Origin: Polaromonas sp. | Lineage (GTDB): Bacteria > Pseudomonadota > Gammaproteobacteria > Burkholderiales > Burkholderiaceae_C | Direction: 5' to 3' | NCBI RefSeq assembly: GCF_029945925.1 | Contig: NZ_JAQSDN010000001.1 | Span: forward strand, 1 to 64,000 | Length of the DNA: 64,000 nt | Shown: positions 1 through 64,000 of the stretch, in pieces | Position numbering within the stretch: the stretch's first letter is position 1 | Layout: each line of letters begins with the position of its first letter | Notes under the pieces: model-generated | Seen by the model: only the letters and a program-made list of their open reading frames with translations | Told to the model about the DNA's origin: nothing | Databases searched by the model: none | Program-made: the position numbers and the translations under genes

Positions 1-294
1 CACCTGGGCGACTTCATCGAGGACAACAACACCCTGGCGCCGGCCGACGCAGCGCTGCACGCGTCCATGCGGGGCGTGGTCAAGGACGTGCTCGATTCCC
101 TGACGCCACGCGAAGCCAAAGTGCTGCGCATGCGTTTCGGCATCGAGATGTCCACCGACCACACGCTGGAAGAAGTCGGCAAGCAGTTCGACGTGACGCG
201 TGAACGCATCCGCCAGATCGAAGCCAAGGCGCTGCGCAAGCTCAAGCACCCTTCGCGTTCGGACAAGCTGCGCAGCTTCATCGACACGCTGTAA
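1..294 (+). CDS. rpoD: RNA polymerase sigma factor RpoD (sigma-70), C-terminal fragment
   Basis: The 5' end is cut by the window edge; the frame is open from base 1. It encodes the last 97 residues of the primary sigma factor, which directs core RNA polymerase to housekeeping promoters. Region 4 is visible: the segment [16 protein letters not shown], followed by a helix-turn-helix with [20 protein letters not shown] that reads the -35 element, and the usual basic end ([17 protein letters not shown]). The family signature is nearly invariant, so the call is secure. A strong intrinsic terminator follows about 40 bp downstream, so transcription probably does not continue into the next gene. Confidence 0.97.
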
Positions 295-332
295 GCACCC
301 GGACTCCTTGCCGCGCAAGCGGCACGGCAGCC

Positions 333-378
333 CAACGCCCCGGCCCGCCCACAGCGGCCCGGGGCGTTGTTTTTTTTG
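333..378 (+). terminator. Intrinsic terminator of rpoD
   Basis: A perfect 11-bp GC-rich stem (CAACGCCCCGG at 333-343 and CCGGGGCGTTG at 359-369) is followed directly by a run of T. It lies just after the rpoD stop codon. Confidence 0.92.
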
Positions 379-517
379 TGCATTGAATGAGCTGCAGCCC
401 GCATGGGTTGGACCTGGGGTGCTTCATAAGGGATAGCGCCCTGCTCCGCGCAAGCGGCCTTCGCCTGCGCCACCCTACACTTGGCATTGACCGAACTCGT
501 TCACCAAACTGCCATGA

Positions 518-1666
<1,149 letters not shown>

Positions 1667-1673
1667 CCCAAGC

Positions 1674-2513
1674 TCAGTCCAGCGCGGCCAGCGCCATCAT
1701 GCCGGCGGCGGTGTTGGAGATCGGGATGTGGTAGTTGGTGTGCACCTTGCGCACGCGGCCGGGCACGGCGGCGCGCGTGGCCAGCCACATCAGCAATTCC
1801 ACACCCTGGGTGCCGGTTTTTTCGACGAGTTCATGAATGCTGTATTGCGCGGCCCATTCGGGCTCGCTGATCAGGCTGTCCATGAACTTCAGGTCAAAGG
1901 CCTTGTTGATGAAACCGGCGCGTTCGCCGTCGAGCTGGTGGCTCAGGCCGCCGGTGCCTATCACCACCACCTTCTTGTCGCTGTCCCACGAGGCAATCGC
2001 CTCGCCCACCGCCTTGCCCAAAGCCAGGCAGCGTTTGGCGCTGGGCAGCGGAAACTGCACGGTGTTGATGCAGATCGGCACCGTCAGCACCGGGCACAGG
2101 CCCTCGGGCCAGAACAGCTTGAGCGGCAACGTGAAAGCATGGTCCACCAGCATTTCCTGGCAGGTCGTGATGTCGAACTCCTTGTCCACCAGCTCGTTGA
2201 TGATGTGCCAGGACAGCGCGGGCACGCCCTTGAACGGCGGCAGCGTGGGAATGCCCCAGCCTTCATCGGCATTGCGGTACTCGGGCGCGGCGCCCACGGC
2301 AAAGGTCGGCATCTTGTCGAGGAAGAAGTTCAGGCCGTGGTCGTTGTAGAACACGACAGCAATGTCGGGCCTGACCTCGTCGAGCCAGGCCCGCACCGGC
2401 AGGAAGCCGTCAAAAAAAGGTTTCCAGTAAGGCTCCTGCTGGGCGCCCCGGGCGATCGCGCCGCCGATGGCGGGCACATGGGAAGTAGTCAGGCCACCGA
2501 TGATTTTTGCCAT
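1674..2513 (-). CDS. Class III extradiol dioxygenase, LigB-type catalytic subunit (second copy)
   Basis: A 279-residue catalytic beta subunit of a LigAB-type Fe(II) dioxygenase that opens catechol-like rings (protocatechuate, gallate or a methylated relative). The iron ligands of the family are present: H12 in SHVPAIG, H59 in YNDHG and E239 in GVELLMW, with the catalytic histidine H192 in GTGGLSHQ. The stretch GGLSHQLDGERAGF resembles gallate-type members more than the main copy at 6071-6928 does, so gallate or a methylgallate is a possible substrate; this is inference. It follows its small partner subunit by 11 bp and is divergent from its own LysR gene, so it is probably a separately controlled enzyme rather than a decayed duplicate. 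Confidence 0.88.
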   Translation of the reverse strand: MAKIIGGLTTSHVPAIGGAIARGAQQEPYWKPFFDGFLPVRAWLDEVRPDIAVVFYNDHGLNFFLDKMPTFAVGAAPEYRNADEGWGIPTLPPFKGVPALSWHIINELVDKEFDITTCQEMLVDHAFTLPLKLFWPEGLCPVLTVPICINTVQFPLPSAKRCLALGKAVGEAIASWDSDKKVVVIGTGGLSHQLDGERAGFINKAFDLKFMDSLISEPEWAAQYSIHELVEKTGTQGVELLMWLATRAAVPGRVRKVHTNYHIPISNTAAGMMALAALD

Positions 2514-2524
2514 GGTACTTTTCC

Positions 2525-2899
2525 TCAGGCCAACAGTGTGGCGGGTTGATCGTTCTGCGCGAGCAGCCGCGCCTTGAAGGCCTCCTTGCTCAGACCGGTC
2601 TGCGCAGCGCCCAGGTCCTGCACGTCCAGCCCCAGGATGCCGGCGAACTTCGCCAGGTAATACACGTTGCCGCCGGCCGCCAGCAGGCCCGGCACGTTGC
2701 GCGTGCGTATCGCCTGAATCTGCTGCTCGTTCAGGCCATAACGAAGCATGTAGCCCACCTCATCGGCCTTGAAGACCGCACGGTTGTCCGCGCTGTCGAA
2801 CGAGAAACACATCTTGTTGAGCGCATACCCTTTTTGGGCCTGCTCGCCGTCAAACAGCGTGGTGCCGGGAATCGGTGGCCTTGGCGGGGAATGGGGCAC
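2525..2899 (-). CDS. LigA-type small subunit of extradiol dioxygenase (second copy)
   Basis: A 124-residue protein of the LigA family. In LigAB enzymes this all-helical subunit caps the active site of the beta subunit. Visible family features are PGTTLFDGEQAQKGYALNKM near the N-terminus and LLAAGGNVYYLAKFAGILG at about residues 72-90. The start is GTG, chosen because AGGAG lies 7 bases upstream and no better ATG exists. It is the first gene of a two-gene unit with the LigB-type gene 11 bp downstream, and its start is 71 bp from that of the divergent LysR gene. Confidence 0.88.
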   Translation of the reverse strand: MPHSPPRPPIPGTTLFDGEQAQKGYALNKMCFSFDSADNRAVFKADEVGYMLRYGLNEQQIQAIRTRNVPGLLAAGGNVYYLAKFAGILGLDVQDLGAAQTGLSKEAFKARLLAQNDQPATLLA

Positions 2900-2970
2900 G
2901 GAAATCTCCTGAGGTTGACCTGTATCAGTACCCCAGTATTGCCGCCCCGTTACAAAAGATAAACCGATGA

Positions 2971-3903
2971 ATGCTGATGAAACCCATGAATGAATCCGAT
3001 GGATCCGGCCTGGACGCCAGGTTGCTGCAACTGCTGCTGACCGTGCTCGACACCGGCAGCGTGACCGCGGCGGCGCAGCGCCTGGGCGTGACGCAGTCCG
3101 CCGTGAGCCACGGCCTGGACAGGCTGCGCGCCATCACCGGCGACCCGCTGTTTGTGAAGGCCGGCCGCGGCATCGTGGCCACCGCGCGCGCCGAGGCCCT
3201 GGCCGCACCGGCGCGCGAACTGCTGGGCGCGCTGGAACGTTTTGCACGGCTGGGCAGCTTCGACCCGGCGTGCTGGCAAACCACCTTCACGGTCGCCGCC
3301 AATGATTTCCAGCGCGACCTGCTGCTGCCCGCGCTGGCCGCGCGCCTGCGTGCGCAGGCGCCTGGTGTGCTGCTGCGCGTGATCCCGTCGGCGGTGCCGC
3401 GGCTGGAAATGCTGCGCAGCGACGACTGCCAGCTGGCCATCAGCCCGCGCCCGCCCGAAGGCAGCGACATCGTGCAAAAACGCCTGTTCGAAGACCAGTA
3501 CCGGGTTTTCTACGATCCGGCGGTGCGCGAGGCCCCATGCACCGAGGCCGACTACCTGGCCGCCAGCCACGCCACCGTGGTGTACGAGCCACGCCGCAGC
3601 CTGGAGCTGGACCAGGTCCTGGCGGCACGCGGCCTGAAGCGGCACTTCACGGTGATGGTGCCGTCCTTCAGCGCACTGCCGGCCTTTCTGCGCGGTACGC
3701 CGCTGCTGGCCACCGTGCCGGGGCTGCTGGTGCACCACAGCTTCCAGGGGCTGGCCAGTTGCCCACCGCCTGTGCCCTGCCCGAGCATGCCCATGTACGC
3801 GATCTGGCACCTGCGCTACCAGCAGGACCCGGCACACCGCTGGCTGCGGGAGCAGCTGGACACCGTGGTGGGTCCGGCGCTGGCCGACGCCGCATCAGGC
3901 TAG
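2971..3903 (+). CDS. LysR-family transcriptional regulator
   Basis: A 310-residue LysR regulator. The winged helix-turn-helix (about residues 16-70) includes LLTVLDTGSVTAAAQRLGVTQSAVSHGLDRLR, followed by an effector-binding domain starting near residue 95 (WQTTFTVAANDFQRDLLLPAL). Two other ATGs follow within five codons (2977 and 2986), so the exact start is uncertain. It is divergent from the second LigAB pair with a short shared intergenic region, the usual LysR arrangement, so it probably controls that dioxygenase in response to its aromatic substrate or product. It is unlike the LysR at 12073, implying separate control of the two ring-cleavage enzymes. Confidence 0.9.
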   Translation: MLMKPMNESDGSGLDARLLQLLLTVLDTGSVTAAAQRLGVTQSAVSHGLDRLRAITGDPLFVKAGRGIVATARAEALAAPARELLGALERFARLGSFDPACWQTTFTVAANDFQRDLLLPALAARLRAQAPGVLLRVIPSAVPRLEMLRSDDCQLAISPRPPEGSDIVQKRLFEDQYRVFYDPAVREAPCTEADYLAASHATVVYEPRRSLELDQVLAARGLKRHFTVMVPSFSALPAFLRGTPLLATVPGLLVHHSFQGLASCPPPVPCPSMPMYAIWHLRYQQDPAHRWLREQLDTVVGPALADAASG

Positions 3904-3909
3904 ATTTTC

Positions 3910-3970
3910 AAACCAAACAGGCCATCAGCCCGCATGAATCATGCGCGAGTAGCTATCAATACAATAGCAG
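3910..3970 (+). repeat. Dispersed intergenic repeat, copy 1
   Basis: Begins AAACCAAACAGGCCATCAGC and ends with GCGCGAGTAGCTATCAATAC then AATAGCAG. It lies between two convergent genes. It matches the other copies at the GCC..AGCCC segment and the GCGCAAGCAGCTATC core with two changes. Confidence 0.8.
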
Positions 3971-3985
3971 TTCCCAAAAATCCGA

Positions 3986-5002
3986 TCAGGCGGCAAATTC
4001 CTCGGTATCCACTTCGCTGGCGCTTTGCGCACTGTAGCGGTGGCCGGTCACCGTGCGCTGGTTGACCAGCGCTTCCAGCCTGGCCAGCAGCCCGGCGTCC
4101 AGCCGGACGTTCACCGCGCCGAGGTTGTCGTGCAGATGCTCGACGCTGGTGGTGCCGGGAATCGGCACGATGTGCGGCGCCTTGTGCAGCAGCCAGGCCA
4201 GCGCGAGCTGGGCCGGCGTGCAGCCCGCCTCCAGCGCCAGGGCCTTGTAGGGCGGCAGCAGCTTGAGGTTGGCCGCGTAGTTGTCGGGTGCAAAACGCGG
4301 CATGGCGCTGCGGATGTCCTTGGGCTGGAGCGTGCTGACGTCGTGCAGCGCATCACACAGAAAGCCGCGCGCCACCGGACTGAAGGCCACAAAGGCCGCG
4401 CCCAGCTCGCGGCAGGCATCAAGCACCGCGATCTCGGGGTTGCGCGTCCACAGCGAATACTCGGTCTGCACGGCCGCAATCGGGTGCACCGCATGGGCCT
4501 TGCGCAAGGTGGCGGCCGACACTTCGGACAGGCCGATGGCCCGCACCTTGCCCGCGCGCACCAGCTCGGCCATGGCACCCACGCTGTCCTCGATCGGCAC
4601 CTTCTTGTCCCAGCGGTGCAGGTAGTAGAGGTCGATCACGTCGGTCTGCAGGCGCTGCAGGCTGTCCTCGCAGTTCTTGCGGATGGCCTCGGGCCGGCCG
4701 TCGATCACGCGTTTGACGCCGTCCTCAAAATACACGCCGGCCATGCCGCCCTTGCTGGCCAGCGTGAAGCGGCTGCGGTGCTTTGACAGCACCTTGCCCA
4801 CCAGCGTCTCGTTGGCCCCGAAGCCGTACAGCGCCGCCGTGTCGAACAGCGTGACGCCGGCATCGAGCGCGGCCAGCAACACGCGTTCTCCCTGCTCCGC
4901 CGACGGCGGCGCACCGTAGGCGTGGCTCAGGTTCATGCATCCCAGGCCGATGGCCGAGACGTCGAAGGGGCCGATGCGGCGGGTGGGCAGGGAGATGGGC
5001 AT
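3986..5002 (-). CDS. Aldo/keto reductase
   Basis: A 338-residue NADP-type aldo/keto reductase. The catalytic Asp and Tyr are in FDTAALYG (about residues 53-60), the Lys in LASKGG, and the His in IDLYYLHRWD. The C-terminal cofactor loop has VPIPGTTSVEHLHDN. It is the last gene of the protocatechuate operon, 3 bp after ligC/pmdC, so it is almost certainly co-transcribed. Its role in the pathway is not established by sequence; reducing a stray ring-cleavage semialdehyde or isomerising a keto intermediate are possibilities only. Confidence 0.88.
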   Translation of the reverse strand: MPISLPTRRIGPFDVSAIGLGCMNLSHAYGAPPSAEQGERVLLAALDAGVTLFDTAALYGFGANETLVGKVLSKHRSRFTLASKGGMAGVYFEDGVKRVIDGRPEAIRKNCEDSLQRLQTDVIDLYYLHRWDKKVPIEDSVGAMAELVRAGKVRAIGLSEVSAATLRKAHAVHPIAAVQTEYSLWTRNPEIAVLDACRELGAAFVAFSPVARGFLCDALHDVSTLQPKDIRSAMPRFAPDNYAANLKLLPPYKALALEAGCTPAQLALAWLLHKAPHIVPIPGTTSVEHLHDNLGAVNVRLDAGLLARLEALVNQRTVTGHRYSAQSASEVDTEEFAA

Positions 5003-5005
5003 GGT

Positions 5006-5959
5006 TTACTTCAGTTGCTGTTCCAGGTCGTGCAGCACCTGGTAACACGGCAGCACTTTGGCGACGCTGGAATTGGGTTCGCGGCCTTCGCGGATGGCGG
5101 CGAAGAACTCCCGGTCCTGCAACTCGATGCCGTTCATGGACACGTCCACCTGGCTGACGTCGATTTTTTCTTCCTTGCCGTTGAAGAGGTCGTCGTAACG
5201 CGCGATGTAGGTGGCGCTGTCACCGATGTAGCGGAAGAAGGTGCCCAGCGGGCCGTCGTTGTTGAAGGACAGGCTCAAGGTGCAGATCGCGCCGTTGGCC
5301 GCCTTGAGCTGGATGCTCATGTCCATCGCAATGCCCAGCGCCGGGTGGATGGGCCCCTGGATGGCATTGGCTTTCACGATGGGGCTGCCGCACTGGTAGG
5401 CGAACAGGTCCACCGTGTGGGCCGCGTGGTGCCACAGCAGGTGGTCGGTCCAGCTGCGCGCCTGGCCCAGTGCGTTCATGTTGCTGCGGCGGAAGAAATA
5501 GGTCTGCACATCCATCTGCTGGATGTTGAAGCGGCCCGCCGCAATTTCCTTGTGCACGTACTGGTGGCTGGGGTTGAAACGGCGCGTGTGGCCGCACATG
5601 GCGACCAGGCCGGTCTGCTTTTGCAGGGCGACCACATCCCGGGCACCTTGGAGGGTGTCGGCCAGCGGGATCTCCACCTGCACATGTTTGCCCGCCTTCA
5701 TGCAGGCGATGGACTGCTCGGCATGCATCTGGGTCGGCGTGCACAGGATGACGGCGTCCACCTCCTTGAGCGCCAGGCTGTCGGCCAGGTCGGTGCTGAC
5801 GTGGCTGATGCCGTATTTGGCGGCGACTTCTTTCGTCTTATCGAGGTCACGGCTGATCAGCGAGACGACTTCGACGCCGTCGATGTTCTTGATGCCGTCC
5901 AGGTGTTTGATGCCGAAGGCACCGGCGCCGGCGAGGGCGACTTTGATGGTTTTGCTCAT
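5006..5959 (-). CDS. pmdC: 4-carboxy-2-hydroxymuconate-6-semialdehyde dehydrogenase (LigC/PmdC)
   Basis: A 317-residue Gfo/Idh/MocA-fold dehydrogenase. It oxidises the hemiacetal of the protocatechuate 4,5-cleavage product with NAD(P) to 2-pyrone-4,6-dicarboxylate. The Rossmann motif GAGAFG is at residues 11-16. The usual EKP motif of the superfamily appears as EIPLAD, as in LigC proteins. The substrate side carries GHTRRFNPSHQYVHKEI and SWTDHLLWHHAAHTVDLF. Its position directly downstream of pmdAB and upstream of the aldo/keto reductase matches known pmd clusters. Confidence 0.94.
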   Translation of the reverse strand: MSKTIKVALAGAGAFGIKHLDGIKNIDGVEVVSLISRDLDKTKEVAAKYGISHVSTDLADSLALKEVDAVILCTPTQMHAEQSIACMKAGKHVQVEIPLADTLQGARDVVALQKQTGLVAMCGHTRRFNPSHQYVHKEIAAGRFNIQQMDVQTYFFRRSNMNALGQARSWTDHLLWHHAAHTVDLFAYQCGSPIVKANAIQGPIHPALGIAMDMSIQLKAANGAICTLSLSFNNDGPLGTFFRYIGDSATYIARYDDLFNGKEEKIDVSQVDVSMNGIELQDREFFAAIREGREPNSSVAKVLPCYQVLHDLEQQLK

Positions 5960-5984
5960 GTGTTTTCTCCTGTCAGTTTCATTT

Positions 5985-6063
5985 TCCCTCTCCCCCTGGG
6001 AGAGGGGCAGGGTGAGGGCTTCGCGCGCCAGCCCCCACCCCTGCCCTGCCCCAGCGGGGGAGG
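5985..6063. repeat. Palindromic CCCTCTCCC-type intergenic repeat
   Basis: Two arms, CCCTCTCCCCCTGGGAGAGG and then CCCCACCCCTGCCCTGCCCC, lie in the gap between pmdB and pmdC inside the operon. The first arm is itself a hairpin (CCTCTCCC/GGGAGAGG). A similar unit occurs at 43068-43145. Such REP-like units are common between genes in proteobacteria. Confidence 0.7.
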
Positions 6064-6070
6064 TAGTTCA

Positions 6071-7374
<1,304 letters not shown>

Positions 7375-7396
7375 GATGGTTTTCCGTTTTCCGTTC

Positions 7397-7443
7397 TCCC
7401 TGAGCTTGTCGAAGGGTGGCTTCGACAGGCTCAGCCCGAACGG
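7397..7443. repeat. Inverted repeat of the CTTCGACAGGCTCAG type
   Basis: CCTGAGCTTGTCGAAG and its imperfect complement CTTCGACAGGCTCAG are separated by GGTGG, forming a strong hairpin in the gap between ligI and pmdA. This short palindrome occurs between genes in many bacterial genomes. Inside an operon it could lower downstream expression or stabilise mRNA ends. Confidence 0.75.
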
Positions 7444-7452
7444 TATTAACTC

Positions 7453-8364
7453 TCAACTCCAGTAAAGCCGGGTCGGGTTGTCCACCAGCAGCTTGTGCTG
7501 CAATGCGGGCGTGGTGGCGATATGGGGAATGTAGTCCACCAGCAGGCCATCGTCGGGCATGTGGTTTTTCAGGTTGGGATGCGGCCAGTCGGTGCCCCAC
7601 AGCACACGGTCGGGAAAGGTCTCGACCAGGCGCCGGGCAAAGGGCACCACGTCGCGGTAGGCGTTCTGCTCGCCGTTCAGGGCCGGCGGGCCGCTCACGC
7701 TGAGGCGCTCGGGGCAGCTGACCTTGCTCCAGATGTTGGCGTGCTCGCGCATCATCTTGACGAACAGCTCGAACTCGGGGCCGTCCACCGGTTTGCTCAC
7801 GTCGGGCCGGCCCATGTGGTCCACCACCACCGTGGTCGGCAGCGCGGTGAAAAAGTCGTACAGCTCGGGCAGATCCTGCGCCTCGAAATACACCACCACA
7901 TGCCAGCCCAGGGGCGCAATGCGGTTGGCAATTTCCAGCAACACCTCGCGCGGCGTGAAGTCGGCCAGGCGCCTGACAAAGTTGAAACGCGTGCCGCGCA
8001 CGCCGGCTTCGTGCATGTCCTGCAGCTCGGCATCGGTGACGTTGCGGTTGACAGTGGCCACACCACGTGCCCTGTTGTTAGAGTGCCTCAGGGCATCAAC
8101 CAGCGCACGGTTGTCGCTGCCGTGGCAGGTGGCCTGCACGATCACATTTTTGTCAAAGCCCAGGTGGTCGCGCAGGGCAAACAGCTGGTCCTTGGAGGCG
8201 TCACACGGCGTGTACTTGCGCTCGGGCGCATAGGGAAACTGCGCACCCGGGCCGAACACATGGCAGTGCGCGTCCACCGCACCGGCGGGCAGCTTGAAGC
8301 GGGGTTTGGCGGGGCCGTCGTACCAGTCGAGCCAGCCGGGCGTCTTGGTGAATTCCTGGGTCAT
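7453..8364 (-). CDS. pmdD: 2-pyrone-4,6-dicarboxylate hydrolase (LigI/PmdD)
   Basis: A 303-residue amidohydrolase-superfamily lactonase that hydrolyses 2-pyrone-4,6-dicarboxylate to 4-oxalomesaconate. The first metal-site motif DAHCHVFGP has H33 and H35. VVDHMGRPD carries H183, and the end-strand catalytic Asp is D259 in WGTDWPHPN. The segment VQATCHGSDNRALVDALR is typical of LigI. It lies between the Bug-protein gene and pmdAB in the operon. Residue numbering differs from the Sphingobium enzyme, but the motif order is the same. Confidence 0.93.
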   Translation of the reverse strand: MTQEFTKTPGWLDWYDGPAKPRFKLPAGAVDAHCHVFGPGAQFPYAPERKYTPCDASKDQLFALRDHLGFDKNVIVQATCHGSDNRALVDALRHSNNRARGVATVNRNVTDAELQDMHEAGVRGTRFNFVRRLADFTPREVLLEIANRIAPLGWHVVVYFEAQDLPELYDFFTALPTTVVVDHMGRPDVSKPVDGPEFELFVKMMREHANIWSKVSCPERLSVSGPPALNGEQNAYRDVVPFARRLVETFPDRVLWGTDWPHPNLKNHMPDDGLLVDYIPHIATTPALQHKLLVDNPTRLYWS

Positions 8365-8375
8365 CTTGATCAGTC

Positions 8376-9368
8376 TCAGTCAGGTTTGATGTTGGCTTCG
8401 CGCACCAGCTTTTCGTAGCGCTGGCGTTCGGAACGGATCAGGGCGGCAAACATCTCGGCGCTGCCGGGCAGGACCTCGCCGCCGACCTGGGTCATGCGCT
8501 CACGCACTTCTTTGGTCTGCAGGGCTTTCTGCACCTCGGCGTGGAGCCGGCTCACGATGGCCTTGGGCGTCGCGGCGGGCGCCACCAGGCCGTACCAGAC
8601 CGAGGCCTCGAAACCGGGGAAGCCGGACTCGGCAATGGTCGGCACATCCGGAAAGATGGTCGAACGGTTGGTGCTGAGCACCGCCAGCACCTTGAGCTTG
8701 CCGCTCTTCACATGCGGCTGCACTTCCAGCGCATTGACCGCCACCAGCGGTAGCTGGCCGCCGATCACGTCGGTCAGCGCCTGCGAACCGCCGCGGTAGG
8801 GAATGTGCAGCAGGGAGACCACAGCCGCACGCTTGAAGAACTCCACCGCCATGTGCGGCGTGGAGCCGTTGCCCGGGCTGGCGAAGGAAATGCTGCCAGG
8901 CTTGGCCCTGGCGGCAGCGATCAGCTGCTGGATGTTGGCATAAGGGGCGCTGGCATTGGCGGCAATCACCACCGGCACACGGCCGATCAGCGACACCGGT
9001 ACCAGGTCGCGCTCGGCATCGAAGGGGGCGGGCTGGTACAACGCCATGTTGGCGGCCAGGGCATTGGCCGCCATCATCAGGGTGTAGCCATCGGGCTCGG
9101 CCGCGATGACCGACTTGACGGCGATGTTGGTGCCGGCCCCGGGCTTGTTTTCCACCACAAAGGTCTGGCCCATGCTGGCCGACATGGCCTGGCCCACGGT
9201 GCGCGCCACGGCATCCACAGCGCCGCCGGCCGAGTAGCCGACCACAACCTTGACGGGTTTGACGGGATAGGACTGGGCCGACGCCAGCGACGGGAAGACG
9301 CCGGCAAGCGCAGCCGCGGCAAGCGCCATGGACAGCCTGCGCGACAAACAAAGGGTTGCAATGAACAT
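8376..9368 (-). CDS. Bug/TctC-family periplasmic binding protein (in protocatechuate operon)
   Basis: A 330-residue tripartite-tricarboxylate-type solute-binding protein. I place the start at the ATG at 9368, which gives a clean Sec signal (RRLSMALAAAALAGVFPSLASA) before SYPVKPVKVVVGYSAGGAVDAVAR, the family N-terminus. The frame stays open further upstream but that part lacks coding character. The pocket loop PGAGTNIAVKSVIAAEPDGYTL is visible. There are no tctA/tctB membrane genes in the window, so it is an orphan binding protein. Its place between ligI and ligK suggests uptake or sensing of an aromatic acid or pathway intermediate; the ligand is inferred only. Confidence 0.88.
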   Translation of the reverse strand: MFIATLCLSRRLSMALAAAALAGVFPSLASAQSYPVKPVKVVVGYSAGGAVDAVARTVGQAMSASMGQTFVVENKPGAGTNIAVKSVIAAEPDGYTLMMAANALAANMALYQPAPFDAERDLVPVSLIGRVPVVIAANASAPYANIQQLIAAARAKPGSISFASPGNGSTPHMAVEFFKRAAVVSLLHIPYRGGSQALTDVIGGQLPLVAVNALEVQPHVKSGKLKVLAVLSTNRSTIFPDVPTIAESGFPGFEASVWYGLVAPAATPKAIVSRLHAEVQKALQTKEVRERMTQVGGEVLPGSAEMFAALIRSERQRYEKLVREANIKPD

Positions 9369-9423
9369 GAGGGTGACCGGGTTAAACAGGCTATGAATAA
9401 AAAAACAGAAGGGGAAAAGCGTC

Positions 9424-10107
9424 TCAGTCGATGTACTTGAGGCCGGCCTTGGCCAGCGGTTCACGCATGTTGTACATGTCCAGGCCCAGCACGCCCGCGG
9501 CGAGCCTGGCGCGTTTTTCGCCTTCGTTGGCTTCACGGGCTTCGGCGGCGTCGGCCACCTTTTTCACCCACTCGGCCGGCACCACGACCACGCCGTCGTC
9601 GTCGGCCACCACGGCATCGCCGGGGTTGACACTCACGCCCGCGCACACCACCGGAATGTTCACCGAGCCCAGCGTGGCCTTGATCGTGCCCTTGGCGCTG
9701 ATGCCCTTGCTCCAGACCGGGAAGCCCATTTCCTCGAGCGTCTTGACGTCACGCACACCAGCGTCGATCACCAGCGCCCGGGCGCCGCGCGCCATGAAGG
9801 ACGTGGCCAGCAGGTCGCCGAAAAAACCGTCGCAGTTGTCGGCAGTAAGGGCCGCCACCACGATGTCGCCAGGCTGGATCTGCTCGGCCACCACATGCAT
9901 CATCCAGTTGTCGCCGGGGTGCAGCAGCACGGTCACCGCGGTGCCCGACACCTGCGCGCCGCGGTAGATGGGGCGCATGTAGGGCTTCATCAGCCCGACG
10001 CGGCCCATGGCCTCGTGCACGGTGGCGGCGCCCAGGCGGGTCAGCCGGTCGACGGCGGCCTGGTCGGCGCGCACGATGTTGCGTTTGACAATTCCCAAGG
10101 TGGTCAT
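9424..10107 (-). CDS. pmdF: 4-carboxy-4-hydroxy-2-oxoadipate aldolase (LigK/PmdF, RraA fold)
   Basis: A 227-residue class II aldolase of the RraA/HMG-aldolase fold. It cleaves 4-carboxy-4-hydroxy-2-oxoadipate to pyruvate and oxaloacetate, the last step of the pathway. The active-site pair is R119-D120 in [20 protein letters not shown], preceded by the [15 protein letters not shown] loop that holds the substrate and metal. Length and motifs fit the aldolase rather than the RNase E inhibitor RraA (about 160 residues). It is transcribed after ligJ. Confidence 0.92.
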
Positions 10108-10134
10108 GATTCGTCCTTCCGTCAGTTACAGGCT

Positions 10135-11175
10135 TTACAGGCTTTGGGCCTTGAGGCGCGCATCGAGGCGCGGAAACACACGGCGCACATTGGCCTCGTA
10201 GATCTGGTGGCGGTCGGCGGCGCTGAGGATCTTGCTGGCCTCGATGTAGCGCTTGGTGTCGTCGTAGTAGTTGCCGGTTTCGGGATCGATGCCACGCACC
10301 GCACCAATCATCTCGGAGGCGAACAATACGTTTTTCACCGGGATCACCGTGTTCAGCAGGTCGATGCCCGGCTGGTGGTAGACGCAGGTGTCGAAGTAGA
10401 TGTTGTTGAGCAGGTGCTCGGACAGCAATGGTTTTTTCAGCTCCTGCGCCAAGCCGCGGAAGCGCCCCCAGTGGTAAGGCACGGCGCCGCCGCCGTGGGG
10501 AATCAGGAAGCGCAGCGTCGGAAAATCCTTGAACAAATCGCTGGTCAGGCACTGCATGAAGGCCGTGGTGTCGGCGTTCAGGTAGTGCGCACCGGTGGTG
10601 TGAAAGCAGGCGTTGCACGAAGTCGAAACGTGGATCATCGCGGGGATGTCGTACTCGACCATCTTCTCGTAGATCGGGTACCAGTGTCTGTCGGACAGCG
10701 GCGGCGAGGTCCAGTGGCCGCCCGAAGGATCGGGGTTGAGGTTGATACCGACGTTGCCGTAGTCCTTCACGCATTTTTCCAGCTCGGGGATGCAAGTGGC
10801 CGGATCAACACCGGGCGACTGCGGCAACATCGCCACCGGCACGAAGTGGTCGGGGAAGAGCTGGCTGACGCGATAGCAGAGTTCATTGCAGATGGCCGCC
10901 CAGGTGGACGAGACATTGAAGTCACCGATGTGGTGGGCCATGAAGCTGGCGCGCGGCGAAAACAGCGTGATGTCGCTGCCGCGCTCTTTCATCAGGCGCA
11001 GCTGGTTGGTCTCGATCGACTCGCGCAGCTCGTCGTCGCTGATCTTCAGGTCGGCCACCTTGGGCATCATGGCCGGGTCCTTGATGCCGGCGATCTGCCG
11101 GTTGCGCCACTCTTCCAGCGCCTTGGGCGCCGTGGTGTAGTGGCCGTGGCAGTCGATGATCAATGATTTTTTCAT
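10135..11175 (-). CDS. pmdE: 4-oxalomesaconate hydratase (LigJ/PmdE, amidohydrolase fold)
   Basis: A 346-residue amidohydrolase-2 family hydratase that adds water to 4-oxalomesaconate to give 4-carboxy-4-hydroxy-2-oxoadipate. The N-terminal metal motif is IIDCHGHY (H10 and H12), later PAMIHVSTSCNACFHTTGAHYLNADTTAF and FLIPHGGGAVPYHWGR. The start at 11175 is preferred over the upstream in-frame ATG (11196) because AGGAG lies 7 bases before it. It sits between the ModA-like gene and ligK. Confidence 0.92.
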   Translation of the reverse strand: MKKSLIIDCHGHYTTAPKALEEWRNRQIAGIKDPAMMPKVADLKISDDELRESIETNQLRLMKERGSDITLFSPRASFMAHHIGDFNVSSTWAAICNELCYRVSQLFPDHFVPVAMLPQSPGVDPATCIPELEKCVKDYGNVGINLNPDPSGGHWTSPPLSDRHWYPIYEKMVEYDIPAMIHVSTSCNACFHTTGAHYLNADTTAFMQCLTSDLFKDFPTLRFLIPHGGGAVPYHWGRFRGLAQELKKPLLSEHLLNNIYFDTCVYHQPGIDLLNTVIPVKNVLFASEMIGAVRGIDPETGNYYDDTKRYIEASKILSAADRHQIYEANVRRVFPRLDARLKAQSL

Positions 11176-11207
11176 AAAGGTCTCCTGGGGATGCAAGGGG
11201 GTGTCTG

Positions 11208-11900
11208 TCAGGCAGCGGGGTCCATGCCCTGGCGGCGCTTGGCCTCGGCGGCCTGCGACGTGTTCATGGACGCCAGCATGGCGCGCACTGCGCCGGCATT
11301 GCCGGAGCCAGTGCAGACGCCGGCAGAAAAAGTGGTGATGATCTGGATGGCCGGTGGCAAGGGGCCCAGCACGGTGATGCCCTCCAGGTGCATCAACTCG
11401 CTCAGTTGCTGAAAGCCCAGCTCGACCTCGCCGCGCGCCACCAGCGAACCGACCGGAATGCCCGGCGGCGGCGTGACGATGCGGCTCTGGATCTCGCCGG
11501 CAATGCCCCAGCGCTCGAACAAGCCGGCCAGCGCCACGCCGCTGGGCCCGGTCGAGTAACTGATGCTGCGCGCGGCACGCACGGCCTCGCGCAGCGCGTC
11601 CTCCGTCGAGATGTCGGGCCTGGGCGCACCGGCGCGCACGGCCACAGCCACACCCGAGCGGACCAGGTCCACTTTGCTGCCGGCCAGCACATGGCCGGAG
11701 GCAATCAGCTTGTCGATCGCGTCGGACGCCAGGATCACCACGTCAAAGGCCTCGCCGGCCTGCACGCGCCGGGCCGCATCGACGCCGCCGACCGACTCGA
11801 TGGCCACGCGACAGTCCGATTGCTGTTCGAAGGCTGCCACCAGATCGGCCAGCACCAGGCGGGTGGCCATGGAGGAAATGCCCTTGATGTCGGTCGTCAT
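11208..11900 (-). CDS. ModA-like substrate-binding-fold protein without signal peptide
   Basis: A 230-residue protein with the fold signature of molybdate-type extracellular binding proteins (VLADLVAAFEQQSDCRVAIESVGG, ISYSTGPSGVALAGLFERWGI, VARGEVELGFQQLSELM). It begins MTTDIKGISSMATRL with no hydrophobic leader, so it is probably cytoplasmic rather than an ABC transport receptor. No modB/modC genes are near. It is the first gene of the protocatechuate operon, directly behind the divergent LysR promoter. The operon has no recognisable LigU/GalD-type oxalomesaconate tautomerase, so this protein is a candidate for that or another accessory step. That is a guess from position. Confidence 0.7.
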   Translation of the reverse strand: MTTDIKGISSMATRLVLADLVAAFEQQSDCRVAIESVGGVDAARRVQAGEAFDVVILASDAIDKLIASGHVLAGSKVDLVRSGVAVAVRAGAPRPDISTEDALREAVRAARSISYSTGPSGVALAGLFERWGIAGEIQSRIVTPPPGIPVGSLVARGEVELGFQQLSELMHLEGITVLGPLPPAIQIITTFSAGVCTGSGNAGAVRAMLASMNTSQAAEAKRRQGMDPAA

Positions 11901-11981
11901 GGCGGTCAGTCAGCGTGGGTGGTCATGCCAGTGATTGTGACCACAGCCCTGCCTCCCGCCAAGGCAGCGCGGTTTCTAGCT

Positions 11982-12019
11982 GATATAACATACCGGCATT
12001 GATCGACGCCTGTTATATC
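11982..12019. promoter_or_regulatory. LysR-type operator between the protocatechuate operon and its regulator
   Basis: A perfect 9-bp inverted repeat, GATATAACA (11982-11990) and TGTTATATC (12011-12019), lies in the 172-bp gap between the divergent operon start (11900) and the LysR gene start (12073). The region is clearly AT-rich compared with its surroundings. A long-spaced dyad in a shared promoter is the normal LysR regulator arrangement; that this regulator binds here is inferred. Confidence 0.6.
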
Positions 12020-12072
12020 CATTCAGGACACTTCAGGACAACTCCCGGGACACCCCGCCGCCCTTCCCCGAC

Positions 12073-13005
12073 ATGGACCTCAAGCAGCTTGAATATTTTG
12101 TGCGCGTGGCCGAACTCGGCAGCTTCACGCGCGCCTCCATTGCGCTGGACATTGCCCAGCCGGCGCTGAGCCGCCAGATCCGCCTGCTGGAGGTGGAGCT
12201 GCGGCAGAACCTGCTGACCCGCAACGGGCGCGGCGCCATCCCGACGGAAGCCGGCAAGCTGCTGCTCAAGCACGGACGCGGCATCCTGCACCAGGTGGAG
12301 GTGGCCCGCGAAGAACTGGGCGCCGCCCGTGGCGCCCTGGCCGGGCGCGTGTCCATCGGCCTGCCGCCCAGCCTGTCCAAACTCATCACGGTGCCGCTCA
12401 CCCGGGCTTTCCGCCAACAGTTGCCGCACGCCCAGCTGACGCTGACCGAAGGCTTTTCCGTGCTGATGCACGAGGGCCTGCGTGTGGGCAACCTCGACAT
12501 GGCCGTGCTCTACAACTCCGAACGCTCGCCCGAGCTGGACATCACGACGCTGCACACCGAAGAGCTGGTGCTGATTTCCCCCAAGACCAGCGTCAAGGCC
12601 GGTGCGGCGAAAAAAGGCAGGGCCGCCAAGCGGCAGCCCATCAGCCTCGCCGAGGTAGCCGACCTGCCCCTGATCCTGCCCAGCCGCCCCAATGCCTTCC
12701 GCATCCTGATCGAGAGCGACATGATCACGATAGGCCGCAAGCCGCAGATCACGCTGGAGGTGGACGGCCTGAACGCCATCCTGAGCCTGGTCAAGGAAGG
12801 CATGGGCCATGCCATTCTGCCAAGCTACACGCTGAGCAACGTCGACGATCCCGAGCCCTTCCTGCTGCGCAGCATCCACTCCCCGCGCATCATGAGTGAG
12901 CTGATGCTGGCGCGCTCCTCGCGCCGCGCCAGTACCGACACGCAGAAAATGGCGGTCGAGGTGGTCAAGTCGGTGGTGGTCGAGGCCATCAAGCCTTACG
13001 CCTGA
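12073..13005 (+). CDS. LysR-family regulator of the protocatechuate operon
   Basis: A 310-residue LysR regulator. The N-terminal helix-turn-helix is MDLKQLEYFVRVAELGSFTR followed by ASIALDIAQPALSRQIRLLE. The effector domain begins near LAGRVSIGLPPSLSKLITVP, a CbbR/NAC-like form. It is divergent from the ten-gene catabolic unit and so probably activates it in response to protocatechuate or a ring-cleavage product, like PmdR/LigR regulators. Its stop overlaps the end of the convergent dehydrogenase gene by 10 bp. Confidence 0.9.
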   Translation: MDLKQLEYFVRVAELGSFTRASIALDIAQPALSRQIRLLEVELRQNLLTRNGRGAIPTEAGKLLLKHGRGILHQVEVAREELGAARGALAGRVSIGLPPSLSKLITVPLTRAFRQQLPHAQLTLTEGFSVLMHEGLRVGNLDMAVLYNSERSPELDITTLHTEELVLISPKTSVKAGAAKKGRAAKRQPISLAEVADLPLILPSRPNAFRILIESDMITIGRKPQITLEVDGLNAILSLVKEGMGHAILPSYTLSNVDDPEPFLLRSIHSPRIMSELMLARSSRRASTDTQKMAVEVVKSVVVEAIKPYA

Positions 13006-13898
13006 CCCGGCTGCAGCAGCAACCGGTCCGCGTAGTCCTGCCAGCGGGCGTCCTTGCCAAGGCCGGCGAACACGCCGGCCCTGGCCTGGTCGGCCACCCA
13101 CTGCTGCTTGTCGGCAATCGCCGAGGCCATGAAGGGGTCGAAGCCGCCCCCGGCCTCGCGCACGGTGTTGGCCGCCTCGCGCATTTCCTCGGCACGGCGC
13201 TGGCCGTGCTGGACCACACGGCTGAAAAAGTAGGCGCCCTGCTTGTCCCAGTCGATGCTCGGGAAGGTTTCGGCCAGCGTCGGCAGCACGTGGTCTTCCA
13301 CGCCGTAGGCGCGCGCCGTGGTGTAACTCTCGATCACCAGCGCCTCCAGGCCCTTGATCATCACGCTGCGGCACATCTTGATGGCGCTGGCCACGCCCAA
13401 CTTTTCGCTGACCGCCTTCGCATCCATGCCCCAGGCCGCCAGCACGCCGGCCAGTTCTGCCGCACGCGCACCGCCCAGCAGCATGGGCACCTTGATGCCG
13501 TAAGGCGGCACCGAGGTCATCACACCGGCTTCGACATAGCGCCCACCGGCGGCGTCGATCAGGGCCGCGGCCTGCTGCTTGGTGCCGGGTGACGCGGAAT
13601 TGAGGTCCAGAAAAAACGTGCCGCGCCGGACATGGGCGGCGGCCGCCTGCGCCACGGCCAGCGTGCTGGACGCCGTGACCGCCGAAATGATCAGGTCGGC
13701 CCGCCCGCACAGCTCCGCCATGGACGCGCACGCCGCCACACCGGCCTGCGCCGCATGGGCGCGCTGCGCGTCGCGCAGGGCCGGCGCATCGAAGGTGAGG
13801 TCCCACGCGCTGATGCCCGCCACCCGGTTCTTGAGGCCGGTGGTGAAAATTTTGCCGACCTCGCCATAACCAATCATGCCGATATGTTCAAACTTCAC
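12996..13898 (-). CDS. NAD(P)-dependent beta-hydroxyacid-type dehydrogenase with DUF1932 domain
   Basis: A 300-residue dehydrogenase. The N-terminal Rossmann domain has IGMIGYGEVGKIF (residues 6-18) and an active-site-like FLDLNSASPGTKQQ. The C-terminal half (SAIKMCRSVMIKGLEALVIESYTTAR onward) is the DUF1932 helical domain found in 6-phosphogluconate dehydrogenase-like proteins. Which hydroxy acid it acts on is unknown. It is transcribed away from the Bug protein and the Liv system and is convergent with the pmd regulator. It may handle a side product of aromatic acid breakdown, but the sequence does not show this. Confidence 0.82.
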   Translation of the reverse strand: MKFEHIGMIGYGEVGKIFTTGLKNRVAGISAWDLTFDAPALRDAQRAHAAQAGVAACASMAELCGRADLIISAVTASSTLAVAQAAAAHVRRGTFFLDLNSASPGTKQQAAALIDAAGGRYVEAGVMTSVPPYGIKVPMLLGGARAAELAGVLAAWGMDAKAVSEKLGVASAIKMCRSVMIKGLEALVIESYTTARAYGVEDHVLPTLAETFPSIDWDKQGAYFFSRVVQHGQRRAEEMREAANTVREAGGGFDPFMASAIADKQQWVADQARAGVFAGLGKDARWQDYADRLLLQPGQA

Positions 13899-13958
13899 GG
13901 ATGTTTCTCCTGCTTTTCCTGCTTCATCTGCGGCCGACCGGTCGCTTCATGAACGTCA

Positions 13959-14924
13959 TTACTGCGTCGGAATCCTGGCGCGCCGGATCACCTCGCCCCA
14001 GCGCCTGGTTTCGCCGGCCAGCAGTTCGGCGGCCTGTTCGGGCGAACTGCCGCGCGCTTCGACATTCAGCTCGGCCAGCTTCCTGCGCACCTCCGGCGCG
14101 TTGACGGCGGCCACCACTTCGCGGTTCAGCCGCGCGATCACAGCGGGCGGCGTTTTGGCCGGCGCGGCCAGCGCGTTCCAGCTGGAAGCCAGAAAAGTGG
14201 GCAGGCCGCTTTCTTTGGCCGTCGGCACCTCGGGCAGCACCGCGGCGCGTCTGTCGCCGGTGACGGCCAGCGCGCGCAGGGCCCCGGCCCTGATCTGCGG
14301 CAGGATGGGGCCGAGGATTTCCACGGCGGCATCGATCTGGCCGCCGCGCAGGGCCGTGACCACCGCCGGCGTGCCGTTGAACGGAACAATCTGCACATCG
14401 GCACCGGAGCTGATCTTGAACAGCTCGGCCGCCAGGTTTTGTGTGCTGCCGATATTGATGCTGCCAAGGTTGAGCTTGCCGGGGTTGGCCTTGGCAAAAG
14501 CCAGCAGGTCGCCCAGGGTCCTGAATTTCGAATCGGCGGGCGTCACCACGGCGATGTCAAAAAAACCCAGCGTGGAGACCGGCGCGAAGTCGCGCACCGC
14601 GTCAAACGGCAGCGACTTGAACAAACCCGCGCTGACCGCCGTGCCGTTGGACATCAGCAGCAGGGTGTGGCCGTCAGGCTCGGCCCTGGCCACCGTCTCG
14701 CCCGCCACCACGCCGCCGGCACCGGGCTTGTTGTCGACCACCACCGGCTGGCCCAGCGACTCGCTGAGTTTTTGCGCCACCGTGCGCGCGGTCAGGTCGG
14801 CCACGCCGCCGGCCCCAAAGGGCACCACGATGCGGATCGGCTTGTTGGGAAAGGTCTGGGCCGCGGCCGGCAGGGCCAGCATCAGGAAGGCCAGCAGGCT
14901 GCCGGCCAGACGTTGAAAAATCAT
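13959..14924 (-). CDS. Bug/TctC-family periplasmic binding protein
   Basis: A 321-residue solute-binding protein. The start at ATG 14924 gives a Sec signal (MIFQRLAGSLLAFLMLALPA) then QTFPNKPIRIVVPFGAGGVADLTAR, the family signature; GAGG lies just upstream. The frame continues 46 codons further upstream, but that part covers a dispersed repeat and looks noncoding. The pocket motif KPGAGGVVAGETVARAEPDG is present. No TctAB membrane partner is near. It is 60 bp upstream of the DUF1932 dehydrogenase on the same strand, so they probably form one unit. Confidence 0.87.
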   Translation of the reverse strand: MIFQRLAGSLLAFLMLALPAAAQTFPNKPIRIVVPFGAGGVADLTARTVAQKLSESLGQPVVVDNKPGAGGVVAGETVARAEPDGHTLLLMSNGTAVSAGLFKSLPFDAVRDFAPVSTLGFFDIAVVTPADSKFRTLGDLLAFAKANPGKLNLGSINIGSTQNLAAELFKISSGADVQIVPFNGTPAVVTALRGGQIDAAVEILGPILPQIRAGALRALAVTGDRRAAVLPEVPTAKESGLPTFLASSWNALAAPAKTPPAVIARLNREVVAAVNAPEVRRKLAELNVEARGSSPEQAAELLAGETRRWGEVIRRARIPTQ

Positions 14925-15013
14925 GGAGTCCTCGGAATCGTTTGCACCGCGCCATTTTGGTCCATCCGGCGGCGCAGCCGGTACCGGCCAGGGGCTGCGC
15001 CGGCAGAAATATG

Positions 15014-15076
15014 AACCAAAAGTGGCTCCAGCCCTTATCAGCCGTGCGCAAGCAGCTATCAATTAAATAGCAAATC
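15014..15076 (+). repeat. Dispersed intergenic repeat, copy 2
   Basis: A good-quality copy: AACCAAAAGTGGCTCCAGCC, CTTATCAGCC, GTGCGCAAGCAGCTATC, AATTAAATAGCAAATC. The GCTAT and ATAGC ends form a small dyad around an AT-rich spacer. It lies between livF and the Bug-protein gene. Confidence 0.85.
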
Positions 15077-15091
15077 AACAACCCATCAAGG

Positions 15092-15796
15092 TCAACGCGC
15101 GACGCCGAGCAGTTGCTCGAGCAGTTGCGGCTGGTCGAGCAACTCGTCCGCCGTGCCGGCGTGCACCACCGTGCCGCGGTCCAGCACCACCGCGCTGTCG
15201 GAGATTCTCAGGATCGCCTGAGGATGCTGCTCGACGATGATGGCCGACAGCCCCTCGTCCCGCGTCACGCGGCGAATCGCCAGCAGCAGCTCCTCGACAA
15301 TGATGGGCGCCAGGCCTTCGAGCGGCTCGTCGAGCAGCAGCAGGCGCGGGTTGAGCACCAGCGCGCGGCCGACCGCCAGCATCTGCTGCTCACCACCCGA
15401 CAGCTGCGTGCCCAGGTTGCTCTTGCGTTCGCCCAGGCGCGGGAACATCTCGTACACCCTATCAGGCGTCCAGCGGCCCGGCCGCGCCACCGCAGTCAGG
15501 TTTTCATGCACCGTCAGCGACTTGAAGATGTTGCGTTCCTGCGGCACCCAGCCTATGCCGGCAGCCGCGCGTTCATGCGGCGCCATCTTGTGCAGGGCCT
15601 TGCCCGCCAGCGTGATGCTGCCGCCGTGCTGGCGCGTGGCGCCGGCCAGCGTGTTGATCAGCGTGGTCTTGCCGGTGCCGTTGCGTCCCAGCAGCGCCAG
15701 CGTCTTGCCTTCGGCCAGCGACAGCGACACGCCCTGCAGCACCACCGCCTCGCCGTAACCGGCGCTCAGACCTTCAACCCTGAGCAGTTCAGTCAT
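15092..15796 (-). CDS. livF: Branched-chain-type ABC transporter ATPase LivF
   Basis: A 234-residue ATPase, the second of the two nucleotide-binding subunits of a LivFGHMK-type importer. Walker A is GRNGTGKTT, the signature is LSGGEQQML, and Walker B is LLLLDEPLEGLAP. The start at 15796 is preferred, giving MTELLRVEGLSAGYGEAV and an 8-bp overlap with livG; a start 18 bp upstream is possible. It is the last gene of the operon livH-livM-livG-livF. The solute may be an aromatic acid or amide rather than an amino acid, given the location. Confidence 0.93.
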   Translation of the reverse strand: MTELLRVEGLSAGYGEAVVLQGVSLSLAEGKTLALLGRNGTGKTTLINTLAGATRQHGGSITLAGKALHKMAPHERAAAGIGWVPQERNIFKSLTVHENLTAVARPGRWTPDRVYEMFPRLGERKSNLGTQLSGGEQQMLAVGRALVLNPRLLLLDEPLEGLAPIIVEELLLAIRRVTRDEGLSAIIVEQHPQAILRISDSAVVLDRGTVVHAGTADELLDQPQLLEQLLGVAR

Positions 15797-16553
15797 GCCG
15801 GGCCTCCTCGCCATGGCCTAGATAGACCGCCTTGACTTCGGGATCATTGGCAATCTGTTCCGGGTCGCCTTCGGTCAGCACCGTGCCGTTGACCAGCACC
15901 GTCATGCGTGTGGCAAAGCTGAACACCAGGTCCATGTCATGTTCGATCAGCAGCACCGACACGTCGGCCGGCAGGGCCGCCACGGTTTGCAGCAGCTCCT
16001 CGCGTTCGCCGGCTGGCACACCGGCCACGGGTTCGTCGAGCAGCAGCACGCGCGGCTCGCAGGCCAGCGCAATCGCAATTTCCAGCAGCCGGCGCTTGCC
16101 GTAGGCCAGCACGCGGGTCGGCTGGTCCATCACCTCGGTCAGGTGAAACTGCTCCAGCAGTTGCGCACAGCGCTCGCTCACCGCGGCGTTGCGCCCCAGC
16201 GCCTGCCACCAGCGCAGGCCCAGGCCCTGGTGTTGCGACACCGTCAGCGCCAGCGTCTGCAGCGGGGTCAGGGAGTCGAACAGCTGGTTGATCTGGAAGG
16301 TGCGCACCATGCCGCGCTGCACGCGCTGGTGCGGCGCCAGCTGCGTGATGTCTTCGCCGAGCAGGGTGATGCGCCCTTCGGTCGGCTGCAGCACGCCCGT
16401 CAGCAGATTGATCAGCGTCGTCTTGCCGGCACCGTTGGGGCCGATCAGCGCGTGGCGCGCGCCTTTTTGCAGGTTCAACGTAACGTTGTTGGTCGCCGTG
16501 ATGCCGCCAAAACGCATCACCAGGCCGCTGGCCTGAAGCACGGTCTGTGTCAT
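15789..16553 (-). CDS. livG: Branched-chain-type ABC transporter ATPase LivG
   Basis: A 254-residue ATPase. Walker A is GPNGAGKTTLINLLTG, with the extended LivG-type switch region (HQRVQRGMVRTFQINQLFDSLT), and Walker B is VLLLDEPVAGVPAGE. The ABC signature is degenerate (LAYGKRRLLEIA in place of LSGGQ), as is common in LivG. The start at 16553 overlaps the livM stop as ATGA, so translation is probably coupled. The frame stays open far upstream, antisense-like with respect to livM, and that part is not coding. Confidence 0.93.
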   Translation of the reverse strand: MTQTVLQASGLVMRFGGITATNNVTLNLQKGARHALIGPNGAGKTTLINLLTGVLQPTEGRITLLGEDITQLAPHQRVQRGMVRTFQINQLFDSLTPLQTLALTVSQHQGLGLRWWQALGRNAAVSERCAQLLEQFHLTEVMDQPTRVLAYGKRRLLEIAIALACEPRVLLLDEPVAGVPAGEREELLQTVAALPADVSVLLIEHDMDLVFSFATRMTVLVNGTVLTEGDPEQIANDPEVKAVYLGHGEEARHD

Positions 16554-17521
16554 GCGCCGCCCCGCTTCCTGAACCAGGTCCAGGGCCGTAGCAGGCGCTC
16601 GCGCCCGACCAGCACCAGCACCACGAGGAACAGGCCGATCCAGAAGGTCCAGTACTGCGGCGTGATGCTCGAGAGCGTGTCCTGCATCAGCTTGAACACC
16701 ACCGCACCGACAATGCCGCCGTACAGCCAGCCCACACCGCCGACCACCAGCACCAGCATCACGTCGGCCGAGCGGTGGAAGTCGAACACGTCGAGCGAGG
16801 CAAAACCGGTGGTCTGCGCCAGCAAGGCACCCGCCGCACCGGCCACACCGGCCGACACCGTGTAGACCAGCGCCAGCCGCGAATGCACCGGAATGCCGAT
16901 GGCCATGGCGCGCAGGCGGTTGTCCCGAATCGCCATCAGTGTGGCGCCGAACGGTGAACGCACCAGGCGCCGGGCCAGCACAAAAAACACCAGACCGACA
17001 CACAGTGAGTAATACGCCGCGGTACGGCCGCTCATGTCGAACTCGAAGGCGCCGAGCAGCGGCCCCATGACCACGCCCTGCAGGCCATCGGCGCCGCCGG
17101 TGAGCCAGTCCAGCCGGTTCGCCAGCTCCATCAGGATCAGGCCCATGCCCAGCGTGACCATCAGCCGCGTCAGGTCGCTGCCGCGCATGATGGTCAGGCT
17201 GCAGATCGCCCCCAGCAGGGTCGAGATGCCAATGGCAAAGGCCAGGCCGACCAGTGGGTCCGGCATCACGTGTTTGGCAAACAGGGCGGCCGCATAGGCG
17301 CCCATGCCGAAAAACGCCGCATGGCCGAGCGAGACGATGCCGGTGTAGCCCAGGATCAGGTCCAGCGAAATGGCAAACAGCGCCACGATGGCAATTTCGT
17401 TGATGATCAGCGCGTGGCTGGACAGCAGCAGCGGCGAGGCAAAGGCCAGCAGCCACAACACCGGCTCCCAGGGCTTGAGGCGCGAGCTGTGGAGCAGGGA
17501 TTTCCGGGCAGTGTTGTTCAT
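16550..17521 (-). CDS. livM: Branched-chain-type ABC transporter permease LivM
   Basis: A 323-residue integral membrane permease with about eight to ten hydrophobic segments. It carries the family-typical LDLILGYTGIVSLGHAAFFGMGAY and the cytoplasmic coupling region SPFGATLMAIRDNRLRAMAIGI. The ATG at 17521 overlaps the livH stop (ATGA); a GTG one codon upstream is an alternative. It pairs with LivH to form the pore. Confidence 0.93.
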   Translation of the reverse strand: MNNTARKSLLHSSRLKPWEPVLWLLAFASPLLLSSHALIINEIAIVALFAISLDLILGYTGIVSLGHAAFFGMGAYAAALFAKHVMPDPLVGLAFAIGISTLLGAICSLTIMRGSDLTRLMVTLGMGLILMELANRLDWLTGGADGLQGVVMGPLLGAFEFDMSGRTAAYYSLCVGLVFFVLARRLVRSPFGATLMAIRDNRLRAMAIGIPVHSRLALVYTVSAGVAGAAGALLAQTTGFASLDVFDFHRSADVMLVLVVGGVGWLYGGIVGAVVFKLMQDTLSSITPQYWTFWIGLFLVVLVLVGRERLLRPWTWFRKRGGA

Positions 17522-18393
17522 CACTTGCCCCCCTTGCGCACAAACAGGCCCTGCGGGCGCCAGATCAGGATGACGATCATCAGGCTGTAGACGATGAAGG
17601 CGCCGAGCTTGGGCACGTAGTATTTGCCCGCCACGTCGGCAATGCCCAACAGCAGCGCCGCCAGCAGCGGCCCGGTGATGGACGAGGTGCCGCCGACGGC
17701 GACAACGATCAAAAAGTAAATCATGAATTTCAGCGGAAAGGTCGGGTCCAGCCCCAGCACTTCGGCGCCCAGCGCGCCGCCCAGGCCGGCGAGACCCGAG
17801 CCGACCGCAAAGGTGGAGAGGAACACCACATTGACATTGATGCCCAGGCCCGCGGCCACACGCTGGTCATCGACCGAGGCGCGCAGGCGGCTGCCGAAAC
17901 GGGTGCGGGCCAGCACATACTGCAGCGCAATCGTCAGCGCCGCACACACGGCGATGATGAACAGCCGGTAGTGCCCCATGCCCAGCACCCAGTCGCCACT
18001 GCCGAACTCGGTGCGCCCGCGCAGCCAGTCGGGCAGCTGGATGATCTGCTGGGTCGAGCCCATGAAATAGTCCATGCTGGCCACGGCCATGAAGGTCAGG
18101 CCAATGGAAAACAGCACCTGGTCCAGGTGCGGCCGTGCGTACATGGGCCGGTACAAGGTGCGCTCCAGCACCCCGCCGAGCAGCGCGGCACCGAGGAAAG
18201 CCAGCGGCAGACACAGCAGGAAGGGCACGCCCAGGCGCTGCATCAGCAGCACCGTGATGTAGCCGCCGACCATGGCAAACGCGCCATGCGCCAGGTTGAT
18301 GAAATTCATCAGGCCCATGGTGACCGCCAGGCCGACCGCGAGCACAAACAGCAGCATGCCGTAGGCAATGCCGTCAAAAAGAATGGTCAACAT
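17521..18393 (-). CDS. livH: Branched-chain-type ABC transporter permease LivH
   Basis: A 290-residue permease with eight or so membrane segments. The N-terminus MLTILFDGIAYGMLLFVLAV and the motif GLAVTMGLMNFINLAHGAFAM are diagnostic for LivH. The coupling helix region is TRFGSRLRASVDDQRVAAGLGIN. It is the first of the four cytoplasmic/membrane genes; the binding-protein gene lies 139 bp upstream on the same strand. Confidence 0.93.
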   Translation of the reverse strand: MLTILFDGIAYGMLLFVLAVGLAVTMGLMNFINLAHGAFAMVGGYITVLLMQRLGVPFLLCLPLAFLGAALLGGVLERTLYRPMYARPHLDQVLFSIGLTFMAVASMDYFMGSTQQIIQLPDWLRGRTEFGSGDWVLGMGHYRLFIIAVCAALTIALQYVLARTRFGSRLRASVDDQRVAAGLGINVNVVFLSTFAVGSGLAGLGGALGAEVLGLDPTFPLKFMIYFLIVVAVGGTSSITGPLLAALLLGIADVAGKYYVPKLGAFIVYSLMIVILIWRPQGLFVRKGGK

Positions 18394-18435
18394 GTTTTGG
18401 CCGGATAGTCAGAAGCTGCTTGAAGGAGGCCATTT

Positions 18436-18520
18436 CAGGAACGCCGCGGAACCGGCTTCGCCGGGCCGCAGGCGTTGCCCCCTGCAAGGGGGAAACAGGC
18501 TACACGCAGTGAGCCTGGAT
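18436..18520. repeat. Intergenic repeat of the GAACCGGCTTCGCCGGGCC type
   Basis: Contains GGAACCGGCTTCGCCGGGCC, then GCAGGCGTTGCCCCCTGCAA and GGGGGAAACAGGC. It has two nested hairpins (CCGGC/GCCGG and GCCCCCTGCAAGGGGG). I recognise this class from intergenic regions of Comamonadaceae genomes. It separates livH from the binding-protein gene and may reduce read-through to the membrane subunits. Confidence 0.65.
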
Positions 18521-18532
18521 GGGGGTGTGCCA

Positions 18533-19705
18533 CTACTTCGTCTTGCCCGGGTCTTTCACGTCCTTGATCGTTTCGAACTCGACGTTGTAGAGCTGGCCGC
18601 CGACTTTTTCGACCTTGCGGATGTAGACGTTCTGCACGATGTCGCGGGTCTGCGCATCGATGAACACCGGGCCGCGCGGGCTCTCGAAGACCTGGCCTTT
18701 CATCGCGCCCAGCAGGGCCTCGCCGCCGCCGTTGCCTTTGGTGGTTTTCAGGGCTTCGTAGATCACGCGCATGCCGTCGTAACCGCCGACGGCCATGAAG
18801 TTGGGGCGCAGGCCCTTGTTGGCCTTGCTGAAAGCGTCGACAAACTTCTGGTTCAGCGCCGACTTGTGCGCCGCGGAGTAGTGGTGCGAAGTCACCACAC
18901 CCACCGCGACATCACCCATGTCGTTCAGGATGTCGTCATCGGTCACGTCGCCGGTGGCGATCAGCTTGATGCCGGCCTTGTCCAGGCCGCGTTCGGCGAA
19001 CTGCTTCATCAGCGCGGAACCGGCGCCAGACGGCACAAAGGCAAACACCGCGTCGGGCTTGGCGTCGCGCACTTTTTGCAGGAAGGGGGCGAAATCGGGG
19101 TTGCGCAGCGGCACCCGCACGGCATCAACCACGACGCCGCCGTTGAAGGTGAAGCGGTCCTTGAAGGTGCGCTCGGCATCGATGCCCGGGCCGTAGTCGG
19201 ACACCAGGCTCACCACCTTCTTGATGCCGTTTTTCGGCGCCCAGTCGGCAATGCCGATGGTGACCTGCGGCAAGGTGAAGCTGGTGCGCACGATGTAGGG
19301 CGAAGCCTGCGTGATGCTGGAGGTGGCCGCCGCCATCACCACCATCGGTGTCTTGGACTGCGTGGCCAGCGGCGCGGTGGCAAAGGCCAGCGGCGTCAGG
19401 CCGAAGCCGGCCAGCACGTTGACCTTGTCGTTGACGATCATCTCCTGCGCCAGGCGCTTGGTCACGTCGGGGGTGCCGGTGTCGTCCTTGATGATCAGCT
19501 CGATCTTCTTGCCGGCCACATTGTCGCCGTTCTGGGCCATGTAGAGCTTGGCCGCCGCTTCAATCTGGCGCCCGGTCGAGGCGAAAGGACCGGTCATGGG
19601 AAGAATCAGGCCGACCTTGAAGGTGTTGGTCTGCGCGACAGCGCTGCCTGCGGCCAGGGTGGCGACAGCCAGGGCGATGGAGCCGAGAAAGATTCGTTTT
19701 TGCAT
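18533..19705 (-). CDS. Branched-chain-type ABC transporter substrate-binding protein
   Basis: A 390-residue periplasmic binding protein of the LivK type. The start at 19705 gives a Sec signal (MQKRIFLGSIALAVATLAAG, cleavage after AVA-Q) followed by NTFKVGLILPMTGPFASTGRQ, the usual opening of the family. It supplies substrate to LivHMGF encoded downstream. The ligand cannot be fixed. Its position between aromatic-acid gene sets favours an aromatic carboxylate or similar over leucine, but that is inference. Confidence 0.9.
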   Translation of the reverse strand: MQKRIFLGSIALAVATLAAGSAVAQTNTFKVGLILPMTGPFASTGRQIEAAAKLYMAQNGDNVAGKKIELIIKDDTGTPDVTKRLAQEMIVNDKVNVLAGFGLTPLAFATAPLATQSKTPMVVMAAATSSITQASPYIVRTSFTLPQVTIGIADWAPKNGIKKVVSLVSDYGPGIDAERTFKDRFTFNGGVVVDAVRVPLRNPDFAPFLQKVRDAKPDAVFAFVPSGAGSALMKQFAERGLDKAGIKLIATGDVTDDDILNDMGDVAVGVVTSHHYSAAHKSALNQKFVDAFSKANKGLRPNFMAVGGYDGMRVIYEALKTTKGNGGGEALLGAMKGQVFESPRGPVFIDAQTRDIVQNVYIRKVEKVGGQLYNVEFETIKDVKDPGKTK

Positions 19706-19844
19706 GGTCTCTCCAGAGGGTTCGAAAAAAGGGGCATTCAACAGATCACCCGGGACTATCCCCCGCTATGGGCAGATGCGCAAGATGGATTTCAGCCTTG
19801 CAGTTATAGCAAATATGCATACCAGGAGCCACGCGTTGCAGTGC

Positions 19845-20615
19845 TCAGCCGCGCTTGCGAATCAGCCGCACGCCGGGCATGCGGTCCAGGTCCTGGCTTT
19901 GCATGGCTTCGAGCAGGTTGCGCTGGGCGATGCGCGAGTGCTCGCGCATGATGGCTTCGGCACGCGCGCCTTCGCGCCGCTCAATGGCATCCAGCACCTG
20001 GCGGTGCTGGTCCTGCGCCACGATCAGCATGTCGCGCGCCTGCGGCGAATTGGCTTGCGCCACCACAAACCCCGAGGGTGAGGCAAAAGGCAGGTTGACG
20101 ACGCGTTCGAGTTCACGCGTGATCACCGTGCTGCCGGCCATCTCGCTGAGCAGGTTGTGAAAGCGCTGGTTCAGCGTGACGTATCGCAGGAAAGATTCGT
20201 CGTCGAGGGCCGGCTGGCTCAGCACGCCGTCGATCTGCCCGAGACAGGCGCGCGCCTCGGCCAGCAGCGCGCCAGCTACCCCGCGTTCGGACGCCAGCCG
20301 GGCTGACAGCCCTTCGAGCGTGCCGCGCAGTTCAATCGCTTCGGACACATCGCGCTCCGAAAACGTGCGCACGGCATAACCGCCATTGACCAGCCCTTCC
20401 AGCAGGCCCTCCTGCTCCAGCCGCATCAGCGCCGCGCGAATCGGCGTGCGCGACACCCCGAGCTTTTCAACAATGGCCAGTTCGGCAATACGCGCGCCGC
20501 CGGGCAGCTCGCCGGCCAGAATCATTTCACGCAGCCGCAGCTGCGCCTTGACGGTCTGGGAGGCGCCCGGCTCCTGCGCGTCAGCGGCGGCCAGGGAAGT
20601 GGTTTTGTCGTTCAT
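19845..20615 (-). CDS. vanR: GntR/FCD-family repressor of vanillate demethylase genes (VanR-like)
   Basis: A 256-residue GntR regulator. The winged helix-turn-helix (about residues 25-90) has LREMILAGELPGGARIAELAIVEKLGVSRTPIRAALMRLEQEGLL; the FCD effector domain follows with the metal-binding histidine region (NQRFHNLLSEMAG, QDQHRQVLDAI, EHSRIAQRN). It is divergent from vanAB, the classic arrangement for VanR, which represses vanAB until vanillate is present. Two matching ATGTATACA sites lie in the shared intergenic region. Confidence 0.88.
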   Translation of the reverse strand: MNDKTTSLAAADAQEPGASQTVKAQLRLREMILAGELPGGARIAELAIVEKLGVSRTPIRAALMRLEQEGLLEGLVNGGYAVRTFSERDVSEAIELRGTLEGLSARLASERGVAGALLAEARACLGQIDGVLSQPALDDESFLRYVTLNQRFHNLLSEMAGSTVITRELERVVNLPFASPSGFVVAQANSPQARDMLIVAQDQHRQVLDAIERREGARAEAIMREHSRIAQRNLLEAMQSQDLDRMPGVRLIRKRG

Positions 20616-20627
20616 CTGGATCTCTCA

Positions 20628-20636
20628 ATGTATACA
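20628..20636. promoter_or_regulatory. Candidate VanR operator 1 (ATGTATACA)
   Basis: ATGTATACA, preceded by TCA, 12 bp upstream of the vanR start. It matches the second site at 20702-20711 in the same context (TCAATGTATACA). A site this close to the start would allow autorepression. Confidence 0.6.
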
Positions 20637-20701
20637 GCAAAGACCTGTTCAGATTGAATTTTGCCCTATTCAACGTATATTTTGATAAATTGACAAGATC
20701 A

Positions 20702-20711
20702 ATGTATACAT
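20702..20711. promoter_or_regulatory. Candidate VanR operator 2 (ATGTATACAT)
   Basis: A perfect 10-bp palindrome ATGTATACAT, in the sequence TCAATGTATACATCA, about 110 bp upstream of vanA and just after a TTGACA hexamer at 20690-20695. With site 1 it forms a pair 74 bp apart, about seven helical turns. Confidence 0.62.
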
Positions 20712-20818
20712 CAATCTCGTTATTTTGCATAATCGCCGCCAGAACCACTGGCCGTTTGACGCGGCCGGTATCGCCAGAAACTTCCACCCCCACCTCCACA
20801 CCTCCACGGACAAGCGTC

Positions 20819-21874
20819 ATGTTTCCCAAAAACACCTGGTATGTTGCCTGCACCCCTTCCGAAATCGACGACAAGCCGCTGGGCCGGCAGATCTGCGGCG
20901 AGAAGATTGTTTTTTACCGCGGCCCCGAAGGCAAGGTCGTCGCGATGGACGATTTCTGCCCGCACCGCGGCGCGGCCCTGTCGCTGGGAACGGTCTGCGA
21001 AGGCAAGCTGGTCTGCGGCTACCACGGCCTGGTGATGGAATGTGACGGCAAGGTCGCCTCCATGCCCGGCCAGCGCGTGCAGGGTTTCCCGCGCAACCGC
21101 AGCTTCCCGGTGGTGGAACGCCACGGTTTCATCTGGGTCTGGACCGGCGACGAAAAACTGGCCGACGAAAGCAAAATTCCCCACCTCGACTGGGCCAACA
21201 ACCCCGAGTGGGCCTATGGCGGCGGCCTGTACCACATCCATTGCGATTACCGCCTGATGATCGACAACCTGATGGACCTGACCCACGAGACCTACGTCCA
21301 CACCACCAGCATCGGCCAGAAGGAAATCGACGAAACGCCGGTGAGCACCAAAACCGAGGGCGAGAGCGTGGTGACCAGCCGCTTCATGGAAAACGTGATG
21401 GCACCGCCCTTCTGGCGCGCCAACCTGCGCGCCAACAACCTGGCCGACGACGTGCCGGTGGACCGCTGGCAGGTCTGCCGCTTCTCGCCGCCCAGCCATG
21501 TCCTGATCGAAGTCGGCGTCGCCCACGCCGGCAAGGGCGGCTACAACGCTGACCCGAAAGACAAGGTCAGCAGCATCGTGGTGGACTTCATCACGCCCGA
21601 AACCGACACCTCGATGTGGTACTTCTGGGGCATGGCGCGCAACTTCAACCCGAAAGACAAGGCCCTCACCGCGCAGATCCGCGAGGGCCAGGGCAAGGTG
21701 TTTGCCGAAGACACCGCCGTGCTGGAAGCGCAGCAGCGCAACCTCACGCTGTTCCCGCAGCGCAAGCTGCTGATGCTCAACATCGACGCCGGCGGCGTGC
21801 AGTCGCGCCGCATCATCGACCGCCTCATCGCGCAGGAGCAGGCCCCGGCCCCAGCTCAACATCAGACCGCCTGA
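20819..21874 (+). CDS. vanA: Vanillate O-demethylase, oxygenase subunit
   Basis: A 351-residue Rieske non-heme iron oxygenase that demethylates vanillate to protocatechuate and formaldehyde. The [2Fe-2S] ligands are C47 and H49 (CPHRG) and C66 and H69 (CGYHG). The mononuclear iron region has IDNLMDLTHETYVHTTS. The N-terminus MFPKNTWYVACTPSEI is typical of VanA. The frame is open for 55 codons before the ATG at 20819, but that stretch is the regulatory region. VanB begins 2 bp after the stop. Confidence 0.95.
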   Translation: MFPKNTWYVACTPSEIDDKPLGRQICGEKIVFYRGPEGKVVAMDDFCPHRGAALSLGTVCEGKLVCGYHGLVMECDGKVASMPGQRVQGFPRNRSFPVVERHGFIWVWTGDEKLADESKIPHLDWANNPEWAYGGGLYHIHCDYRLMIDNLMDLTHETYVHTTSIGQKEIDETPVSTKTEGESVVTSRFMENVMAPPFWRANLRANNLADDVPVDRWQVCRFSPPSHVLIEVGVAHAGKGGYNADPKDKVSSIVVDFITPETDTSMWYFWGMARNFNPKDKALTAQIREGQGKVFAEDTAVLEAQQRNLTLFPQRKLLMLNIDAGGVQSRRIIDRLIAQEQAPAPAQHQTA

Positions 21875-21876
21875 CC

Positions 21877-22833
21877 ATGGACAGTCTTGAAGTCAGGGTC
21901 ATCCGAAAAACCATCGAAGCCGAGGGCATTACCAGCTTCGAGCTGGCCCGCGCCGACGGTGCGCCGCTGCCGGCCTTCAGCGCGGGCTCGCATGTCGATG
22001 TGCAGATTCCCGGCGGCTTGACGCGCCAGTATTCGCTGTGCAACGACGCCGTCGAGCAGCACCGTTACCGCATCGCCGTGCTGCGCGACCCCGCCTCGCG
22101 CGGCGGCTCCGCCGCCATGCACGAGGCCGTCAACGAAGGCGACCTGATCCGCATCAGCCCGCCCAAAAACCACTTCCCGCTGCAGCACGCGCCGCGCACG
22201 CTGCTGCTGGCCGGCGGCATCGGCGTGACGCCGTTGCTGAGCATGGCGCAGCGGCTGGCAGCCATCCATGCGGATTTCACCCTGCACTACTGCACCCGCT
22301 CGACCGAACGCACCGCGTTCCGCCAGGAGATCAGCGACTCGGCCTTTGCCGACAAGGTACGGTTCCACTTCGACGCGGGTCCTGCCGAACAAAAACTCGA
22401 CCTGCCGGCCGTGCTGGCCGGCGCCGCCCCCGAACACCAGCTGTATGTCTGCGGCCCCGCCGGTTTCATCACCCACGTGGTGGACAGCGCCAAAGCCAGC
22501 GGCTGGCGCAGCGAGCAGATCCACCTCGAGTATTTCGGCGCGGCGCCGCAGGACACGGCGGGCGACACCGGCTTTGAGGTGAAGATCGCCAGCACCGGCA
22601 AAAGCTACACGGTGGGTGCGGAGCAGAACATTGTGCAGGTGCTCAAGGGCCACGGCATCGAGATCCTGACCTCCTGCGAGCAAGGCGTCTGCGGCACCTG
22701 CATCACACGTGTGCTCGAAGGCGAGCCCGACCACCGCGACATGTACTTCACCGACGAGGAGAAGGCGAAGAACGACCAGTTCACGCCCTGCTGCTCGCGC
22801 GCCAAAAGCAAAACCCTGGTGCTGGACCTGTAG
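21877..22833 (+). CDS. vanB: Vanillate O-demethylase, reductase subunit
   Basis: A 318-residue reductase of the phthalate dioxygenase reductase type, passing electrons from NADH via flavin to VanA. Order of domains: flavin-binding (R50-QYS), NAD-binding (GGIGVTP at about 113-119 and CGPAG at 192-196), and a C-terminal plant-type [2Fe-2S] ferredoxin with C267, C272, C275 and C305 or C306. The start is 3 bases after the vanA stop, so the two are translated together. Confidence 0.95.
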   Translation: MDSLEVRVIRKTIEAEGITSFELARADGAPLPAFSAGSHVDVQIPGGLTRQYSLCNDAVEQHRYRIAVLRDPASRGGSAAMHEAVNEGDLIRISPPKNHFPLQHAPRTLLLAGGIGVTPLLSMAQRLAAIHADFTLHYCTRSTERTAFRQEISDSAFADKVRFHFDAGPAEQKLDLPAVLAGAAPEHQLYVCGPAGFITHVVDSAKASGWRSEQIHLEYFGAAPQDTAGDTGFEVKIASTGKSYTVGAEQNIVQVLKGHGIEILTSCEQGVCGTCITRVLEGEPDHRDMYFTDEEKAKNDQFTPCCSRAKSKTLVLDL

Positions 22834-22911
22834 ACCGGCCATCGGTCGCTGTGCCCTAATATCATTCACCTTCCCCTGCCCGATTTCAACGACCTCAAAG
22901 GAAAAAGAGAC

Positions 22912-24024
22912 ATGACCCAGCTCCCCGCCCGTTACGACCACGTTGGCAGTTTTCTGCGCCCCAAATATTTGCTGGAAGCCCGCGAGCAGAAGGCCAAGGG
23001 CGAGATCACGCCCGAGCAGCTGCGCAAGGTGGAAGACAAGGCCATCACCGAGATCGTCAGGTTCCAGGAAGACGTGGGCCTGAAAAGCATCACCGACGGC
23101 GAGTTCCGCCGCACCTACTTCCACATTGACTTCCTCGAGCAGATCGGCGGCGTGAAGACCGACATTCCGGTCACCATCATCCGGCCCGACGGCACGCAGG
23201 AGCTGGCTCCGCCGGTGATGCGCGTGATCGACAAGGTGCGCCACGTCAAGGACATCCAGCTCGCCGACTTCCAGTACCTCAAGAGCCAGGTGAGCGCGGG
23301 CAACACGCCCAAGGTGACCATCCCGTCGCCCACCATGCTGCACTTCCGCGGCGGCCGTGCCGGCATCAGCCGCGAAGCCTACCCCGAGCTCGACCCCCAG
23401 TTTTATGACGACGTGGCCAAGGCCTACGGCGACGAGCTGCGCAGCCTGGCTGCCGCCGGCTGCACCTATGTGCAGATGGACGACACCAACCTCGCCTACC
23501 TGTGCGACACCAAGATGCGCGAAGCCGCCCGCCAGCGCGGCGACGACCCCGACGAGCTGCCGCACCGTTACGCCACCTTCATCAACAAGGTGGTGGCGCA
23601 AAAGCCCGAAGGCATGCTGCTGGCCATGCACCTGTGCCGCGGTAACTTCAAGAGCACCCACGCCGCCGCCGGCAACTACGAACCCGTGGCCGAGGCGCTG
23701 CTCAAGGAAATGAACCTGGACGCCTACTTCATGGAGTACGACGACGACCGCTCCGGCGACTTCAAGCCCCTGCGTTTCCTGCCCAAAGGCAAAACCGTGG
23801 TGCTGGGCCTGGTGACCACCAAGTTCGGCACGCTGGAAAGCAAGGACGACCTGAAACGCCGCATCGAGGAAGCCGCGAAATACGCGCCGCTGGATCAGCT
23901 GGCCCTGTCACCGCAGTGCGGTTTCAGCAGCACCGTGCACGGCAACGACATCGCAGTGGAAGCGCAGCGCGCCAAGCTGCGCCTGGTGATCGAGACGGCG
24001 CAGGAGGTGTGGGGTACCACCTGA
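22912..24024 (+). CDS. Cobalamin-independent methionine synthase (MetE) C-terminal-domain-like methyltransferase
   Basis: A 370-residue protein of the MetE C-terminal-domain family (COG0620-like). All four zinc ligands of MetE appear to be kept: H240 and C242 (MHLCRGN), E275 (YFMEYDD) and C336 (SPQCGFSST). It lacks the N-terminal half of true MetE (about 750 residues). The gene follows vanB by 78 bp on the same strand and ends at a strong terminator, so it is probably part of the van operon. Stand-alone members move methyl groups between thiols and other carriers, and a link to methyl-group handling during demethylation is plausible but not shown. Confidence 0.85.
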   Translation: MTQLPARYDHVGSFLRPKYLLEAREQKAKGEITPEQLRKVEDKAITEIVRFQEDVGLKSITDGEFRRTYFHIDFLEQIGGVKTDIPVTIIRPDGTQELAPPVMRVIDKVRHVKDIQLADFQYLKSQVSAGNTPKVTIPSPTMLHFRGGRAGISREAYPELDPQFYDDVAKAYGDELRSLAAAGCTYVQMDDTNLAYLCDTKMREAARQRGDDPDELPHRYATFINKVVAQKPEGMLLAMHLCRGNFKSTHAAAGNYEPVAEALLKEMNLDAYFMEYDDDRSGDFKPLRFLPKGKTVVLGLVTTKFGTLESKDDLKRRIEEAAKYAPLDQLALSPQCGFSSTVHGNDIAVEAQRAKLRLVIETAQEVWGTT

Positions 24025-24045
24025 ACCACGCGCCCAGCTGCTGAA

Positions 24046-24071
24046 AAGCCGCCTCGCAGGCGGCTTTTTTT
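24046..24071 (+). terminator. Intrinsic terminator of the van operon
   Basis: A perfect 8-bp stem AAGCCGCC/GGCGGCTT with a five-base loop (TCGCA) is followed by a T run. It starts 22 bp after the stop codon of the MetE-like gene. Confidence 0.93.
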
Positions 24072-24074
24072 ATG

Positions 24075-24135
24075 CCAAATCGGTCCATAGCCCAGTAAAT
24101 ACGGGCGCAAGCAGCTATCAAATAATGAGCAGATC
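24075..24135 (+). repeat. Dispersed intergenic repeat, copy 3
   Basis: CCAAATCGGTCCATAGCCC, then GGGCGCAAGCAGCTATCAAA and TAATGAGCAGATC. One of the closest copies to the consensus. It lies between the van terminator and the convergent toxin gene. Confidence 0.87.
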
Positions 24136-24179
24136 GCGACCCTAACCCCCCGGATTCGGGTCAGTGACCTCCATGTATT

Positions 24180-24902
24180 TCATGCTGAAAGCGTTGACAG
24201 TTCGCGCAATGTATTTGCGAGCGGTCTGGCGCGCTGCTGGCTGAAAGTGTCACCCGGTAAATGGCCTGACAGGGCTTGTTCGAACTCGGGATTGGCAAAC
24301 AGCGCTGCGAATTCTGCCGCCAGGTAGGCGCGCAGTTCAGGCGCTGCGGCACGGCACTCGCCCAGCAGTTCGGGCCGCCGGTCTGCCACGGTGATGATGT
24401 CTTCAAGATCATGGCTACCCAGAAAGTCTGGCCTGCCATCGGCGTCTTTGCCCCGGTCCTTGAACGCCTCCAACTTGGTGCCAATAAAAACCGGGGCGCC
24501 AATGAGCCGGATGTTCATGCCGCTTGGCAATGTGACCAATTCTGCAGTCTGCAGGGCCAATGGATACCAGCGGTTGGCAAAGCCCAGGATGTCCTTGACC
24601 ATGGGCATCAAGTCAAGCGTGACGTTTTTATAGACCCACCGGCAAATGGGTGCATTGGGCCGCATGTCGTTGCTGAAGCCCTGAGCGCGGACTTGCTTCT
24701 CTATCGCGTGGTAGTCATGCACCGTCAACGCTTGCGCAACGATGTCAACGTCTTCGGTGATGCGGATACGGTCGGGCCGGTCTTGCGTCAACAACAGGCC
24801 CGTAGCGCAACCGCCCACAAAGATCACACGCTCACGTACCGGGCCCAAGGCAAGTGCCACCAGCTCCAGAATGGCCAGATTGGGGTTGCTGAAGGCTGCC
24901 AT
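24180..24902 (-). CDS. Nucleotidyltransferase-fold toxin candidate (AbiEii/MenT-like), pair 1
   Basis: A 240-residue protein with a nucleotidyltransferase core: the GG motif FVGGCATGLLLTQ (residues 28-40), the double Asp of TEDVD (D51 and D53) and a third Asp at D96 (VTLDLMP). This is the catalytic triad of the polymerase-beta fold found in AbiEii-type toxins. Its start overlaps the stop of the upstream gene by one base (ATGA), typical of a toxin-antitoxin pair. It differs from the canonical AbiEii at 26388 (no KGA motif; shorter). An antibiotic-type nucleotidyltransferase is an alternative, but the coupled wHTH-like partner favours toxin-antitoxin. Confidence 0.72.
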   Translation of the reverse strand: MAAFSNPNLAILELVALALGPVRERVIFVGGCATGLLLTQDRPDRIRITEDVDIVAQALTVHDYHAIEKQVRAQGFSNDMRPNAPICRWVYKNVTLDLMPMVKDILGFANRWYPLALQTAELVTLPSGMNIRLIGAPVFIGTKLEAFKDRGKDADGRPDFLGSHDLEDIITVADRRPELLGECRAAAPELRAYLAAEFAALFANPEFEQALSGHLPGDTFSQQRARPLANTLRELSTLSA

Positions 24903-25456
24903 CAGCTCAACCTTTCTTCCAGCAGCTTGCGGGCCATTTCGCGTTCGCGCGCCTGGCCTATGCGCAGCGCGTCAAACAAGGCCAGCAACTCGTACAAAGC
25001 AGGGTCCTGCGCTGCGGCCAAGGGCAACTTGGGGTACAGAGGCAGCAGCGCACTGCCGCGCACCGGGCCGTCTGCATGGGGCCACACGGGCGGCGTCTCA
25101 TCAGCAAACAGCACTTTGGACTTGAGCGGCTCCACACCATAGGCCGTAGGAAAACCCATGGTGATCTCGCCCCTTACCGCAGGAAAAAAATAAGGCGCGC
25201 CGTGCAACACCATGGGCCTGAAAGCCGCCAGTACCAGCGTGGGGACGTCATTAACCTCAGCCAACAGACGCGCACCACTGAGCCGCGCCATGCAGGCGTG
25301 GGCTTCAAACTGCGACATGTGCATGACCAGCGCCAGCGCTGTGTAGGGCAGCTTTTGCCCCGCCAGACACACCAGCTTGAACGCCATGGCCAAGTCTTGC
25401 GGCTTCAGCGACCACTGCGCATGGCCAAGGCGGGATTTGATTCCAGATGAGCTCAT
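24902..25456 (-). CDS. Probable antitoxin / winged-helix regulator, pair 1
   Basis: A 184-residue protein I do not recognise by name. Its N-terminal third (WSLKPQDLAMAFKLVCLAGQ, YTALALVMHMSQFEAHACMA) looks like a winged-helix DNA-binding domain of the kind found next to nucleotidyltransferase toxins. The start at 25456 is preferred to one 13 codons upstream because it has AAGG at the right distance and leaves the CAATATGCAT boxes outside the gene. It is translationally coupled to the nucleotidyltransferase gene. By analogy with AbiEi it would bind its own promoter and counter the partner; this is inferred from the operon layout. Confidence 0.65.
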   Translation of the reverse strand: MSSSGIKSRLGHAQWSLKPQDLAMAFKLVCLAGQKLPYTALALVMHMSQFEAHACMARLSGARLLAEVNDVPTLVLAAFRPMVLHGAPYFFPAVRGEITMGFPTAYGVEPLKSKVLFADETPPVWPHADGPVRGSALLPLYPKLPLAAAQDPALYELLALFDALRIGQAREREMARKLLEERLS

Positions 25457-25471
25457 TGACGACCTTGTATT

Positions 25472-25549
25472 CAATATGCATACAGAATATGCCATGAATA
25501 ATTTAAAAATTCAACAATAAAATCACGATTGTTTGCAATATGCATATTG
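25472..25549. promoter_or_regulatory. Twin CAATATGCAT operator boxes of toxin-antitoxin pair 1
   Basis: CAATATGCATACAG at 25472-25485 and a perfect 14-bp palindrome CAATATGCATATTG at 25536-25549 lie upstream of the start chosen for pair 1. The region is markedly AT-rich. Paired boxes 64 bp apart in front of a toxin-antitoxin operon suggest autoregulation by the first gene's product. The rest of the gap up to 25778 holds one dispersed repeat and no evident gene. Confidence 0.58.
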
Positions 25550-25613
25550 CTATACAAGTTCTCAGCAGCCCAAAAACCAGCAAAAACCACACGCAGCACG
25601 AAACCAAAGATTG

Positions 25614-25672
25614 AATCGGGCTCCATCCCAATAACCACGGACGCAAGCAGCTATGCCTTTAATAGCAAATCA
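25614..25672 (+). repeat. Dispersed intergenic repeat, copy 4
   Basis: AATCGGGCTCCATCCCAATA, then GGACGCAAGCAGCTATGCC and TTTAATAGCAAATCAT. The GCTAT/ATAGC dyad is kept although the spacer differs. It lies upstream of the thioredoxin-like gene. Confidence 0.82.
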
Positions 25673-25778
25673 TGCGCCGTGCGCAAGCCCGCAGCCCCGC
25701 CGGCGCCTCACCTTGCCGCTGCCGGGCTTCCCGCAGCGGTGGTACAGGCCAGCAAGGCCTGGACGATACTCGGACCAC

Positions 25779-26333
25779 ATGCCAAACACCCTGATCACCC
25801 GCTTCGCCGCGCACCTACGCACCCACTGGAAAAGCCATCTGCTGCAACTGGCCCTGCTGGTGGCCATCGTGGTCGCGGCGCAGACCTGGCAGACGCGGCA
25901 TGTGCCGGCCGGGCCGGCGCCCGATCTGGCCATCAGCGTTCTGCAGCCCGACGGCACGACGATCAGCACCACACTGGCCCAGTGGCGCCAGGCCCACCCC
26001 GGCCAGCCCGTCGCCCTGCACTTCTGGGCCGAGTGGTGCCCCATCTGCCGCGCCGAGGAAAGCAGTGTCACCCGGCTGGCGCAGGACTGGCCGGTGCTCA
26101 CCGTGGCCATGCAGTCCGGACCGGCCGCCAAGGTCGGGCAGGTGCTGCAGCAGCGCCAGCTGCCCTGGCAAACGGCCATCGATACGCAGGGCGAACTGAC
26201 GCGCGCCTTCGGCTTCCAGTCGGTGCCCTCTTTTGTGGTGATTGACGGGCAAGGCCGGCTGCGCGGCGCCAGCGCCGGCTACACCACCGAACTGGGCATG
26301 CGTCTGCGCCTGTGGTGGGTCAGGCTGTTCTGA
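25779..26333 (+). CDS. Membrane-anchored thioredoxin-like protein (ScsD/TlpA type)
   Basis: A 184-residue protein with one N-terminal membrane segment (LLQLALLVAIVVAAQ, residues 21-35) and a periplasmic thioredoxin fold. The redox motif is WCPIC (C87 and C90) in HFWAEWCPICRAEESS, and the cis-proline is in FQSVPSFVVIDGQG. This matches suppressor-of-copper-sensitivity protein D and similar anchored disulfide reductases. The frame is open before the ATG at 25779, but that region carries a repeat. It sits between two toxin-antitoxin pairs without obvious functional partners and ends at a palindrome. Confidence 0.85.
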   Translation: MPNTLITRFAAHLRTHWKSHLLQLALLVAIVVAAQTWQTRHVPAGPAPDLAISVLQPDGTTISTTLAQWRQAHPGQPVALHFWAEWCPICRAEESSVTRLAQDWPVLTVAMQSGPAAKVGQVLQQRQLPWQTAIDTQGELTRAFGFQSVPSFVVIDGQGRLRGASAGYTTELGMRLRLWWVRLF

Positions 26334-26353
26334 GCCTGCCCTCGTCGCCGGGT

Positions 26354-26378
26354 TTGAGGTCACATGTTGTGACCTCAA
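26354..26378. terminator. Perfect hairpin between convergent genes, probable bidirectional terminator
   Basis: TTGAGGTCACA and TGTGACCTCAA form a perfect 11-bp stem with a 3-base loop. It lies between the ends of the thioredoxin-like gene (26333) and the AbiEii gene (26388). A long T run is lacking, so termination strength is uncertain; an operator is less likely because no gene starts here. Confidence 0.6.
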
Positions 26379-26387
26379 GCGCTGCCC

Positions 26388-27248
26388 TCACACCATCAAC
26401 GCCGCTTGCTGCAATGCAGGCTGCAGCCTGACACGCAACAAAACAAGCAGTTCTGGCAGCGGCACTGCCACCAACTGATTCTTGTTCAGAAAAGCCCGCC
26501 AAAGCGCCTGGCGCGATGTATCAAGGGCAAACTCATCGCTCAACCCGATAGGCAATTCGGTCGGTACGAGCGTGGCGCGACGGTTGAAGGTGGCAGCAAT
26601 GGCCGTTGCCAGGATGTCCGCATCCAGCACCTCGCGCTGCAGCAACACCGACAAGTCCAGGTAGTCTTTCAGCCGGCTGTTGGTCATGCCCAGCAAGGTG
26701 ATGGCGTGGAGCTTTTCGGCAATGACGGTGTACACCGGGTAGGTTTGCAGGCTTGGTGCCGGAAAGTCATCAAGCAGCACCGGGTAGCTGGCCCTGACGG
26801 GACCGGGCGTCACCGCGTCGCCAAAGCCGACATCCACCTGCGTCTTCACGCGCGCACCCGCGAGCTCTGCACTGATGAGCACGCGTGCGCCTGCGTAGCC
26901 GGCCTCCTTGCGAATCTCTTCCGCAGTCACGCTGTCCGGGTCAAAGCGGATGCCGTCCTCATCCACCACCGAGACGATGTCCCTGAACGTCTGCTCAATC
27001 GAAGGAAGGTCGCTGGCGCCAAAGCCCAGCAGGTCAACATCCCGCGTGGGCCGATGCGGCATGTCGTACCAGAGTGTGAAGAGCATCGCGCCCTTGAGCA
27101 AAAAGCGCTCGGCGTGTGCGGACTGGCTCAGGCGGTACAGCAGGCGCTCCAGCGCATAACGAACCAGAACGCCATTGAAGTCCGATTGCTCGGCCTTCGC
27201 CACATTCAGCAGGCGCGCGCGTACCGAGGCAGCCAGATCCTTGCTCAC
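26388..27248 (-). CDS. abiEii: AbiEii-type nucleotidyltransferase toxin, pair 2
   Basis: A 286-residue canonical AbiEii/AbiGii family protein. Visible motifs are FLLKGAMLFTLW (residues 49-60) and RPTRDVDLLG with D70 and D72, a third Asp in KTQVDVGFGD (D139), and the late VIAEKLHAITLLG lysine motif. AbiE systems are Type IV toxin-antitoxin modules that can abort phage infection; the toxin is a bacteriostatic nucleotidyltransferase. It begins at GTG, overlapping the antitoxin stop by 4 bp (GTGA), so synthesis is coupled. Confidence 0.9.
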   Translation of the reverse strand: MSKDLAASVRARLLNVAKAEQSDFNGVLVRYALERLLYRLSQSAHAERFLLKGAMLFTLWYDMPHRPTRDVDLLGFGASDLPSIEQTFRDIVSVVDEDGIRFDPDSVTAEEIRKEAGYAGARVLISAELAGARVKTQVDVGFGDAVTPGPVRASYPVLLDDFPAPSLQTYPVYTVIAEKLHAITLLGMTNSRLKDYLDLSVLLQREVLDADILATAIAATFNRRATLVPTELPIGLSDEFALDTSRQALWRAFLNKNQLVAVPLPELLVLLRVRLQPALQQAALMV

Positions 27249-27850
27249 TCGATCGCCTCGAGGTAAGGGCGCATCACGTTGGCCACGCGGCAGACCTTTG
27301 CGAAGTGCCAGAGCTCATCGGCCGAGGCTTTTTTCTGCGCACGCGCATCACGCAGCGCCTCCAGCGCCACGTCGAGGCCGATCTTGTTGCGGTGCTTGAA
27401 GCAGTCGGCCACGGTTTTGGCCACACCGTACACCTTCAGGGACACCTGGTCGCGCTCAAAAACCTCTATGCCTGCTGCATAAGCCGCGCCGGTGGACTGA
27501 ATCATCTTCACCGGCGGGTAATCGATTTTGGGCACATGGCTGCCACGCGGCATGGCGATCCAGACCTGGCGCGGCAGTTGCGTCGTGATGCCGTGGAACT
27601 GCAACGCGGTGAGCAGGCAAAACACCGCCTGCGGCACCTTGGCCGCGATGGTGGCCAGGCTTTCGTGCTCGGATGCGGGGGTGCCCGGCAGCCGGTACAG
27701 GCCGCGGCCCACTTTTTCGAGTTGGCCGCTGGCAGTCAGCCGCGTCAGCGTCACCCGCGCGGCACCCGTTTCCTTCAGGTCGCCGGGGCGCAGCATGCCC
27801 TTCTGGCGCGCCAGATCAAGGATGCGTTGGCTATGCGTGTCGGTGGGCAT
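27245..27850 (-). CDS. abiEi: AbiEi-type antitoxin and autoregulator, pair 2
   Basis: A 201-residue protein. The N-terminal winged-helix domain is clear: ILDLARQKGMLRPGDLKETG, then VTLTRLTASGQLEKVGRGLYRL. The C-terminal domain (TALQFHGITTQLPRQVWIAMPRG onward, ending in DVALEALRDARAQKKASADELWHFA) is the AbiEi antitoxin domain. In AbiE the antitoxin represses its own promoter by binding inverted repeats and blocks the toxin. A 48-bp two-tier palindrome lies just upstream. Confidence 0.92.
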   Translation of the reverse strand: MPTDTHSQRILDLARQKGMLRPGDLKETGAARVTLTRLTASGQLEKVGRGLYRLPGTPASEHESLATIAAKVPQAVFCLLTALQFHGITTQLPRQVWIAMPRGSHVPKIDYPPVKMIQSTGAAYAAGIEVFERDQVSLKVYGVAKTVADCFKHRNKIGLDVALEALRDARAQKKASADELWHFAKVCRVANVMRPYLEAIE

Positions 27851-27862
27851 GGTGATGCAGTA

Positions 27863-27910
27863 TGTTCCATTTGTTCGTCAATTGCAATCAATTGACGAAT
27901 ATAAGGAACA
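27863..27910. promoter_or_regulatory. 48-bp two-tier palindrome, AbiEi operator
   Basis: Inner arms TTCGTCAATTG (27874-27884) and CAATTGACGAA (27889-27899) are perfect with a 4-bp spacer. Outer arms TGTTCC (27863-27868) and GGAACA (27905-27910) are perfect and lie exactly 5 bp from the inner arms on each side. The whole unit begins 13 bp upstream of the abiEi start. The symmetry fits cooperative binding of antitoxin molecules at its own promoter. Confidence 0.78.
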
Positions 27911-28009
27911 CCGGTCCAACTTCTGGTGAAGCTCCCTCTTGTTCAGAAAACAGGCACGTTCATAAAAAATGAACATCGGATTCCCGCAGGGCACAGATCA
28001 GAAAAAAAT

Positions 28010-28046
28010 CCAAACCAAGCCTGAGCCCATGGCGGGCAAGCGCAAG
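28010..28046 (+). repeat. Dispersed intergenic repeat, copy 5, left part (split by the insertion sequence)
   Basis: CCAAACCAAGCCTGAGCCCA, then GGGCAAGCGCAAG, ending exactly at the proposed left end of the insertion sequence. The right part continues at 29456. Joined, they read GCGCAAG + CAGCTACAAATTAAATAG, a normal copy of the repeat. Confidence 0.85.
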
Positions 28047-28137
28047 CAATGGGATGGACGCTCCCACCTTAGCGGCATCGCGATGTGCCAAAGTGGGAGT
28101 GTTTAGCAACCCACTTGAACAGACAGGAGCGTCCGAC

Positions 28138-29172
28138 ATGAAGGTTACAACATTGGGCATTGATCTGGCAAAGAACGTGTTCCAGCTGCACGGGGTCAAC
28201 GAATTTGGCAAACCCGTCATCAAGAAACAATTGAAGCGTGAGCAGATGGCAGCCTTCTTGGTGAACCTGCCGCCGTGCCTGATCGGCATGGAAGCCTGCG
28301 GTAGCGCCCACTACTGGGCGCGCAAGCTCCAAGGCTTCGGTCACACCGTCAAACTGATGGCCCCGCAATTGGTCAAGCCCTACGTCAAAACCAACAAGAA
28401 CGATGCAGCCGATGCCGAGGCGATCTGCGAAGCGGTCGCCCGGCCCAACATGCGCTTTGTGCCGATCAAAAGCGTTGAACAGCAAAGCGTCCTGGCATTG
28501 CACACCGTGCGCCAGGGGTTCGTCAAAGCGCGCACTGCCCAAGCCAACCAGATCCGGGGCTTGCTGTCGGAATTTGGGCTGATCATTCCCCAGGGCATTG
28601 GGCATATTGCAAACCGGGTGCCTGAACTTCTTGAAGACGCCAGCAACGAGCTGCCGGGGGCCTTTCGGCTGCTGGTGCAACGCTTGCTGGATCACTTGAA
28701 AGAGCTTGATGGCCAAGTCAAGGAATTGGAAACCCAGATCGTGAAGTGGCACCGTCAGAGTGAACTGAGCAGCAAACTGGCAGGAGTGCCTGGTATTGGC
28801 CCCATCACCGCCAGCGCCTTGGTGGCCACCATAGGAGACGCCAGGAACTTTGATAACGGCAGGCAGGTGGCGGCCTGGCTGGGCTTGGTGCCCCGGCAGC
28901 ACTCCAGCGGGGGCAAACAAAATCTACTGGGACTCAGCAAGCGCGGGGACATCTACCTGCGCACCTTGCTGATCCACGGTGCCCACTCGGTGATTCACTG
29001 GGAGAGTCGCAAACCCGATTGCTGCAGTTGGGTCAGCGGCGTGCTCAAGCGGCGCAACAAGAATGTGGCGGCCGTTGCGCTGGCCAACAAGAATGCGCGC
29101 ATTGTGTGGGCCTTATTGGCCCATGACAGAGAGTTCCGAGCCGACTACGTGTCCACCAGGGTGGCCGCATAG
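28138..29172 (+). CDS. IS110-family transposase (recombinase)
   Basis: A 344-residue DEDD recombinase. The RuvC-like catalytic tetrad is D9 (GIDLAKN), E52 (GMEACGS), D89 and D92 (NKNDAADAEA). The C-terminal domain has the helix-hairpin-helix LAGVPGIGPITASALVA and the serine motif VPRQHSSGGKQNLLGLSKRGD (S256 or S257). These recombinases use an element-encoded RNA to pair with donor and target DNA. The start at 28138 (ATG) gives the normal family N-terminus. The frame is intact, so the element may be active. Confidence 0.95.
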   Translation: MKVTTLGIDLAKNVFQLHGVNEFGKPVIKKQLKREQMAAFLVNLPPCLIGMEACGSAHYWARKLQGFGHTVKLMAPQLVKPYVKTNKNDAADAEAICEAVARPNMRFVPIKSVEQQSVLALHTVRQGFVKARTAQANQIRGLLSEFGLIIPQGIGHIANRVPELLEDASNELPGAFRLLVQRLLDHLKELDGQVKELETQIVKWHRQSELSSKLAGVPGIGPITASALVATIGDARNFDNGRQVAAWLGLVPRQHSSGGKQNLLGLSKRGDIYLRTLLIHGAHSVIHWESRKPDCCSWVSGVLKRRNKNVAAVALANKNARIVWALLAHDREFRADYVSTRVAA

Positions 29173-29219
29173 TCAAGTCGGTCAGTAGAGTCAACGAAAA
29201 CAACGAAGCAGGGAGAACT

Positions 29220-29440
29220 GAACCACCGATTGCTCAGGCGATCATGAAGTGATGGCAAGACAGGTCAGACCGTGGTTGGCAAAGCCCGCTATAGCTGCTG
29301 CACCCGGAGTGCGCGCAAGCAATCGAGGAGCCAACCAGCGAATCCCATCAGGGACAGTGACCCAAAGTCACAAGAAAAGTCCGAATGTACGGGTGCAATC
29401 TTTACCTTCGAGTCAGCATGAATTGAAAGCTTGGCATACC
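29220..29440 (+). ncRNA. Candidate bridge (seek) RNA of the insertion sequence
   Basis: This noncoding stretch lies between transposase stop and right end, where IS1111-group elements encode their guide RNA. An 8-bp stem TGGTTGGC (29273-29280) / GCCAACCA (29330-29337) closes a 49-nt loop. In the loop, ATAGCTGCT (29291-29299) is the reverse complement of the right half of the target repeat (AGCAGCTAT), and GCGCAAGCA (29313-29321) equals its left half. Further on, ATCCCAT (29342-29348) is the reverse complement of the element's left end (ATGGGAT), and ATGTAC (29385-29390) equals its right end (ATGTAC), flanking a small hairpin GTGAC/GTCAC. The outer limits of the RNA are guesses. Confidence 0.72.
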
Positions 29441-29455
29441 GGGAGCGTCCATGTA

Positions 29456-29477
29456 CAGCTACAAATTAAATAGCAGC
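29456..29477 (+). repeat. Dispersed intergenic repeat, copy 5, right part
   Basis: CAGCTACAAATTAAATAGCA directly after the proposed right end of the insertion sequence; it continues the repeat interrupted at 28046. Confidence 0.83.
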
Positions 29478-29485
29478 GCCGGGAC

Positions 29486-30025
29486 TCATGGCCGTGGCGT
29501 TTTGCGCGCCCGTGTCACCGCATCCGCCACATCCTCGCCCCGCGGGCCAAGCCCGCCCAGCCCGCCCAGCACCTGGTCGCCCGGTGGGAGGTCGCCCTTG
29601 GCCGCCTCCACCGCCCGCACCACCAGTTCGTCGTAGCCCGTCACCGCATCCGGCTCCCGCGAGAACGCCCACTCCGGCAGCAGCGCCAGCAAGACCTCCG
29701 CCGTGGTGCGCACCGTGCAGCCGGGCGCCACGTGGCCGCCCAACACGTCGCCGGTGGCGGTGGACAGCGCCATGTGCAGGTGCGAGCTGCTGCGTGCGCC
29801 CTCCCCCGTGCCGTTGAATGCCACCGTGCCCGACAGGCTCAGGATTTCCATGTCGCCCGTCAGGCGCCGCGGCTGCTCCGCGCCCGCGAACCGCAGGCCC
29901 GCGCTCGACAGGCTGCCGATGCCCGACAGCACAAAGGCCGCGCGGCAGTTGGCGCCGCGCACCGCCGCCTCGATGGCGCTGCGCAAGTCCTGGCCGGGGC
30001 TCAGGCGGATGGGAAGGGTTTGCAT
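29486..30025 (-). CDS. PPC/DUF296-domain protein
   Basis: A 179-residue protein of the PPC (DUF296) family. The family features LRSAIEAAVRGANCRAAFVLSGIGSLSSAGLRFA, SSHLHMALSTATGDVLGGHVAPGCTVRTTAEV are visible; the histidines of HLH and GGHV probably bind a metal. In plants the domain occurs in AT-hook proteins, while bacterial stand-alone forms have no firmly known role. The last 30 residues (GDQVLGGLGGLGPRGEDVAD) are glycine-rich and not conserved-looking. It is alone on its strand between two dispersed-repeat copies. Confidence 0.83.
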   Translation of the reverse strand: MQTLPIRLSPGQDLRSAIEAAVRGANCRAAFVLSGIGSLSSAGLRFAGAEQPRRLTGDMEILSLSGTVAFNGTGEGARSSSHLHMALSTATGDVLGGHVAPGCTVRTTAEVLLALLPEWAFSREPDAVTGYDELVVRAVEAAKGDLPPGDQVLGGLGGLGPRGEDVADAVTRARKTPRP

Positions 30026-30037
30026 GGTTTTATTGAG

Positions 30038-30098
30038 TCAAATTGGCCGATAGCCCTTACAGGCATTGCGCAGGCAGCTATCAAATCAAGAGCAAATC
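30038..30098 (+). repeat. Dispersed intergenic repeat, copy 6
   Basis: TCAAATTGGCCGATAGCCCT, then ATTGCGCAGGCAGCTATCAA and ATCAAGAGCAAATC. Between the PPC-protein and MazG-type genes. Confidence 0.86.
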
Positions 30099-30105
30099 GC
30101 TGACT

Positions 30106-30477
30106 TCACGCGCCCTGCTCCGGGTCGGTGAGGTCCGTGTATTTCTGGCTAGAGCCGCGGGCACGGTCCACCGGGTACTTCTCGGCATTGACGGCCAGCT
30201 TGAGCCGCGCGGCTTCCAGCAGGTCAATCTGCAGCTTGTCGCAAAGCTGCAGCAGGTAGAGCAGCACATCGGCCGCCTCGGCGGCCACCTCGGCCTTTTT
30301 GGGTGCGGCCAGGGTGCGGCTTTGTTCTTCCGTCAGCCACTGGAAGTGCTCCAGCAACTCCGCCGCCTCCACCGACAGGGCCGACGCCAGGTTCTTGGGC
30401 GAGTGAAACTGCTCCCAGTCGCGCGCCTGGGCGAAGTCGCGCAGGGACTGGGTCAGGGAAGGGATATCTTGGTTCAT
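30106..30477 (-). CDS. MazG-type nucleotide pyrophosphohydrolase
   Basis: A 123-residue all-alpha NTP pyrophosphohydrolase of the MazG/dCTPase (RS21-C6) type. The metal-binding pattern E-x-x-E is in ALSVEAAELLEHFQWL (residues 34-47), and the second in EVAAEAADVLLYLLQLCDKL. Such enzymes clear non-canonical nucleotides. The start at 30477 gives MNQDIPSLTQSLRDFAQARDW, the usual N-terminus; longer open sequence upstream is noncoding. Confidence 0.88.
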   Translation of the reverse strand: MNQDIPSLTQSLRDFAQARDWEQFHSPKNLASALSVEAAELLEHFQWLTEEQSRTLAAPKKAEVAAEAADVLLYLLQLCDKLQIDLLEAARLKLAVNAEKYPVDRARGSSQKYTDLTDPEQGA

Positions 30478-30843
30478 GTCTTGGTATTTCCGGGCCGATG
30501 GGCAGGGTCGAATCTTCTCGGCAAGACTCAAGCGCATGTTATGCGCATCAGCCCCCGCAGGCCTGTTGCATGCCTTCAAAGGGCCGCGTACACGCAAACT
30601 ATTCATGCAAAAAACGGCTGCAGTCCAATAAGCACGGGCTCTAGAAGCTATCAAAACAAGAGCGACCGGCAGACTTCACCGGCAAGTCGGCAGTCAACCC
30701 CATCGGCCGGTTACCTTTCATCCGCCCGAAACAGCATCTCGCGCCGCTGCCCGGCCGTTCCGTCGCAATCAACGCCAGCGCCGGCCTTTGCGCTCCTACC
30801 ATCGCGTCCAGTTTCAACCCAGTCAACACCCACGGAGCTCACC
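30478..30843. other. Intergenic region, 366 bp, between MazG-type and hydrolase genes
   Basis: A divergent intergenic stretch. It holds dispersed-repeat copy 7 (30609-30666) and otherwise no gene, clear terminator or strong dyad. Promoters for both flanking genes should lie here, but I see no convincing -35/-10 pair. Confidence 0.5.
30609..30666 (+). repeat. Dispersed intergenic repeat, copy 7 (diverged)
   Basis: AAAAAACGGCTGCAGTCCAA, then GGGCTCTAGAAGCTATCAAA and ACAAGAGCGAC. The GCGCAAGCAG core is changed to CTCTAGAAG; the flanks keep the pattern. Confidence 0.7.
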
Positions 30844-31872
30844 ATGTCCCTTTCACCCCACCGACTCTCTCTCGTTTTCTGCGGCCTGCTGCTGACGGCG
30901 GCCCAGGCCATGGCGGCGCAAGCCGGCTGGCGCCAGATCACCATTCCAGGCACCGCGACCGATGCCGCGCCCATCGTGGCGGCCCTGTATTACCCCACGC
31001 AGGCGGCCGCGCGCACGATCGCCATGGGGCCGTTCACGGTGAACGTGGCCATGCAGGCCGCGCCCGAGGCCAAGGTCAAGGGCCTGATCGTCCTGAGCCA
31101 CGGCACCGGCGGCAGTGAACTTGCGCACAGCAGCCTGGCCGAGGCGCTGGCGCAGCAGGGCTACCTGGTGGCCGCCCTGCGCCACCCCGGCGACAACTGG
31201 CAGGACCGCTCCTTGCGCCAGGGCAGCCTGGAGCGTTATGCCACCGAGCGGCCGCGGCAGGCTTCGCGCGTGATCGACGCCCTGCTGAACGACCCGTTAT
31301 GGAAAGACCGCATCGCCAGCGACGCCAGGGGGCCGCGCGTCGGCGCCGTGGGGCATTCGGCCGGGGGTTACACCGTGCTGGCCCTGGCAGGTGCACGGCT
31401 CGAGCCCTCCCGCTTCGACGCGCATTGCAACACCGAGCGCGCCGAGGACCCGATTTTCTGCAACACCGGCAAAGAGCGCATCCCGGCCACCAACCCTGGC
31501 GCCGCAGCGCCGGCCATTCCACCCCTGACCGATACACGTGTGCGCGCCGTGGTGGCCCTGGCGCCTATGGGTGCCTTGTTCAGCGCTGCTTCGCTGGCGC
31601 AAATCCGCATGCCGGTGACGGTGTATGGGGCGCAGCAAGACCGTTTTCTGGTGCCGCGCTTTCATGCCGAATGGGTGGCTGCGAATGTGCCCGCCGTAGA
31701 AGTGCACCGCGTGCCCAATGCCTGGCACTTCGCGTTTCAGGACATGCCCACCATGCCCATCCCCTCCGAAGACGGCGACATTGGCGCCAACCCGCCCGGC
31801 TTTGACCGCGCTGCGTTTCTGGGCCAGTTGCAGCGTGAGCTTCCTGCGTTTTTTGACAAGGCCTTGAACTGA
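30844..31872 (+). CDS. Secreted alpha/beta hydrolase (dienelactone hydrolase-like)
   Basis: A 342-residue alpha/beta hydrolase with a Sec signal (MSLSPHRLSLVFCGLLLTAA, ending AMAA). The nucleophile elbow is GHSAGG in VGAVGHSAGGYTVLALAG, the oxyanion region is LSHGTGGSELAHSS, and the late His is in VPNAWHFAFQD. The family contains dienelactone hydrolases and lipoprotein-like esterases; the substrate is unknown. It has no co-directional partner. Confidence 0.85.
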   Translation: MSLSPHRLSLVFCGLLLTAAQAMAAQAGWRQITIPGTATDAAPIVAALYYPTQAAARTIAMGPFTVNVAMQAAPEAKVKGLIVLSHGTGGSELAHSSLAEALAQQGYLVAALRHPGDNWQDRSLRQGSLERYATERPRQASRVIDALLNDPLWKDRIASDARGPRVGAVGHSAGGYTVLALAGARLEPSRFDAHCNTERAEDPIFCNTGKERIPATNPGAAAPAIPPLTDTRVRAVVALAPMGALFSAASLAQIRMPVTVYGAQQDRFLVPRFHAEWVAANVPAVEVHRVPNAWHFAFQDMPTMPIPSEDGDIGANPPGFDRAAFLGQLQRELPAFFDKALN

Positions 31873-31898
31873 CAGACACCCTGCGGTGCCGGGTCCGC

Positions 31899-32306
31899 CT
31901 AGCGCGCCGGTTTGGCGTTTTGCGCCACGGCCGCGCGTACCAGCGCCTTGAAGGCCGCTTCATCGATGGCATCGCCCTCTGCCAGATCAATGGCGCGGCG
32001 GGTGTTGCCTTCCAGACTGGCATTGAACAGCTTGGCCGGGTCCTTGAGCGAAGCGCCCTTGGGGAAAGTCAGCTTCACCTTGTCCTTGTAGGTCTCGCCG
32101 GTGCAGAGGATGCCATCGTGCGACCCGACCGGAATGTTCCACTTCCACTCCTCGACCACTGCCGGGTCGGCCTGCTGGATGAGCGCGCGGACATGGGGGA
32201 GCGTCTTCCCGCGCCAGTCGGCCAGGGACTTGATCTTTTCATCGATGAGTTTGGAAGGAGAATCGGCTTCCGCGCCGTCCTTCGATTTGCTTGGAGGTTT
32301 GCTCAT
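31899..32306 (-). CDS. DUF1801-domain protein (YdhG-like), 1
   Basis: A 135-residue DUF1801 protein: the SPSKLIDEKIKSLADWRGKT start, the EEWKWNIPVGSHDGILC core and KVKLTFPKGASLKDPAKLFN are characteristic. The function of the fold, which resembles frataxin and iron chaperones, is unsettled. The start at 32306 is preferred (MSKPPSKSKDG). A second DUF1801 gene precedes it by 31 bp on the same strand, so they form a tandem pair. Confidence 0.8.
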   Translation of the reverse strand: MSKPPSKSKDGAEADSPSKLIDEKIKSLADWRGKTLPHVRALIQQADPAVVEEWKWNIPVGSHDGILCTGETYKDKVKLTFPKGASLKDPAKLFNASLEGNTRRAIDLAEGDAIDEAAFKALVRAAVAQNAKPAR

Positions 32307-32337
32307 GTTGACTCCGTTTCCTTCACGATGGGCATGT

Positions 32338-32781
32338 TCACATCTTCTCGCCCGGCCGCTTGCTGGCCTGCTTGATCCAGGCGCTGAGTTGGGCTTCGTC
32401 GAGTTCAACGTCCTCGCGGATGTCGAGGTAACGCGTGTCCTGGCTTTTGGATTCGCCGGGCGGCACCGGCGACAGCGACTGCCCGCGGAAAAAAGTCCCC
32501 TTCACGTACTTGGTGAAGAAATGGAAGCTGAGGAACCAGCCCTCCTGCCCCGGCGCCCCATAAAACGGCGAGTTCCATTTGACCGCCTTGCGCACACCGG
32601 GCACGGCGGCCACGACGAGTTCATCCAGCCGCCGCCCGACACCCTGCTTCCAGCCCGGCATGGCCGCGATGTAGGCCTGCACCGGCGCGTCGCCCTCGCC
32701 TTTTGCGATCTGCGGGTTGCCGCCGGAAAGCAGCACCGGCTTGGCGGGTTTCGCAGCGGGCTGCAACTTCGTCTTGGTCAT
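32338..32781 (-). CDS. DUF1801-domain protein, 2
   Basis: A 147-residue DUF1801 protein with the core GWKQGVGRRLDELVVAAVPG, KAVKWNSPFYG, WFLSFHFFTKYVKGTFFRG. The ATG at 32781 follows a GTG that could also start translation one codon earlier. It is upstream of and similar in kind to the DUF1801 gene at 31899, with a different N-terminal tail (low-complexity TKTKLQPAAKPAKP). Confidence 0.8.
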   Translation of the reverse strand: MTKTKLQPAAKPAKPVLLSGGNPQIAKGEGDAPVQAYIAAMPGWKQGVGRRLDELVVAAVPGVRKAVKWNSPFYGAPGQEGWFLSFHFFTKYVKGTFFRGQSLSPVPPGESKSQDTRYLDIREDVELDEAQLSAWIKQASKRPGEKM

Positions 32782-32972
32782 CACATGTGCTTCCGGTTAA
32801 AGCGACTTTATCCGAGCGTGCAGCCTCGTGCATCGCCGCCTAGCTGTGTCCACCAGCACGGCGTGCGGTACAGTTACTCACGCAGGAAGCAGCTGCTGCT
32901 GTCCGTCGCGCGGCGACCTTGTCTCGGGGCGTCCGTCATACCCCTCTATCAAAAATAGCAAAGTGAAAGTCA

Positions 32973-35321
32973 GTGGATCCATCAACCATCAACAAAATCG
33001 TCTCCTTCATTTGGGGCATTGCAGACGATGTGCTGCGCGACCTGTTCAGGCGCGGTAAGTATCCTGACGTCATCCTGCCCATGTTCGTCATCCGACGTAT
33101 GGACTCAGTGCTCGAATCAACCAAGCAAAGTGTGCTGGACGTCAAAAAGATGTTGGACGATGCTGGCATCACCGAACAGCGCGCGGCCCTCTGCGACGAA
33201 GCGGGACAGGCGTTTTACAACACCTCCCGCTTCACCTTGCGCGATCTGCAATCGCGCGGCAACCGGCAGCAATTGCTGGCCGACTTTGAGGACTACCTCA
33301 ATGGTTTTTCACCCAATGTGCTGGACATCATCGAGAACTTCAAGTTCCGCAACCAGCTCTCCACCCTGTCCAAAGCCGACGCCCTGGGCACGCTGATCAA
33401 CAAGTTTCTGGACCCCGACATTGACCTGTCGCCTGCCGGCATCGACAACCACTCCATGGGCACGGTGTTTGAAGAACTGGTGCGCAAGTTCAACGAAGAA
33501 AACAACGAAGAGGCCGGTGAACACTGGACCCCGCGCGACGCCGTGCGGCTGATGGCCGACCTGGTGTTCCTGCCTATCGAATCACAGCTCAAGTCCGGCA
33601 GCTACCTGCTGTTTGACGACGCCTGCGGCACAGGCGGCATGCTCACCGTGGCCGAAGAAACGCTGGCCGCCATTGCCACCAAGCGCGGCCTGCACATCAA
33701 GAGTCACCTCTACGGGCAAGAGATCAACCCCGAAACCTACGCCATCTGCAAAGCCGACATGCTGCTCAAGGGCGAAGGCGAAAACGCTGATCACATCGTT
33801 GGCGGTGCAGAGTGGTCCACCCTGTCCAACGATGCCTTCCCTGCGCAAGAGTTCGACTTCATGCTGGCCAACCCACCGTATGGAAAGAGCTGGAAGAAAG
33901 ACCTGGAGGCCATGGGTGGCAAAGACGGCATGCGCGACCCCCGCTTCAAGGTCACGCACCAAGGCGAAGAGCTGTCATTGGTCACCCGTTCCAGCGACGG
34001 CCAGATGCTGTTCCTGGTCAACATGGCGTCCAAGATGAACCACAAGTCGGCCTTGGGCAGCCGCATTGCCGAGGTGCACAACGGCAGTTCGCTGTTTACC
34101 GGCGATGCGGGCCAGGGCGAAAGCAACATCCGCCGCTGGATCATTGAAAACGACTGGCTGGAGGCCATCGTCGCCCTGCCGCTCAACCTGTTTTACAACA
34201 CCGGCATTGCCACCTACATCTGGGTGCTGTCCAACCGCAAGGCCGCGCACCGCAAGGGCCAGGTGCAGTTGATCGATGCCAGCCAGTGGTTCAAACCCCT
34301 GCGCAAAAATCTGGGCAAGAAAAACTGCGAACTCAGCGCCGAAGACATCTCCCGCATCACCCAAACCTTTTTCGACTTTGCCCAAACGCCCGAGTCCAAA
34401 ATATTCCCCAACGCCGCTTTTGGCTACTGGAAAGTGGTGGTGGAGCGCCCGCTGCGCCTGCACAGCCAGTTGTCATTGCCGCGCATTGAAGGCCTGCGCT
34501 TTGCCAGCGGTGAGGAAGCCATCCGCCGCGCGCTGGTCGATGAATTGGGCCAAGCCCTGTTCAGCGACTTCAGCAAGGTGGAAAAGGCCCTGGAAAAGCG
34601 TCTGGCCGAATGGGGCAACGACGATGCCGAGGACGATGCGGACGACAGCGACGCAGTCGACGACGATGACGAAGCCAGCACCGCCAAGGCCAAAAAAGGC
34701 CTGCCCGAAAAAACCAAACGCAAGCTGCTGGACGCCACCACCTGGGCGCGCGATGCCCGCCTCTACCAGGTCGCCAACGAGTTGCGCGCTGCCCTGGGCA
34801 GCCACCTGTTTGAAGACCACAACGACTTCCGCGACCAGGTGGCCGTCCACCTCAAGCAGAGCCAAACCAAACTCTCGGCCCCCGACCTTAAAACCATCCT
34901 CAAGGCCGTGAGCTGGCGGGCTGAGGCCGCGCCGCCCGTGCGCGCCAAGGTGCACAAACTTGCCAAAGGCAAACTCAAAGCCAGGGCCGCCCCGCTGCAC
35001 GGCCTGTACGACGCGGTAGTAGACGGCAAACCCGTGCTGGTGGAATACGAGCCCGACCCCGACCTGCGCGACACCGAGCAGGTGCCCCTGCTGGAAGACG
35101 GTGGCATAGCCGCCTTTATCCAGCGCGAAGTGCAGCCCTACACGCCTGACGCGTGGGTGAAGCTGGACGCCACCAAGGTGGGCTACGAGGTCAGCTTCAC
35201 CCGCCACTTCTACAAACCCCAGCCCCTGCGCACGCTGGACGAAATTGCCACCGACATACTGGCCATTGAGAAAGAGGCCGATGGCCTGCTGGACGGGCTG
35301 CTGAAGGGAGTTTCAGCATGA
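32973..35321 (+). CDS. hsdM: Type I restriction-modification system, methyltransferase subunit HsdM
   Basis: A 782-residue adenine methyltransferase subunit that, with HsdS, methylates the recognition site. The N-terminal HsdM domain spans about residues 5-160. SAM motif I is DDACGTGGM (215-223) and motif IV is NPPYG (300-304). Length is well above the usual 500 or so residues; the extra C-terminal part begins after a very acidic run near 548-569 (DDAEDDADDSDAVDDDDE) and ends with a helical domain. The start is GTG at 32973, chosen because INKIVSFIWGIADDVLRDLF begins right after it, with no earlier in-frame start and only a weak ribosome site. Confidence 0.94.
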   Translation: MDPSTINKIVSFIWGIADDVLRDLFRRGKYPDVILPMFVIRRMDSVLESTKQSVLDVKKMLDDAGITEQRAALCDEAGQAFYNTSRFTLRDLQSRGNRQQLLADFEDYLNGFSPNVLDIIENFKFRNQLSTLSKADALGTLINKFLDPDIDLSPAGIDNHSMGTVFEELVRKFNEENNEEAGEHWTPRDAVRLMADLVFLPIESQLKSGSYLLFDDACGTGGMLTVAEETLAAIATKRGLHIKSHLYGQEINPETYAICKADMLLKGEGENADHIVGGAEWSTLSNDAFPAQEFDFMLANPPYGKSWKKDLEAMGGKDGMRDPRFKVTHQGEELSLVTRSSDGQMLFLVNMASKMNHKSALGSRIAEVHNGSSLFTGDAGQGESNIRRWIIENDWLEAIVALPLNLFYNTGIATYIWVLSNRKAAHRKGQVQLIDASQWFKPLRKNLGKKNCELSAEDISRITQTFFDFAQTPESKIFPNAAFGYWKVVVERPLRLHSQLSLPRIEGLRFASGEEAIRRALVDELGQALFSDFSKVEKALEKRLAEWGNDDAEDDADDSDAVDDDDEASTAKAKKGLPEKTKRKLLDATTWARDARLYQVANELRAALGSHLFEDHNDFRDQVAVHLKQSQTKLSAPDLKTILKAVSWRAEAAPPVRAKVHKLAKGKLKARAAPLHGLYDAVVDGKPVLVEYEPDPDLRDTEQVPLLEDGGIAAFIQREVQPYTPDAWVKLDATKVGYEVSFTRHFYKPQPLRTLDEIATDILAIEKEADGLLDGLLKGVSA

Positions 35322-35380
35322 AATTAGCCTCTAGCCCCTGTGGAATATGCGCGAGCAGCTTCTTTTTTGATAGCAAATCA
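35321..35380 (+). repeat. Dispersed intergenic repeat, copy 8 (between hsdM and hsdS)
   Basis: AAATTAGCCTCTAGCCCCTG, then ATGCGCGAGCAGCTTC and TTTTTTGATAGCAAATCAAA. It begins at the last base of the hsdM stop codon and lies inside the restriction-modification operon. Confidence 0.78.
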
Positions 35381-35406
35381 AACGCCCAGCGCTTGCAGCG
35401 TGTCGA

Positions 35407-36837
35407 ATGCACGACTGCCAGGAGCCGTGCGTGATTGCGGATTTGAAACCGTATCCGGCGTACCGTCCTGCGGAGGGCGAATGGCTTGGCGACGTTCCCG
35501 CCCACTGGACAGTGCGGCGCATCAAGTACATCGTGCAGGAGGTCGATTCCCGTTCGAAAACGGGTGAAGAGCAACTTCTGCGCGTGTCCCAATTCACGGG
35601 AGTTACGCAACGCCTCCGGTTGGAAGGGCAAGATGGGCAGGACACCCGCGCAGCTTCGTTGGTCGGGTACAAGCGGGTCGAGCCCGATGACCTGGTTATC
35701 AACATCATGCTGGCCTGGAACGGCAGCATGGGCGTATCCCGCTTTGCGGGGATGGCCAGCCCAGCGTATTGCGTTTACCGGTTCAACCAAGGTGCACTGC
35801 CTTGGTACTTTCACCACCTGTTCAGGTCGCCTGCATACAAGGCACGAATCAAAGCAATGTCCACTGGCGTTGTTGAAAGCCGCCTTCGCCTGTATTCCGA
35901 CGATCTGTTTCGCATCGAGTCCTTGCTGCCTCCACCCTACGAACAAGCCGCCATCGTCAAATTCCTGGACTGGGCCAACGCCCGGCTGGAGCGCACCATC
36001 CGCGCCAAGCGGCGGGTGATTGCGCTGCTCACCGAACAGAAGCGGGCCATCATCCACCGCGCCGTCACACATGGCCTGGACCCCGCCGTCCCACTCAAGC
36101 CTTCCGACATTCCATGGCTGGGAGAAATTCCGGCGCATTGGGAAGCTCGACGCATCAAACAAGTGACTCGAATCCTTCGGGGAAAGTTTTCGCATCGTCC
36201 TCGGAACGATCCCGCCTTTTACGACGGTAGATATCCGTTTATTCAAACTGGCGCAGTTGCGCAAGCGGACAAATTTATTGATAACTACAACCAGACGTTG
36301 AATGACAAAGGTTTGGCGGTCAGCAAAATGTTTCCGAGTGGCACTTTGGTAATGACTATCGCGGCGAACATTGGTGAAGTTGCGGTTTTGACGTTTGATG
36401 CTTGCTTTCCAGACTCTATTGTTGGGTTCGTGCCATCTGTGAAGGTGGATCGCGACTACCTTTACCTGGTTTTTGGCAGCATGAAAGCAGAGTTCATTGC
36501 TGAAGCACCGGTGAACACCCAAGGCAACCTCAATGTTGAGCGAATTGGCGTGATGGGCATCCCATTGCCGTCGCTGGTCGAACAAAAACTCATTGCCAAG
36601 TCCGTCGAGGTGGAGACGGCTGCCTTCGATACAGGCATCGGCCGCCTAGAACGCGAAATCGATTTCCTGCGCGAATACCGCACCCGCCTGGTCGCCGACG
36701 TGGTGACAGGCAAGCTCGACGTGCGCCAGGCCGCAGCCCGGCTGCCGCAAGACGCGGTGAACGCCGCTCTGGAGCCCGAAGCGCTGGACCCGATGGACGC
36801 CAGCGATGCCGAGGCCGAGGCCGAGCTGGAAGCGTGA
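35407..36837 (+). CDS. hsdS: Type I restriction-modification system, specificity subunit HsdS
   Basis: A 476-residue specificity subunit with two target-recognition domains and two coiled spacers. The internal repeat is clear: WLGDVPAHW at residues 26-34 and WLGEIPAHW at 237-245, and the end of each half (LPPPYEQAAIVKFLDWANARLERTI and IPLPSLVEQKLIAKSVEVETAAFD). The second recognition domain (about 36140-36600) is visibly AT-richer than the rest, suggesting replacement by recombination. The ATG at 35407 gives an extra leader; translation could start slightly later. Confidence 0.93.
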   Translation: MHDCQEPCVIADLKPYPAYRPAEGEWLGDVPAHWTVRRIKYIVQEVDSRSKTGEEQLLRVSQFTGVTQRLRLEGQDGQDTRAASLVGYKRVEPDDLVINIMLAWNGSMGVSRFAGMASPAYCVYRFNQGALPWYFHHLFRSPAYKARIKAMSTGVVESRLRLYSDDLFRIESLLPPPYEQAAIVKFLDWANARLERTIRAKRRVIALLTEQKRAIIHRAVTHGLDPAVPLKPSDIPWLGEIPAHWEARRIKQVTRILRGKFSHRPRNDPAFYDGRYPFIQTGAVAQADKFIDNYNQTLNDKGLAVSKMFPSGTLVMTIAANIGEVAVLTFDACFPDSIVGFVPSVKVDRDYLYLVFGSMKAEFIAEAPVNTQGNLNVERIGVMGIPLPSLVEQKLIAKSVEVETAAFDTGIGRLEREIDFLREYRTRLVADVVTGKLDVRQAAARLPQDAVNAALEPEALDPMDASDAEAEAELEA

Positions 36838-36897
36838 CGCTGCTTGGCAAAACCGCTACACTGATTGCATCGCAACTGCAACGCAATACCCGCCACC

Positions 36898-37170
36898 ATG
36901 AAAACCGCCACCCTGCCCTCGCTCCGTGTTGAACCCCAGCTGCGCGCCGCGGCCGAAAGCGTGCTGCGCGAGGGCGAGACCCTGACCAGCCTGATAGAAA
37001 CCGCCATGCGCGAGACGATTGCGCGGCGGCGCACGCAAGACGAATTTCTGGCGCGTGGGCTGCGCGCCGCGCAAGATGCCAAGCAGACCGGCATCTACTA
37101 CGCAGCCGAGGCTGTGCACACCGAACTGGCCCAGCGGCTGGATGCCAGGCGCAAACAGGTGCTGGGTTGA
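36898..37170 (+). CDS. Ribbon-helix-helix antitoxin (ParD/YlcI-like)
   Basis: A 90-residue protein with a ribbon-helix-helix start: TLPSLRVEPQLRAAAESVLREGETLTSLIETAMRETIARRR (a beta strand and two helices). A basic tail (ARGLRAAQDAKQTG) should wrap the toxin. Its stop overlaps the toxin start (TTGA). It lies between hsdS and hsdR on the same strand. Confidence 0.83.
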   Translation: MKTATLPSLRVEPQLRAAAESVLREGETLTSLIETAMRETIARRRTQDEFLARGLRAAQDAKQTGIYYAAEAVHTELAQRLDARRKQVLG

Positions 37171-37487
37171 CGGCGCAGTTTGATGTCCGCTACACCGAAG
37201 CGGCGCGTGAGGATTTGCTGCGCTTGTTCGACTTTTTGCTGGAGCGGGCGAAAACCATTGAAGACTTTGATGCCGCGCAGACCGCCATCGATGCGCTGCG
37301 CACCGCGGTACAAAGCCACCTGAGTCGCACCCCATTCATTTACCGCAAGGCGGGCGACAGCGCGTTTGTGCGGGAGCTGATCATTCCGTTCGGCAACGCG
37401 GGCTACGTTGCGCTGTTTGAGATTGAGGGGGCTGCCACCGTCAACATACTGCCCGTGCGGCACCAGCTTGAAGACGACTACCACTGA
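37167..37487 (+). CDS. RelE/ParE-family toxin
   Basis: A 106-residue ParE/RelE-fold toxin: FDVRYTEAAREDLLRLFDFLLERA, then FVRELIIPFGNAGYVALFEIEG and VNILPVRHQLEDDYH at the end. ParE-type members poison gyrase and RelE-type cut mRNA; which applies here cannot be told. It starts at TTG, overlapping the antitoxin stop by 4 bp, so it is made only after antitoxin translation. hsdR begins 33 bp later. Confidence 0.85.
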   Translation: MTAQFDVRYTEAAREDLLRLFDFLLERAKTIEDFDAAQTAIDALRTAVQSHLSRTPFIYRKAGDSAFVRELIIPFGNAGYVALFEIEGAATVNILPVRHQLEDDYH

Positions 37488-37520
37488 GCCAAAAGCAAAA
37501 GCAAAAGCGGGGAGAAAACC

Positions 37521-40500
37521 ATGGCCACCGACACTTCAGAAAAAGGGCTTGAGACCCTGATCGTGCGCTACATGACCGGCACCGATGGGTTTCCGCCCAT
37601 GGCACCCGTCGGCACTGGCAGTGGTCCCACCACCGATGTGGCAGCCAAGCCCACTACGGCCTTTGGTGGCAGCGGCTACCTGGCGGGTAGCCCCAAGGAC
37701 TACGACCGCGCCCACGCGCTGGATGTGTACCAACTCTTCGCCTTTTTGAAGGCCACCCAACCTGACGCCTTCAAGAAGCTGGCAATGCTGGACGAACACG
37801 ATGTGCGCGACATCAACCGCCTGAAGTTTTTGACCCGCTTGTCCAGCGAGGTGGGCAAGCGCGGTGTGATTGATGTTCTGCGCAAAGGCATTGAGCACCA
37901 CCCGGCGGGGCATTTTGATTTGTTTTACGGCACACCGTCTGCGGGCAATGCCAAGGCGCAGGCGCTGCACGCGCAAAACCGCTTTGTGCTGACTCGCCAG
38001 TTTGCCTACAGCATGGACGAGAAGCGCCGCGCGCTGGACCTGGGCCTGTTTATCAACGGCTTGCCCATTGCCACCTTTGAGCTGAAAAACAGCCTGACCA
38101 AGCAAAACGTTGAAGACGCGGTTGAGCAATACAAGCGCGACCGCGACCCGCGCGAAAAGCTGTTTGAGTTTGGCCGCTGTGTGGTGCACCTGGCGGTGGA
38201 CGACCACGAGGTGCGCATGTGCACCCAGCTGGCAGGCAAGGCATCGTGGTTTTTGCCGCTGAACAAGGGCTTTAACGATGGCGCGGGCAACCCGCCCAAC
38301 CCGCTGGGGCTCAAGACCGATTACCTGTGGAAAGAGCTGTTAACCCCCGCCAGCCTGACCAACATCCTGGAGAACTACGCCCAGATTGTGGAAACCAGGC
38401 ACCCCAAGACGGGCAAGGTGAAGCGCAGCCAGTTGTTCCCGCGCTACCACCAGTTGGCGGTGGTGCGCGAAGCCTTGGCCGATGTGCGTGCGCGCGGCGT
38501 GGGGCACAAATACCTGATTCAGCACTCGGCAGGCAGCGGCAAGTCCAACTCCATTGCCTGGCTGGCGCACCAGCTGATTGGTGTGCGGCGCGATGACAAG
38601 GCGGTGTTTGACTCGGTGATTGTGGTGACCGACCGGCGCATCCTGGATGACCAGATTCAGAAGACCATCAAACAGTTCATGCAGGTAGGTTCAACCGTGG
38701 GGGCGGTGACGGGCGACGCGAGCTCCAAGACCGAGCAACTGCGCGGGTTTATTGCCGAGGGCAAGAAGATCATCATTTCCACCATTCAGACTTTTCCGTT
38801 TGTGCTGAAGGTGATTGGCGATGAGCACCGGGGGCGGCACTTTGCCATCATCATTGACGAAGCGCACTCCAGCCAGAGCGGCAAGACGGCAGCGTCGATG
38901 AGCGCCACGCTGAGTGAGGTAGACGGGGACAAAGACCCTGACATTGACCCCGAGAAGGACCCCGAGGACATCATCAACGACGCGCTGGAAAAGCGCATGG
39001 CTGCGCGCCAGATGATGGGCAACGCGAGCTACTTCGCTTTTACCGCCACGCCCAAGAACAAAACCCTGGAGATGTTTGGCGAGCCACTGCCACCCGACGC
39101 CGAAGGCAAGGTCAAGCACAAGCCGTTTCACACCTACACCATGAAGCAGGCGGTGAAGGAGCACTTCATTCTGGATGTGCTCGAGAACTACACGCCGGTA
39201 GCCAGCTACTTTGGCCTGGTGAAGAAGGTGGAGGACGACCCGCTGTTTGACAAGAAAAAGGCCAGCAAAAAGCTGCGCAAGTATGTGGAGAGCCACGACC
39301 ACGCCATTCGACTCAAGGCGGAAATCATGGTGGACCACTTTCATGCGCAGGTGCTGGCCGCTGGAAAGATTGGCGGCAAAGCGCGGGCCATGGTGGTGTG
39401 CAGCGGCATCGAGCGGGCCATTCAGTATTTCAAGGCGTTTCAGGCCTATCTGGAAGAGCGCAAAAGCCCGTATCAAGCCATCGTGGCGTTTTCAGGAGAG
39501 CATGAATACGGTGGGGTGAAGGTCAGCGAGTCGTCGCTGAACGGGTTTGCCAGCAAAGACATTGCCGACAAGATTCAGGACGATCCGTACCGTTTTTTGA
39601 TTTGCGCCGACAAGTTCCAGACCGGCTATGACGAGCCGCTGCTGCACACCATGTACGTGGACAAGGCGCTCTCTGGCATCAAGGCGGTGCAAACGCTGTC
39701 CCGCTTGAACCGGGCACACCCGCAAAAGCGGGATTGTTTTGTGCTGGACTTTCAAAACGATATCGAAGGCATCAAGCTGTCGTTCCAGGACTACTACCGC
39801 ACAACCATCCTGGCCGAAGAGACAGACCCCAACAAGCTCAACGACCTGAAAAAGGCCCTGGACAATGCGCAGGTGTACGCGCCCGAACAGGTAGAAGCCT
39901 TTGTGAAGCTGTTTTTGGAAGGCGTGGAGCGCGACCAGTTTGACCCGATTTTGGATGCCTGCACTGAGGTGTACAAAAGCACGCTGGACGAAGACCAGCA
40001 AGTCGAGTTCAAAGGCAGCGCCAAGGCGTTTTGCCGCACTTACGACTTTTTGGCATCCATCACCACCAGCCACAACGTGGGCTGGGAAAAGCTGTCCATC
40101 TTTTTGAACCTGTTGGTGGCCAAGCTGCCGTCACCCAAAGAGGATGACCTGGCCAAAGGCATCATCGACGCCATCGACATGAGCAGCTACCGGGCCGACA
40201 AGCAGGCAACGATGAAGATTGCGCTGGCCGATGCAGATGGCGAGATAGAACCCGCGCAAGAAGCCGCCGGGCGCCGCCCACAACCGGAGCTCGACCGTCT
40301 GAGCAACATTCTCAAAACCTTTAACGACAACTTTGGCACGCTGTTTACCGATGCCGACCGGGTGGCCAAGCGAATCCGCGATGACATTGCACCCAAAGTG
40401 GCAGCGGACTCGGCCTACCAGAACGCCAAGGAAAACACGCCGCACACGGCGCGCATGGCGCATGACCAGGCATTGGGGAGGGAAATGCAGATCTTGCTGC

Positions 40501-40613
40501 GGGACGATACGCAGATCTACAAGCAGTTTGTGGAGAACGAGTCGTTCAAGCGATTTGTGGGGGACATGGTGTTCGCTATAACCAGCGAGGCGCAGGGGCG
40601 AAGCGCGCCGTAA
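37521..40613 (+). CDS. hsdR: Type I restriction-modification system, restriction subunit HsdR
   Basis: A 1030-residue motor and nuclease subunit. The N-terminal PD-(D/E)xK nuclease has FELKNS at about residues 189-194 within GLPIATFELKNSLTKQN. The helicase part has Walker A SAGSGKSNS (near 336) and the DEAH box IIDEAHSSQSG (near 446), and later motif DKFQTGYDEPLLHTMYVDK. It cuts unmethylated DNA after ATP-driven translocation with HsdM/HsdS. Full length, no frameshift, so the system appears intact. Confidence 0.95.
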   Translation: MATDTSEKGLETLIVRYMTGTDGFPPMAPVGTGSGPTTDVAAKPTTAFGGSGYLAGSPKDYDRAHALDVYQLFAFLKATQPDAFKKLAMLDEHDVRDINRLKFLTRLSSEVGKRGVIDVLRKGIEHHPAGHFDLFYGTPSAGNAKAQALHAQNRFVLTRQFAYSMDEKRRALDLGLFINGLPIATFELKNSLTKQNVEDAVEQYKRDRDPREKLFEFGRCVVHLAVDDHEVRMCTQLAGKASWFLPLNKGFNDGAGNPPNPLGLKTDYLWKELLTPASLTNILENYAQIVETRHPKTGKVKRSQLFPRYHQLAVVREALADVRARGVGHKYLIQHSAGSGKSNSIAWLAHQLIGVRRDDKAVFDSVIVVTDRRILDDQIQKTIKQFMQVGSTVGAVTGDASSKTEQLRGFIAEGKKIIISTIQTFPFVLKVIGDEHRGRHFAIIIDEAHSSQSGKTAASMSATLSEVDGDKDPDIDPEKDPEDIINDALEKRMAARQMMGNASYFAFTATPKNKTLEMFGEPLPPDAEGKVKHKPFHTYTMKQAVKEHFILDVLENYTPVASYFGLVKKVEDDPLFDKKKASKKLRKYVESHDHAIRLKAEIMVDHFHAQVLAAGKIGGKARAMVVCSGIERAIQYFKAFQAYLEERKSPYQAIVAFSGEHEYGGVKVSESSLNGFASKDIADKIQDDPYRFLICADKFQTGYDEPLLHTMYVDKALSGIKAVQTLSRLNRAHPQKRDCFVLDFQNDIEGIKLSFQDYYRTTILAEETDPNKLNDLKKALDNAQVYAPEQVEAFVKLFLEGVERDQFDPILDACTEVYKSTLDEDQQVEFKGSAKAFCRTYDFLASITTSHNVGWEKLSIFLNLLVAKLPSPKEDDLAKGIIDAIDMSSYRADKQATMKIALADADGEIEPAQEAAGRRPQPELDRLSNILKTFNDNFGTLFTDADRVAKRIRDDIAPKVAADSAYQNAKENTPHTARMAHDQALGREMQILLRDDTQIYKQFVENESFKRFVGDMVFAITSEAQGRSAP

Positions 40614-40634
40614 ATGCCGCCCTGGCATTGTTTT
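40613..40634. terminator. Hairpin after hsdR, likely terminator
   Basis: AATGCC (40613-40618) and GGCATT (40624-40629) form a 6-bp stem with a five-base loop, followed by GTTTT. It overlaps the hsdR stop and lies between convergent genes. Confidence 0.55.
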
Positions 40635-40644
40635 ACCGGCACAC

Positions 40645-41283
40645 TTACACAGCTAGTCGCAGTGCCACCCCAAACCCCCGCCCCACCGCAGGCCGCGCCA
40701 TCATCGCCCGGTACCACCGCTGCACATTCGGAAAATCCACCAGGTCAATCTTGTGCCGCTCATGCCGCCAGACCCAGCCGACGATGGCGAAGTCGGCGAT
40801 TGAGATTTCTTCCCCTGCAAAGAAGGCGTGGTCGGCCAGGCGGCGGTCCATCACGCCGTAGAGGCGGCGCGTCTCGGCCATGAAGCGCTCCAGGCCATAG
40901 CGGCGGTCGGCTTCATTGGTCAGGTCGGCGAAGTGGTGCACCTGGCCGGGCATGGGGCCGAAGCCGCCCACCTGGAACATCAGCCATTCCATGACGGCGA
41001 CGCGGGCGCGGGACTCCTTTGGCAAAAACTGGCCGGTCTTCTCGGCCAGGTAAATCAGGATGGCGCCGGACTCGAAAACGCTGATGGGCTGGCCGCCCGG
41101 GCCGTCGGGGTCGATGATGGCGGGGATTTTGTTGTTGGGGCTGATCTTCAGGAAGTCGGGCGCGGTCTGCTCGCCCTTTGTGATGTCCACCACGTGCACC
41201 TCGTAGGGCAGGCCCATTTCTTCAAGGGCGACGCTGATCTTGCGGCCGTTGGGGGTGTCGAAGGCGTAGAGCTGGATGGGCAT
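40645..41283 (-). CDS. Glutathione S-transferase, Nu-class/YfcG-like
   Basis: A 212-residue glutathione transferase. The N-terminal thioredoxin-fold domain has YAFDTPNGRKISVALEEMGL with the TPNGRK motif typical of the bacterial Nu-class/YfcG and Ure2p-like group, then NNKIPAIIDPDG and VFESGAILIYLAEKTG (glutathione site). The C-terminal helical domain follows (ISIADFAIVGWVWRH). Likely a disulfide-bond reductase with glutathione. It converges on hsdR. Confidence 0.9.
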   Translation of the reverse strand: MPIQLYAFDTPNGRKISVALEEMGLPYEVHVVDITKGEQTAPDFLKISPNNKIPAIIDPDGPGGQPISVFESGAILIYLAEKTGQFLPKESRARVAVMEWLMFQVGGFGPMPGQVHHFADLTNEADRRYGLERFMAETRRLYGVMDRRLADHAFFAGEEISIADFAIVGWVWRHERHKIDLVDFPNVQRWYRAMMARPAVGRGFGVALRLAV

Positions 41284-41399
41284 GGGGTGTTGTGTGGTGG
41301 GGGGGGTGCGTTCGGTGGGAGGCAGTCTGCCACAGGATGGGGGATGGTGTTGGGCGCGGATGCAGGAAGGGGTCGGGGCCGGGGGCGTGAATGCGGGGG

Positions 41400-41430
41400 C
41401 ATGGATCCCGGAACGAGTCCGGGATGACAG
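41400..41430. repeat. ATCCCGGA palindromic repeat, copy A
   Basis: CATGGATCCCGGAACGAGTC with arms ATCCCGGA (41405-41412) and TCCGGGAT (41418-41425), followed by GACAG. The same unit occurs at 45259-45288. A widespread REP-like intergenic element. The rest of 41284-41495 shows nothing else. Confidence 0.75.
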
Positions 41431-41495
41431 TCCGGGAAGCGGGACGACAAGTCAGTCGGGTTGGCACTTGCAGCCAGCGCAGCGATACTGGTGGC

Positions 41496-43043
41496 ATGAC
41501 GCGCCGCCTCCCCGCCTTTGCCGCCTGCTGCATCGCCCTGATGCTGGCCGCCATCAGCAGCTTGGCCCTCGCCGCGCCGCCGACTAACGACACGCTGCGC
41601 ATTGGCTCCAAACGGTTCACCGAGTCCTACATCCTTGCGCAGGTGCTGGCGCAGACGGCTGCGCCGCACACGCCCACGCCGCCCTCGGTACTGCAGGGCC
41701 TGGGCAACACCGCCATTGTTTACGAGGCGCTGCGCTCGGGCAGCATTGACCTGTACCCGGAGTACGTGGGCACCATCAGCCAGGAAATCCTCAAGGGTGA
41801 TGCCGCCATGACGACGGCGGCCATGAACACCGCGCTGGCGCCGCTGGGCCTGGGGGTGGCGGTGCCGCTGGGCTTTAACGACGGCTACGCGCTGGCCATG
41901 CGCGAAGACACGGCGCAGCGCCTGGGCATCACCTCGCTGAGTGACCTGGCGAAACACCCGGAACTCAAGCTCGGCCTGTCGAACGAATTCATTGGCCGGG
42001 CCGACGGCTGGCGCGGGTTGGCGCAGCGTTATGGCGCGCCGCAGGTGCCGGTGGCGCTGGACCACGGGCTGGCTTATGACGCGATAGCGCAAAAGCAGGT
42101 GGACGTGATCGACATCTACACCACCGACGCGAAGATTGGCCACCTGGGCCTGCGCGTGCTGAAGGACGACCAGGCCTACTTTCCGCGTTACGACGCGGTG
42201 CTGCTGTACCGGCTGGATGTGCCCACGCGTTTTCCGCAAGCCTGGGCGGCGCTGCAGAAGCTCGGCGGCAGCATTGACGAAAACGCGATGATTGCGATGA
42301 ACGCACGGGCCGAGCTGCAGGGTGTGGCGTTTGACGTGATCGCCCGCGACCATTTGGCTGTCAAGGCCGGCGGCGCAGCCGCTGCAAGCAGCACCACCCA
42401 AGACCCGAACCAGCGCGGCTTCTGGGCCAAACTCTTCGGCCCCGACCTGGCGCGGCTGACGCGGCAGCACCTGACGCTGACCTTGGTCTCGGTCGGGCTG
42501 GCGGCGCTGATCGGCATTCCGCTGGCGGTGTGGGTGTTTCCGCACCCACGCCTGCGCGCGCTGGTGCTGGGCGCGACCGGGCTGATGCAGACTGTGCCCT
42601 CGCTGGCGCTACTGGCCATGCTGATCTCGCTGATGGGCGTGATCGGCACGGTGCCGGCGCTGACTGCGCTGATGCTGTACGCGCTGCTGCCCATCATGCG
42701 CAACACGGTGGCGGGTTTGAACGAGGTGTCGCCCGGCCTGCGTCTGGCCGGGCAGGCGCTGGGCATGACGGCAGGCCAGCGCATGCGCCACATCGAACTG
42801 CCGCTGGCGCTGCCGACCATTGTTGCCGGCGTGCGCACGGCGACCGCCATAACGATTGGCACGGCAACGATTGCGGCCTTCATCGGCGCGGGCGGTTACG
42901 GCGAACGCATCGTCACCGGCCTGGCGCTCAACGACGGCCAGCTGCTGCTGGCCGGCGCCCTGCCCGCCACGCTGCTGGCGCTGCTGAGCGAAGCGTTGTT
43001 TGAAGGTGTGGAGGGGCTGATGCGGCGGCGCCGCGCTGGCTGA
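41496..43043 (+). CDS. Fused substrate-binding and permease protein of an osmoprotectant (OpuC/ProWX-type) transporter
   Basis: A 515-residue fusion. After a Sec signal (residues 1-27) comes an OpuAC-type binding domain (LRIGSKRFTESYILAQVLAQ, LGNTAIVYEALRSGSIDLYPEYVGT, QKQVDVIDIYTTDAKIGHLGL). From about residue 310 a permease domain has several membrane segments and the EAA-like loop (EVSPGLRLAGQALGMTAGQRMRHIELPLALP). This is the glycine betaine/choline/carnitine class. No ATPase gene is next to it, which is odd because the usual operon carries one. The start at 41496 gives the signal peptide; sequence upstream is a repeat. Confidence 0.87.
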   Translation: MTRRLPAFAACCIALMLAAISSLALAAPPTNDTLRIGSKRFTESYILAQVLAQTAAPHTPTPPSVLQGLGNTAIVYEALRSGSIDLYPEYVGTISQEILKGDAAMTTAAMNTALAPLGLGVAVPLGFNDGYALAMREDTAQRLGITSLSDLAKHPELKLGLSNEFIGRADGWRGLAQRYGAPQVPVALDHGLAYDAIAQKQVDVIDIYTTDAKIGHLGLRVLKDDQAYFPRYDAVLLYRLDVPTRFPQAWAALQKLGGSIDENAMIAMNARAELQGVAFDVIARDHLAVKAGGAAAASSTTQDPNQRGFWAKLFGPDLARLTRQHLTLTLVSVGLAALIGIPLAVWVFPHPRLRALVLGATGLMQTVPSLALLAMLISLMGVIGTVPALTALMLYALLPIMRNTVAGLNEVSPGLRLAGQALGMTAGQRMRHIELPLALPTIVAGVRTATAITIGTATIAAFIGAGGYGERIVTGLALNDGQLLLAGALPATLLALLSEALFEGVEGLMRRRRAG

Positions 43044-43067
43044 GCGGCCGAAAAAGCTGCTCTTTCT

Positions 43068-43145
43068 TGCCCCCTCGCCCTCCGGGAAAGGGTGGGGGTG
43101 AGGGCCGCCTACCCTCACCCCTGCCCTCTCCCGGGGGGAGAGGGA
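43068..43145. repeat. Palindromic CCCTCTCCC-type intergenic repeat, second unit
   Basis: CCCCCTCGCCCTCCGGGAAA, then GGGTGGGGGTGAGGG and CCTACCCTCACCCCTGCCCT, ending CTCTCCCGGGGGGAGAGG. Two hairpins, the same type as at 5985-6063. Between convergent genes, where it may act as a transcription barrier. Confidence 0.7.
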
Positions 43146-43188
43146 GTAAAAACCAGCCCAGACTGCCTGAGCGTTTACTTTTTACAAG

Positions 43189-43249
43189 CCAAATCGGCCC
43201 TTAGCCCTTATGCGACGTACGCCAGCAGCTATCAAATCAAGAGCAATTC
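43189..43249 (+). repeat. Dispersed intergenic repeat, copy 9
   Basis: CCAAATCGGCCCTTAGCCCT, then GTACGCCAGCAGCTATCAAA and TCAAGAGCAATTC. Nearly identical in its last 30 bases to copy 6. Between convergent genes. Confidence 0.87.
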
Positions 43250-43250
43250 A

Positions 43251-44225
43251 TCAGTCCAGCTTGATGCCGGCCGCCGCCACCACTGCGGCCCAGCGCTTGC
43301 GCTCCTGGTTGAAGAAGTTGTCCTGCTCGGTGGGCGACATGGTCGCCACCTCGGCGCCCTGCCCGCTGAGCCTGGCGCGGATCTCGGGGCTGCGGATGAC
43401 CTTGATGAGTTCGGTGTTGAGCCGCGTCACGACGTCCGCCGGCGTGTTCTTTGCCACCAGAATGCCCTGCCAGGTGCCGGACTCGAAACCGGTGATGCCT
43501 TGCTCCTGCAGCGTCGGCACGTTGCCGATCAGCGGCATGCGTGTGGCCTTGGACACACCGAGGATCTTGAGCTGGCCGTTCTGCACAAACGGCAGCGTGG
43601 CCAGCATGCCGTTCATCAGCACCTGGGTCTGGCCGCCTACCGTGTCGGTGATGGCCTGCGAGCCGCCTTTGTACGGGATGTACTGCCACTTCGCATTGCT
43701 GGCGCGCTCGACCGCGACACCGGCCAGGTGCGGCGCACTGCCCATGGCGGTGACGGCGAAGTTGAGCTGCGTCTTTTGCGACAGCGCCACCAGTTCCTTG
43801 AGGTTGTTCGCGGGCACCGACGGATGCACCACCAGCAGGTGCGGCGAATAGGCCAGCATGGTCACGCCGCGCAAGTCCTTGCTGGGGTCGAACTGGAGCC
43901 GGGTGTACACCGACGGACTGATGGCCAGCGCACCGGTGTCGCACAGCAGCAGGGTGTAGCCATCGGGGGCCGACTTGGCGACGAAGTCGGCGCCGAGGTT
44001 GCCATTGGCGCCCGGCTTGTTTTCCACAATCACCGTCTGCTTGAGCGCTTCGGACAGCGGCTGGCTGATGGCGCGGGCAATGATGTCGGACGAGCCGCCC
44101 GGCGGGTAAGGCACGATGAGGCGGATCGGCTTGGCGGGCCAGGCTTGGGTTTGCGCCTGGACGCCAGAGGCGGCCAGGCCCATGGCAAGTGAGGAAGCAA
44201 GAACTTTGCGGCGGTTGAGGGTCAT
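43251..44225 (-). CDS. Bug/TctC-family periplasmic binding protein (uronate cluster)
   Basis: A 324-residue solute-binding protein. A twin-Arg-like start NRRKVLASSLAMGLAASGVQAQ is followed by TQAWPAKPIRLIVPYPPGGSSDIIAR. The pocket loop ENKPGANGNLGADFVAKSAPDG is present. It is the last gene of the minus-strand uronate/galactarate unit, 67 bp after garR. That unit already has a TRAP transporter, so this orphan receptor may serve another acid or signalling. No TctAB partner is seen. Confidence 0.87.
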   Translation of the reverse strand: MTLNRRKVLASSLAMGLAASGVQAQTQAWPAKPIRLIVPYPPGGSSDIIARAISQPLSEALKQTVIVENKPGANGNLGADFVAKSAPDGYTLLLCDTGALAISPSVYTRLQFDPSKDLRGVTMLAYSPHLLVVHPSVPANNLKELVALSQKTQLNFAVTAMGSAPHLAGVAVERASNAKWQYIPYKGGSQAITDTVGGQTQVLMNGMLATLPFVQNGQLKILGVSKATRMPLIGNVPTLQEQGITGFESGTWQGILVAKNTPADVVTRLNTELIKVIRSPEIRARLSGQGAEVATMSPTEQDNFFNQERKRWAAVVAAAGIKLD

Positions 44226-44292
44226 GATGTCTCCTGTGAATGTTGTGATGTGGGTAGCGGGTGCGGAATATTGGGGGATACGGATACGGTGT

Positions 44293-45189
44293 TCAGGCCT
44301 TGGCGACTTCGTGGTTGGCCATCAACTCCAGAGCGCGCACCAGGGCCGAGTGGTCCAGGTCCTGCATGCCGTTGGCGCTGCAGACCTGCATCAGTTGCGC
44401 GGCACCGGCGGTTTGCGGCAGCGCCACGCCCAGCGTGCGCGCACCGCTAAGTGCCAGACCCAGGTCTTTCTGGTGCAGGCCGATGCGAAAGCCCGGGTTG
44501 AAAGTGCGTTTGATCATGCGTTCGCCGTGCACTTCCAGAATGCGTGACGAAGCAAAACCGCCCATCAGCGCCTGGCGCACCTTGGCCGGGTCGGCGCCGG
44601 CCTTGCTGGCAAACAGCAGGGCTTCGCCGACGGCGGCAATGTTGAGCGCGACGATGATCTGGTTGGCCACCTTGCAGGTCTGGCCGTCGCCATTGCCGCC
44701 GACCAGCGTGATGTTTTTGCCCATGAGCTCGAACAGCGGCTTGACGCGTTCAAACGCCGCGTCGGGCCCGCCGACCATGATGGTCAGGCTGGCGGCCTTG
44801 GCGCCGACTTCGCCGCCAGAGACCGGCGCGTCGAGGTAGTCAGCGCCCAAGGCGTTGATCTTCGCCGCGAACTCCTTGGTGTCCATGGGCGAGATGGAAC
44901 TCATGTCGACGACCGTCTTGCCTTTTCCCTTGCTCTTCAGGCCGGCGGCCACGCCCTTGTCGCCGAACAGCACCTTCTGCACATCGGGCGTGTCGGGCAG
45001 CATCATGAAAATGATGTCGGCCTTCTCGGCGACTTCCTGCGCCGAGGCGCAAGCCACGGCCTGGTCGGTCAATAGCTCGGCGGGCACCTTGCTGCGGGTG
45101 GCCAGGAAGACCTCGTGACCGACCTTGATGAGGTGTGCGGCCATGGGTGCGCCCATGATGCCCAGACCGATAAAACCCAGCTTGCTCAT
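44293..45189 (-). CDS. garR: 2-hydroxy-3-oxopropionate (tartronate semialdehyde) reductase
   Basis: A 298-residue beta-hydroxyacid dehydrogenase that reduces tartronate semialdehyde to D-glycerate. The Rossmann motif is GFIGLGIMGAPMAAHLIK (residues 5-22), the substrate-binding signature is DAPVSGGEVGAKAASLTIMVGG, and the catalytic lysine lies in GQTCKVANQIIVALN. The gene follows the HpaI-type aldolase whose product it would use, which supports the assignment over other hydroxyisobutyrate dehydrogenases. Confidence 0.92.
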   Translation of the reverse strand: MSKLGFIGLGIMGAPMAAHLIKVGHEVFLATRSKVPAELLTDQAVACASAQEVAEKADIIFMMLPDTPDVQKVLFGDKGVAAGLKSKGKGKTVVDMSSISPMDTKEFAAKINALGADYLDAPVSGGEVGAKAASLTIMVGGPDAAFERVKPLFELMGKNITLVGGNGDGQTCKVANQIIVALNIAAVGEALLFASKAGADPAKVRQALMGGFASSRILEVHGERMIKRTFNPGFRIGLHQKDLGLALSGARTLGVALPQTAGAAQLMQVCSANGMQDLDHSALVRALELMANHEVAKA

Positions 45190-45258
45190 TTCAAATACTC
45201 CAGTTGTTCGTTAAAAATAATCTGCGTATCCATGGCCACTCATGTGAAAAAGCGGGGC

Positions 45259-45288
45259 ATGGATCCCGGATCGAGTCCGGGATGACAG
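45259..45288. repeat. ATCCCGGA palindromic repeat, copy B
   Basis: ATCCCGGA (45263-45270) and TCCGGGAT (45276-45283) with loop TCGAG, followed by GACAG. It lies between garL and garR inside the operon. Copy A is at 41400-41430. Confidence 0.77.
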
Positions 45289-45294
45289 ACAAAA

Positions 45295-46077
45295 CTAGTC
45301 GGCGTACTTGTCGCGCAAAGCCTGCGTTGCCGAGCGGAACACACCCAGGTCGCTGCCAACGGCCACAAAGGTGGCGCCCATGGCCATGTAGCGGCGTGCA
45401 TCGGCTTCCACCGGCGCGAGGATGCCGGTGGGTTTGCCGCAGGCTTTCGCATCGGCAAACACCGCGGAAATGGCGGCCTGCACCTCGGGGTGGCCGGCGT
45501 TGCCGAGGTGGCCCAGGCCGGCAGCCAGGTCGGAAGGCCCGACAAAAATGCAGTCCACGCCGTCGAGCGCCGCAATGTCGCGCGCTGCCGCCACGCCGGC
45601 GCGGCTTTCGATCTGCACCATCACGCAGATGTGTTCGTTGATCGACTTGAAGTAGTCGGGCACGGTGCCGTAGCGGTTGCTGCGCTGGGACACCGACACG
45701 CCGCGTATGCCCTGGGGCGGGTAACGCGTGGCGGACACCGCGCGCCTGGCCTCGTCCACACTTTCAACAAAAGGCACGAGGAAGTTGTAGAAGCCGGCGT
45801 CGAGCAGGCGCTTGATCTCGACCTCGTTGTTGGACGACGGTCGCACCACGGGCGCGCTGGGGCTGTCTTTCAGCGCCATCAGTTGCGGGATGAAGGTGGC
45901 GACATCGTTGGGCGAGTGTTCGCCGTCAAGCAGTATCCAGTCGAAGCCGGCCACGCCCAGCACCTCGGTGGTGATGGCACTGGACAGCGAGGACCAGCAG
46001 CCGATCAGCTTCTTGCCGGCCCGCAGATCGCGCTTGAAGCTGTTGGGAAAGGACTGATAGGGAATAACTTGTGTCAT
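45295..46077 (-). CDS. garL: 2-dehydro-3-deoxyglucarate aldolase (HpcH/HpaI family)
   Basis: A 260-residue class II aldolase that splits 5-keto-4-deoxy-glucarate into pyruvate and tartronate semialdehyde. Features are [50 protein letters not shown] and the metal and pyruvate segment [36 protein letters not shown]. Flanked by garD and garR, so the three enzymes form one linear route. Confidence 0.92.
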
Positions 46078-46131
46078 GAGGAGTTGGCTTTTGAATGAGT
46101 TGGGGTACGGGGCGGTACAGGGGTATGAGAA

Positions 46132-47715
46132 TCAGGTCACCGGCGCCGGGTTGAACAGCACCAGCGCGTTGTGCAGCTTCCAGTGTTCGGCCCAGGTTTT
46201 CTTGCGGCCGCTGGCGACGTCGAGCATCAGGTGAAACAGCTCCCAGCCGACGTCTTCGATGCTGGCCTGCCCGTCGGCGATGCGGCCGGCGTTGATGTCC
46301 ATCAGGTCGTGCCAGCGCCTGGCCAGATCACTGCGCGTGGCGACCTTGATCACCGGACACTCGGCCAGGCCGTAAGGCGTGCCGCGGCCGGTGGTGAACA
46401 CATGCAGGTTCATGCCGGCGGCGAGCTGCAGCGTGCCGCAGATGAAGTCGCTGGCCGGAGTGGCCGCGTAGATCAAACCCTTTTGTTTGAGCTTTTCGCC
46501 GGGCGCCAGCACGCCGCTGATGGGCGCGCTGCCCGACTTGACGATGGAGCCCATGGCCTTTTCGACAATGTTGGAGAGCCCGCCCTTCTTGTTGCCGGGC
46601 GTGGTGTTGGCACTGCGGTCCACCTGGCCTTTTTGCAGGTAGGCGTCGTACCAGGCCATCTCGCGGATCATCGCTTCGGCAACTTCCGGTGTGCTGGCGC
46701 GTGAGGTCAGCTGGTCTATGCCGTCGCGCACCTCGGTGGTTTCGGAAAACATCACCGTGGCACCGGCACGCACCAGCAGGTCGGTGCAAAAGCCTACTGC
46801 CGGATTCGCAGTGACGCCGGAAAACGCGTCGCTGCCGCCGCACTGCACACCGACCACCAGTTCGCTGGCGGGCACGGTCTCGCGGCGGCGCGTATTGAGC
46901 TTTTCCAGGTGCAGCAGCGCGGCCTGCATGATGGAATCAATCATGGACATGAAGCCCACATGGTTCTCGGACTGCAGGCAGACCACGTCGAGCTGCGCTT
47001 CGGCGCTGAGACCGACGTCGGCGACACTGCGTTCATCTACGATCTGTATCGTGCCGGGCGGCAGCAGACGCTCGGGCTGCAGCTTCTCGCAGCCCAGGCT
47101 CACCACCATCACCTCGCCGCCGAAGTTGGGATTCAGGCTGATGTTGCGCAGCGTACGTATCGGGATGATGGCGTCGGGTGCGTCGATGGCGACACCGCAG
47201 CCGTAGGTATGCTCCAGGCCCACCACGTCATCGACGTTGGGGAATTTCGGCAGCAGCTCGGCCTTGATGCGTTGGACCGCAAACTCGACCACGCCGGCCA
47301 CACACTGCACCGTGGTGGTAATGGCCAGGATGTTGCGGGTGCCGACGGAGCCGTCGGCATTGCGGAAACCCTCGAAGGTGTAGCCTTCCAGCGGCGCCGG
47401 TGCCGGCGGCTTCACGGTAGCCATCGGCAGGCCTTCGAGCCCGCGCGCCGCCGGCATCTCAAGCAGGCGCTCGTGCACCCAGCTGCCGGCTGGAATGTCC
47501 TTGAGCGCAAAGCCGATGGACACCTTGTAACGCAGCACTGCACTGCCCTGCGGCAGATCGACCAGCGCCACCTTGTGGCCTTGCGGCACCTTTTCACGCA
47601 ACACCAGGCCGTCGGCAAAGGTGGCGCCCGGGCCCAGGCCGCCGTCGTTGGCGACGATGGCCACGTTGTCGTCCGCGTGCATGCGGATGTAGAGGGGCGC
47701 GCGGGCGGAAGCCAT
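46132..47715 (-). CDS. garD: Galactarate dehydratase
   Basis: A 527-residue UxaA/GarD-family dehydratase that converts galactarate (meso-galactaric acid) to 5-keto-4-deoxy-glucarate. The N-terminal SAF-like domain ([22 protein letters not shown]) is followed by the large UxaA domain ([64 protein letters not shown]). A GTG three codons upstream is an alternative start. It lies 11 bp after the TRAP permease gene, so uptake and dehydration are co-expressed. Altronate dehydratase is the main alternative, less likely with garL/garR next door. Confidence 0.9.
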
Positions 47716-47725
47716 GTCGCTCACT

Positions 47726-49009
47726 TCAGACGCCCACCAGGCGCGGCAGCCACAGCGACAGCGCAGGCACGTAGGTCACGATGCCCAGCACCACCACCAG
47801 CAGCGCAAAAAACGGCATCAGCGCACGCACGACTTTTTCGATGGGCAGCTTGCCCACGGCGCTGCCGACAAACAAAACGGTGCCCACCGGCGGCGTGATC
47901 AGGCCGATGCCGAGGTTGACGATCATGATCATGCCGAAATGGACCGGGTCCACGCCCACGGCCGTCACCACCGGCAGCAGGATGGGCGTGAGGATCAGGA
48001 TCAGCGCCGCCATGTCCATCAGCGTGCCCAGCACCAGCAGCATGAAGTTGATCGCCAGCAGGATCAGGTAACGGTTGTCGGTCATCGAGGTCAGCAAGGC
48101 GGTGACCTTCAGCGGGATCTGCATCAGGGTCATGATGTAGCCGAAGGCCGCCGCGAAGCCGATCAGGATCATCACGATGGACACGGTCTTGACCGTGCGG
48201 TGCAGCAGCCTGGGCAGGTCGTTCCACTTGTAGTCGCGGTAGATGAACATGGTCACAAAAAACGCCCAGAGCACCGCGATCGAGGCCGACTCGGTAGCCG
48301 TGAACACGCCCGAAAGAATGCCGCCCAGGATGATGACCATGGTCATCAGGCCCCACAGGGCGTCGGCGCAGATGCGCAGCGCCTGCTTCAGCGGAATCGC
48401 ATGCCCCTTGGGGAAATTGCGCTTGCGCGCGATGTAGAGGCAGTAAACCGCCAGCGTCAGGCCCAGCAGCAGGCCCGGCAACACGCCAGCCATGAACAGC
48501 GCGGCCACGGAGATGGAGCCGCCGGCAGCCATGGAATAAATGACCGCGTTGTGGCTGGGCGGAATCAGCGTCGCCTGGATGGAGCCGCTGACCGTCAGCG
48601 CGGTCGAGAAGTCGCGCGGATACCCCTTCTTGACCATCTCGGGAATCATCACCGAGCCGATGGACGCCGTGTCGGCGACCGACGAGCCGGAGATGGCCCC
48701 AAAAAAGGTGGACGCCAGGATGTTGACCAGCGACAGCCCGCCGCGCACAAACCCCACCAGCACGCTGGCAAAGGCCACCAGGCGGCGCGACATGCCGCCC
48801 TCGGCCATGATGGCGCCGGCCAGCACAAAAAACGGGATGGCCAGTAGCGAGAACTTGTTGACGCCGCTGGCGATCTGGATCATGACCGCGTCCAGCGGCA
48901 GTTCTATCCACACCGCGCCGATCAGGGCCGCCAGGCCCAGCGAATAGGCGACCGGCATGCCGATCAGGATCAACACCATGAAACTTCCGAGCAAAACGAG
49001 CGCGTCCAT
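47726..49009 (-). CDS. TRAP transporter large permease (DctM type)
   Basis: A 427-residue membrane protein with about twelve hydrophobic segments. Typical features are [74 protein letters not shown] and the C-terminal [16 protein letters not shown]. It forms the sodium-driven pathway of a TRAP carrier with the small subunit just upstream (2 bp) and the binding protein beyond. Probable cargo: galacturonate, glucuronate or galactarate. Confidence 0.93.
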
Positions 49010-49011
49010 GA

Positions 49012-49542
49012 TCAGGCCTCCGCCGCAGCGTCATCCACCTGGTGGTCAAAGCGCACCACGGCACGCCCGTGCTGGGCGCCGAGAAACAGTTTCTCGAGCA
49101 CAAACACCAGCGTGCACAGGCCACCCAGCGGCAGCGGTGCGTAGGTCAGACCCACGGGAATCGACGGGATCGCCGCCAGGGACTGGCTCATGGTTTCCAT
49201 CGACAGCTTGAAGCCCCAGACGATCATGAAGAGGCTGGCGATGATCATCAGCAGATCGACCACGATCGAAAAAACCTTCTGCAGCGGCGGCGGCAGGCGG
49301 TCGGTGACCATGCCGACGGCAATGTGGGCGCCAGCGCGGTAACCCGCTGCCGCGCCGATGAAGGTGAACACCACCATCAGCAAGATGGCAATCGGCTCGG
49401 GCCACTGCGCGCCATAACCGAGCACATAGCGGGCAAACACGCCCACCGGAATGATGAGGCTCATGGCCACGATGGACAGGCCGGCGACCCAGATGCAGGC
49501 CAGGTACAGCCCGTCGATGGCGCGTTGAAGGGTGTAGATCAT
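49012..49542 (-). CDS. TRAP transporter small permease (DctQ type)
   Basis: A 176-residue protein with four membrane helices: GLYLACIWVAGLSIVAMSLI, PIAILLMVVFTFIGAAAGYRAGAHIAVG, VDLLMIIASLFMIVWGF and a last one near GLTYAPLPLGGLCTLVFVLEKL. The pattern fits DctQ subunits, which assemble with DctM. It is encoded between the binding protein and the large permease. Confidence 0.9.
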   Translation of the reverse strand: MIYTLQRAIDGLYLACIWVAGLSIVAMSLIIPVGVFARYVLGYGAQWPEPIAILLMVVFTFIGAAAGYRAGAHIAVGMVTDRLPPPLQKVFSIVVDLLMIIASLFMIVWGFKLSMETMSQSLAAIPSIPVGLTYAPLPLGGLCTLVFVLEKLFLGAQHGRAVVRFDHQVDDAAAEA

Positions 49543-49683
49543 GTTTGTTGTCTCATGCCCGCAGGTCGGTCCTTGGGTGGACCGGCCTGCGCGCCTTGTT
49601 CATGACGCTGCCGCGGCAGCGCCGGGGGGATGCAGCACACCGGCTCGCGCCGGCTACTGCCTCCTGCTTCGTCCTTCTGCTTT

Positions 49684-50667
49684 TTACTTGACGTCCGCGA
49701 TACGCTTCATCAGGTCGGCGTATGGAGCGCCGTACTTGGCACGCACCGGTGCGGTGGCGTCAAAAAACAGCTTCTGGTCCACCTCGGTGAACTGCACGCC
49801 GGCGGCCTTGAGCTTGGCCGTGTAGTCAGCGACGCTCTTGTCCCACAGCGCGCGCTGCTCGAATTGCGCTTCGCGGCCGAACTTCTTGACCAGCGCCTGC
49901 TCGTCCTTGCTCAGCTTGTCCCAGGTCACCCTGGACATCACCAGCATTTCGGGAATGATCAGGTGGTTGGTCTGGGCGTAGTACTTGGTGCCGGTGGTGT
50001 AGTGGTTGGAGGTGAACAGGCTGGGCGGGTTGTTCTCGGCACCGTCGATGACACCGGTCTGCAGCGCGCTGAAGACCTCGCCATAGCCCATGGAAATGCC
50101 GTTGCCGCCCATGGCGTTCATGGTGTCGACAAACAGCGGGTTGCCCATCATGCGGACTTTCACGCCCTTGAGGTCGGCCGGGGTCTTGACCGGCTTCTTG
50201 GTGTACAGGTGGCGCGAGCCGCCGTCCATCCAAGCCAGCGCCACCATGCGTGTCGGACCGTTGGACACCTTGTCGAGGATTTCCTGGCCAATGGGGCCAT
50301 CAATCACGGCGCGCATGTGGGCCTCGTTGCGGAACACGAAGGGCATGTTGAAAACATTGACGTCCGGAACCACGGCCCCGACAGGGCCCAGCGATGTGCG
50401 CAGGATGTTGATGGCGCCGATCTGCGTCTGCTCGATCATGGTTTTTTCGTCGCCCAGCACGCTGCCGGGGTACATCTGCATCTTGAACTTGCCCTTGGTG
50501 GCCGCTTCAAGCTTCTTGCCCAGGCTTTCAGTGGCGACCACGGTCGGGTAGCCCGGCGGGTGCACGTCGGCGGCCTTGAGGATGGTTTGCGCCTGCGCGG
50601 CCAGCGGCAAGGCGAACGTGGCAGCGGCCAGTGCCGCCGAGGCGATGAGTTGTCTGCGGAAAGTCAT
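49684..50667 (-). CDS. TRAP transporter substrate-binding protein (DctP type)
   Basis: A 327-residue periplasmic receptor. The ATG at 50667 gives a Sec signal (MTFRRQLIASAALAAATFAL, cleavage near AQA) followed by TILKAADVHPPGYPTVVATESLGKKLE. The ligand-carboxylate-binding segment LKGVKVRMMGNPLFVDTMNAMGGNGISMGYGEVFSALQTGVIDGAENNPPS includes the conserved Arg. Gene order with Udh, lactonase and GarD suggests a uronate receptor. Confidence 0.92.
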   Translation of the reverse strand: MTFRRQLIASAALAAATFALPLAAQAQTILKAADVHPPGYPTVVATESLGKKLEAATKGKFKMQMYPGSVLGDEKTMIEQTQIGAINILRTSLGPVGAVVPDVNVFNMPFVFRNEAHMRAVIDGPIGQEILDKVSNGPTRMVALAWMDGGSRHLYTKKPVKTPADLKGVKVRMMGNPLFVDTMNAMGGNGISMGYGEVFSALQTGVIDGAENNPPSLFTSNHYTTGTKYYAQTNHLIIPEMLVMSRVTWDKLSKDEQALVKKFGREAQFEQRALWDKSVADYTAKLKAAGVQFTEVDQKLFFDATAPVRAKYGAPYADLMKRIADVK

Positions 50668-50693
50668 GGTTGTCTCCTTGTAGGAATGGTTAT

Positions 50694-51605
50694 TCATGAA
50701 TGACGGAAGGGAACAGGGGAAAACAGCGGCTCGGCCAGGCCCCGCACACCGGGGCGCAGGGCGAACAGGCCACCGGCCAGCGGCTGGTCGGACAGGTCAA
50801 CGCCGTGTGGGCGTATCGATGTGACGAACAGGGTGTCCATCCCGGCGCCGCCGAAGGCGCACATGGCGGGCTTCCTGACGGGCACGGCCAGCGAGCGGTC
50901 CAGCCTGCCTTCGGGCGTGAAGCGGTGGATCAGCCCGGCATCGTTGCCGCAGATCCAGTAGCAACCGTCTTCATCCACAGCGGCGCCGTCGGGCCGGCCC
51001 GGCAAGGGGTTCATGTCGACAAAGGGCCGGCGCCGCGAGGGGGTGCCCGTCGCGGTGTCGTAGTCGAAGGCCCAGATCATCTGCACCGAGGGATGGGAGT
51101 CCGAGAGGTACATGGTGCGGCCATCGGGACTGAAGGCCAGGCCGTTGGGCGTGATGAAGCCGCTCAGGCGCTCTTTCAGTCCGCTCTCTTTTTCATAGCT
51201 GTAGACGCAGCCAGTACGGGCGCCCAGCGACATATCGCGCATCATGGTGCCGGCCACAAAGCGACCCTGCCGGTCGCAGCGGCCGTCGTTGAAACGCATG
51301 CCGTCCTGTTCATGCCGGACCTCGGCCAGGCGTTTGGACTCAAGCCGGCCGTCCTCATGCAGGCGCAATTCGAACACCCCGGTTTCCAGGCCCGCCACCC
51401 AATGCGCGGCGGGGCCACAGGAGGCGATGCAGGCCAGCATTTCGGGCGCCAGCCAGGTCGTGACCTGGCTGGTCGCGGCCTGCCAGCGGCAGAGCTGGCG
51501 CGCCGGGATGTCCACCCAGTACAGCGCCTGTGCAGCCACGTGCCAGACCGGGCTCTCGCCGGTTGCATTGCGGCAGTCCACCAGGAGCTCGGCGCCGGTG
51601 TTCAT
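50694..51605 (-). CDS. SMP-30/gluconolactonase family lactonase
   Basis: A 303-residue six-bladed propeller lactonase. Metal-site motifs are GESPVW (Glu near residue 15), GMRFNDGRCDRQGRFVAGTM, ITPNGLAFSPDGRTMYLSDS and NPLPGRPDGAAVDEDGCYW. In this operon it would open the aldarolactone made by uronate dehydrogenase. The start at 51605 lies 4 bp after the udh stop. The frame remains open upstream but opposite a well-supported gene. Confidence 0.9.
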   Translation of the reverse strand: MNTGAELLVDCRNATGESPVWHVAAQALYWVDIPARQLCRWQAATSQVTTWLAPEMLACIASCGPAAHWVAGLETGVFELRLHEDGRLESKRLAEVRHEQDGMRFNDGRCDRQGRFVAGTMMRDMSLGARTGCVYSYEKESGLKERLSGFITPNGLAFSPDGRTMYLSDSHPSVQMIWAFDYDTATGTPSRRRPFVDMNPLPGRPDGAAVDEDGCYWICGNDAGLIHRFTPEGRLDRSLAVPVRKPAMCAFGGAGMDTLFVTSIRPHGVDLSDQPLAGGLFALRPGVRGLAEPLFSPVPFRHS

Positions 51606-51609
51606 GGCA

Positions 51610-52419
51610 TCAATCGGCAAACGGGCCGGCTTTGACAAATCCGCCGCCCTGAAACTGCACCGCCGGGTCGCTGAGGTCGGGCGCCGGGGTGCGGGCATAG
51701 ACCGCCTCGCGGAAGATGTCCGAGCTGTCCTGCGGCGCATAACCGATGTGGCGGGCGCGGCTGTTGTCCCACCAGGTGACGGCGTTGTCGGACATGCCGA
51801 AGACAATGCTGTGCCCCAGCACCGGGGTGGTCAGGCAGGCGGTGATCAGGCGGTGCAGGTCGTCAAAACTCAGCCAGGTGGCCAGCATGCGCCGGTCTTT
51901 CGGCTCGGGAAAGGAGGAGCCAATGCGTACACAGGCGGTTTCAATGCCGTAGCGGTCAAAGTAAAAACGCGACAGGTTTTCGCCAAAAGCCTTGCTGACA
52001 CCATAAAGGCCGTCCGGGCGGGCGGGCGCATCGGAATGGATGGTTTCGCTCTGGCGGTAAAAACCGGTGACGTGGTTGGAACTGGCAAACACCACGCGTT
52101 TGACGCCGTGTTTGCGCGCCGCTTCATACAGGTTGTACAGGCCCAGGATGTTGGCCTGCAGGATGGGACCAAACGGCCCTTCGACCGACACGCCGCCCAG
52201 GTGCACGATGGCCTGCACGCCCTGGACCATGGCGTCGACGGCCGCAGCGTCGGCCAGATCGGCCAGCACCACTTCTTCCCCCGCGCCGGCTGCGCCGAAG
52301 GCGACCCGGTCCGACAGGCGCAGCACGCTGCAGTTGGCTTTCAGGCGACCACGCAGGGCCTGGCCCAGGCCACCGGCGGCGCCGGTCAGCAGCAATTTTT
52401 CGTGAGCCCGGATGGTCAT
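51610..52419 (-). CDS. udh: Uronate dehydrogenase
   Basis: A 269-residue NAD-dependent SDR of the extended class that oxidises galacturonate or glucuronate to the aldarolactone. The cofactor motif is LLLTGAAGGLGQALR (residues 9-23), the catalytic YxxxK is in PDGLYGVSKAFGENLSRFYFDRYGI, and the C-terminal HIGYAPQDSSD is characteristic of bacterial uronate dehydrogenases. The start at 52419 has a normal N-terminus. It is the first gene of the unit and divergent from the GntR gene. Confidence 0.93.
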   Translation of the reverse strand: MTIRAHEKLLLTGAAGGLGQALRGRLKANCSVLRLSDRVAFGAAGAGEEVVLADLADAAAVDAMVQGVQAIVHLGGVSVEGPFGPILQANILGLYNLYEAARKHGVKRVVFASSNHVTGFYRQSETIHSDAPARPDGLYGVSKAFGENLSRFYFDRYGIETACVRIGSSFPEPKDRRMLATWLSFDDLHRLITACLTTPVLGHSIVFGMSDNAVTWWDNSRARHIGYAPQDSSDIFREAVYARTPAPDLSDPAVQFQGGGFVKAGPFAD

Positions 52420-52514
52420 GCTTGTCTCTGGTTGAAAATAGGAGGGTGGCAAACGCTGGACTTTTGCATCAGGTTTGCTAAAGTAGCTTCTATTCAATAA
52501 GATATCAGTTATAC

Positions 52515-52527
52515 GTTGTCTGATGAC
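52515..52527. promoter_or_regulatory. Candidate GntR operator upstream of udh (GTTGTCTGATGAC)
   Basis: GTTGTCTGATGAC lies in the AT-rich 188-bp gap between the divergent udh and GntR genes. It matches GTTGTACGATGAC at 53449-53461, in front of gudD, in 11 of 13 bases. Shared sites before both units suggest one regulator for both. Confidence 0.58.
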
Positions 52528-52607
52528 TAAGAATTTTTAATGAGGCAGCATCCCCTGTCAAGTGTTTTCTGATCCGCTCAAGGCAAACCCCTACCCGAGC
52601 AAACCCG

Positions 52608-53381
52608 ATGGAATCGAACGTAACGGCCACCCCTCTTGACGACGCACCACGTGTGCGCCGCCCTCGCGGCCTGGTCACCGAAATTGTTGAAAGCCTGGCC
52701 GCCAGCATCCGCGCGGGGCAGCTCCAGCCCGGCGACAAGCTGCCCACCGAGGCCGAAATCATGGCCCGTTTCGACGTGAGCCGGACGGTGGTGCGCGAGT
52801 CGATTTCCAAACTGCAGGCCTCCGGTCTGGTGGAGACGCGCCACGGCATCGGCACCTTTGTGATAGAGAACCGCGACGCCGGCAACTTCAGGATTGCGGC
52901 AGCGGACTTTGCCACGGTGGCCGATGTCATTTCGGTGCTGGAGTTGCGCATCAGCCTGGAAACCGAGGCCGCCGGCCTCGCTGCCCAAAGGAGAAGCACG
53001 GAAAACCTCGAAGCCATGGCCACGGCCCTGCGGGCTTTTCAGGACTCGATCCACGCGGACTCCGATGCCGTCCCGCCAGACTTCCAGTTTCACATGGAGG
53101 TGGCCCGCGCCACCGGCAACCGTCACTTTGCGGACCTCATGACCTACCTGGGCACCATGATCATTCCACGCACCCGCGTGAACACGCCACAGAGCGCGCC
53201 CGAAGGCCGCTTGAGTTATTTGCAGCGCGTCAACGGGGAGCATGAAAACATCTACAACGCCATTCGCAGCCAGGATGCCGAAGCCGCCCGGGCGGCCATG
53301 CGCACCCACCTTTCCAACAGCCGGGAGCGGCTGCGCAAGGGCCAGGCCGGCGAGCCAACAAGCCCTTCCGCGGCGAGCTGA
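52608..53381 (+). CDS. GntR/FadR-family regulator of the uronate-aldarate genes
   Basis: A 257-residue GntR regulator. The DNA-binding domain (residues 20-90) has LVTEIVESLAASIRAGQLQP, GDKLPTEAEIMARFDVSRTVVRESISKLQASGLVETRHGIGTFV; the FCD domain follows (LELRISLETEAAGLAAQRRS, FQFHMEVARATGN, VNGEHENIYNAI). It is divergent from udh and just upstream of gudD, so it probably represses both units until a uronate or aldarate is present. Confidence 0.9.
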   Translation: MESNVTATPLDDAPRVRRPRGLVTEIVESLAASIRAGQLQPGDKLPTEAEIMARFDVSRTVVRESISKLQASGLVETRHGIGTFVIENRDAGNFRIAAADFATVADVISVLELRISLETEAAGLAAQRRSTENLEAMATALRAFQDSIHADSDAVPPDFQFHMEVARATGNRHFADLMTYLGTMIIPRTRVNTPQSAPEGRLSYLQRVNGEHENIYNAIRSQDAEAARAAMRTHLSNSRERLRKGQAGEPTSPSAAS

Positions 53382-53448
53382 CCTGCGCTGAGCTGACACG
53401 CCAGCAGGGCCGAATCAGGGAATTCCCCAAGGGAATAAAACCCTTCAT

Positions 53449-53461
53449 GTTGTACGATGAC
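53449..53461. promoter_or_regulatory. Candidate GntR operator upstream of gudD (GTTGTACGATGAC)
   Basis: GTTGTACGATGAC lies 40 bp before the gudD start and just upstream of TGATCTTTAAACCGG. It matches the site at 52515-52527. Confidence 0.58.
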
Positions 53462-53500
53462 TGATCTTTAAACCGGTTCGTTGTCTTACTTCCTGCCTTT

Positions 53501-54859
53501 ATGCCTGACGCCCGTTCCCCTTCCCCGGCAGCTTCGCAAACGCCGCACATCACCCGCCTTCAAGTCATTCCGGTCGCCGGCCATGACAGCATGCTGCTCA
53601 ACCTGAGTGGCGCGCACGGCCCGTTTTTCACGCGTAACCTGCTGCTGCTGACAGACAGCTCGGGCCGCACGGGTGTCGGCGAAGTGCCGGGCGGCGAGAA
53701 AATCCGCAGCACGCTGGAGGACGCCCGTGTACTGGTCGAAGGCCAGCCCCTGGGTCATTGGAACCAGATCCTGAGCAGCCTGCGCACACAATTTGCCGGG
53801 CGCGACAGCGGTGGCCGCGGCAACCAGACCTTTGACCTTCGTGTCGCCATCCACGCCGTGACCGCGGTGGAAAGCGCCCTGCTCGACCTGCTGGGCCAGT
53901 TTCTCGGTGTGCCTGTCGCCGCCCTGCTGGGCGAAGGCCAGCAACGCGACTCCGTCGCCATGCTGGGCTACCTGTTTTACATTGCCGACCGTCGGCAAAC
54001 CGGCCTGGCCTACCGGAGCGAGCCGGATGCTGACGACGACTGGCTGCGGCTGCGCCATGAACCCGCGATGGATGCCCGGGCCGTGGTCCGGCTGGCCGAA
54101 GCAGCACACCAGCGCTACGGCTTCAAGGACTTCAAACTCAAGGGTGGCGTGCTGCGCGGCGAGGAAGAAATCGAGGCCATCATCGCGCTGTCGGAGCGTT
54201 TCCCGCAGGCGCGCATCACGCTGGACCCGAACGGCGGCTGGCTGCTGAAAGACGCGGTTCGTTTGTGCCGCGACCGGCAGCGGGAACTGGCCTACGCCGA
54301 AGACCCATGCGGCGCCGAAGGTGTTTTCTCCGGCCGTGAAGTGATGGCGGAGTTTCGCCGCGCCACCGGCCTGAAAACGGCGACCAACATGGTGGCGACC
54401 GACTGGCGCGAACTCGCGCACGCCGTCACCTTGCAGTCGGTCGACATTCCGCTGGCCGACCCGCACTTCTGGACCATGCAGGGTTCGGTGCGGGTGGCGC
54501 AGATGTGCCAGACCTGGGGCCTGACCTGGGGCTCGCATTCGAACAACCATTTCGACGTGTCGCTGGCCATGTTCACCCACGTGGCGGCGGCGGCACCGGG
54601 CCAGGTCACCGCGATCGACACCCACTGGATCTGGCAGGACGGCCAGCGCCTGACCAAACAGCCTTTGCAGATCGTGGACGGCAGCGTGGCTGTTCCCAAA
54701 GTACCCGGCCTGGGCGTGGAGCTTGACATGGCAGAGGTTGAAAAAGCCCACCAGCTTTACCTGCAGCACGGCCTGGGCGCGCGCGACGACGCCATCGCCA
54801 TGCAGTACCTGCTGCCCAACTGGACCTTCAACGCCAGGATGCCCTGCATGGTCCGGTAA
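53501..54859 (+). CDS. gudD: Glucarate dehydratase
   Basis: A 452-residue enolase-superfamily dehydratase converting glucarate to 5-keto-4-deoxy-glucarate, which then feeds GarL. Active-site residues are K212 and K214 (FKLKGG), D242 and N244 (LDPNGG), E267 (EDPCG), N296 (TNM) and H346 (HSNNHFD); these sit a constant 7 residues after the E. coli GudD positions I recall. The N-terminus has [24 protein letters not shown]. It is followed by a Bug protein 53 bp downstream. Confidence 0.94.
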
Positions 54860-54912
54860 TTCCTGCCCTGTTTTCGCGCCTGATTTTCATCACCACAAGA
54901 AGGAGACAAACC

Positions 54913-55899
54913 ATGAAACGCCGCTCATTGCTTCAAACCGCGCTGGCCTCGGCCGCACTTCTCCCCCTCCTCGGCTCCGCCGCAGCTTGGGCCCAGGACA
55001 AATGGCCGTCCAAACCCATCAGCTACATCGTGCCCTTCCCGGCCGGTGGCACGACCGACATCCTCGGGCGGCTGATCGGCCAGAAGCTGGGGGCGGCGCT
55101 GGGCACCACCATCGTGATCGAAAACAAGGGCGGCGCCGGCGGCAGTGTCGGTTCGGAAGTTGCCGCGCGCGCACCGGCCGACGGCTACACCCTGCTGGGT
55201 GGCACCATCAGTTCGCACGCCATCAATGTGAGCCTGTACCCCAAGCTCGGCTACGACCCGATCAAGTCCTTTTCACCCGTGGTGCTGATCGGCTCGAACC
55301 CGGTGGTGCTGATCGTCAAGGCGGACAGTCCCTACAAGACCCTGCAGGACGTGTTGGCTGCGGCGAAGGCCAAACCGAAAACCATCTCCTCGGCATCGGC
55401 CGGCAACGGCACCTCGCAGCACATGACGCTGGAACTGCTGGGCTTCAAGTCGGGCACGCAGTTCGTCCATGTACCGTACAAGGGCAGCGGCCCGGCCATC
55501 CAGGACGTGATGGGCGGCCAGGTCGACATGATGTTCGACACCACGGTGGTGGCCGGCCCGCACATCCAGAGCGGCAAGGTACGCGCCATCGCCGTGAGCT
55601 CGGCCAAACGCCTGGAGTCGCTGCCCAATGTGCCGACCATTGCCGAGTCGGGCGTGCCCGGCTTCGAGGTGGTGTCCTGGCAGGGTATTTTTGTGCCGGC
55701 CGGTGTGCCCAAGCCCATCATCGACCGGCTGCACGCGGAGATCATGAAGATCCTGCAGACTTCCGAAATGCAGGACCGGCTCAAAAGCCTGGGCATGCAG
55801 CCTTCCAGCATGACGCCCGATCAGGTCGCAGCCTTCCAGAAGGCCGAAGTCGAGAAATGGGCGCAAGTCATCAAGGCCGCCGGCATCAAGCTTGAGTAA
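54913..55899 (+). CDS. Bug/TctC-family periplasmic binding protein (with gudD)
   Basis: A 328-residue solute-binding protein with a Sec signal (MKRRSLLQTALASAALLPLL, ending AAAWA) and the family start DKWPSKPISYIVPFPAGGTTDILGR. The pocket loop ENKGGAGGSVGSEVAARAPADG is visible. AAGGAG is 9 bases before the ATG. Its place after gudD suggests a role in glucarate or related acid uptake, though no TctAB genes are in the window. Confidence 0.89.
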   Translation: MKRRSLLQTALASAALLPLLGSAAAWAQDKWPSKPISYIVPFPAGGTTDILGRLIGQKLGAALGTTIVIENKGGAGGSVGSEVAARAPADGYTLLGGTISSHAINVSLYPKLGYDPIKSFSPVVLIGSNPVVLIVKADSPYKTLQDVLAAAKAKPKTISSASAGNGTSQHMTLELLGFKSGTQFVHVPYKGSGPAIQDVMGGQVDMMFDTTVVAGPHIQSGKVRAIAVSSAKRLESLPNVPTIAESGVPGFEVVSWQGIFVPAGVPKPIIDRLHAEIMKILQTSEMQDRLKSLGMQPSSMTPDQVAAFQKAEVEKWAQVIKAAGIKLE

Positions 55900-55915
55900 G
55901 CACGGCGCATCCAGA

Positions 55916-56932
55916 ATGCGGGTGGCGGTGGTCGGTTCGGGTCAGGCCTGCGCGCCGCATTTCCGCAGCCTGAAGGACCTGCAGGACGAGCTGGAGCTGG
56001 CCTGGGTCATAGGCCGCGACGTGGCGCGCCTGGCCGCCTTGGAACTACCGGCCGGCACCCGGACCAGCACGCGCCTGGAAGACCTGCTGGACGACGCTAC
56101 CGTGCAGGCGGTGCTGGTGCTGACACCGGCCAACACCCACCTGGACATCGTGCGGCGTGTAGCCGGGGCCGGCAAACATGTGCTGGTGGAAAAACCGCTG
56201 GAAGTCAGTCTGGACAAGGCCCAGCAGCTGGTGGAGGTCTGCGAGCGCGTAGGCGTGAAGCTGGCCGTCATGCTGCAGCACAGGATGCGCGAGGCCGCCC
56301 TCGCGCTGGCGCAACTGGTTGCCAGCGGCACGCTGGGAGACCTGGTCAGCGCATCGGCCAGCGTGCGCTGGTGGCGCCCGCAGAGCTACTACGACGAACC
56401 CGGCCGCGGCACACTGGCGCGCGACGGCGGCGGCGTGCTGATGACGCAGGCCATCCACACGCTGGACTTGCTGCTGAGCCTGACCGGCATGCCGGACAAG
56501 GTGAGTGCCATGGCCAACACCAGCGCCCTGCACCGCATGGAATGTGAAGACACCGTTGCCGCCGTGCTGCACTACCCGAACGGCGCCATTGGCAGCATAG
56601 ACGCGACCACCGCGGCTTACCCGGGATTTCCTGAACGGATAGCCCTCAATTTCACCGGGGGCTCGGCCACGCTCGAAGCCGGGGAGTGTCACGCCGAACT
56701 GCTGGACGGCCAGACATTCCATGCCGGCAGGCGACAGGCGTCGGGTTCGGGCGCGAACATGATGGCCTTCGACCACCAGGCCCACCGCGCGGTGCTGCAG
56801 GATTTTGTGGCGGCCATCCGCACCCAGGCGGAGCCGGCCGTCACTGGGCGCTCGGCCCTGCAGGTGCACCGGCTGATTGCGGCCATGATGGTGTCCTCTG
56901 GCAGCGGCGCCGCCGTGTCCCTCACGGCCTGA
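55916..56932 (+). CDS. Gfo/Idh/MocA-family oxidoreductase
   Basis: A 338-residue NAD(P)-dependent oxidoreductase. The Rossmann motif is VAVVGSGQACAPHFRSL at the N-terminus, followed by the EKP motif HVLVEKPLEVSLDKAQQL, and GGGVLMTQAIHTLDLLLSLTG with the active-site His-x-x-Asp. A TTG 24 bases upstream would overlap the preceding gene by 8 bp and is an alternative start. Substrate unknown; sugar-acid or inositol-like substrates are usual for the family, and the operon position fits. Confidence 0.86.
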   Translation: MRVAVVGSGQACAPHFRSLKDLQDELELAWVIGRDVARLAALELPAGTRTSTRLEDLLDDATVQAVLVLTPANTHLDIVRRVAGAGKHVLVEKPLEVSLDKAQQLVEVCERVGVKLAVMLQHRMREAALALAQLVASGTLGDLVSASASVRWWRPQSYYDEPGRGTLARDGGGVLMTQAIHTLDLLLSLTGMPDKVSAMANTSALHRMECEDTVAAVLHYPNGAIGSIDATTAAYPGFPERIALNFTGGSATLEAGECHAELLDGQTFHAGRRQASGSGANMMAFDHQAHRAVLQDFVAAIRTQAEPAVTGRSALQVHRLIAAMMVSSGSGAAVSLTA

Positions 56933-56961
56933 CGGCGGGTCTTTCGGCTACGCTTGGGGTC

Positions 56962-57591
56962 ATGACCCCCTCGCCCTCCTCCACGCCCGCACCGCTGCAC
57001 TTCTACTTCGACTTCATCTCGCCCTTCGGCTACTTCGCGTCGCTGCGCGTCGAGCCGCTGGCGGCACGGCACGGCCGTACCGTCGAATGGCACGCGATGT
57101 TGCTGGGCGTGTCAGTGCTCAAGGTCATGGGGCTCAAGCCCTTGCTGGACACGCCGCTCAAGGGCGACTACATCCGCCGCGACGCCAAGCGCTACATGCG
57201 CCGCCACGGCCTGGAGGTGAAACGTGATCTGGATGATGCGGTGATGGACCCGCGCGCGGCGAGCCGCGCTTTCTACTGGGTCAAGCAGCACCACCCGGCC
57301 CTCGCCGCGCCGCTGGCCCATGCGATCTACCACGCCTGCTGGGCACAAAGCCGGGACCTGTCCACCGCGGAGGCGGTTGCGGCCATCGACCTGCCTGCCG
57401 GCCTGGATGCACAGCGCCTGCGCGAAGGCATCGAAAGCGAGGAAGCCAGGCAGTTGCTGCGCAGCGCGGTTGAAGCCTCGCTGCAAGCCGGTATTTTCGG
57501 CTCACCCACCGTGGTGGTGGACGGCGAGCCCTTCTGGGGCGTGGAAAACCTGGGGCTGGTGGACCAGTGGCTGGACAGCGGCGGCTGGTAA
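56962..57591 (+). CDS. 2-hydroxychromene-2-carboxylate isomerase-like protein (DsbA/GST-kappa fold)
   Basis: A 209-residue protein of the HCCA isomerase/GST-kappa family. The opening FYFDFISPFGYFASLRVEPL carries the catalytic Ser, and GIFGSPTVVVDGEPFWGVENL has the cis-Pro. HCCA isomerases act in naphthalene-type pathways, but many family members serve other aromatic or CoA pathways. It lies 29 bp after the oxidoreductase gene and is convergent with the acyl-CoA synthetase gene. Confidence 0.85.
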   Translation: MTPSPSSTPAPLHFYFDFISPFGYFASLRVEPLAARHGRTVEWHAMLLGVSVLKVMGLKPLLDTPLKGDYIRRDAKRYMRRHGLEVKRDLDDAVMDPRAASRAFYWVKQHHPALAAPLAHAIYHACWAQSRDLSTAEAVAAIDLPAGLDAQRLREGIESEEARQLLRSAVEASLQAGIFGSPTVVVDGEPFWGVENLGLVDQWLDSGGW

Positions 57592-57608
57592 GAACCTGTT
57601 CGAAGCGC

Positions 57609-59450
57609 TCAAGCGCCAGAAAAAACAAACGCCACCGGAACCGCAATCGCGGCTAGGCGCTCGCGCAGCCGGCGCTCCAGCGCCTCATCACGCGGCGACG
57701 CAATCGTCACCACGGCCGACAGACGGCCGCCATGCTCTTCGCCCCGCACGGTGGCGCCGGCTGTGTCCGCCAGCATCTCGGCCAGCTTGACCTCGATGGC
57801 GCGCAGGCGCAGCGCCGGCTTGTAGATCTTGCCGATCGCCGTCACCGGCATCACCTCGATGATGGTCACGCGTTTGGGCGCCGCCGGCCGCTCGTACACA
57901 TGCGGCACCACGTCGGCCAGCAGCGTGGCCGGGTCGCAGAACATGCCGGTCCGGAGCGTGACAAAGGCCACGGGCAACTCGCCGGCATAGGCGTCCGGCT
58001 CGCTGACCACGGCGCACAGGGCCACCGCCGGGTGCGCCAGGAAAGCGTCTTCGACGAGGCCGGGATCGATGTTGTGCGAGCCGCGGATGATCACGTCCTT
58101 GGCGCGGCCGGTCAGGTGGATGTAGCCCTGTGCATCGATGTGCCCGAGATCACCGGAGACCAGCCAAGGGCCTTCGAACATGCCGGCATTGCGCGCGGCC
58201 TCGGTGTAGCCCGGACTCACGTGCGGGCCGCGCAGCACGATGACGCCGGTTTCACCGGCTGCACAGGTCTCGCCCAGTTGCGCCACGCCGCCCTGCCAGG
58301 GCACGGCGCGCACCTCGGTGTAGGGCAGGCGCAGGCCGGTCGAGCCCGGCACACGCGGCGCCGCCAGCGGCTCGATGGACACCAGGCCCGCGCACTCGGT
58401 CATGCCCAGAATGTTGCGCACCGCAATCCCGGGCTTGCGCTCGAACTGCGCCGCCAGTTCCGTGGGCAGCGGCGAGCCGCCGGTGTAGGCGACCTGGATT
58501 GACGAGATGTCCGCATCGACCGGCAGGTTGGCCAGCGTCGCGAGAATGGTCGGCACGCAGGCCAGCGCGGTCACGCGTTCGCGCTCGCAGAACTTCCAGT
58601 AGTTTTTGGTGAAGGCGGGGTTGCGCATGCCACTGAGCGTGGGCAAGACCTGGGTCGCGCCGATGGCGAGCATGGACAGGCCGTACACAAAAGCCCCGGC
58701 GACATGGAACAGCGGGAAACCGTTGAGCTCCACCGTGTGTTCGTCGAAGCCGTAAAACTGATGGGCAAACCAGCCGGTGTGCGCCTCGTTGCCGTGGGTG
58801 TGCTGCGCAAGTTTGGGAGAGCCGGTCGTGCCTCCGGTATGGAAGCAGGCGGCAATACGCTCGGGCGTGAGTTGTGGGTCAAACGCCAGCACGTCGCCGG
58901 CCTGCGCCAGCAGGTCCTGGAACACCGGCACGCCCGGCGCCGCGTTGTCACCGACCCGGATCTGCAGCACCGGCAGGCGCCGGATCGCCAGCACTTTTTC
59001 GACCATGGGCCAGAGCGGGAGCTCGCCGTTGGGACCGAGCGCAACAATCACTTTGGCACCCGACGCCTCGAGCAAGGCCGCAATGTGGTCAGGCTGCAGC
59101 AGGTAGTTGATCGGGCAGACCTTGCCCGCCAGTTGCGCGCCCCAGAGCGCGAATTGCGTCTCGGGAATATTCGGCGCCAGAATGGCCACGGCATCGTCAG
59201 GCCCGACACCCAGCGAGCGGAAAAGGTTGGCCGCCCGGTGGATCTGCGCCAGCAACGCGGCGTAACTCACGGTCACGGCCGGCTGCTGCAGGTCGCCGCT
59301 GGGCAGGTAGCGAAACGCATCACGGCCGGCAAAACGCCCCGCCGCATGGGCGATCAGGCCGTAGGTGGTGCGCGCCGGGATCGCCTGGTCATAAGGCGTG
59401 CGCTCCAGCGCCTCGATGTCGGCCAGCCTACGGAAGGCGGGCGTGGTCAT
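57609..59450 (-). CDS. AMP-dependent acyl-CoA synthetase (aromatic acid type)
   Basis: A 613-residue adenylate-forming enzyme. The P-loop-like motif is CFHTGGTTGSPKLAQHTHGNE; later motifs are ILGMTECAG, WLVSGDLGHIDAQGYIHLTGRAKDVIIRGSHNIDP and the C-terminal GKIYKPAL with the catalytic lysine in VTAIGKI. It activates a carboxylate to its CoA thioester. It overlaps the amidohydrolase gene by 4 bp, so they are coupled. It is distinct from the feruloyl-CoA synthase at 61274; the substrate may be a related hydroxycinnamate or a side-chain product. Confidence 0.88.
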   Translation of the reverse strand: MTTPAFRRLADIEALERTPYDQAIPARTTYGLIAHAAGRFAGRDAFRYLPSGDLQQPAVTVSYAALLAQIHRAANLFRSLGVGPDDAVAILAPNIPETQFALWGAQLAGKVCPINYLLQPDHIAALLEASGAKVIVALGPNGELPLWPMVEKVLAIRRLPVLQIRVGDNAAPGVPVFQDLLAQAGDVLAFDPQLTPERIAACFHTGGTTGSPKLAQHTHGNEAHTGWFAHQFYGFDEHTVELNGFPLFHVAGAFVYGLSMLAIGATQVLPTLSGMRNPAFTKNYWKFCERERVTALACVPTILATLANLPVDADISSIQVAYTGGSPLPTELAAQFERKPGIAVRNILGMTECAGLVSIEPLAAPRVPGSTGLRLPYTEVRAVPWQGGVAQLGETCAAGETGVIVLRGPHVSPGYTEAARNAGMFEGPWLVSGDLGHIDAQGYIHLTGRAKDVIIRGSHNIDPGLVEDAFLAHPAVALCAVVSEPDAYAGELPVAFVTLRTGMFCDPATLLADVVPHVYERPAAPKRVTIIEVMPVTAIGKIYKPALRLRAIEVKLAEMLADTAGATVRGEEHGGRLSAVVTIASPRDEALERRLRERLAAIAVPVAFVFSGA

Positions 59451-60325
59451 GCAGCGGCAGCTTGCCCCAGGCCCAGCAGCCGCATGGCGTTGCCTTTCAG
59501 AATGCCGGGCATCACTTCCGGCTTGAAGCCGGCGTCTTCAAAATCCTTCATCCAGCGGTCCGGCGTGATCAGCGGGTAGTCGCTACCGAACAGGATGCGG
59601 TCCTTGAGCAGTGTGTTGGCGTATTGCACCAGCTGCTTCGGAAAGTACTTGGGGCTCCAGCCCGACAGGTCGATCCAGACGTTGGGTTTGTGGGTCGCCA
59701 CGCTGAGGGCCTCGTCCTGCCAGGGAAAGCTGGGGTGCGCCATGACGATCTGCATGTCCGGGAAGTCGATGGCCACGTCGTCGAGGTGCATCGGGTTGGA
59801 GTATTCGAGCCGCAGGCCGCCGCCGCAGCGCATGCCGCTGCCGATGCCGCTGTGCCCGGTGTGGAAGATCGCCGGGAGTTTGTACTCGGCAATCACCTCG
59901 TAAATCGGCCAGGCCATCCTGTCGTACGGGTGGTAGCCCTGCACCGTGGGGTGGAACTTGAAGCCCTTGATACCGTGTTCCTCGATCAGCCGGCGTGCCT
60001 CGCGGGCTCCCATTTTTCCCTTGTGCGGGTCGATGCTCGCAAAGGCCATCATCATGTCGCTGTTTTTCTTGGCGGCTTCGGCAATTTCCTCGTTGGGGAT
60101 GCGGCGCCGGCCCATCTGCGTCTCGGCATCCACTGTGAACATGATCAGTCCGATCTTGCGCTCGCGGTAGTAGGCAATCGTTTCCTCAATCGTCGGCCGG
60201 CGGCTGTTCTTGAAATACTTGTCGGCGGCGCGGTCGTATTCCTCGCCGTAGTTGTCGAACGGGTTCCAGCAACTGACCTCGGCGTGGGTGTGGATGTCAA
60301 TCGCAATGAGGTTCTCGTAGTCCAT
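59447..60325 (-). CDS. Amidohydrolase-2 family protein (ACMSD/gamma-resorcylate decarboxylase-like)
   Basis: A 292-residue metal-dependent hydrolase or decarboxylase. Metal motif DIHTHAE has H12 and H14, then FHTGHSGIG, VMAHPSFPWQDEAL and the closing Asp in LFGSDYPL. The WMKDFEDAGFKPEV helix follows. Members decarboxylate or hydrolyse aromatic acids or lactones. In ferulate clusters such proteins are recurrent, but the exact reaction here is unknown. It is divergent from the enoyl-CoA hydratase gene. Confidence 0.83.
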   Translation of the reverse strand: MDYENLIAIDIHTHAEVSCWNPFDNYGEEYDRAADKYFKNSRRPTIEETIAYYRERKIGLIMFTVDAETQMGRRRIPNEEIAEAAKKNSDMMMAFASIDPHKGKMGAREARRLIEEHGIKGFKFHPTVQGYHPYDRMAWPIYEVIAEYKLPAIFHTGHSGIGSGMRCGGGLRLEYSNPMHLDDVAIDFPDMQIVMAHPSFPWQDEALSVATHKPNVWIDLSGWSPKYFPKQLVQYANTLLKDRILFGSDYPLITPDRWMKDFEDAGFKPEVMPGILKGNAMRLLGLGQAAAA

Positions 60326-60407
60326 GCTGTCTCCTGGTGGTTCGACTTGCTGCCCACCTCATTCGGGTTAACACTGAGAAATGAGGCTGCAAAGTCAATT
60401 GAATTGG

Positions 60408-60426
60408 TTATTGTTTATAACAATAA
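60408..60426. promoter_or_regulatory. Candidate operator of the ferulate genes (TTATTGTT-N3-AACAATAA)
   Basis: A perfect 8-bp inverted repeat, TTATTGTT (60408-60415) and AACAATAA (60419-60426) with a 3-bp spacer, in the AT-rich 124-bp gap between divergent genes. Size and layout fit a MarR-type site such as those used by ferulate regulators. No MarR gene is in the window. Confidence 0.6.
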
Positions 60427-60449
60427 TCGATGCAACTTGCAAACCTCCC

Positions 60450-61244
60450 ATGAGCACCAAAAAATCCTCCACCGACCTCCAGCTTGAGTTCCGCGGCGAC
60501 CACCAGGAGATCGCCGTGATCCGCCTGAGCCGCCCCGCCAAACGCAACGCCCTCAACGACGGGCTGATTCTGGCGCTGCGCGACATGTTTGACAACCTGC
60601 CGGCCGCCGTGCGCGCGGCCGTGATCCACGGAGAAGGCGCCCATTTCTGCGCCGGCCTGGATCTCGGCGAACTGCAGGAACGCGACGCCGGCCAGGGCCT
60701 GCACCACTCCCGCATGTGGCACGCGGCGCTGGAGCGGGTCCAGTACGGACCGGTGCCGGTGATTGCCGCGCTGCACGGCGCGGTGGTCGGCGGCGGCCTG
60801 GAACTGGCCAGCGCCTGCCATATCCGGGTCGCCGACGCGTCCGCGTTTTATGCGCTGCCGGAAGGCTCGCGCGGCATTTTTGTCGGCGGCGGTGGCTCGG
60901 TGCGTATCCCCAAGCTGGTAGGTGTCGCCCGCATGACCGACATGATGCTGACCGGCCGGGTCTACAACGCCGAGGACGGTGAACGCGCCGGTTTTGCGCA
61001 GTACCTGGTTCCCGAGGGCCAGGCCTTCGACAAGGCCTTTGAATTGGCGCAGCGGGTGGCCGCCAATGCACCGCTGACCAACTACGCGCTGATGCATGCC
61101 CTGCCCCGCATCGCCGAACAACCCGCCGACCAGGGCTTTTTCACCGAGTCCCTGATGGCCGCCATTGCCCAGAGCGCGCCCGAGGCCAAGGCCCGGGTCA
61201 AGGCCTTCCTCGATGGCAAAGCCAACAAGGTCAGCAAGGACTGA
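60450..61244 (+). CDS. Enoyl-CoA hydratase/isomerase (feruloyl-CoA pathway)
   Basis: A 264-residue crotonase-fold enzyme. The oxyanion-hole segments are AHFCAGLDLGEL and LHGAVVGGGLELASAC, and the acidic residue region is ALPEGSRGIFVGGGGSVRI. With the feruloyl-CoA synthase next door, it probably hydrates a hydroxycinnamoyl-CoA, and possibly cleaves the product. True feruloyl-CoA hydratase-lyase would release vanillin directly, but the nearby SDR suggests the beta-oxidation-like variant instead. The ATG at 60450 is used; upstream open sequence is regulatory. Confidence 0.87.
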   Translation: MSTKKSSTDLQLEFRGDHQEIAVIRLSRPAKRNALNDGLILALRDMFDNLPAAVRAAVIHGEGAHFCAGLDLGELQERDAGQGLHHSRMWHAALERVQYGPVPVIAALHGAVVGGGLELASACHIRVADASAFYALPEGSRGIFVGGGGSVRIPKLVGVARMTDMMLTGRVYNAEDGERAGFAQYLVPEGQAFDKAFELAQRVAANAPLTNYALMHALPRIAEQPADQGFFTESLMAAIAQSAPEAKARVKAFLDGKANKVSKD

Positions 61245-61273
61245 TTCCCTCCCCAGCCCCGACAAGAAAAGAC

Positions 61274-63157
61274 ATGAGCGAGACAAAACTCACCTCCGCC
61301 CCCCGCTACCGGCCCCTGACCTTCGGCGTGACACGTATCGCCGCTCGCGAGGGTGATGGCGGAACCCGTTACATCAAGGCCGACCAGCCATTGGGCGACT
61401 ATGCGGCGCGCATCACGGACCGCTTTCTCCACTGGGCGCAAACCGTGCCGGAGCGCAGCTTTCTGGCGCGCCGGACTCGCCAGGCCGACGGCAGCACGGG
61501 CGACTGGCAGCACCTGAGCTACGGCCAGGCCCTGGCCAGCGCACGCGCCCTCGGGCAGGCGCTGCTGGACCGCGGCCTGAGCGTCGATCGCCCGGTGGTG
61601 ATCCTCAGCGAAAACGGGCTGGAGCATGCGCAGCTGGCGCTGGGCTGCCTGTATGCCGGCATTCCTTACTGCCCGGCCTCGCCGGCCTATTGCCTGGTCA
61701 GCCAGGACTATGACAAGCTGCGCCACATTCTCCAGACGCTGACCCCCGGACTGGTGTTTGCCACCGATGCGGCGCGTTACGGCAAGGCCATCCAGGCGGC
61801 CGTCGGTACCGACGTGGAAGTGGTGCTGCACGAGGGTTCGCTCGAGGGCCGGCCGACGACTTCGCTGGCCTCGCTGCTGGCCACCGCACCGACCGCGCAG
61901 GTGGACGCCGCGATGCAGGCGACCGGGCCGGACACGATCAGCAAGTTCCTGTTCACCTCGGGCTCGACCAAGATGCCCAAGGCCGTGGTCAACACACACC
62001 GCATGTGGTGCGCCAACCAGCAGCAGATGCGCCAGTCGATGCCGGTCCTGGCCGACGAGCCGCCGGTGCTGGTGGACTGGCTGCCCTGGAACCACACCTT
62101 CGGCGGCAACCACAACGTCGGGCTGACCCTGTACAACGGCGGCACGCTTTACATCGACGACGGCAAACCCACGCCGGCACTGATGGGCGAGACCCTGCGC
62201 AACCTGCGCGAAGTGGCGCCCACGCTGTACTTCAATGTGCCGACCGGTTTCGAAGCGATCGCCAACGCCATGAAGACCGACGACGTTCTGCGCAAGAACC
62301 TGCTGTCGCGCGTGAAGATGTTTTTCTACTCCGGCGCGGCACTGGCCCAGCCCGTGTGGGATGCGCTGCACGAGACCCAGGAACGCGAGATCGGCGAACG
62401 CATCGTCATGGGCACCGGCCTGGGCATGACCGAGTCCTCGCCTTTTGCAGTGTTCGTCACCAACCCCAACGTCAAGGCCGGCCACCTCGGCGTTCCTACA
62501 CCCGGGTTGGAGCTCAAGCTGGTGCCTGTCGACGGCAAGACCGAGGTGCGCTACAAGGGCCCGAACATCACGCCGGGCTACTGGCGCAATGACGAAGCCA
62601 CCCGCGAGAGTTTCGACGAGGAAGGCTTTTTCTCGACGGGGGACGCCGTGTTGTGGATCGACGAAAACAACCTCCACCTGGGCCTGCGCTTTGACGGCCG
62701 CATTGCCGAAGACTTCAAGCTCGCGACGGGCACCTTTGTCAGCGTGGGGCCGCTGCGGGCCAAGATCATTGCCGCCGGCGCACCTTATGTGCAGGACGCT
62801 GTCATCACCGGGATCAACCTCAATGAAGTCGGGGCGCTCATTTTTCCGACCCCGGCCGTGCGCAAGCTGGCCGGCCTGCCAGCCGATACGCCCCTGCAGC
62901 AGGTGCTGGAAAGTGCGCCAGTGCAGGCACATTTCCAGAAGGTGGCCAACACGCTGGCCGCCAGTGCCACCGGTAGCTCCAGCCGCGTGGCCCGGTTGCA
63001 CCTGATGGCCGAACCGCCGTCCATCGACAAGGGTGAGGTCACCGACAAGGGCTCCATCAACCAGCGCGCGGTGCTCAAACACCGCGCAGCGCTCGCCGAC
63101 GCGATGCATGGCGGCACGCTGCCTTTCACGATTCAGCCGCAACAGGACAAACCATGA
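61274..63157 (+). CDS. Feruloyl-CoA synthase
   Basis: A 627-residue adenylate-forming ligase of the feruloyl-CoA synthase group: the N-terminal YRPLTFGVTRIAAREGDGG, YIKADQPLGDYAARITDRFLHWA and the ATP motif FLFTSGSTKMPKAVVNTHRM are typical. Later DWLPWNHTFGGNHNVGL and GTGLGMTESSP are also in this subgroup. It activates ferulate (and probably coumarate or caffeate) to the CoA ester. It follows the hydratase by 29 bp and overlaps the SDR gene by 4 bp (ATGA), so the three are one operon. Confidence 0.92.
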   Translation: MSETKLTSAPRYRPLTFGVTRIAAREGDGGTRYIKADQPLGDYAARITDRFLHWAQTVPERSFLARRTRQADGSTGDWQHLSYGQALASARALGQALLDRGLSVDRPVVILSENGLEHAQLALGCLYAGIPYCPASPAYCLVSQDYDKLRHILQTLTPGLVFATDAARYGKAIQAAVGTDVEVVLHEGSLEGRPTTSLASLLATAPTAQVDAAMQATGPDTISKFLFTSGSTKMPKAVVNTHRMWCANQQQMRQSMPVLADEPPVLVDWLPWNHTFGGNHNVGLTLYNGGTLYIDDGKPTPALMGETLRNLREVAPTLYFNVPTGFEAIANAMKTDDVLRKNLLSRVKMFFYSGAALAQPVWDALHETQEREIGERIVMGTGLGMTESSPFAVFVTNPNVKAGHLGVPTPGLELKLVPVDGKTEVRYKGPNITPGYWRNDEATRESFDEEGFFSTGDAVLWIDENNLHLGLRFDGRIAEDFKLATGTFVSVGPLRAKIIAAGAPYVQDAVITGINLNEVGALIFPTPAVRKLAGLPADTPLQQVLESAPVQAHFQKVANTLAASATGSSSRVARLHLMAEPPSIDKGEVTDKGSINQRAVLKHRAALADAMHGGTLPFTIQPQQDKP

Positions 63158-63918
63158 ATATCGACGGACAAGCTGCCCTCGTCACCGGCGGAGCTTCGGG
63201 CCTGGGCGAGGCTACCGCGCGGGAACTCGCGCGGCTGGGCGCCAAAGTCGCGGTGCTCGACGTCAACCTGGCGCTGGCCGAAAAGGTGGCGGCCGACATC
63301 GGCGGCGTGGCCTGCCCCTGCGACATCACCAACACCGACAGCGTGGCCGCGGCCATGGCCAAAGCCACAGCGGCGCATGGCCCGGCCCGCATCCTGATGA
63401 ACATCGCGGGCATCGGCTCGGCCAAACGCGTGGTCGGCAAGGACGGCCAGGCCGCGCCACTGGAAGATTTTGCGAAAGTCATCAACATCAACCTGATTGG
63501 CAGCTACAACATGAGCCGGCTGTTTGCGGCCGACTGCGTGAAGCTGGCCCCGCTGGAAGACGGCGAGCGCGGCGTCATGATGTTCACAGCCTCGGTCGCC
63601 GCTTTCGACGGCCAGGTGGGCCAGCAGGCCTACAGCGCCTCCAAGGGCGGCCTGGTCGGCATGACCCTGCCGATGGCGCGCGACCTGGCGCAACACGGCA
63701 TCCGCGTCTGCACCATCGCGCCCGGTCTGTTTGCCACGCCGCTGATGAAGCAACTGCCCGAACCGGTGCAACAGTCACTCGCCGCCTCGATCCCGTTTCC
63801 GCCGCGCCTGGGAAAACCCGAAGAGTTCGCACAGCTGGCATGCCATATCGTCACCAATACCCACCTCAATGGCGAAGTGATACGGCTCGACGGCGCCCTG
63901 CGCATGGCGCCGCGCTGA
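63154..63918 (+). CDS. SDR-family 3-hydroxyacyl-CoA dehydrogenase (HSD17B10-like)
   Basis: A 254-residue short-chain dehydrogenase. The cofactor motif is VTGGASGLGEATAREL, the acidic residue is in VAVLDVN, and the catalytic Ser-Tyr-Lys is in FTASVAAFDGQVGQQAYSASKGG. The pattern fits type-II 3-hydroxyacyl-CoA dehydrogenases. With the CoA synthase and hydratase it would complete a beta-oxidation-like side-chain shortening of feruloyl-CoA to vanilloyl-CoA, which VanAB can use after hydrolysis. The thiolase step, if any, lies beyond the window. Confidence 0.9.
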   Translation: MNIDGQAALVTGGASGLGEATARELARLGAKVAVLDVNLALAEKVAADIGGVACPCDITNTDSVAAAMAKATAAHGPARILMNIAGIGSAKRVVGKDGQAAPLEDFAKVININLIGSYNMSRLFAADCVKLAPLEDGERGVMMFTASVAAFDGQVGQQAYSASKGGLVGMTLPMARDLAQHGIRVCTIAPGLFATPLMKQLPEPVQQSLAASIPFPPRLGKPEEFAQLACHIVTNTHLNGEVIRLDGALRMAPR

Positions 63919-64000
63919 AACAGGCACAGGCGAAAGACGCCTGCCGGACCTTGCTGACCCTTGCTGACCTCGTTCTTACCTTGATTTTCATGTCCATTTT

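What the first reader, a model, noticed from the sequence alone, without database searches (positions are those of the whole stretch)
29220..29440. Candidate bridge RNA programmed for the host's own dispersed repeat
Seen: an 8-bp stem (29273-29280/29330-29337) closes a 49-nt loop that contains ATAGCTGCT, the reverse complement of the right half of the dispersed repeat, and GCGCAAGCA, its left half. Downstream, ATCCCAT is the reverse complement of the element's left end and ATGTAC equals its right end. The order (complement of right half, then left half) is the same in both sets. Known: IS110/IS1111 elements are guided by an RNA whose loops pair with both strands of target and donor. Inference: this element's RNA targets the intergenic repeat, which gives it many neutral landing sites across the genome.
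Basis: partly seen in the sequence, partly recalled or inferred. Interest (0 to 1): 0.87.

Follow-up and report, generated by a model that had tools for sequence, protein, structure and literature searches.

The report
Jumping gene aimed at host repeat
This is a small jumping gene whose own guide RNA is matched to a short repeat scattered through its host's genome; the mechanism is known, but here the guide also differs between two hosts largely in step with each host's own version of the repeat.

Summary
Window 28047-29455 is a complete IS1111-group insertion sequence: 344-aa DEDD transposase, 12-bp subterminal inverted repeats, 7-bp and 3-bp outer extensions. It splits one copy of a dispersed repeat at GCGCAAG|CAGCTA. 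The RNA region 29222-29412 shows strong compensatory change across 64 distinct sequences, window included. Across 66 distinct insertion sites, RNA 29315-29320 repeats the left target and core, and 29290-29297 is complementary to the right target; summed match 871, against at most 580 in 20,000 re-pairings. The right-end triplet equals RNA 29387-29389 in 71 of 73 elements. So this is an IS1111 seek/bridge RNA programmed for a host repeat; REP-targeting precedents (ISPa11, IS621) make it a new member of a known kind. Extra result: the closest relative fetched (88% transposase) sits at the same point of its host's repeat. That host has GGGAG|CAGCTA 187 times and GCAAG|CAGCTA 7 times; ours 2 and 71. 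The left guides differ at both positions where the repeats differ, and at one more. 'Many neutral landing sites' is only partly supported: the element is single-copy, and neutrality is untested.

The parts
28047..29455 (+). Complete IS1111-group insertion sequence, 1409 bp; flanks rejoin to the repeat GCGCAAG|CAGCTACAAATT with no target duplication
   Evidence: by the rule, 76 of 81 elements (window included) have such ends, 73 of them with at least 10 of 12 inverted-repeat bases
28047..28053 (+). Left terminal extension CAATGGG (its first two bases CA equal the target core)
28054..28065 (+). Left subterminal inverted repeat ATGGACGCTCCC
28138..29172 (+). DEDD transposase, 344 aa (PF01548 + PF02371; NCBIfam NF033542 IS110 family RNA-guided transposase)
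29222..29412 (+). Conserved guide (seek/bridge) RNA region; true transcript ends unknown
   Evidence: 36 pairs, 97.7% of cells paired, 244 cells with both sides changed against a mean of 61.6 in shuffles
29273..29337 (+). Target-binding stem-loop: stem 29273-29280/29330-29337 around both target guides, with an inner hairpin at 29300-29312 between them
   Evidence: helices 4 to 6
29290..29297 (+). Right target guide TATAGCTG, pairs with target +8 to +1 (top strand)
29313..29321 (+). Left target guide plus core GCGCAAG-CA, identical to the target's left half and core (would pair with the bottom strand); clear co-variation at 29315-29320
29342..29348 (+). Left donor guide ATCCCAT, complement of the left end ATGGGAT; co-varies only in part
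29385..29390 (+). Right donor guide ATGTAC; triplet 29387-29389 equals the last three bases of the element in 71 of 73 elements (window included, near-identical copies not removed)
29431..29436 (+). TTGGCA: -35 half of a promoter that would be completed only in the circular form (TTGGCA-17-TACAAT across the joined ends)
   Evidence: at least 10/12 in 51 of 73 elements, 1 of 3650 shuffles; in the linear element no promoter-like site was found
29441..29452 (+). Right subterminal inverted repeat GGGAGCGTCCAT
29453..29455 (+). Right terminal extension GTA
28040..28046 (+). Left half of the interrupted dispersed repeat (GCGCAAG)
29456..29475 (+). Right half of the interrupted dispersed repeat (CAGCTACAAATTAAATAGCA)

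Best explanation
An IS1111-group insertion sequence whose downstream non-coding region makes a guide RNA. One loop carries the complement of the target's right half (29290-29297) and a copy of its left half plus the CA core (29313-29321). A second loop carries matching segments for the element's own ends. Transposase and RNA would bring the circular element and the target together and exchange strands around CA, giving orientation-specific insertion without duplication. The target is a repeat dispersed through the host genome. The guide's left half matches the host's own version of the repeat, and in the closest relative fetched it differs largely in step with that relative's host. Shown here: element anatomy, exact insertion point, conserved RNA structure, co-variation of target and donor guides with sites and ends, and abundance of matching host repeats. 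Inferred: transcription, RNA processing, protein binding, the circular intermediate, and catalysis.
For: Anatomy and exact split of the repeat. Protein family. Guide/target match over 66 distinct sites. RNA structure with compensatory change. Donor triplet 71 of 73. One element from viral contigs, L188, has a loop that by eye largely matches its own site. Repeat abundance. Host matching: PBB3 repeat GCGGGAG in 27 of 28 fetched copies, all chosen by GGGAGCAGCTA; whole-genome counts 187 against 7 there and 2 against 71 here; left-guide differences 29316 C>G and 29317 A>G are the same as those between the repeats at -4 and -3.
Against: No transcript or activity data. The single-sequence fold is not better than shuffles. 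Own site mismatches the guide at +7. Single copy in the genome. Ten of 66 sites score below 12 of 15, including L031, whose guide is the same as L034's but whose site matches poorly; L030 and L045 may have misplaced ends. The left donor guide co-varies only in part. Host matching rests on two elements, one of them in a MAG; a third left-guide difference (29314, -6) does not follow the repeats.
Confidence: 0.93

Rival explanations
1. The transposase itself recognises the repeat, for example its small palindrome, as a structure, and the RNA region is an untranslated tail whose resemblance to the repeat is accidental.
For: The repeat has a short inverted pair around its right half (GCTAT...ATAGC), and REP-like structures are known IS targets (PMC11208160, passages).
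Against: In relatives with 69-88% identical transposases the loop changes together with quite different targets; many of those sites are not this repeat.
Confidence: 0.03
2. The guide match to the host repeat is passive: the element carries a fixed guide, and only arrivals whose guide happens to match an abundant repeat persist. The two guide variants were sorted by host and did not adapt to it.
For: Only two elements with this kind of right guide are known here; L002 and this element are only 80.4% identical overall, so the transition was not observed; one left-guide change (-6) does not follow the repeats.
Against: The RNA backbones are close (22 differences in 191), and two of the three left-guide changes fall on the two positions where the host repeats differ, with the same letters.
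Confidence: 0.4
3. The element copied its guide from the repeat by gene conversion, so that the similarity records descent and not function.
For: Left guide plus core and repeat are identical over 9 bases.
Against: The right guide is a reverse complement and the left a direct copy, separated by a hairpin, the same layout as in relatives with unrelated targets.
Confidence: 0.04

Closest known systems
IS1111-family seekRNA elements (ISEc11, ISKpn4, ISPst6, ISPa11; PMC11187229)
   Same: Downstream non-coding region, 11-13 bp sTIR with 7/3 extensions, no target duplication, complement of the top strand first and bottom-strand match second
   Different: Target is a Burkholderiales dispersed repeat; here the donor-end guides are also seen to co-vary with the ends; no RNA or activity data for this element
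ISPa11 (targets P. aeruginosa REP; PMC11187229)
   Same: IS1111-family element with a guide for a dispersed host repeat
   Different: Different repeat; the ISPa11 RNA was sequenced after co-purification with its transposase, this one is only inferred
IS621 and bridge RNAs of the IS110 group (PMC11208160, passages)
   Same: Two-loop RNA with left and right guides for both target and donor around a dinucleotide core; IS621 is reported to target REP elements (PMC11187229, section 13, found no clear consensus around its 920 sites)
   Different: IS110-group RNA mostly lies upstream of the gene and has the reverse order of target guides; no long sTIR
Natural redirection ISEc11/ISXne4 and ISEc21/ISMch6 (PMC11187229, passages)
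   Same: Relatives whose guide and target have changed together
   Different: Those are different or modified targets; here the position in the repeat stays and the guide shifts between two hosts' versions of one repeat

Membership tests
IS1111 group | DEDD (PF01548) plus PF02371 transposase of 330-350 aa with GL-P----S(t)G motif | tested here: met
   344 aa; GLVPRQHSSG read in the translation
IS1111 group | Subterminal inverted repeats of 11-13 bp with 7-bp left and 3-bp right extensions | tested here: met
   12 bp, CAATGGG and GTA
IS1111 group | Longer non-coding region downstream of the gene | tested here: met
   283 bp from stop codon to element end, 91 bp upstream of the start
IS1111 group | No target duplication; site restored by joining the flanks | tested here: met
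   GCGCAAG + CAGCTA restores the repeat core found 66 times exact in the genome list; no uninterrupted copy of this very locus was sought
IS1111 seekRNA / bridge RNA | RNA segments matching both target strands, top-strand complement first | tested here: met
IS1111 seekRNA / bridge RNA | Conserved RNA secondary structure | tested here: met
   (97.7% of cells paired; 28.0-42.9% when slid; the structure was derived from the same alignment)
IS1111 seekRNA / bridge RNA | Donor-end guides | tested here: met
   right triplet 71 of 73; left guide co-varies only in part
[quoted passage not shown] needed for transposition | not testable with these tools
   no transcript or bench data
IS110 group (IS621 type) | Guide RNA upstream of the gene, no long sTIR | tested here: not met
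   RNA is downstream, 12-bp sTIR present
Known Rfam RNA family | Match to an Rfam 15 model at gathering score | tested here: not met
   0 matches in the window

The most novel reading that the evidence does not exclude
The guide RNA of a mobile element evolves in step with its host's own dispersed repeat: as the repeat drifts between host lineages, the left guide changes at the same positions, so that the element keeps tens to hundreds of matching landing sites in each host.
Probability: 0.45. Interest if true: 0.65.

Novelty: new member of a known kind. Interest (0 to 1): 0.45.

Why it matters
It gives a natural two-host pair in which an RNA-guided transposon follows the sequence of its target repeat, so guide/target co-evolution can be tested directly. 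The same set of relatives provides 66 distinct guide/target pairs plus donor-guide co-variation for one IS1111 clade, which points to the programmable positions without experiment.

Tried and rejected
Whether targeting multi-copy sequence is a rule for the whole clade: tested for one further case, the ACGAC|CGGGA site of L003 and L005, and not supported (CCACGACCGGGA: 0 and 2 copies in the hosts of L003 and L005, below the reversed controls of 8 and 12). Other relatives do sit near mobile elements: L013 lies directly upstream of IS66-family genes, and 4 of 8 searched loci carry group II intron matches (L028, L051, L062, L066); no count was made over all 66. Protein-only recognition was rejected because the loop and the target change together. 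A search for more elements with the same right guide found none convincing: 399 family genomes gave the own element and one 2-mismatch hit in G369 that looks like chance, 399 order genomes, of which only 12 are of our family (own included), gave only the own element, viral contigs none with an exact pattern. Searches used a pattern with one base too many, and one search found nothing even in the own genome; both are void and were repeated correctly. The plasmid search found 493 records with related DNA; their targets were not studied. Of the four viral-contig relatives only L188 gave readable ends on both sides together with a readable loop. Rows dropped: of 80 fetched relatives plus the window, 76 have the inverted repeat by the rule (none for L011, L048, L049, L064, L069); 70 have both flanks and at least 10 of 12 repeat bases (dropped: L016, L065, L066, L067, L068, L079); 66 have distinct targets.

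Full report
Observation. The element that contains them runs from 28047 to 29455 (1409 bp). Its ends are CAATGGG-ATGGACGCTCCC and GGGAGCGTCCAT-GTA, the 7-bp and 3-bp extensions and subterminal repeats that mark the IS1111 family in PMC11187229 (seen: parts 1 and 2 of 9 of the text, passages, and section 13). The flanks rejoin to GCGCAAG|CAGCTACAAATT. The gene at 28138-29172 encodes a 344-aa transposase with PF01548 and PF02371, named by NCBIfam as IS110 family RNA-guided transposase.

The target is a dispersed repeat. GCGCAAGCAGCTA with up to one mismatch occurs 95 + 142 times in the 4.78-Mb assembly of 71 contigs, against 7 + 10 for the reversed pattern; 66 copies in the list are exact. From 30 fetched copies, all chosen by that exact 13-mer, the consensus around it is TCAAATcGGCCTcCAGCCCTTatgggACGgGCGCAAGCAGCTATcAATTtAATAGCAAaT. 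The repeat is not confined to this genome: 29 of 120 sampled family genomes (own included) hold the exact 14-mer GCGCAAGCAGCTAT, up to 151 copies in one; the reversed control appears once in all 120. Copies tend to avoid long open frames: 21 of 30 lie in a frame of at least 150 codons, against 279 of 300 random points in the same loci. This is weak support for an intergenic location.

Is the RNA a guide? I fetched 80 relatives from species genomes; 75 of them plus the window have recognisable ends, 70 of these 76 have both flanks and a good inverted repeat, with 66 distinct targets. In the alignment the RNA positions equivalent to 29315-29319 are identical to target positions -5 to -1 in 0.79, 0.83, 0.92, 0.97 and 0.91 of sites, against 0.26-0.36 when targets are exchanged; 29320 equals +1 in 0.88 against 0.44, and 29321 equals +2 in 0.91 against 0.80. 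Positions 29290-29297 are complementary to +8 to +1, with 0.58-0.74 against 0.25-0.34 for the seven pairs that the call lists; +2 (29296) is not in its table. Weaker signals appear off register and elsewhere, such as 29390 and 29344 with +1 (0.88 and 0.82 against 0.44), as expected for a shared core and for related sequences. Allowing the best register, the left guide with core matches 6.23 of 7 and the right 6.97 of 8, against 3.68 and 4.16; the summed score is 871 against at most 580 in 20,000 permutations; 56 of 66 reach at least 12 of 15 against 2.8% of mismatched pairings; the own target is the best, ties allowed, for 49 of 66. The window element scores 7 of 7 and 7 of 8. One element from a separate collection (viral contigs, L188) shows a loop that, by eye, largely matches its own site.

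Results against. Ten of 66 sites score below 12. L031 carries the same guide letters as L034, which matches 15 of 15, yet its own site matches only 2 of 7 and 5 of 8. L030 and L045 score 3 and 3, and their right-end triplets are the kind seen in the two exceptions of the donor test, so their ends may be misplaced. L018 and L019 match their sites only in part. The window's own site has C at +7 where the guide calls for T; T is found in 25 of 30 fetched repeat copies, so the guide fits the usual repeat better there than the copy in which the element sits.

Structure and donor side. Alone, the region folds no better than shuffles (z 0.15). In an alignment of 64 distinct sequences the consensus fold has 97.7% of cells paired, 244 cells with both sides changed against a mean of 61.6 in shuffles, and falls to 28.0-42.9% paired when slid by 1 to 3 columns; the fold was derived from this alignment, which favours it in the sliding control. 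The stem that closes the target loop changes on both sides in 6 of 7 pairs. The second loop carries donor guides: the last three bases of the element (GTA, ATA, GCA, CTA or ACA) equal RNA 29387-29389 in 71 of 73 elements, near-identical copies not removed, while the left donor guide co-varies only in part. Joining the ends as in a circle creates TTGGCA-17-TACAAT; at least 10 of 12 promoter bases are found in 51 of 73 elements and in 1 of 3650 shuffles, in line with the junction promoter reported for this family (PMC11187229).

Host matching. The closest relative fetched, L002 (88% transposase identity; a Burkholderiales MAG, PBB3), is inserted at the same point of a repeat of the same kind. 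In that genome the right half with up to 3 mismatches occurs 21 + 28 times, against 0 + 1 for the control; another such copy lies on the contig that holds the L002 right junction (C99), which speaks against contamination. The left half differs: GGGAGCAGCTA occurs 187 times in PBB3 (control 3) and 2 times in our genome (control 4); GCAAGCAGCTA occurs 7 times (control 1) and 71 times (control 1). Of 28 distinct PBB3 copies, all fetched by GGGAGCAGCTA, 27 read GCGGGAG. The two RNAs differ at 22 of 191 positions. Within the left guide they differ at 29314, 29316 and 29317; the last two (C>G and A>G) are exactly the differences between GCGCAAG and GCGGGAG, while 29314 (-6, C>T) does not follow the repeats. 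The right guides differ at +7 and +8: the L002 guide calls for CT there, seen in 10 of 28 PBB3 copies; ours calls for TA, seen in 2 of 30 own copies, with T at +7 in 25 of 30. By the 11-mer counts each left guide would find 71 or 187 sites at home and 7 or 2 in the other host. This is two elements only, and whether the guide adapted or the element was sorted by host is open.

Limits on the ecological claim. The element is single-copy. In the 399 sampled family genomes no other element sits at GCAAG|CAATGGG; of the 27 other matches within two mismatches, 22 have GTAAG or GTATG as left half. For one relative with that target, L013, the neighbouring sequence encodes IS66-family proteins. In 399 family genomes and 399 order genomes no other convincing RNA with the TAGCTG right guide was found, and none in viral contigs by exact pattern. 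'Neutral' landing was not tested.

Literature. Guide RNAs of this family, natural redirection (ISEc11/ISXne4, ISEc21/ISMch6) and repeat targeting (ISPa11 to REP) are in PMC11187229; bridge RNA, IS621 and REP targeting are in PMC11208160 (passages). PMC11208158 was seen in listings only. A search for Comamonadaceae with dispersed repeat and intergenic found no paper. Three searches, on IS110/IS1111/seekRNA, on IS1111 with REP and on bridge RNA with covariation, listed 20 of 30, 4 of 4 and 12 of 12 papers, none with a title or abstract start that describes guides following host repeat versions. I did not read these papers in full, so this is not proof of absence.

Verdict. A well-supported new member of the IS1111 seekRNA/bridge RNA kind, with one fresh and testable feature, the match of guide to host repeat version.

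Noticed in passing
L013 3310-5014, L020 3290-5014; also L008, L012, L021, L114, L126: A common target of related elements, GTAAG or GTATG|CGTCCGG, has mostly unrelated left flanks and a similar right flank; L013 continues into IS66-family genes (PF05717, PF03050) and L020 into a PF01527 gene, so these elements probably sit in the tips of IS66-type elements.
   Followed up: partly
L028, L051, L062, L066 (hits); L029, L036, L041, L053 (none): Rfam finds group II intron matches in 4 of 8 searched loci, directly before the transposase match in L066; several insertion sites look by eye like group II intron ends. The interrupted sites were not modelled.
   Followed up: partly
L032, L047: Site AACCAG|TGGTACTTCGGC looks by eye like a conserved stretch (KGNQ|WYFG) of IS5-type transposase genes; recalled, not tested.
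   Followed up: no
own genome G000:C15:61591-61821 (L141): A second IS110-type transposase with what looks by eye like an uninterrupted copy of the dispersed repeat nearby; its ends and target were not worked out.
   Followed up: no
window 3926-43244: Eight copies of the repeat at 24 or more of 38 consensus bases, all on the + strand; in the whole genome the two strands have 95 and 142 core copies with up to one mismatch.
   Followed up: no
window 26388-27850 and 32973-35321: AbiEi/AbiEii-type pair just upstream of the element, and a type I methyltransferase gene downstream.
   Followed up: partly
PBB3 MAG (G399): 187 copies of GGGAGCAGCTA: a differently spelled version of the same repeat, so the repeat itself differs by lineage.
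   Followed up: partly
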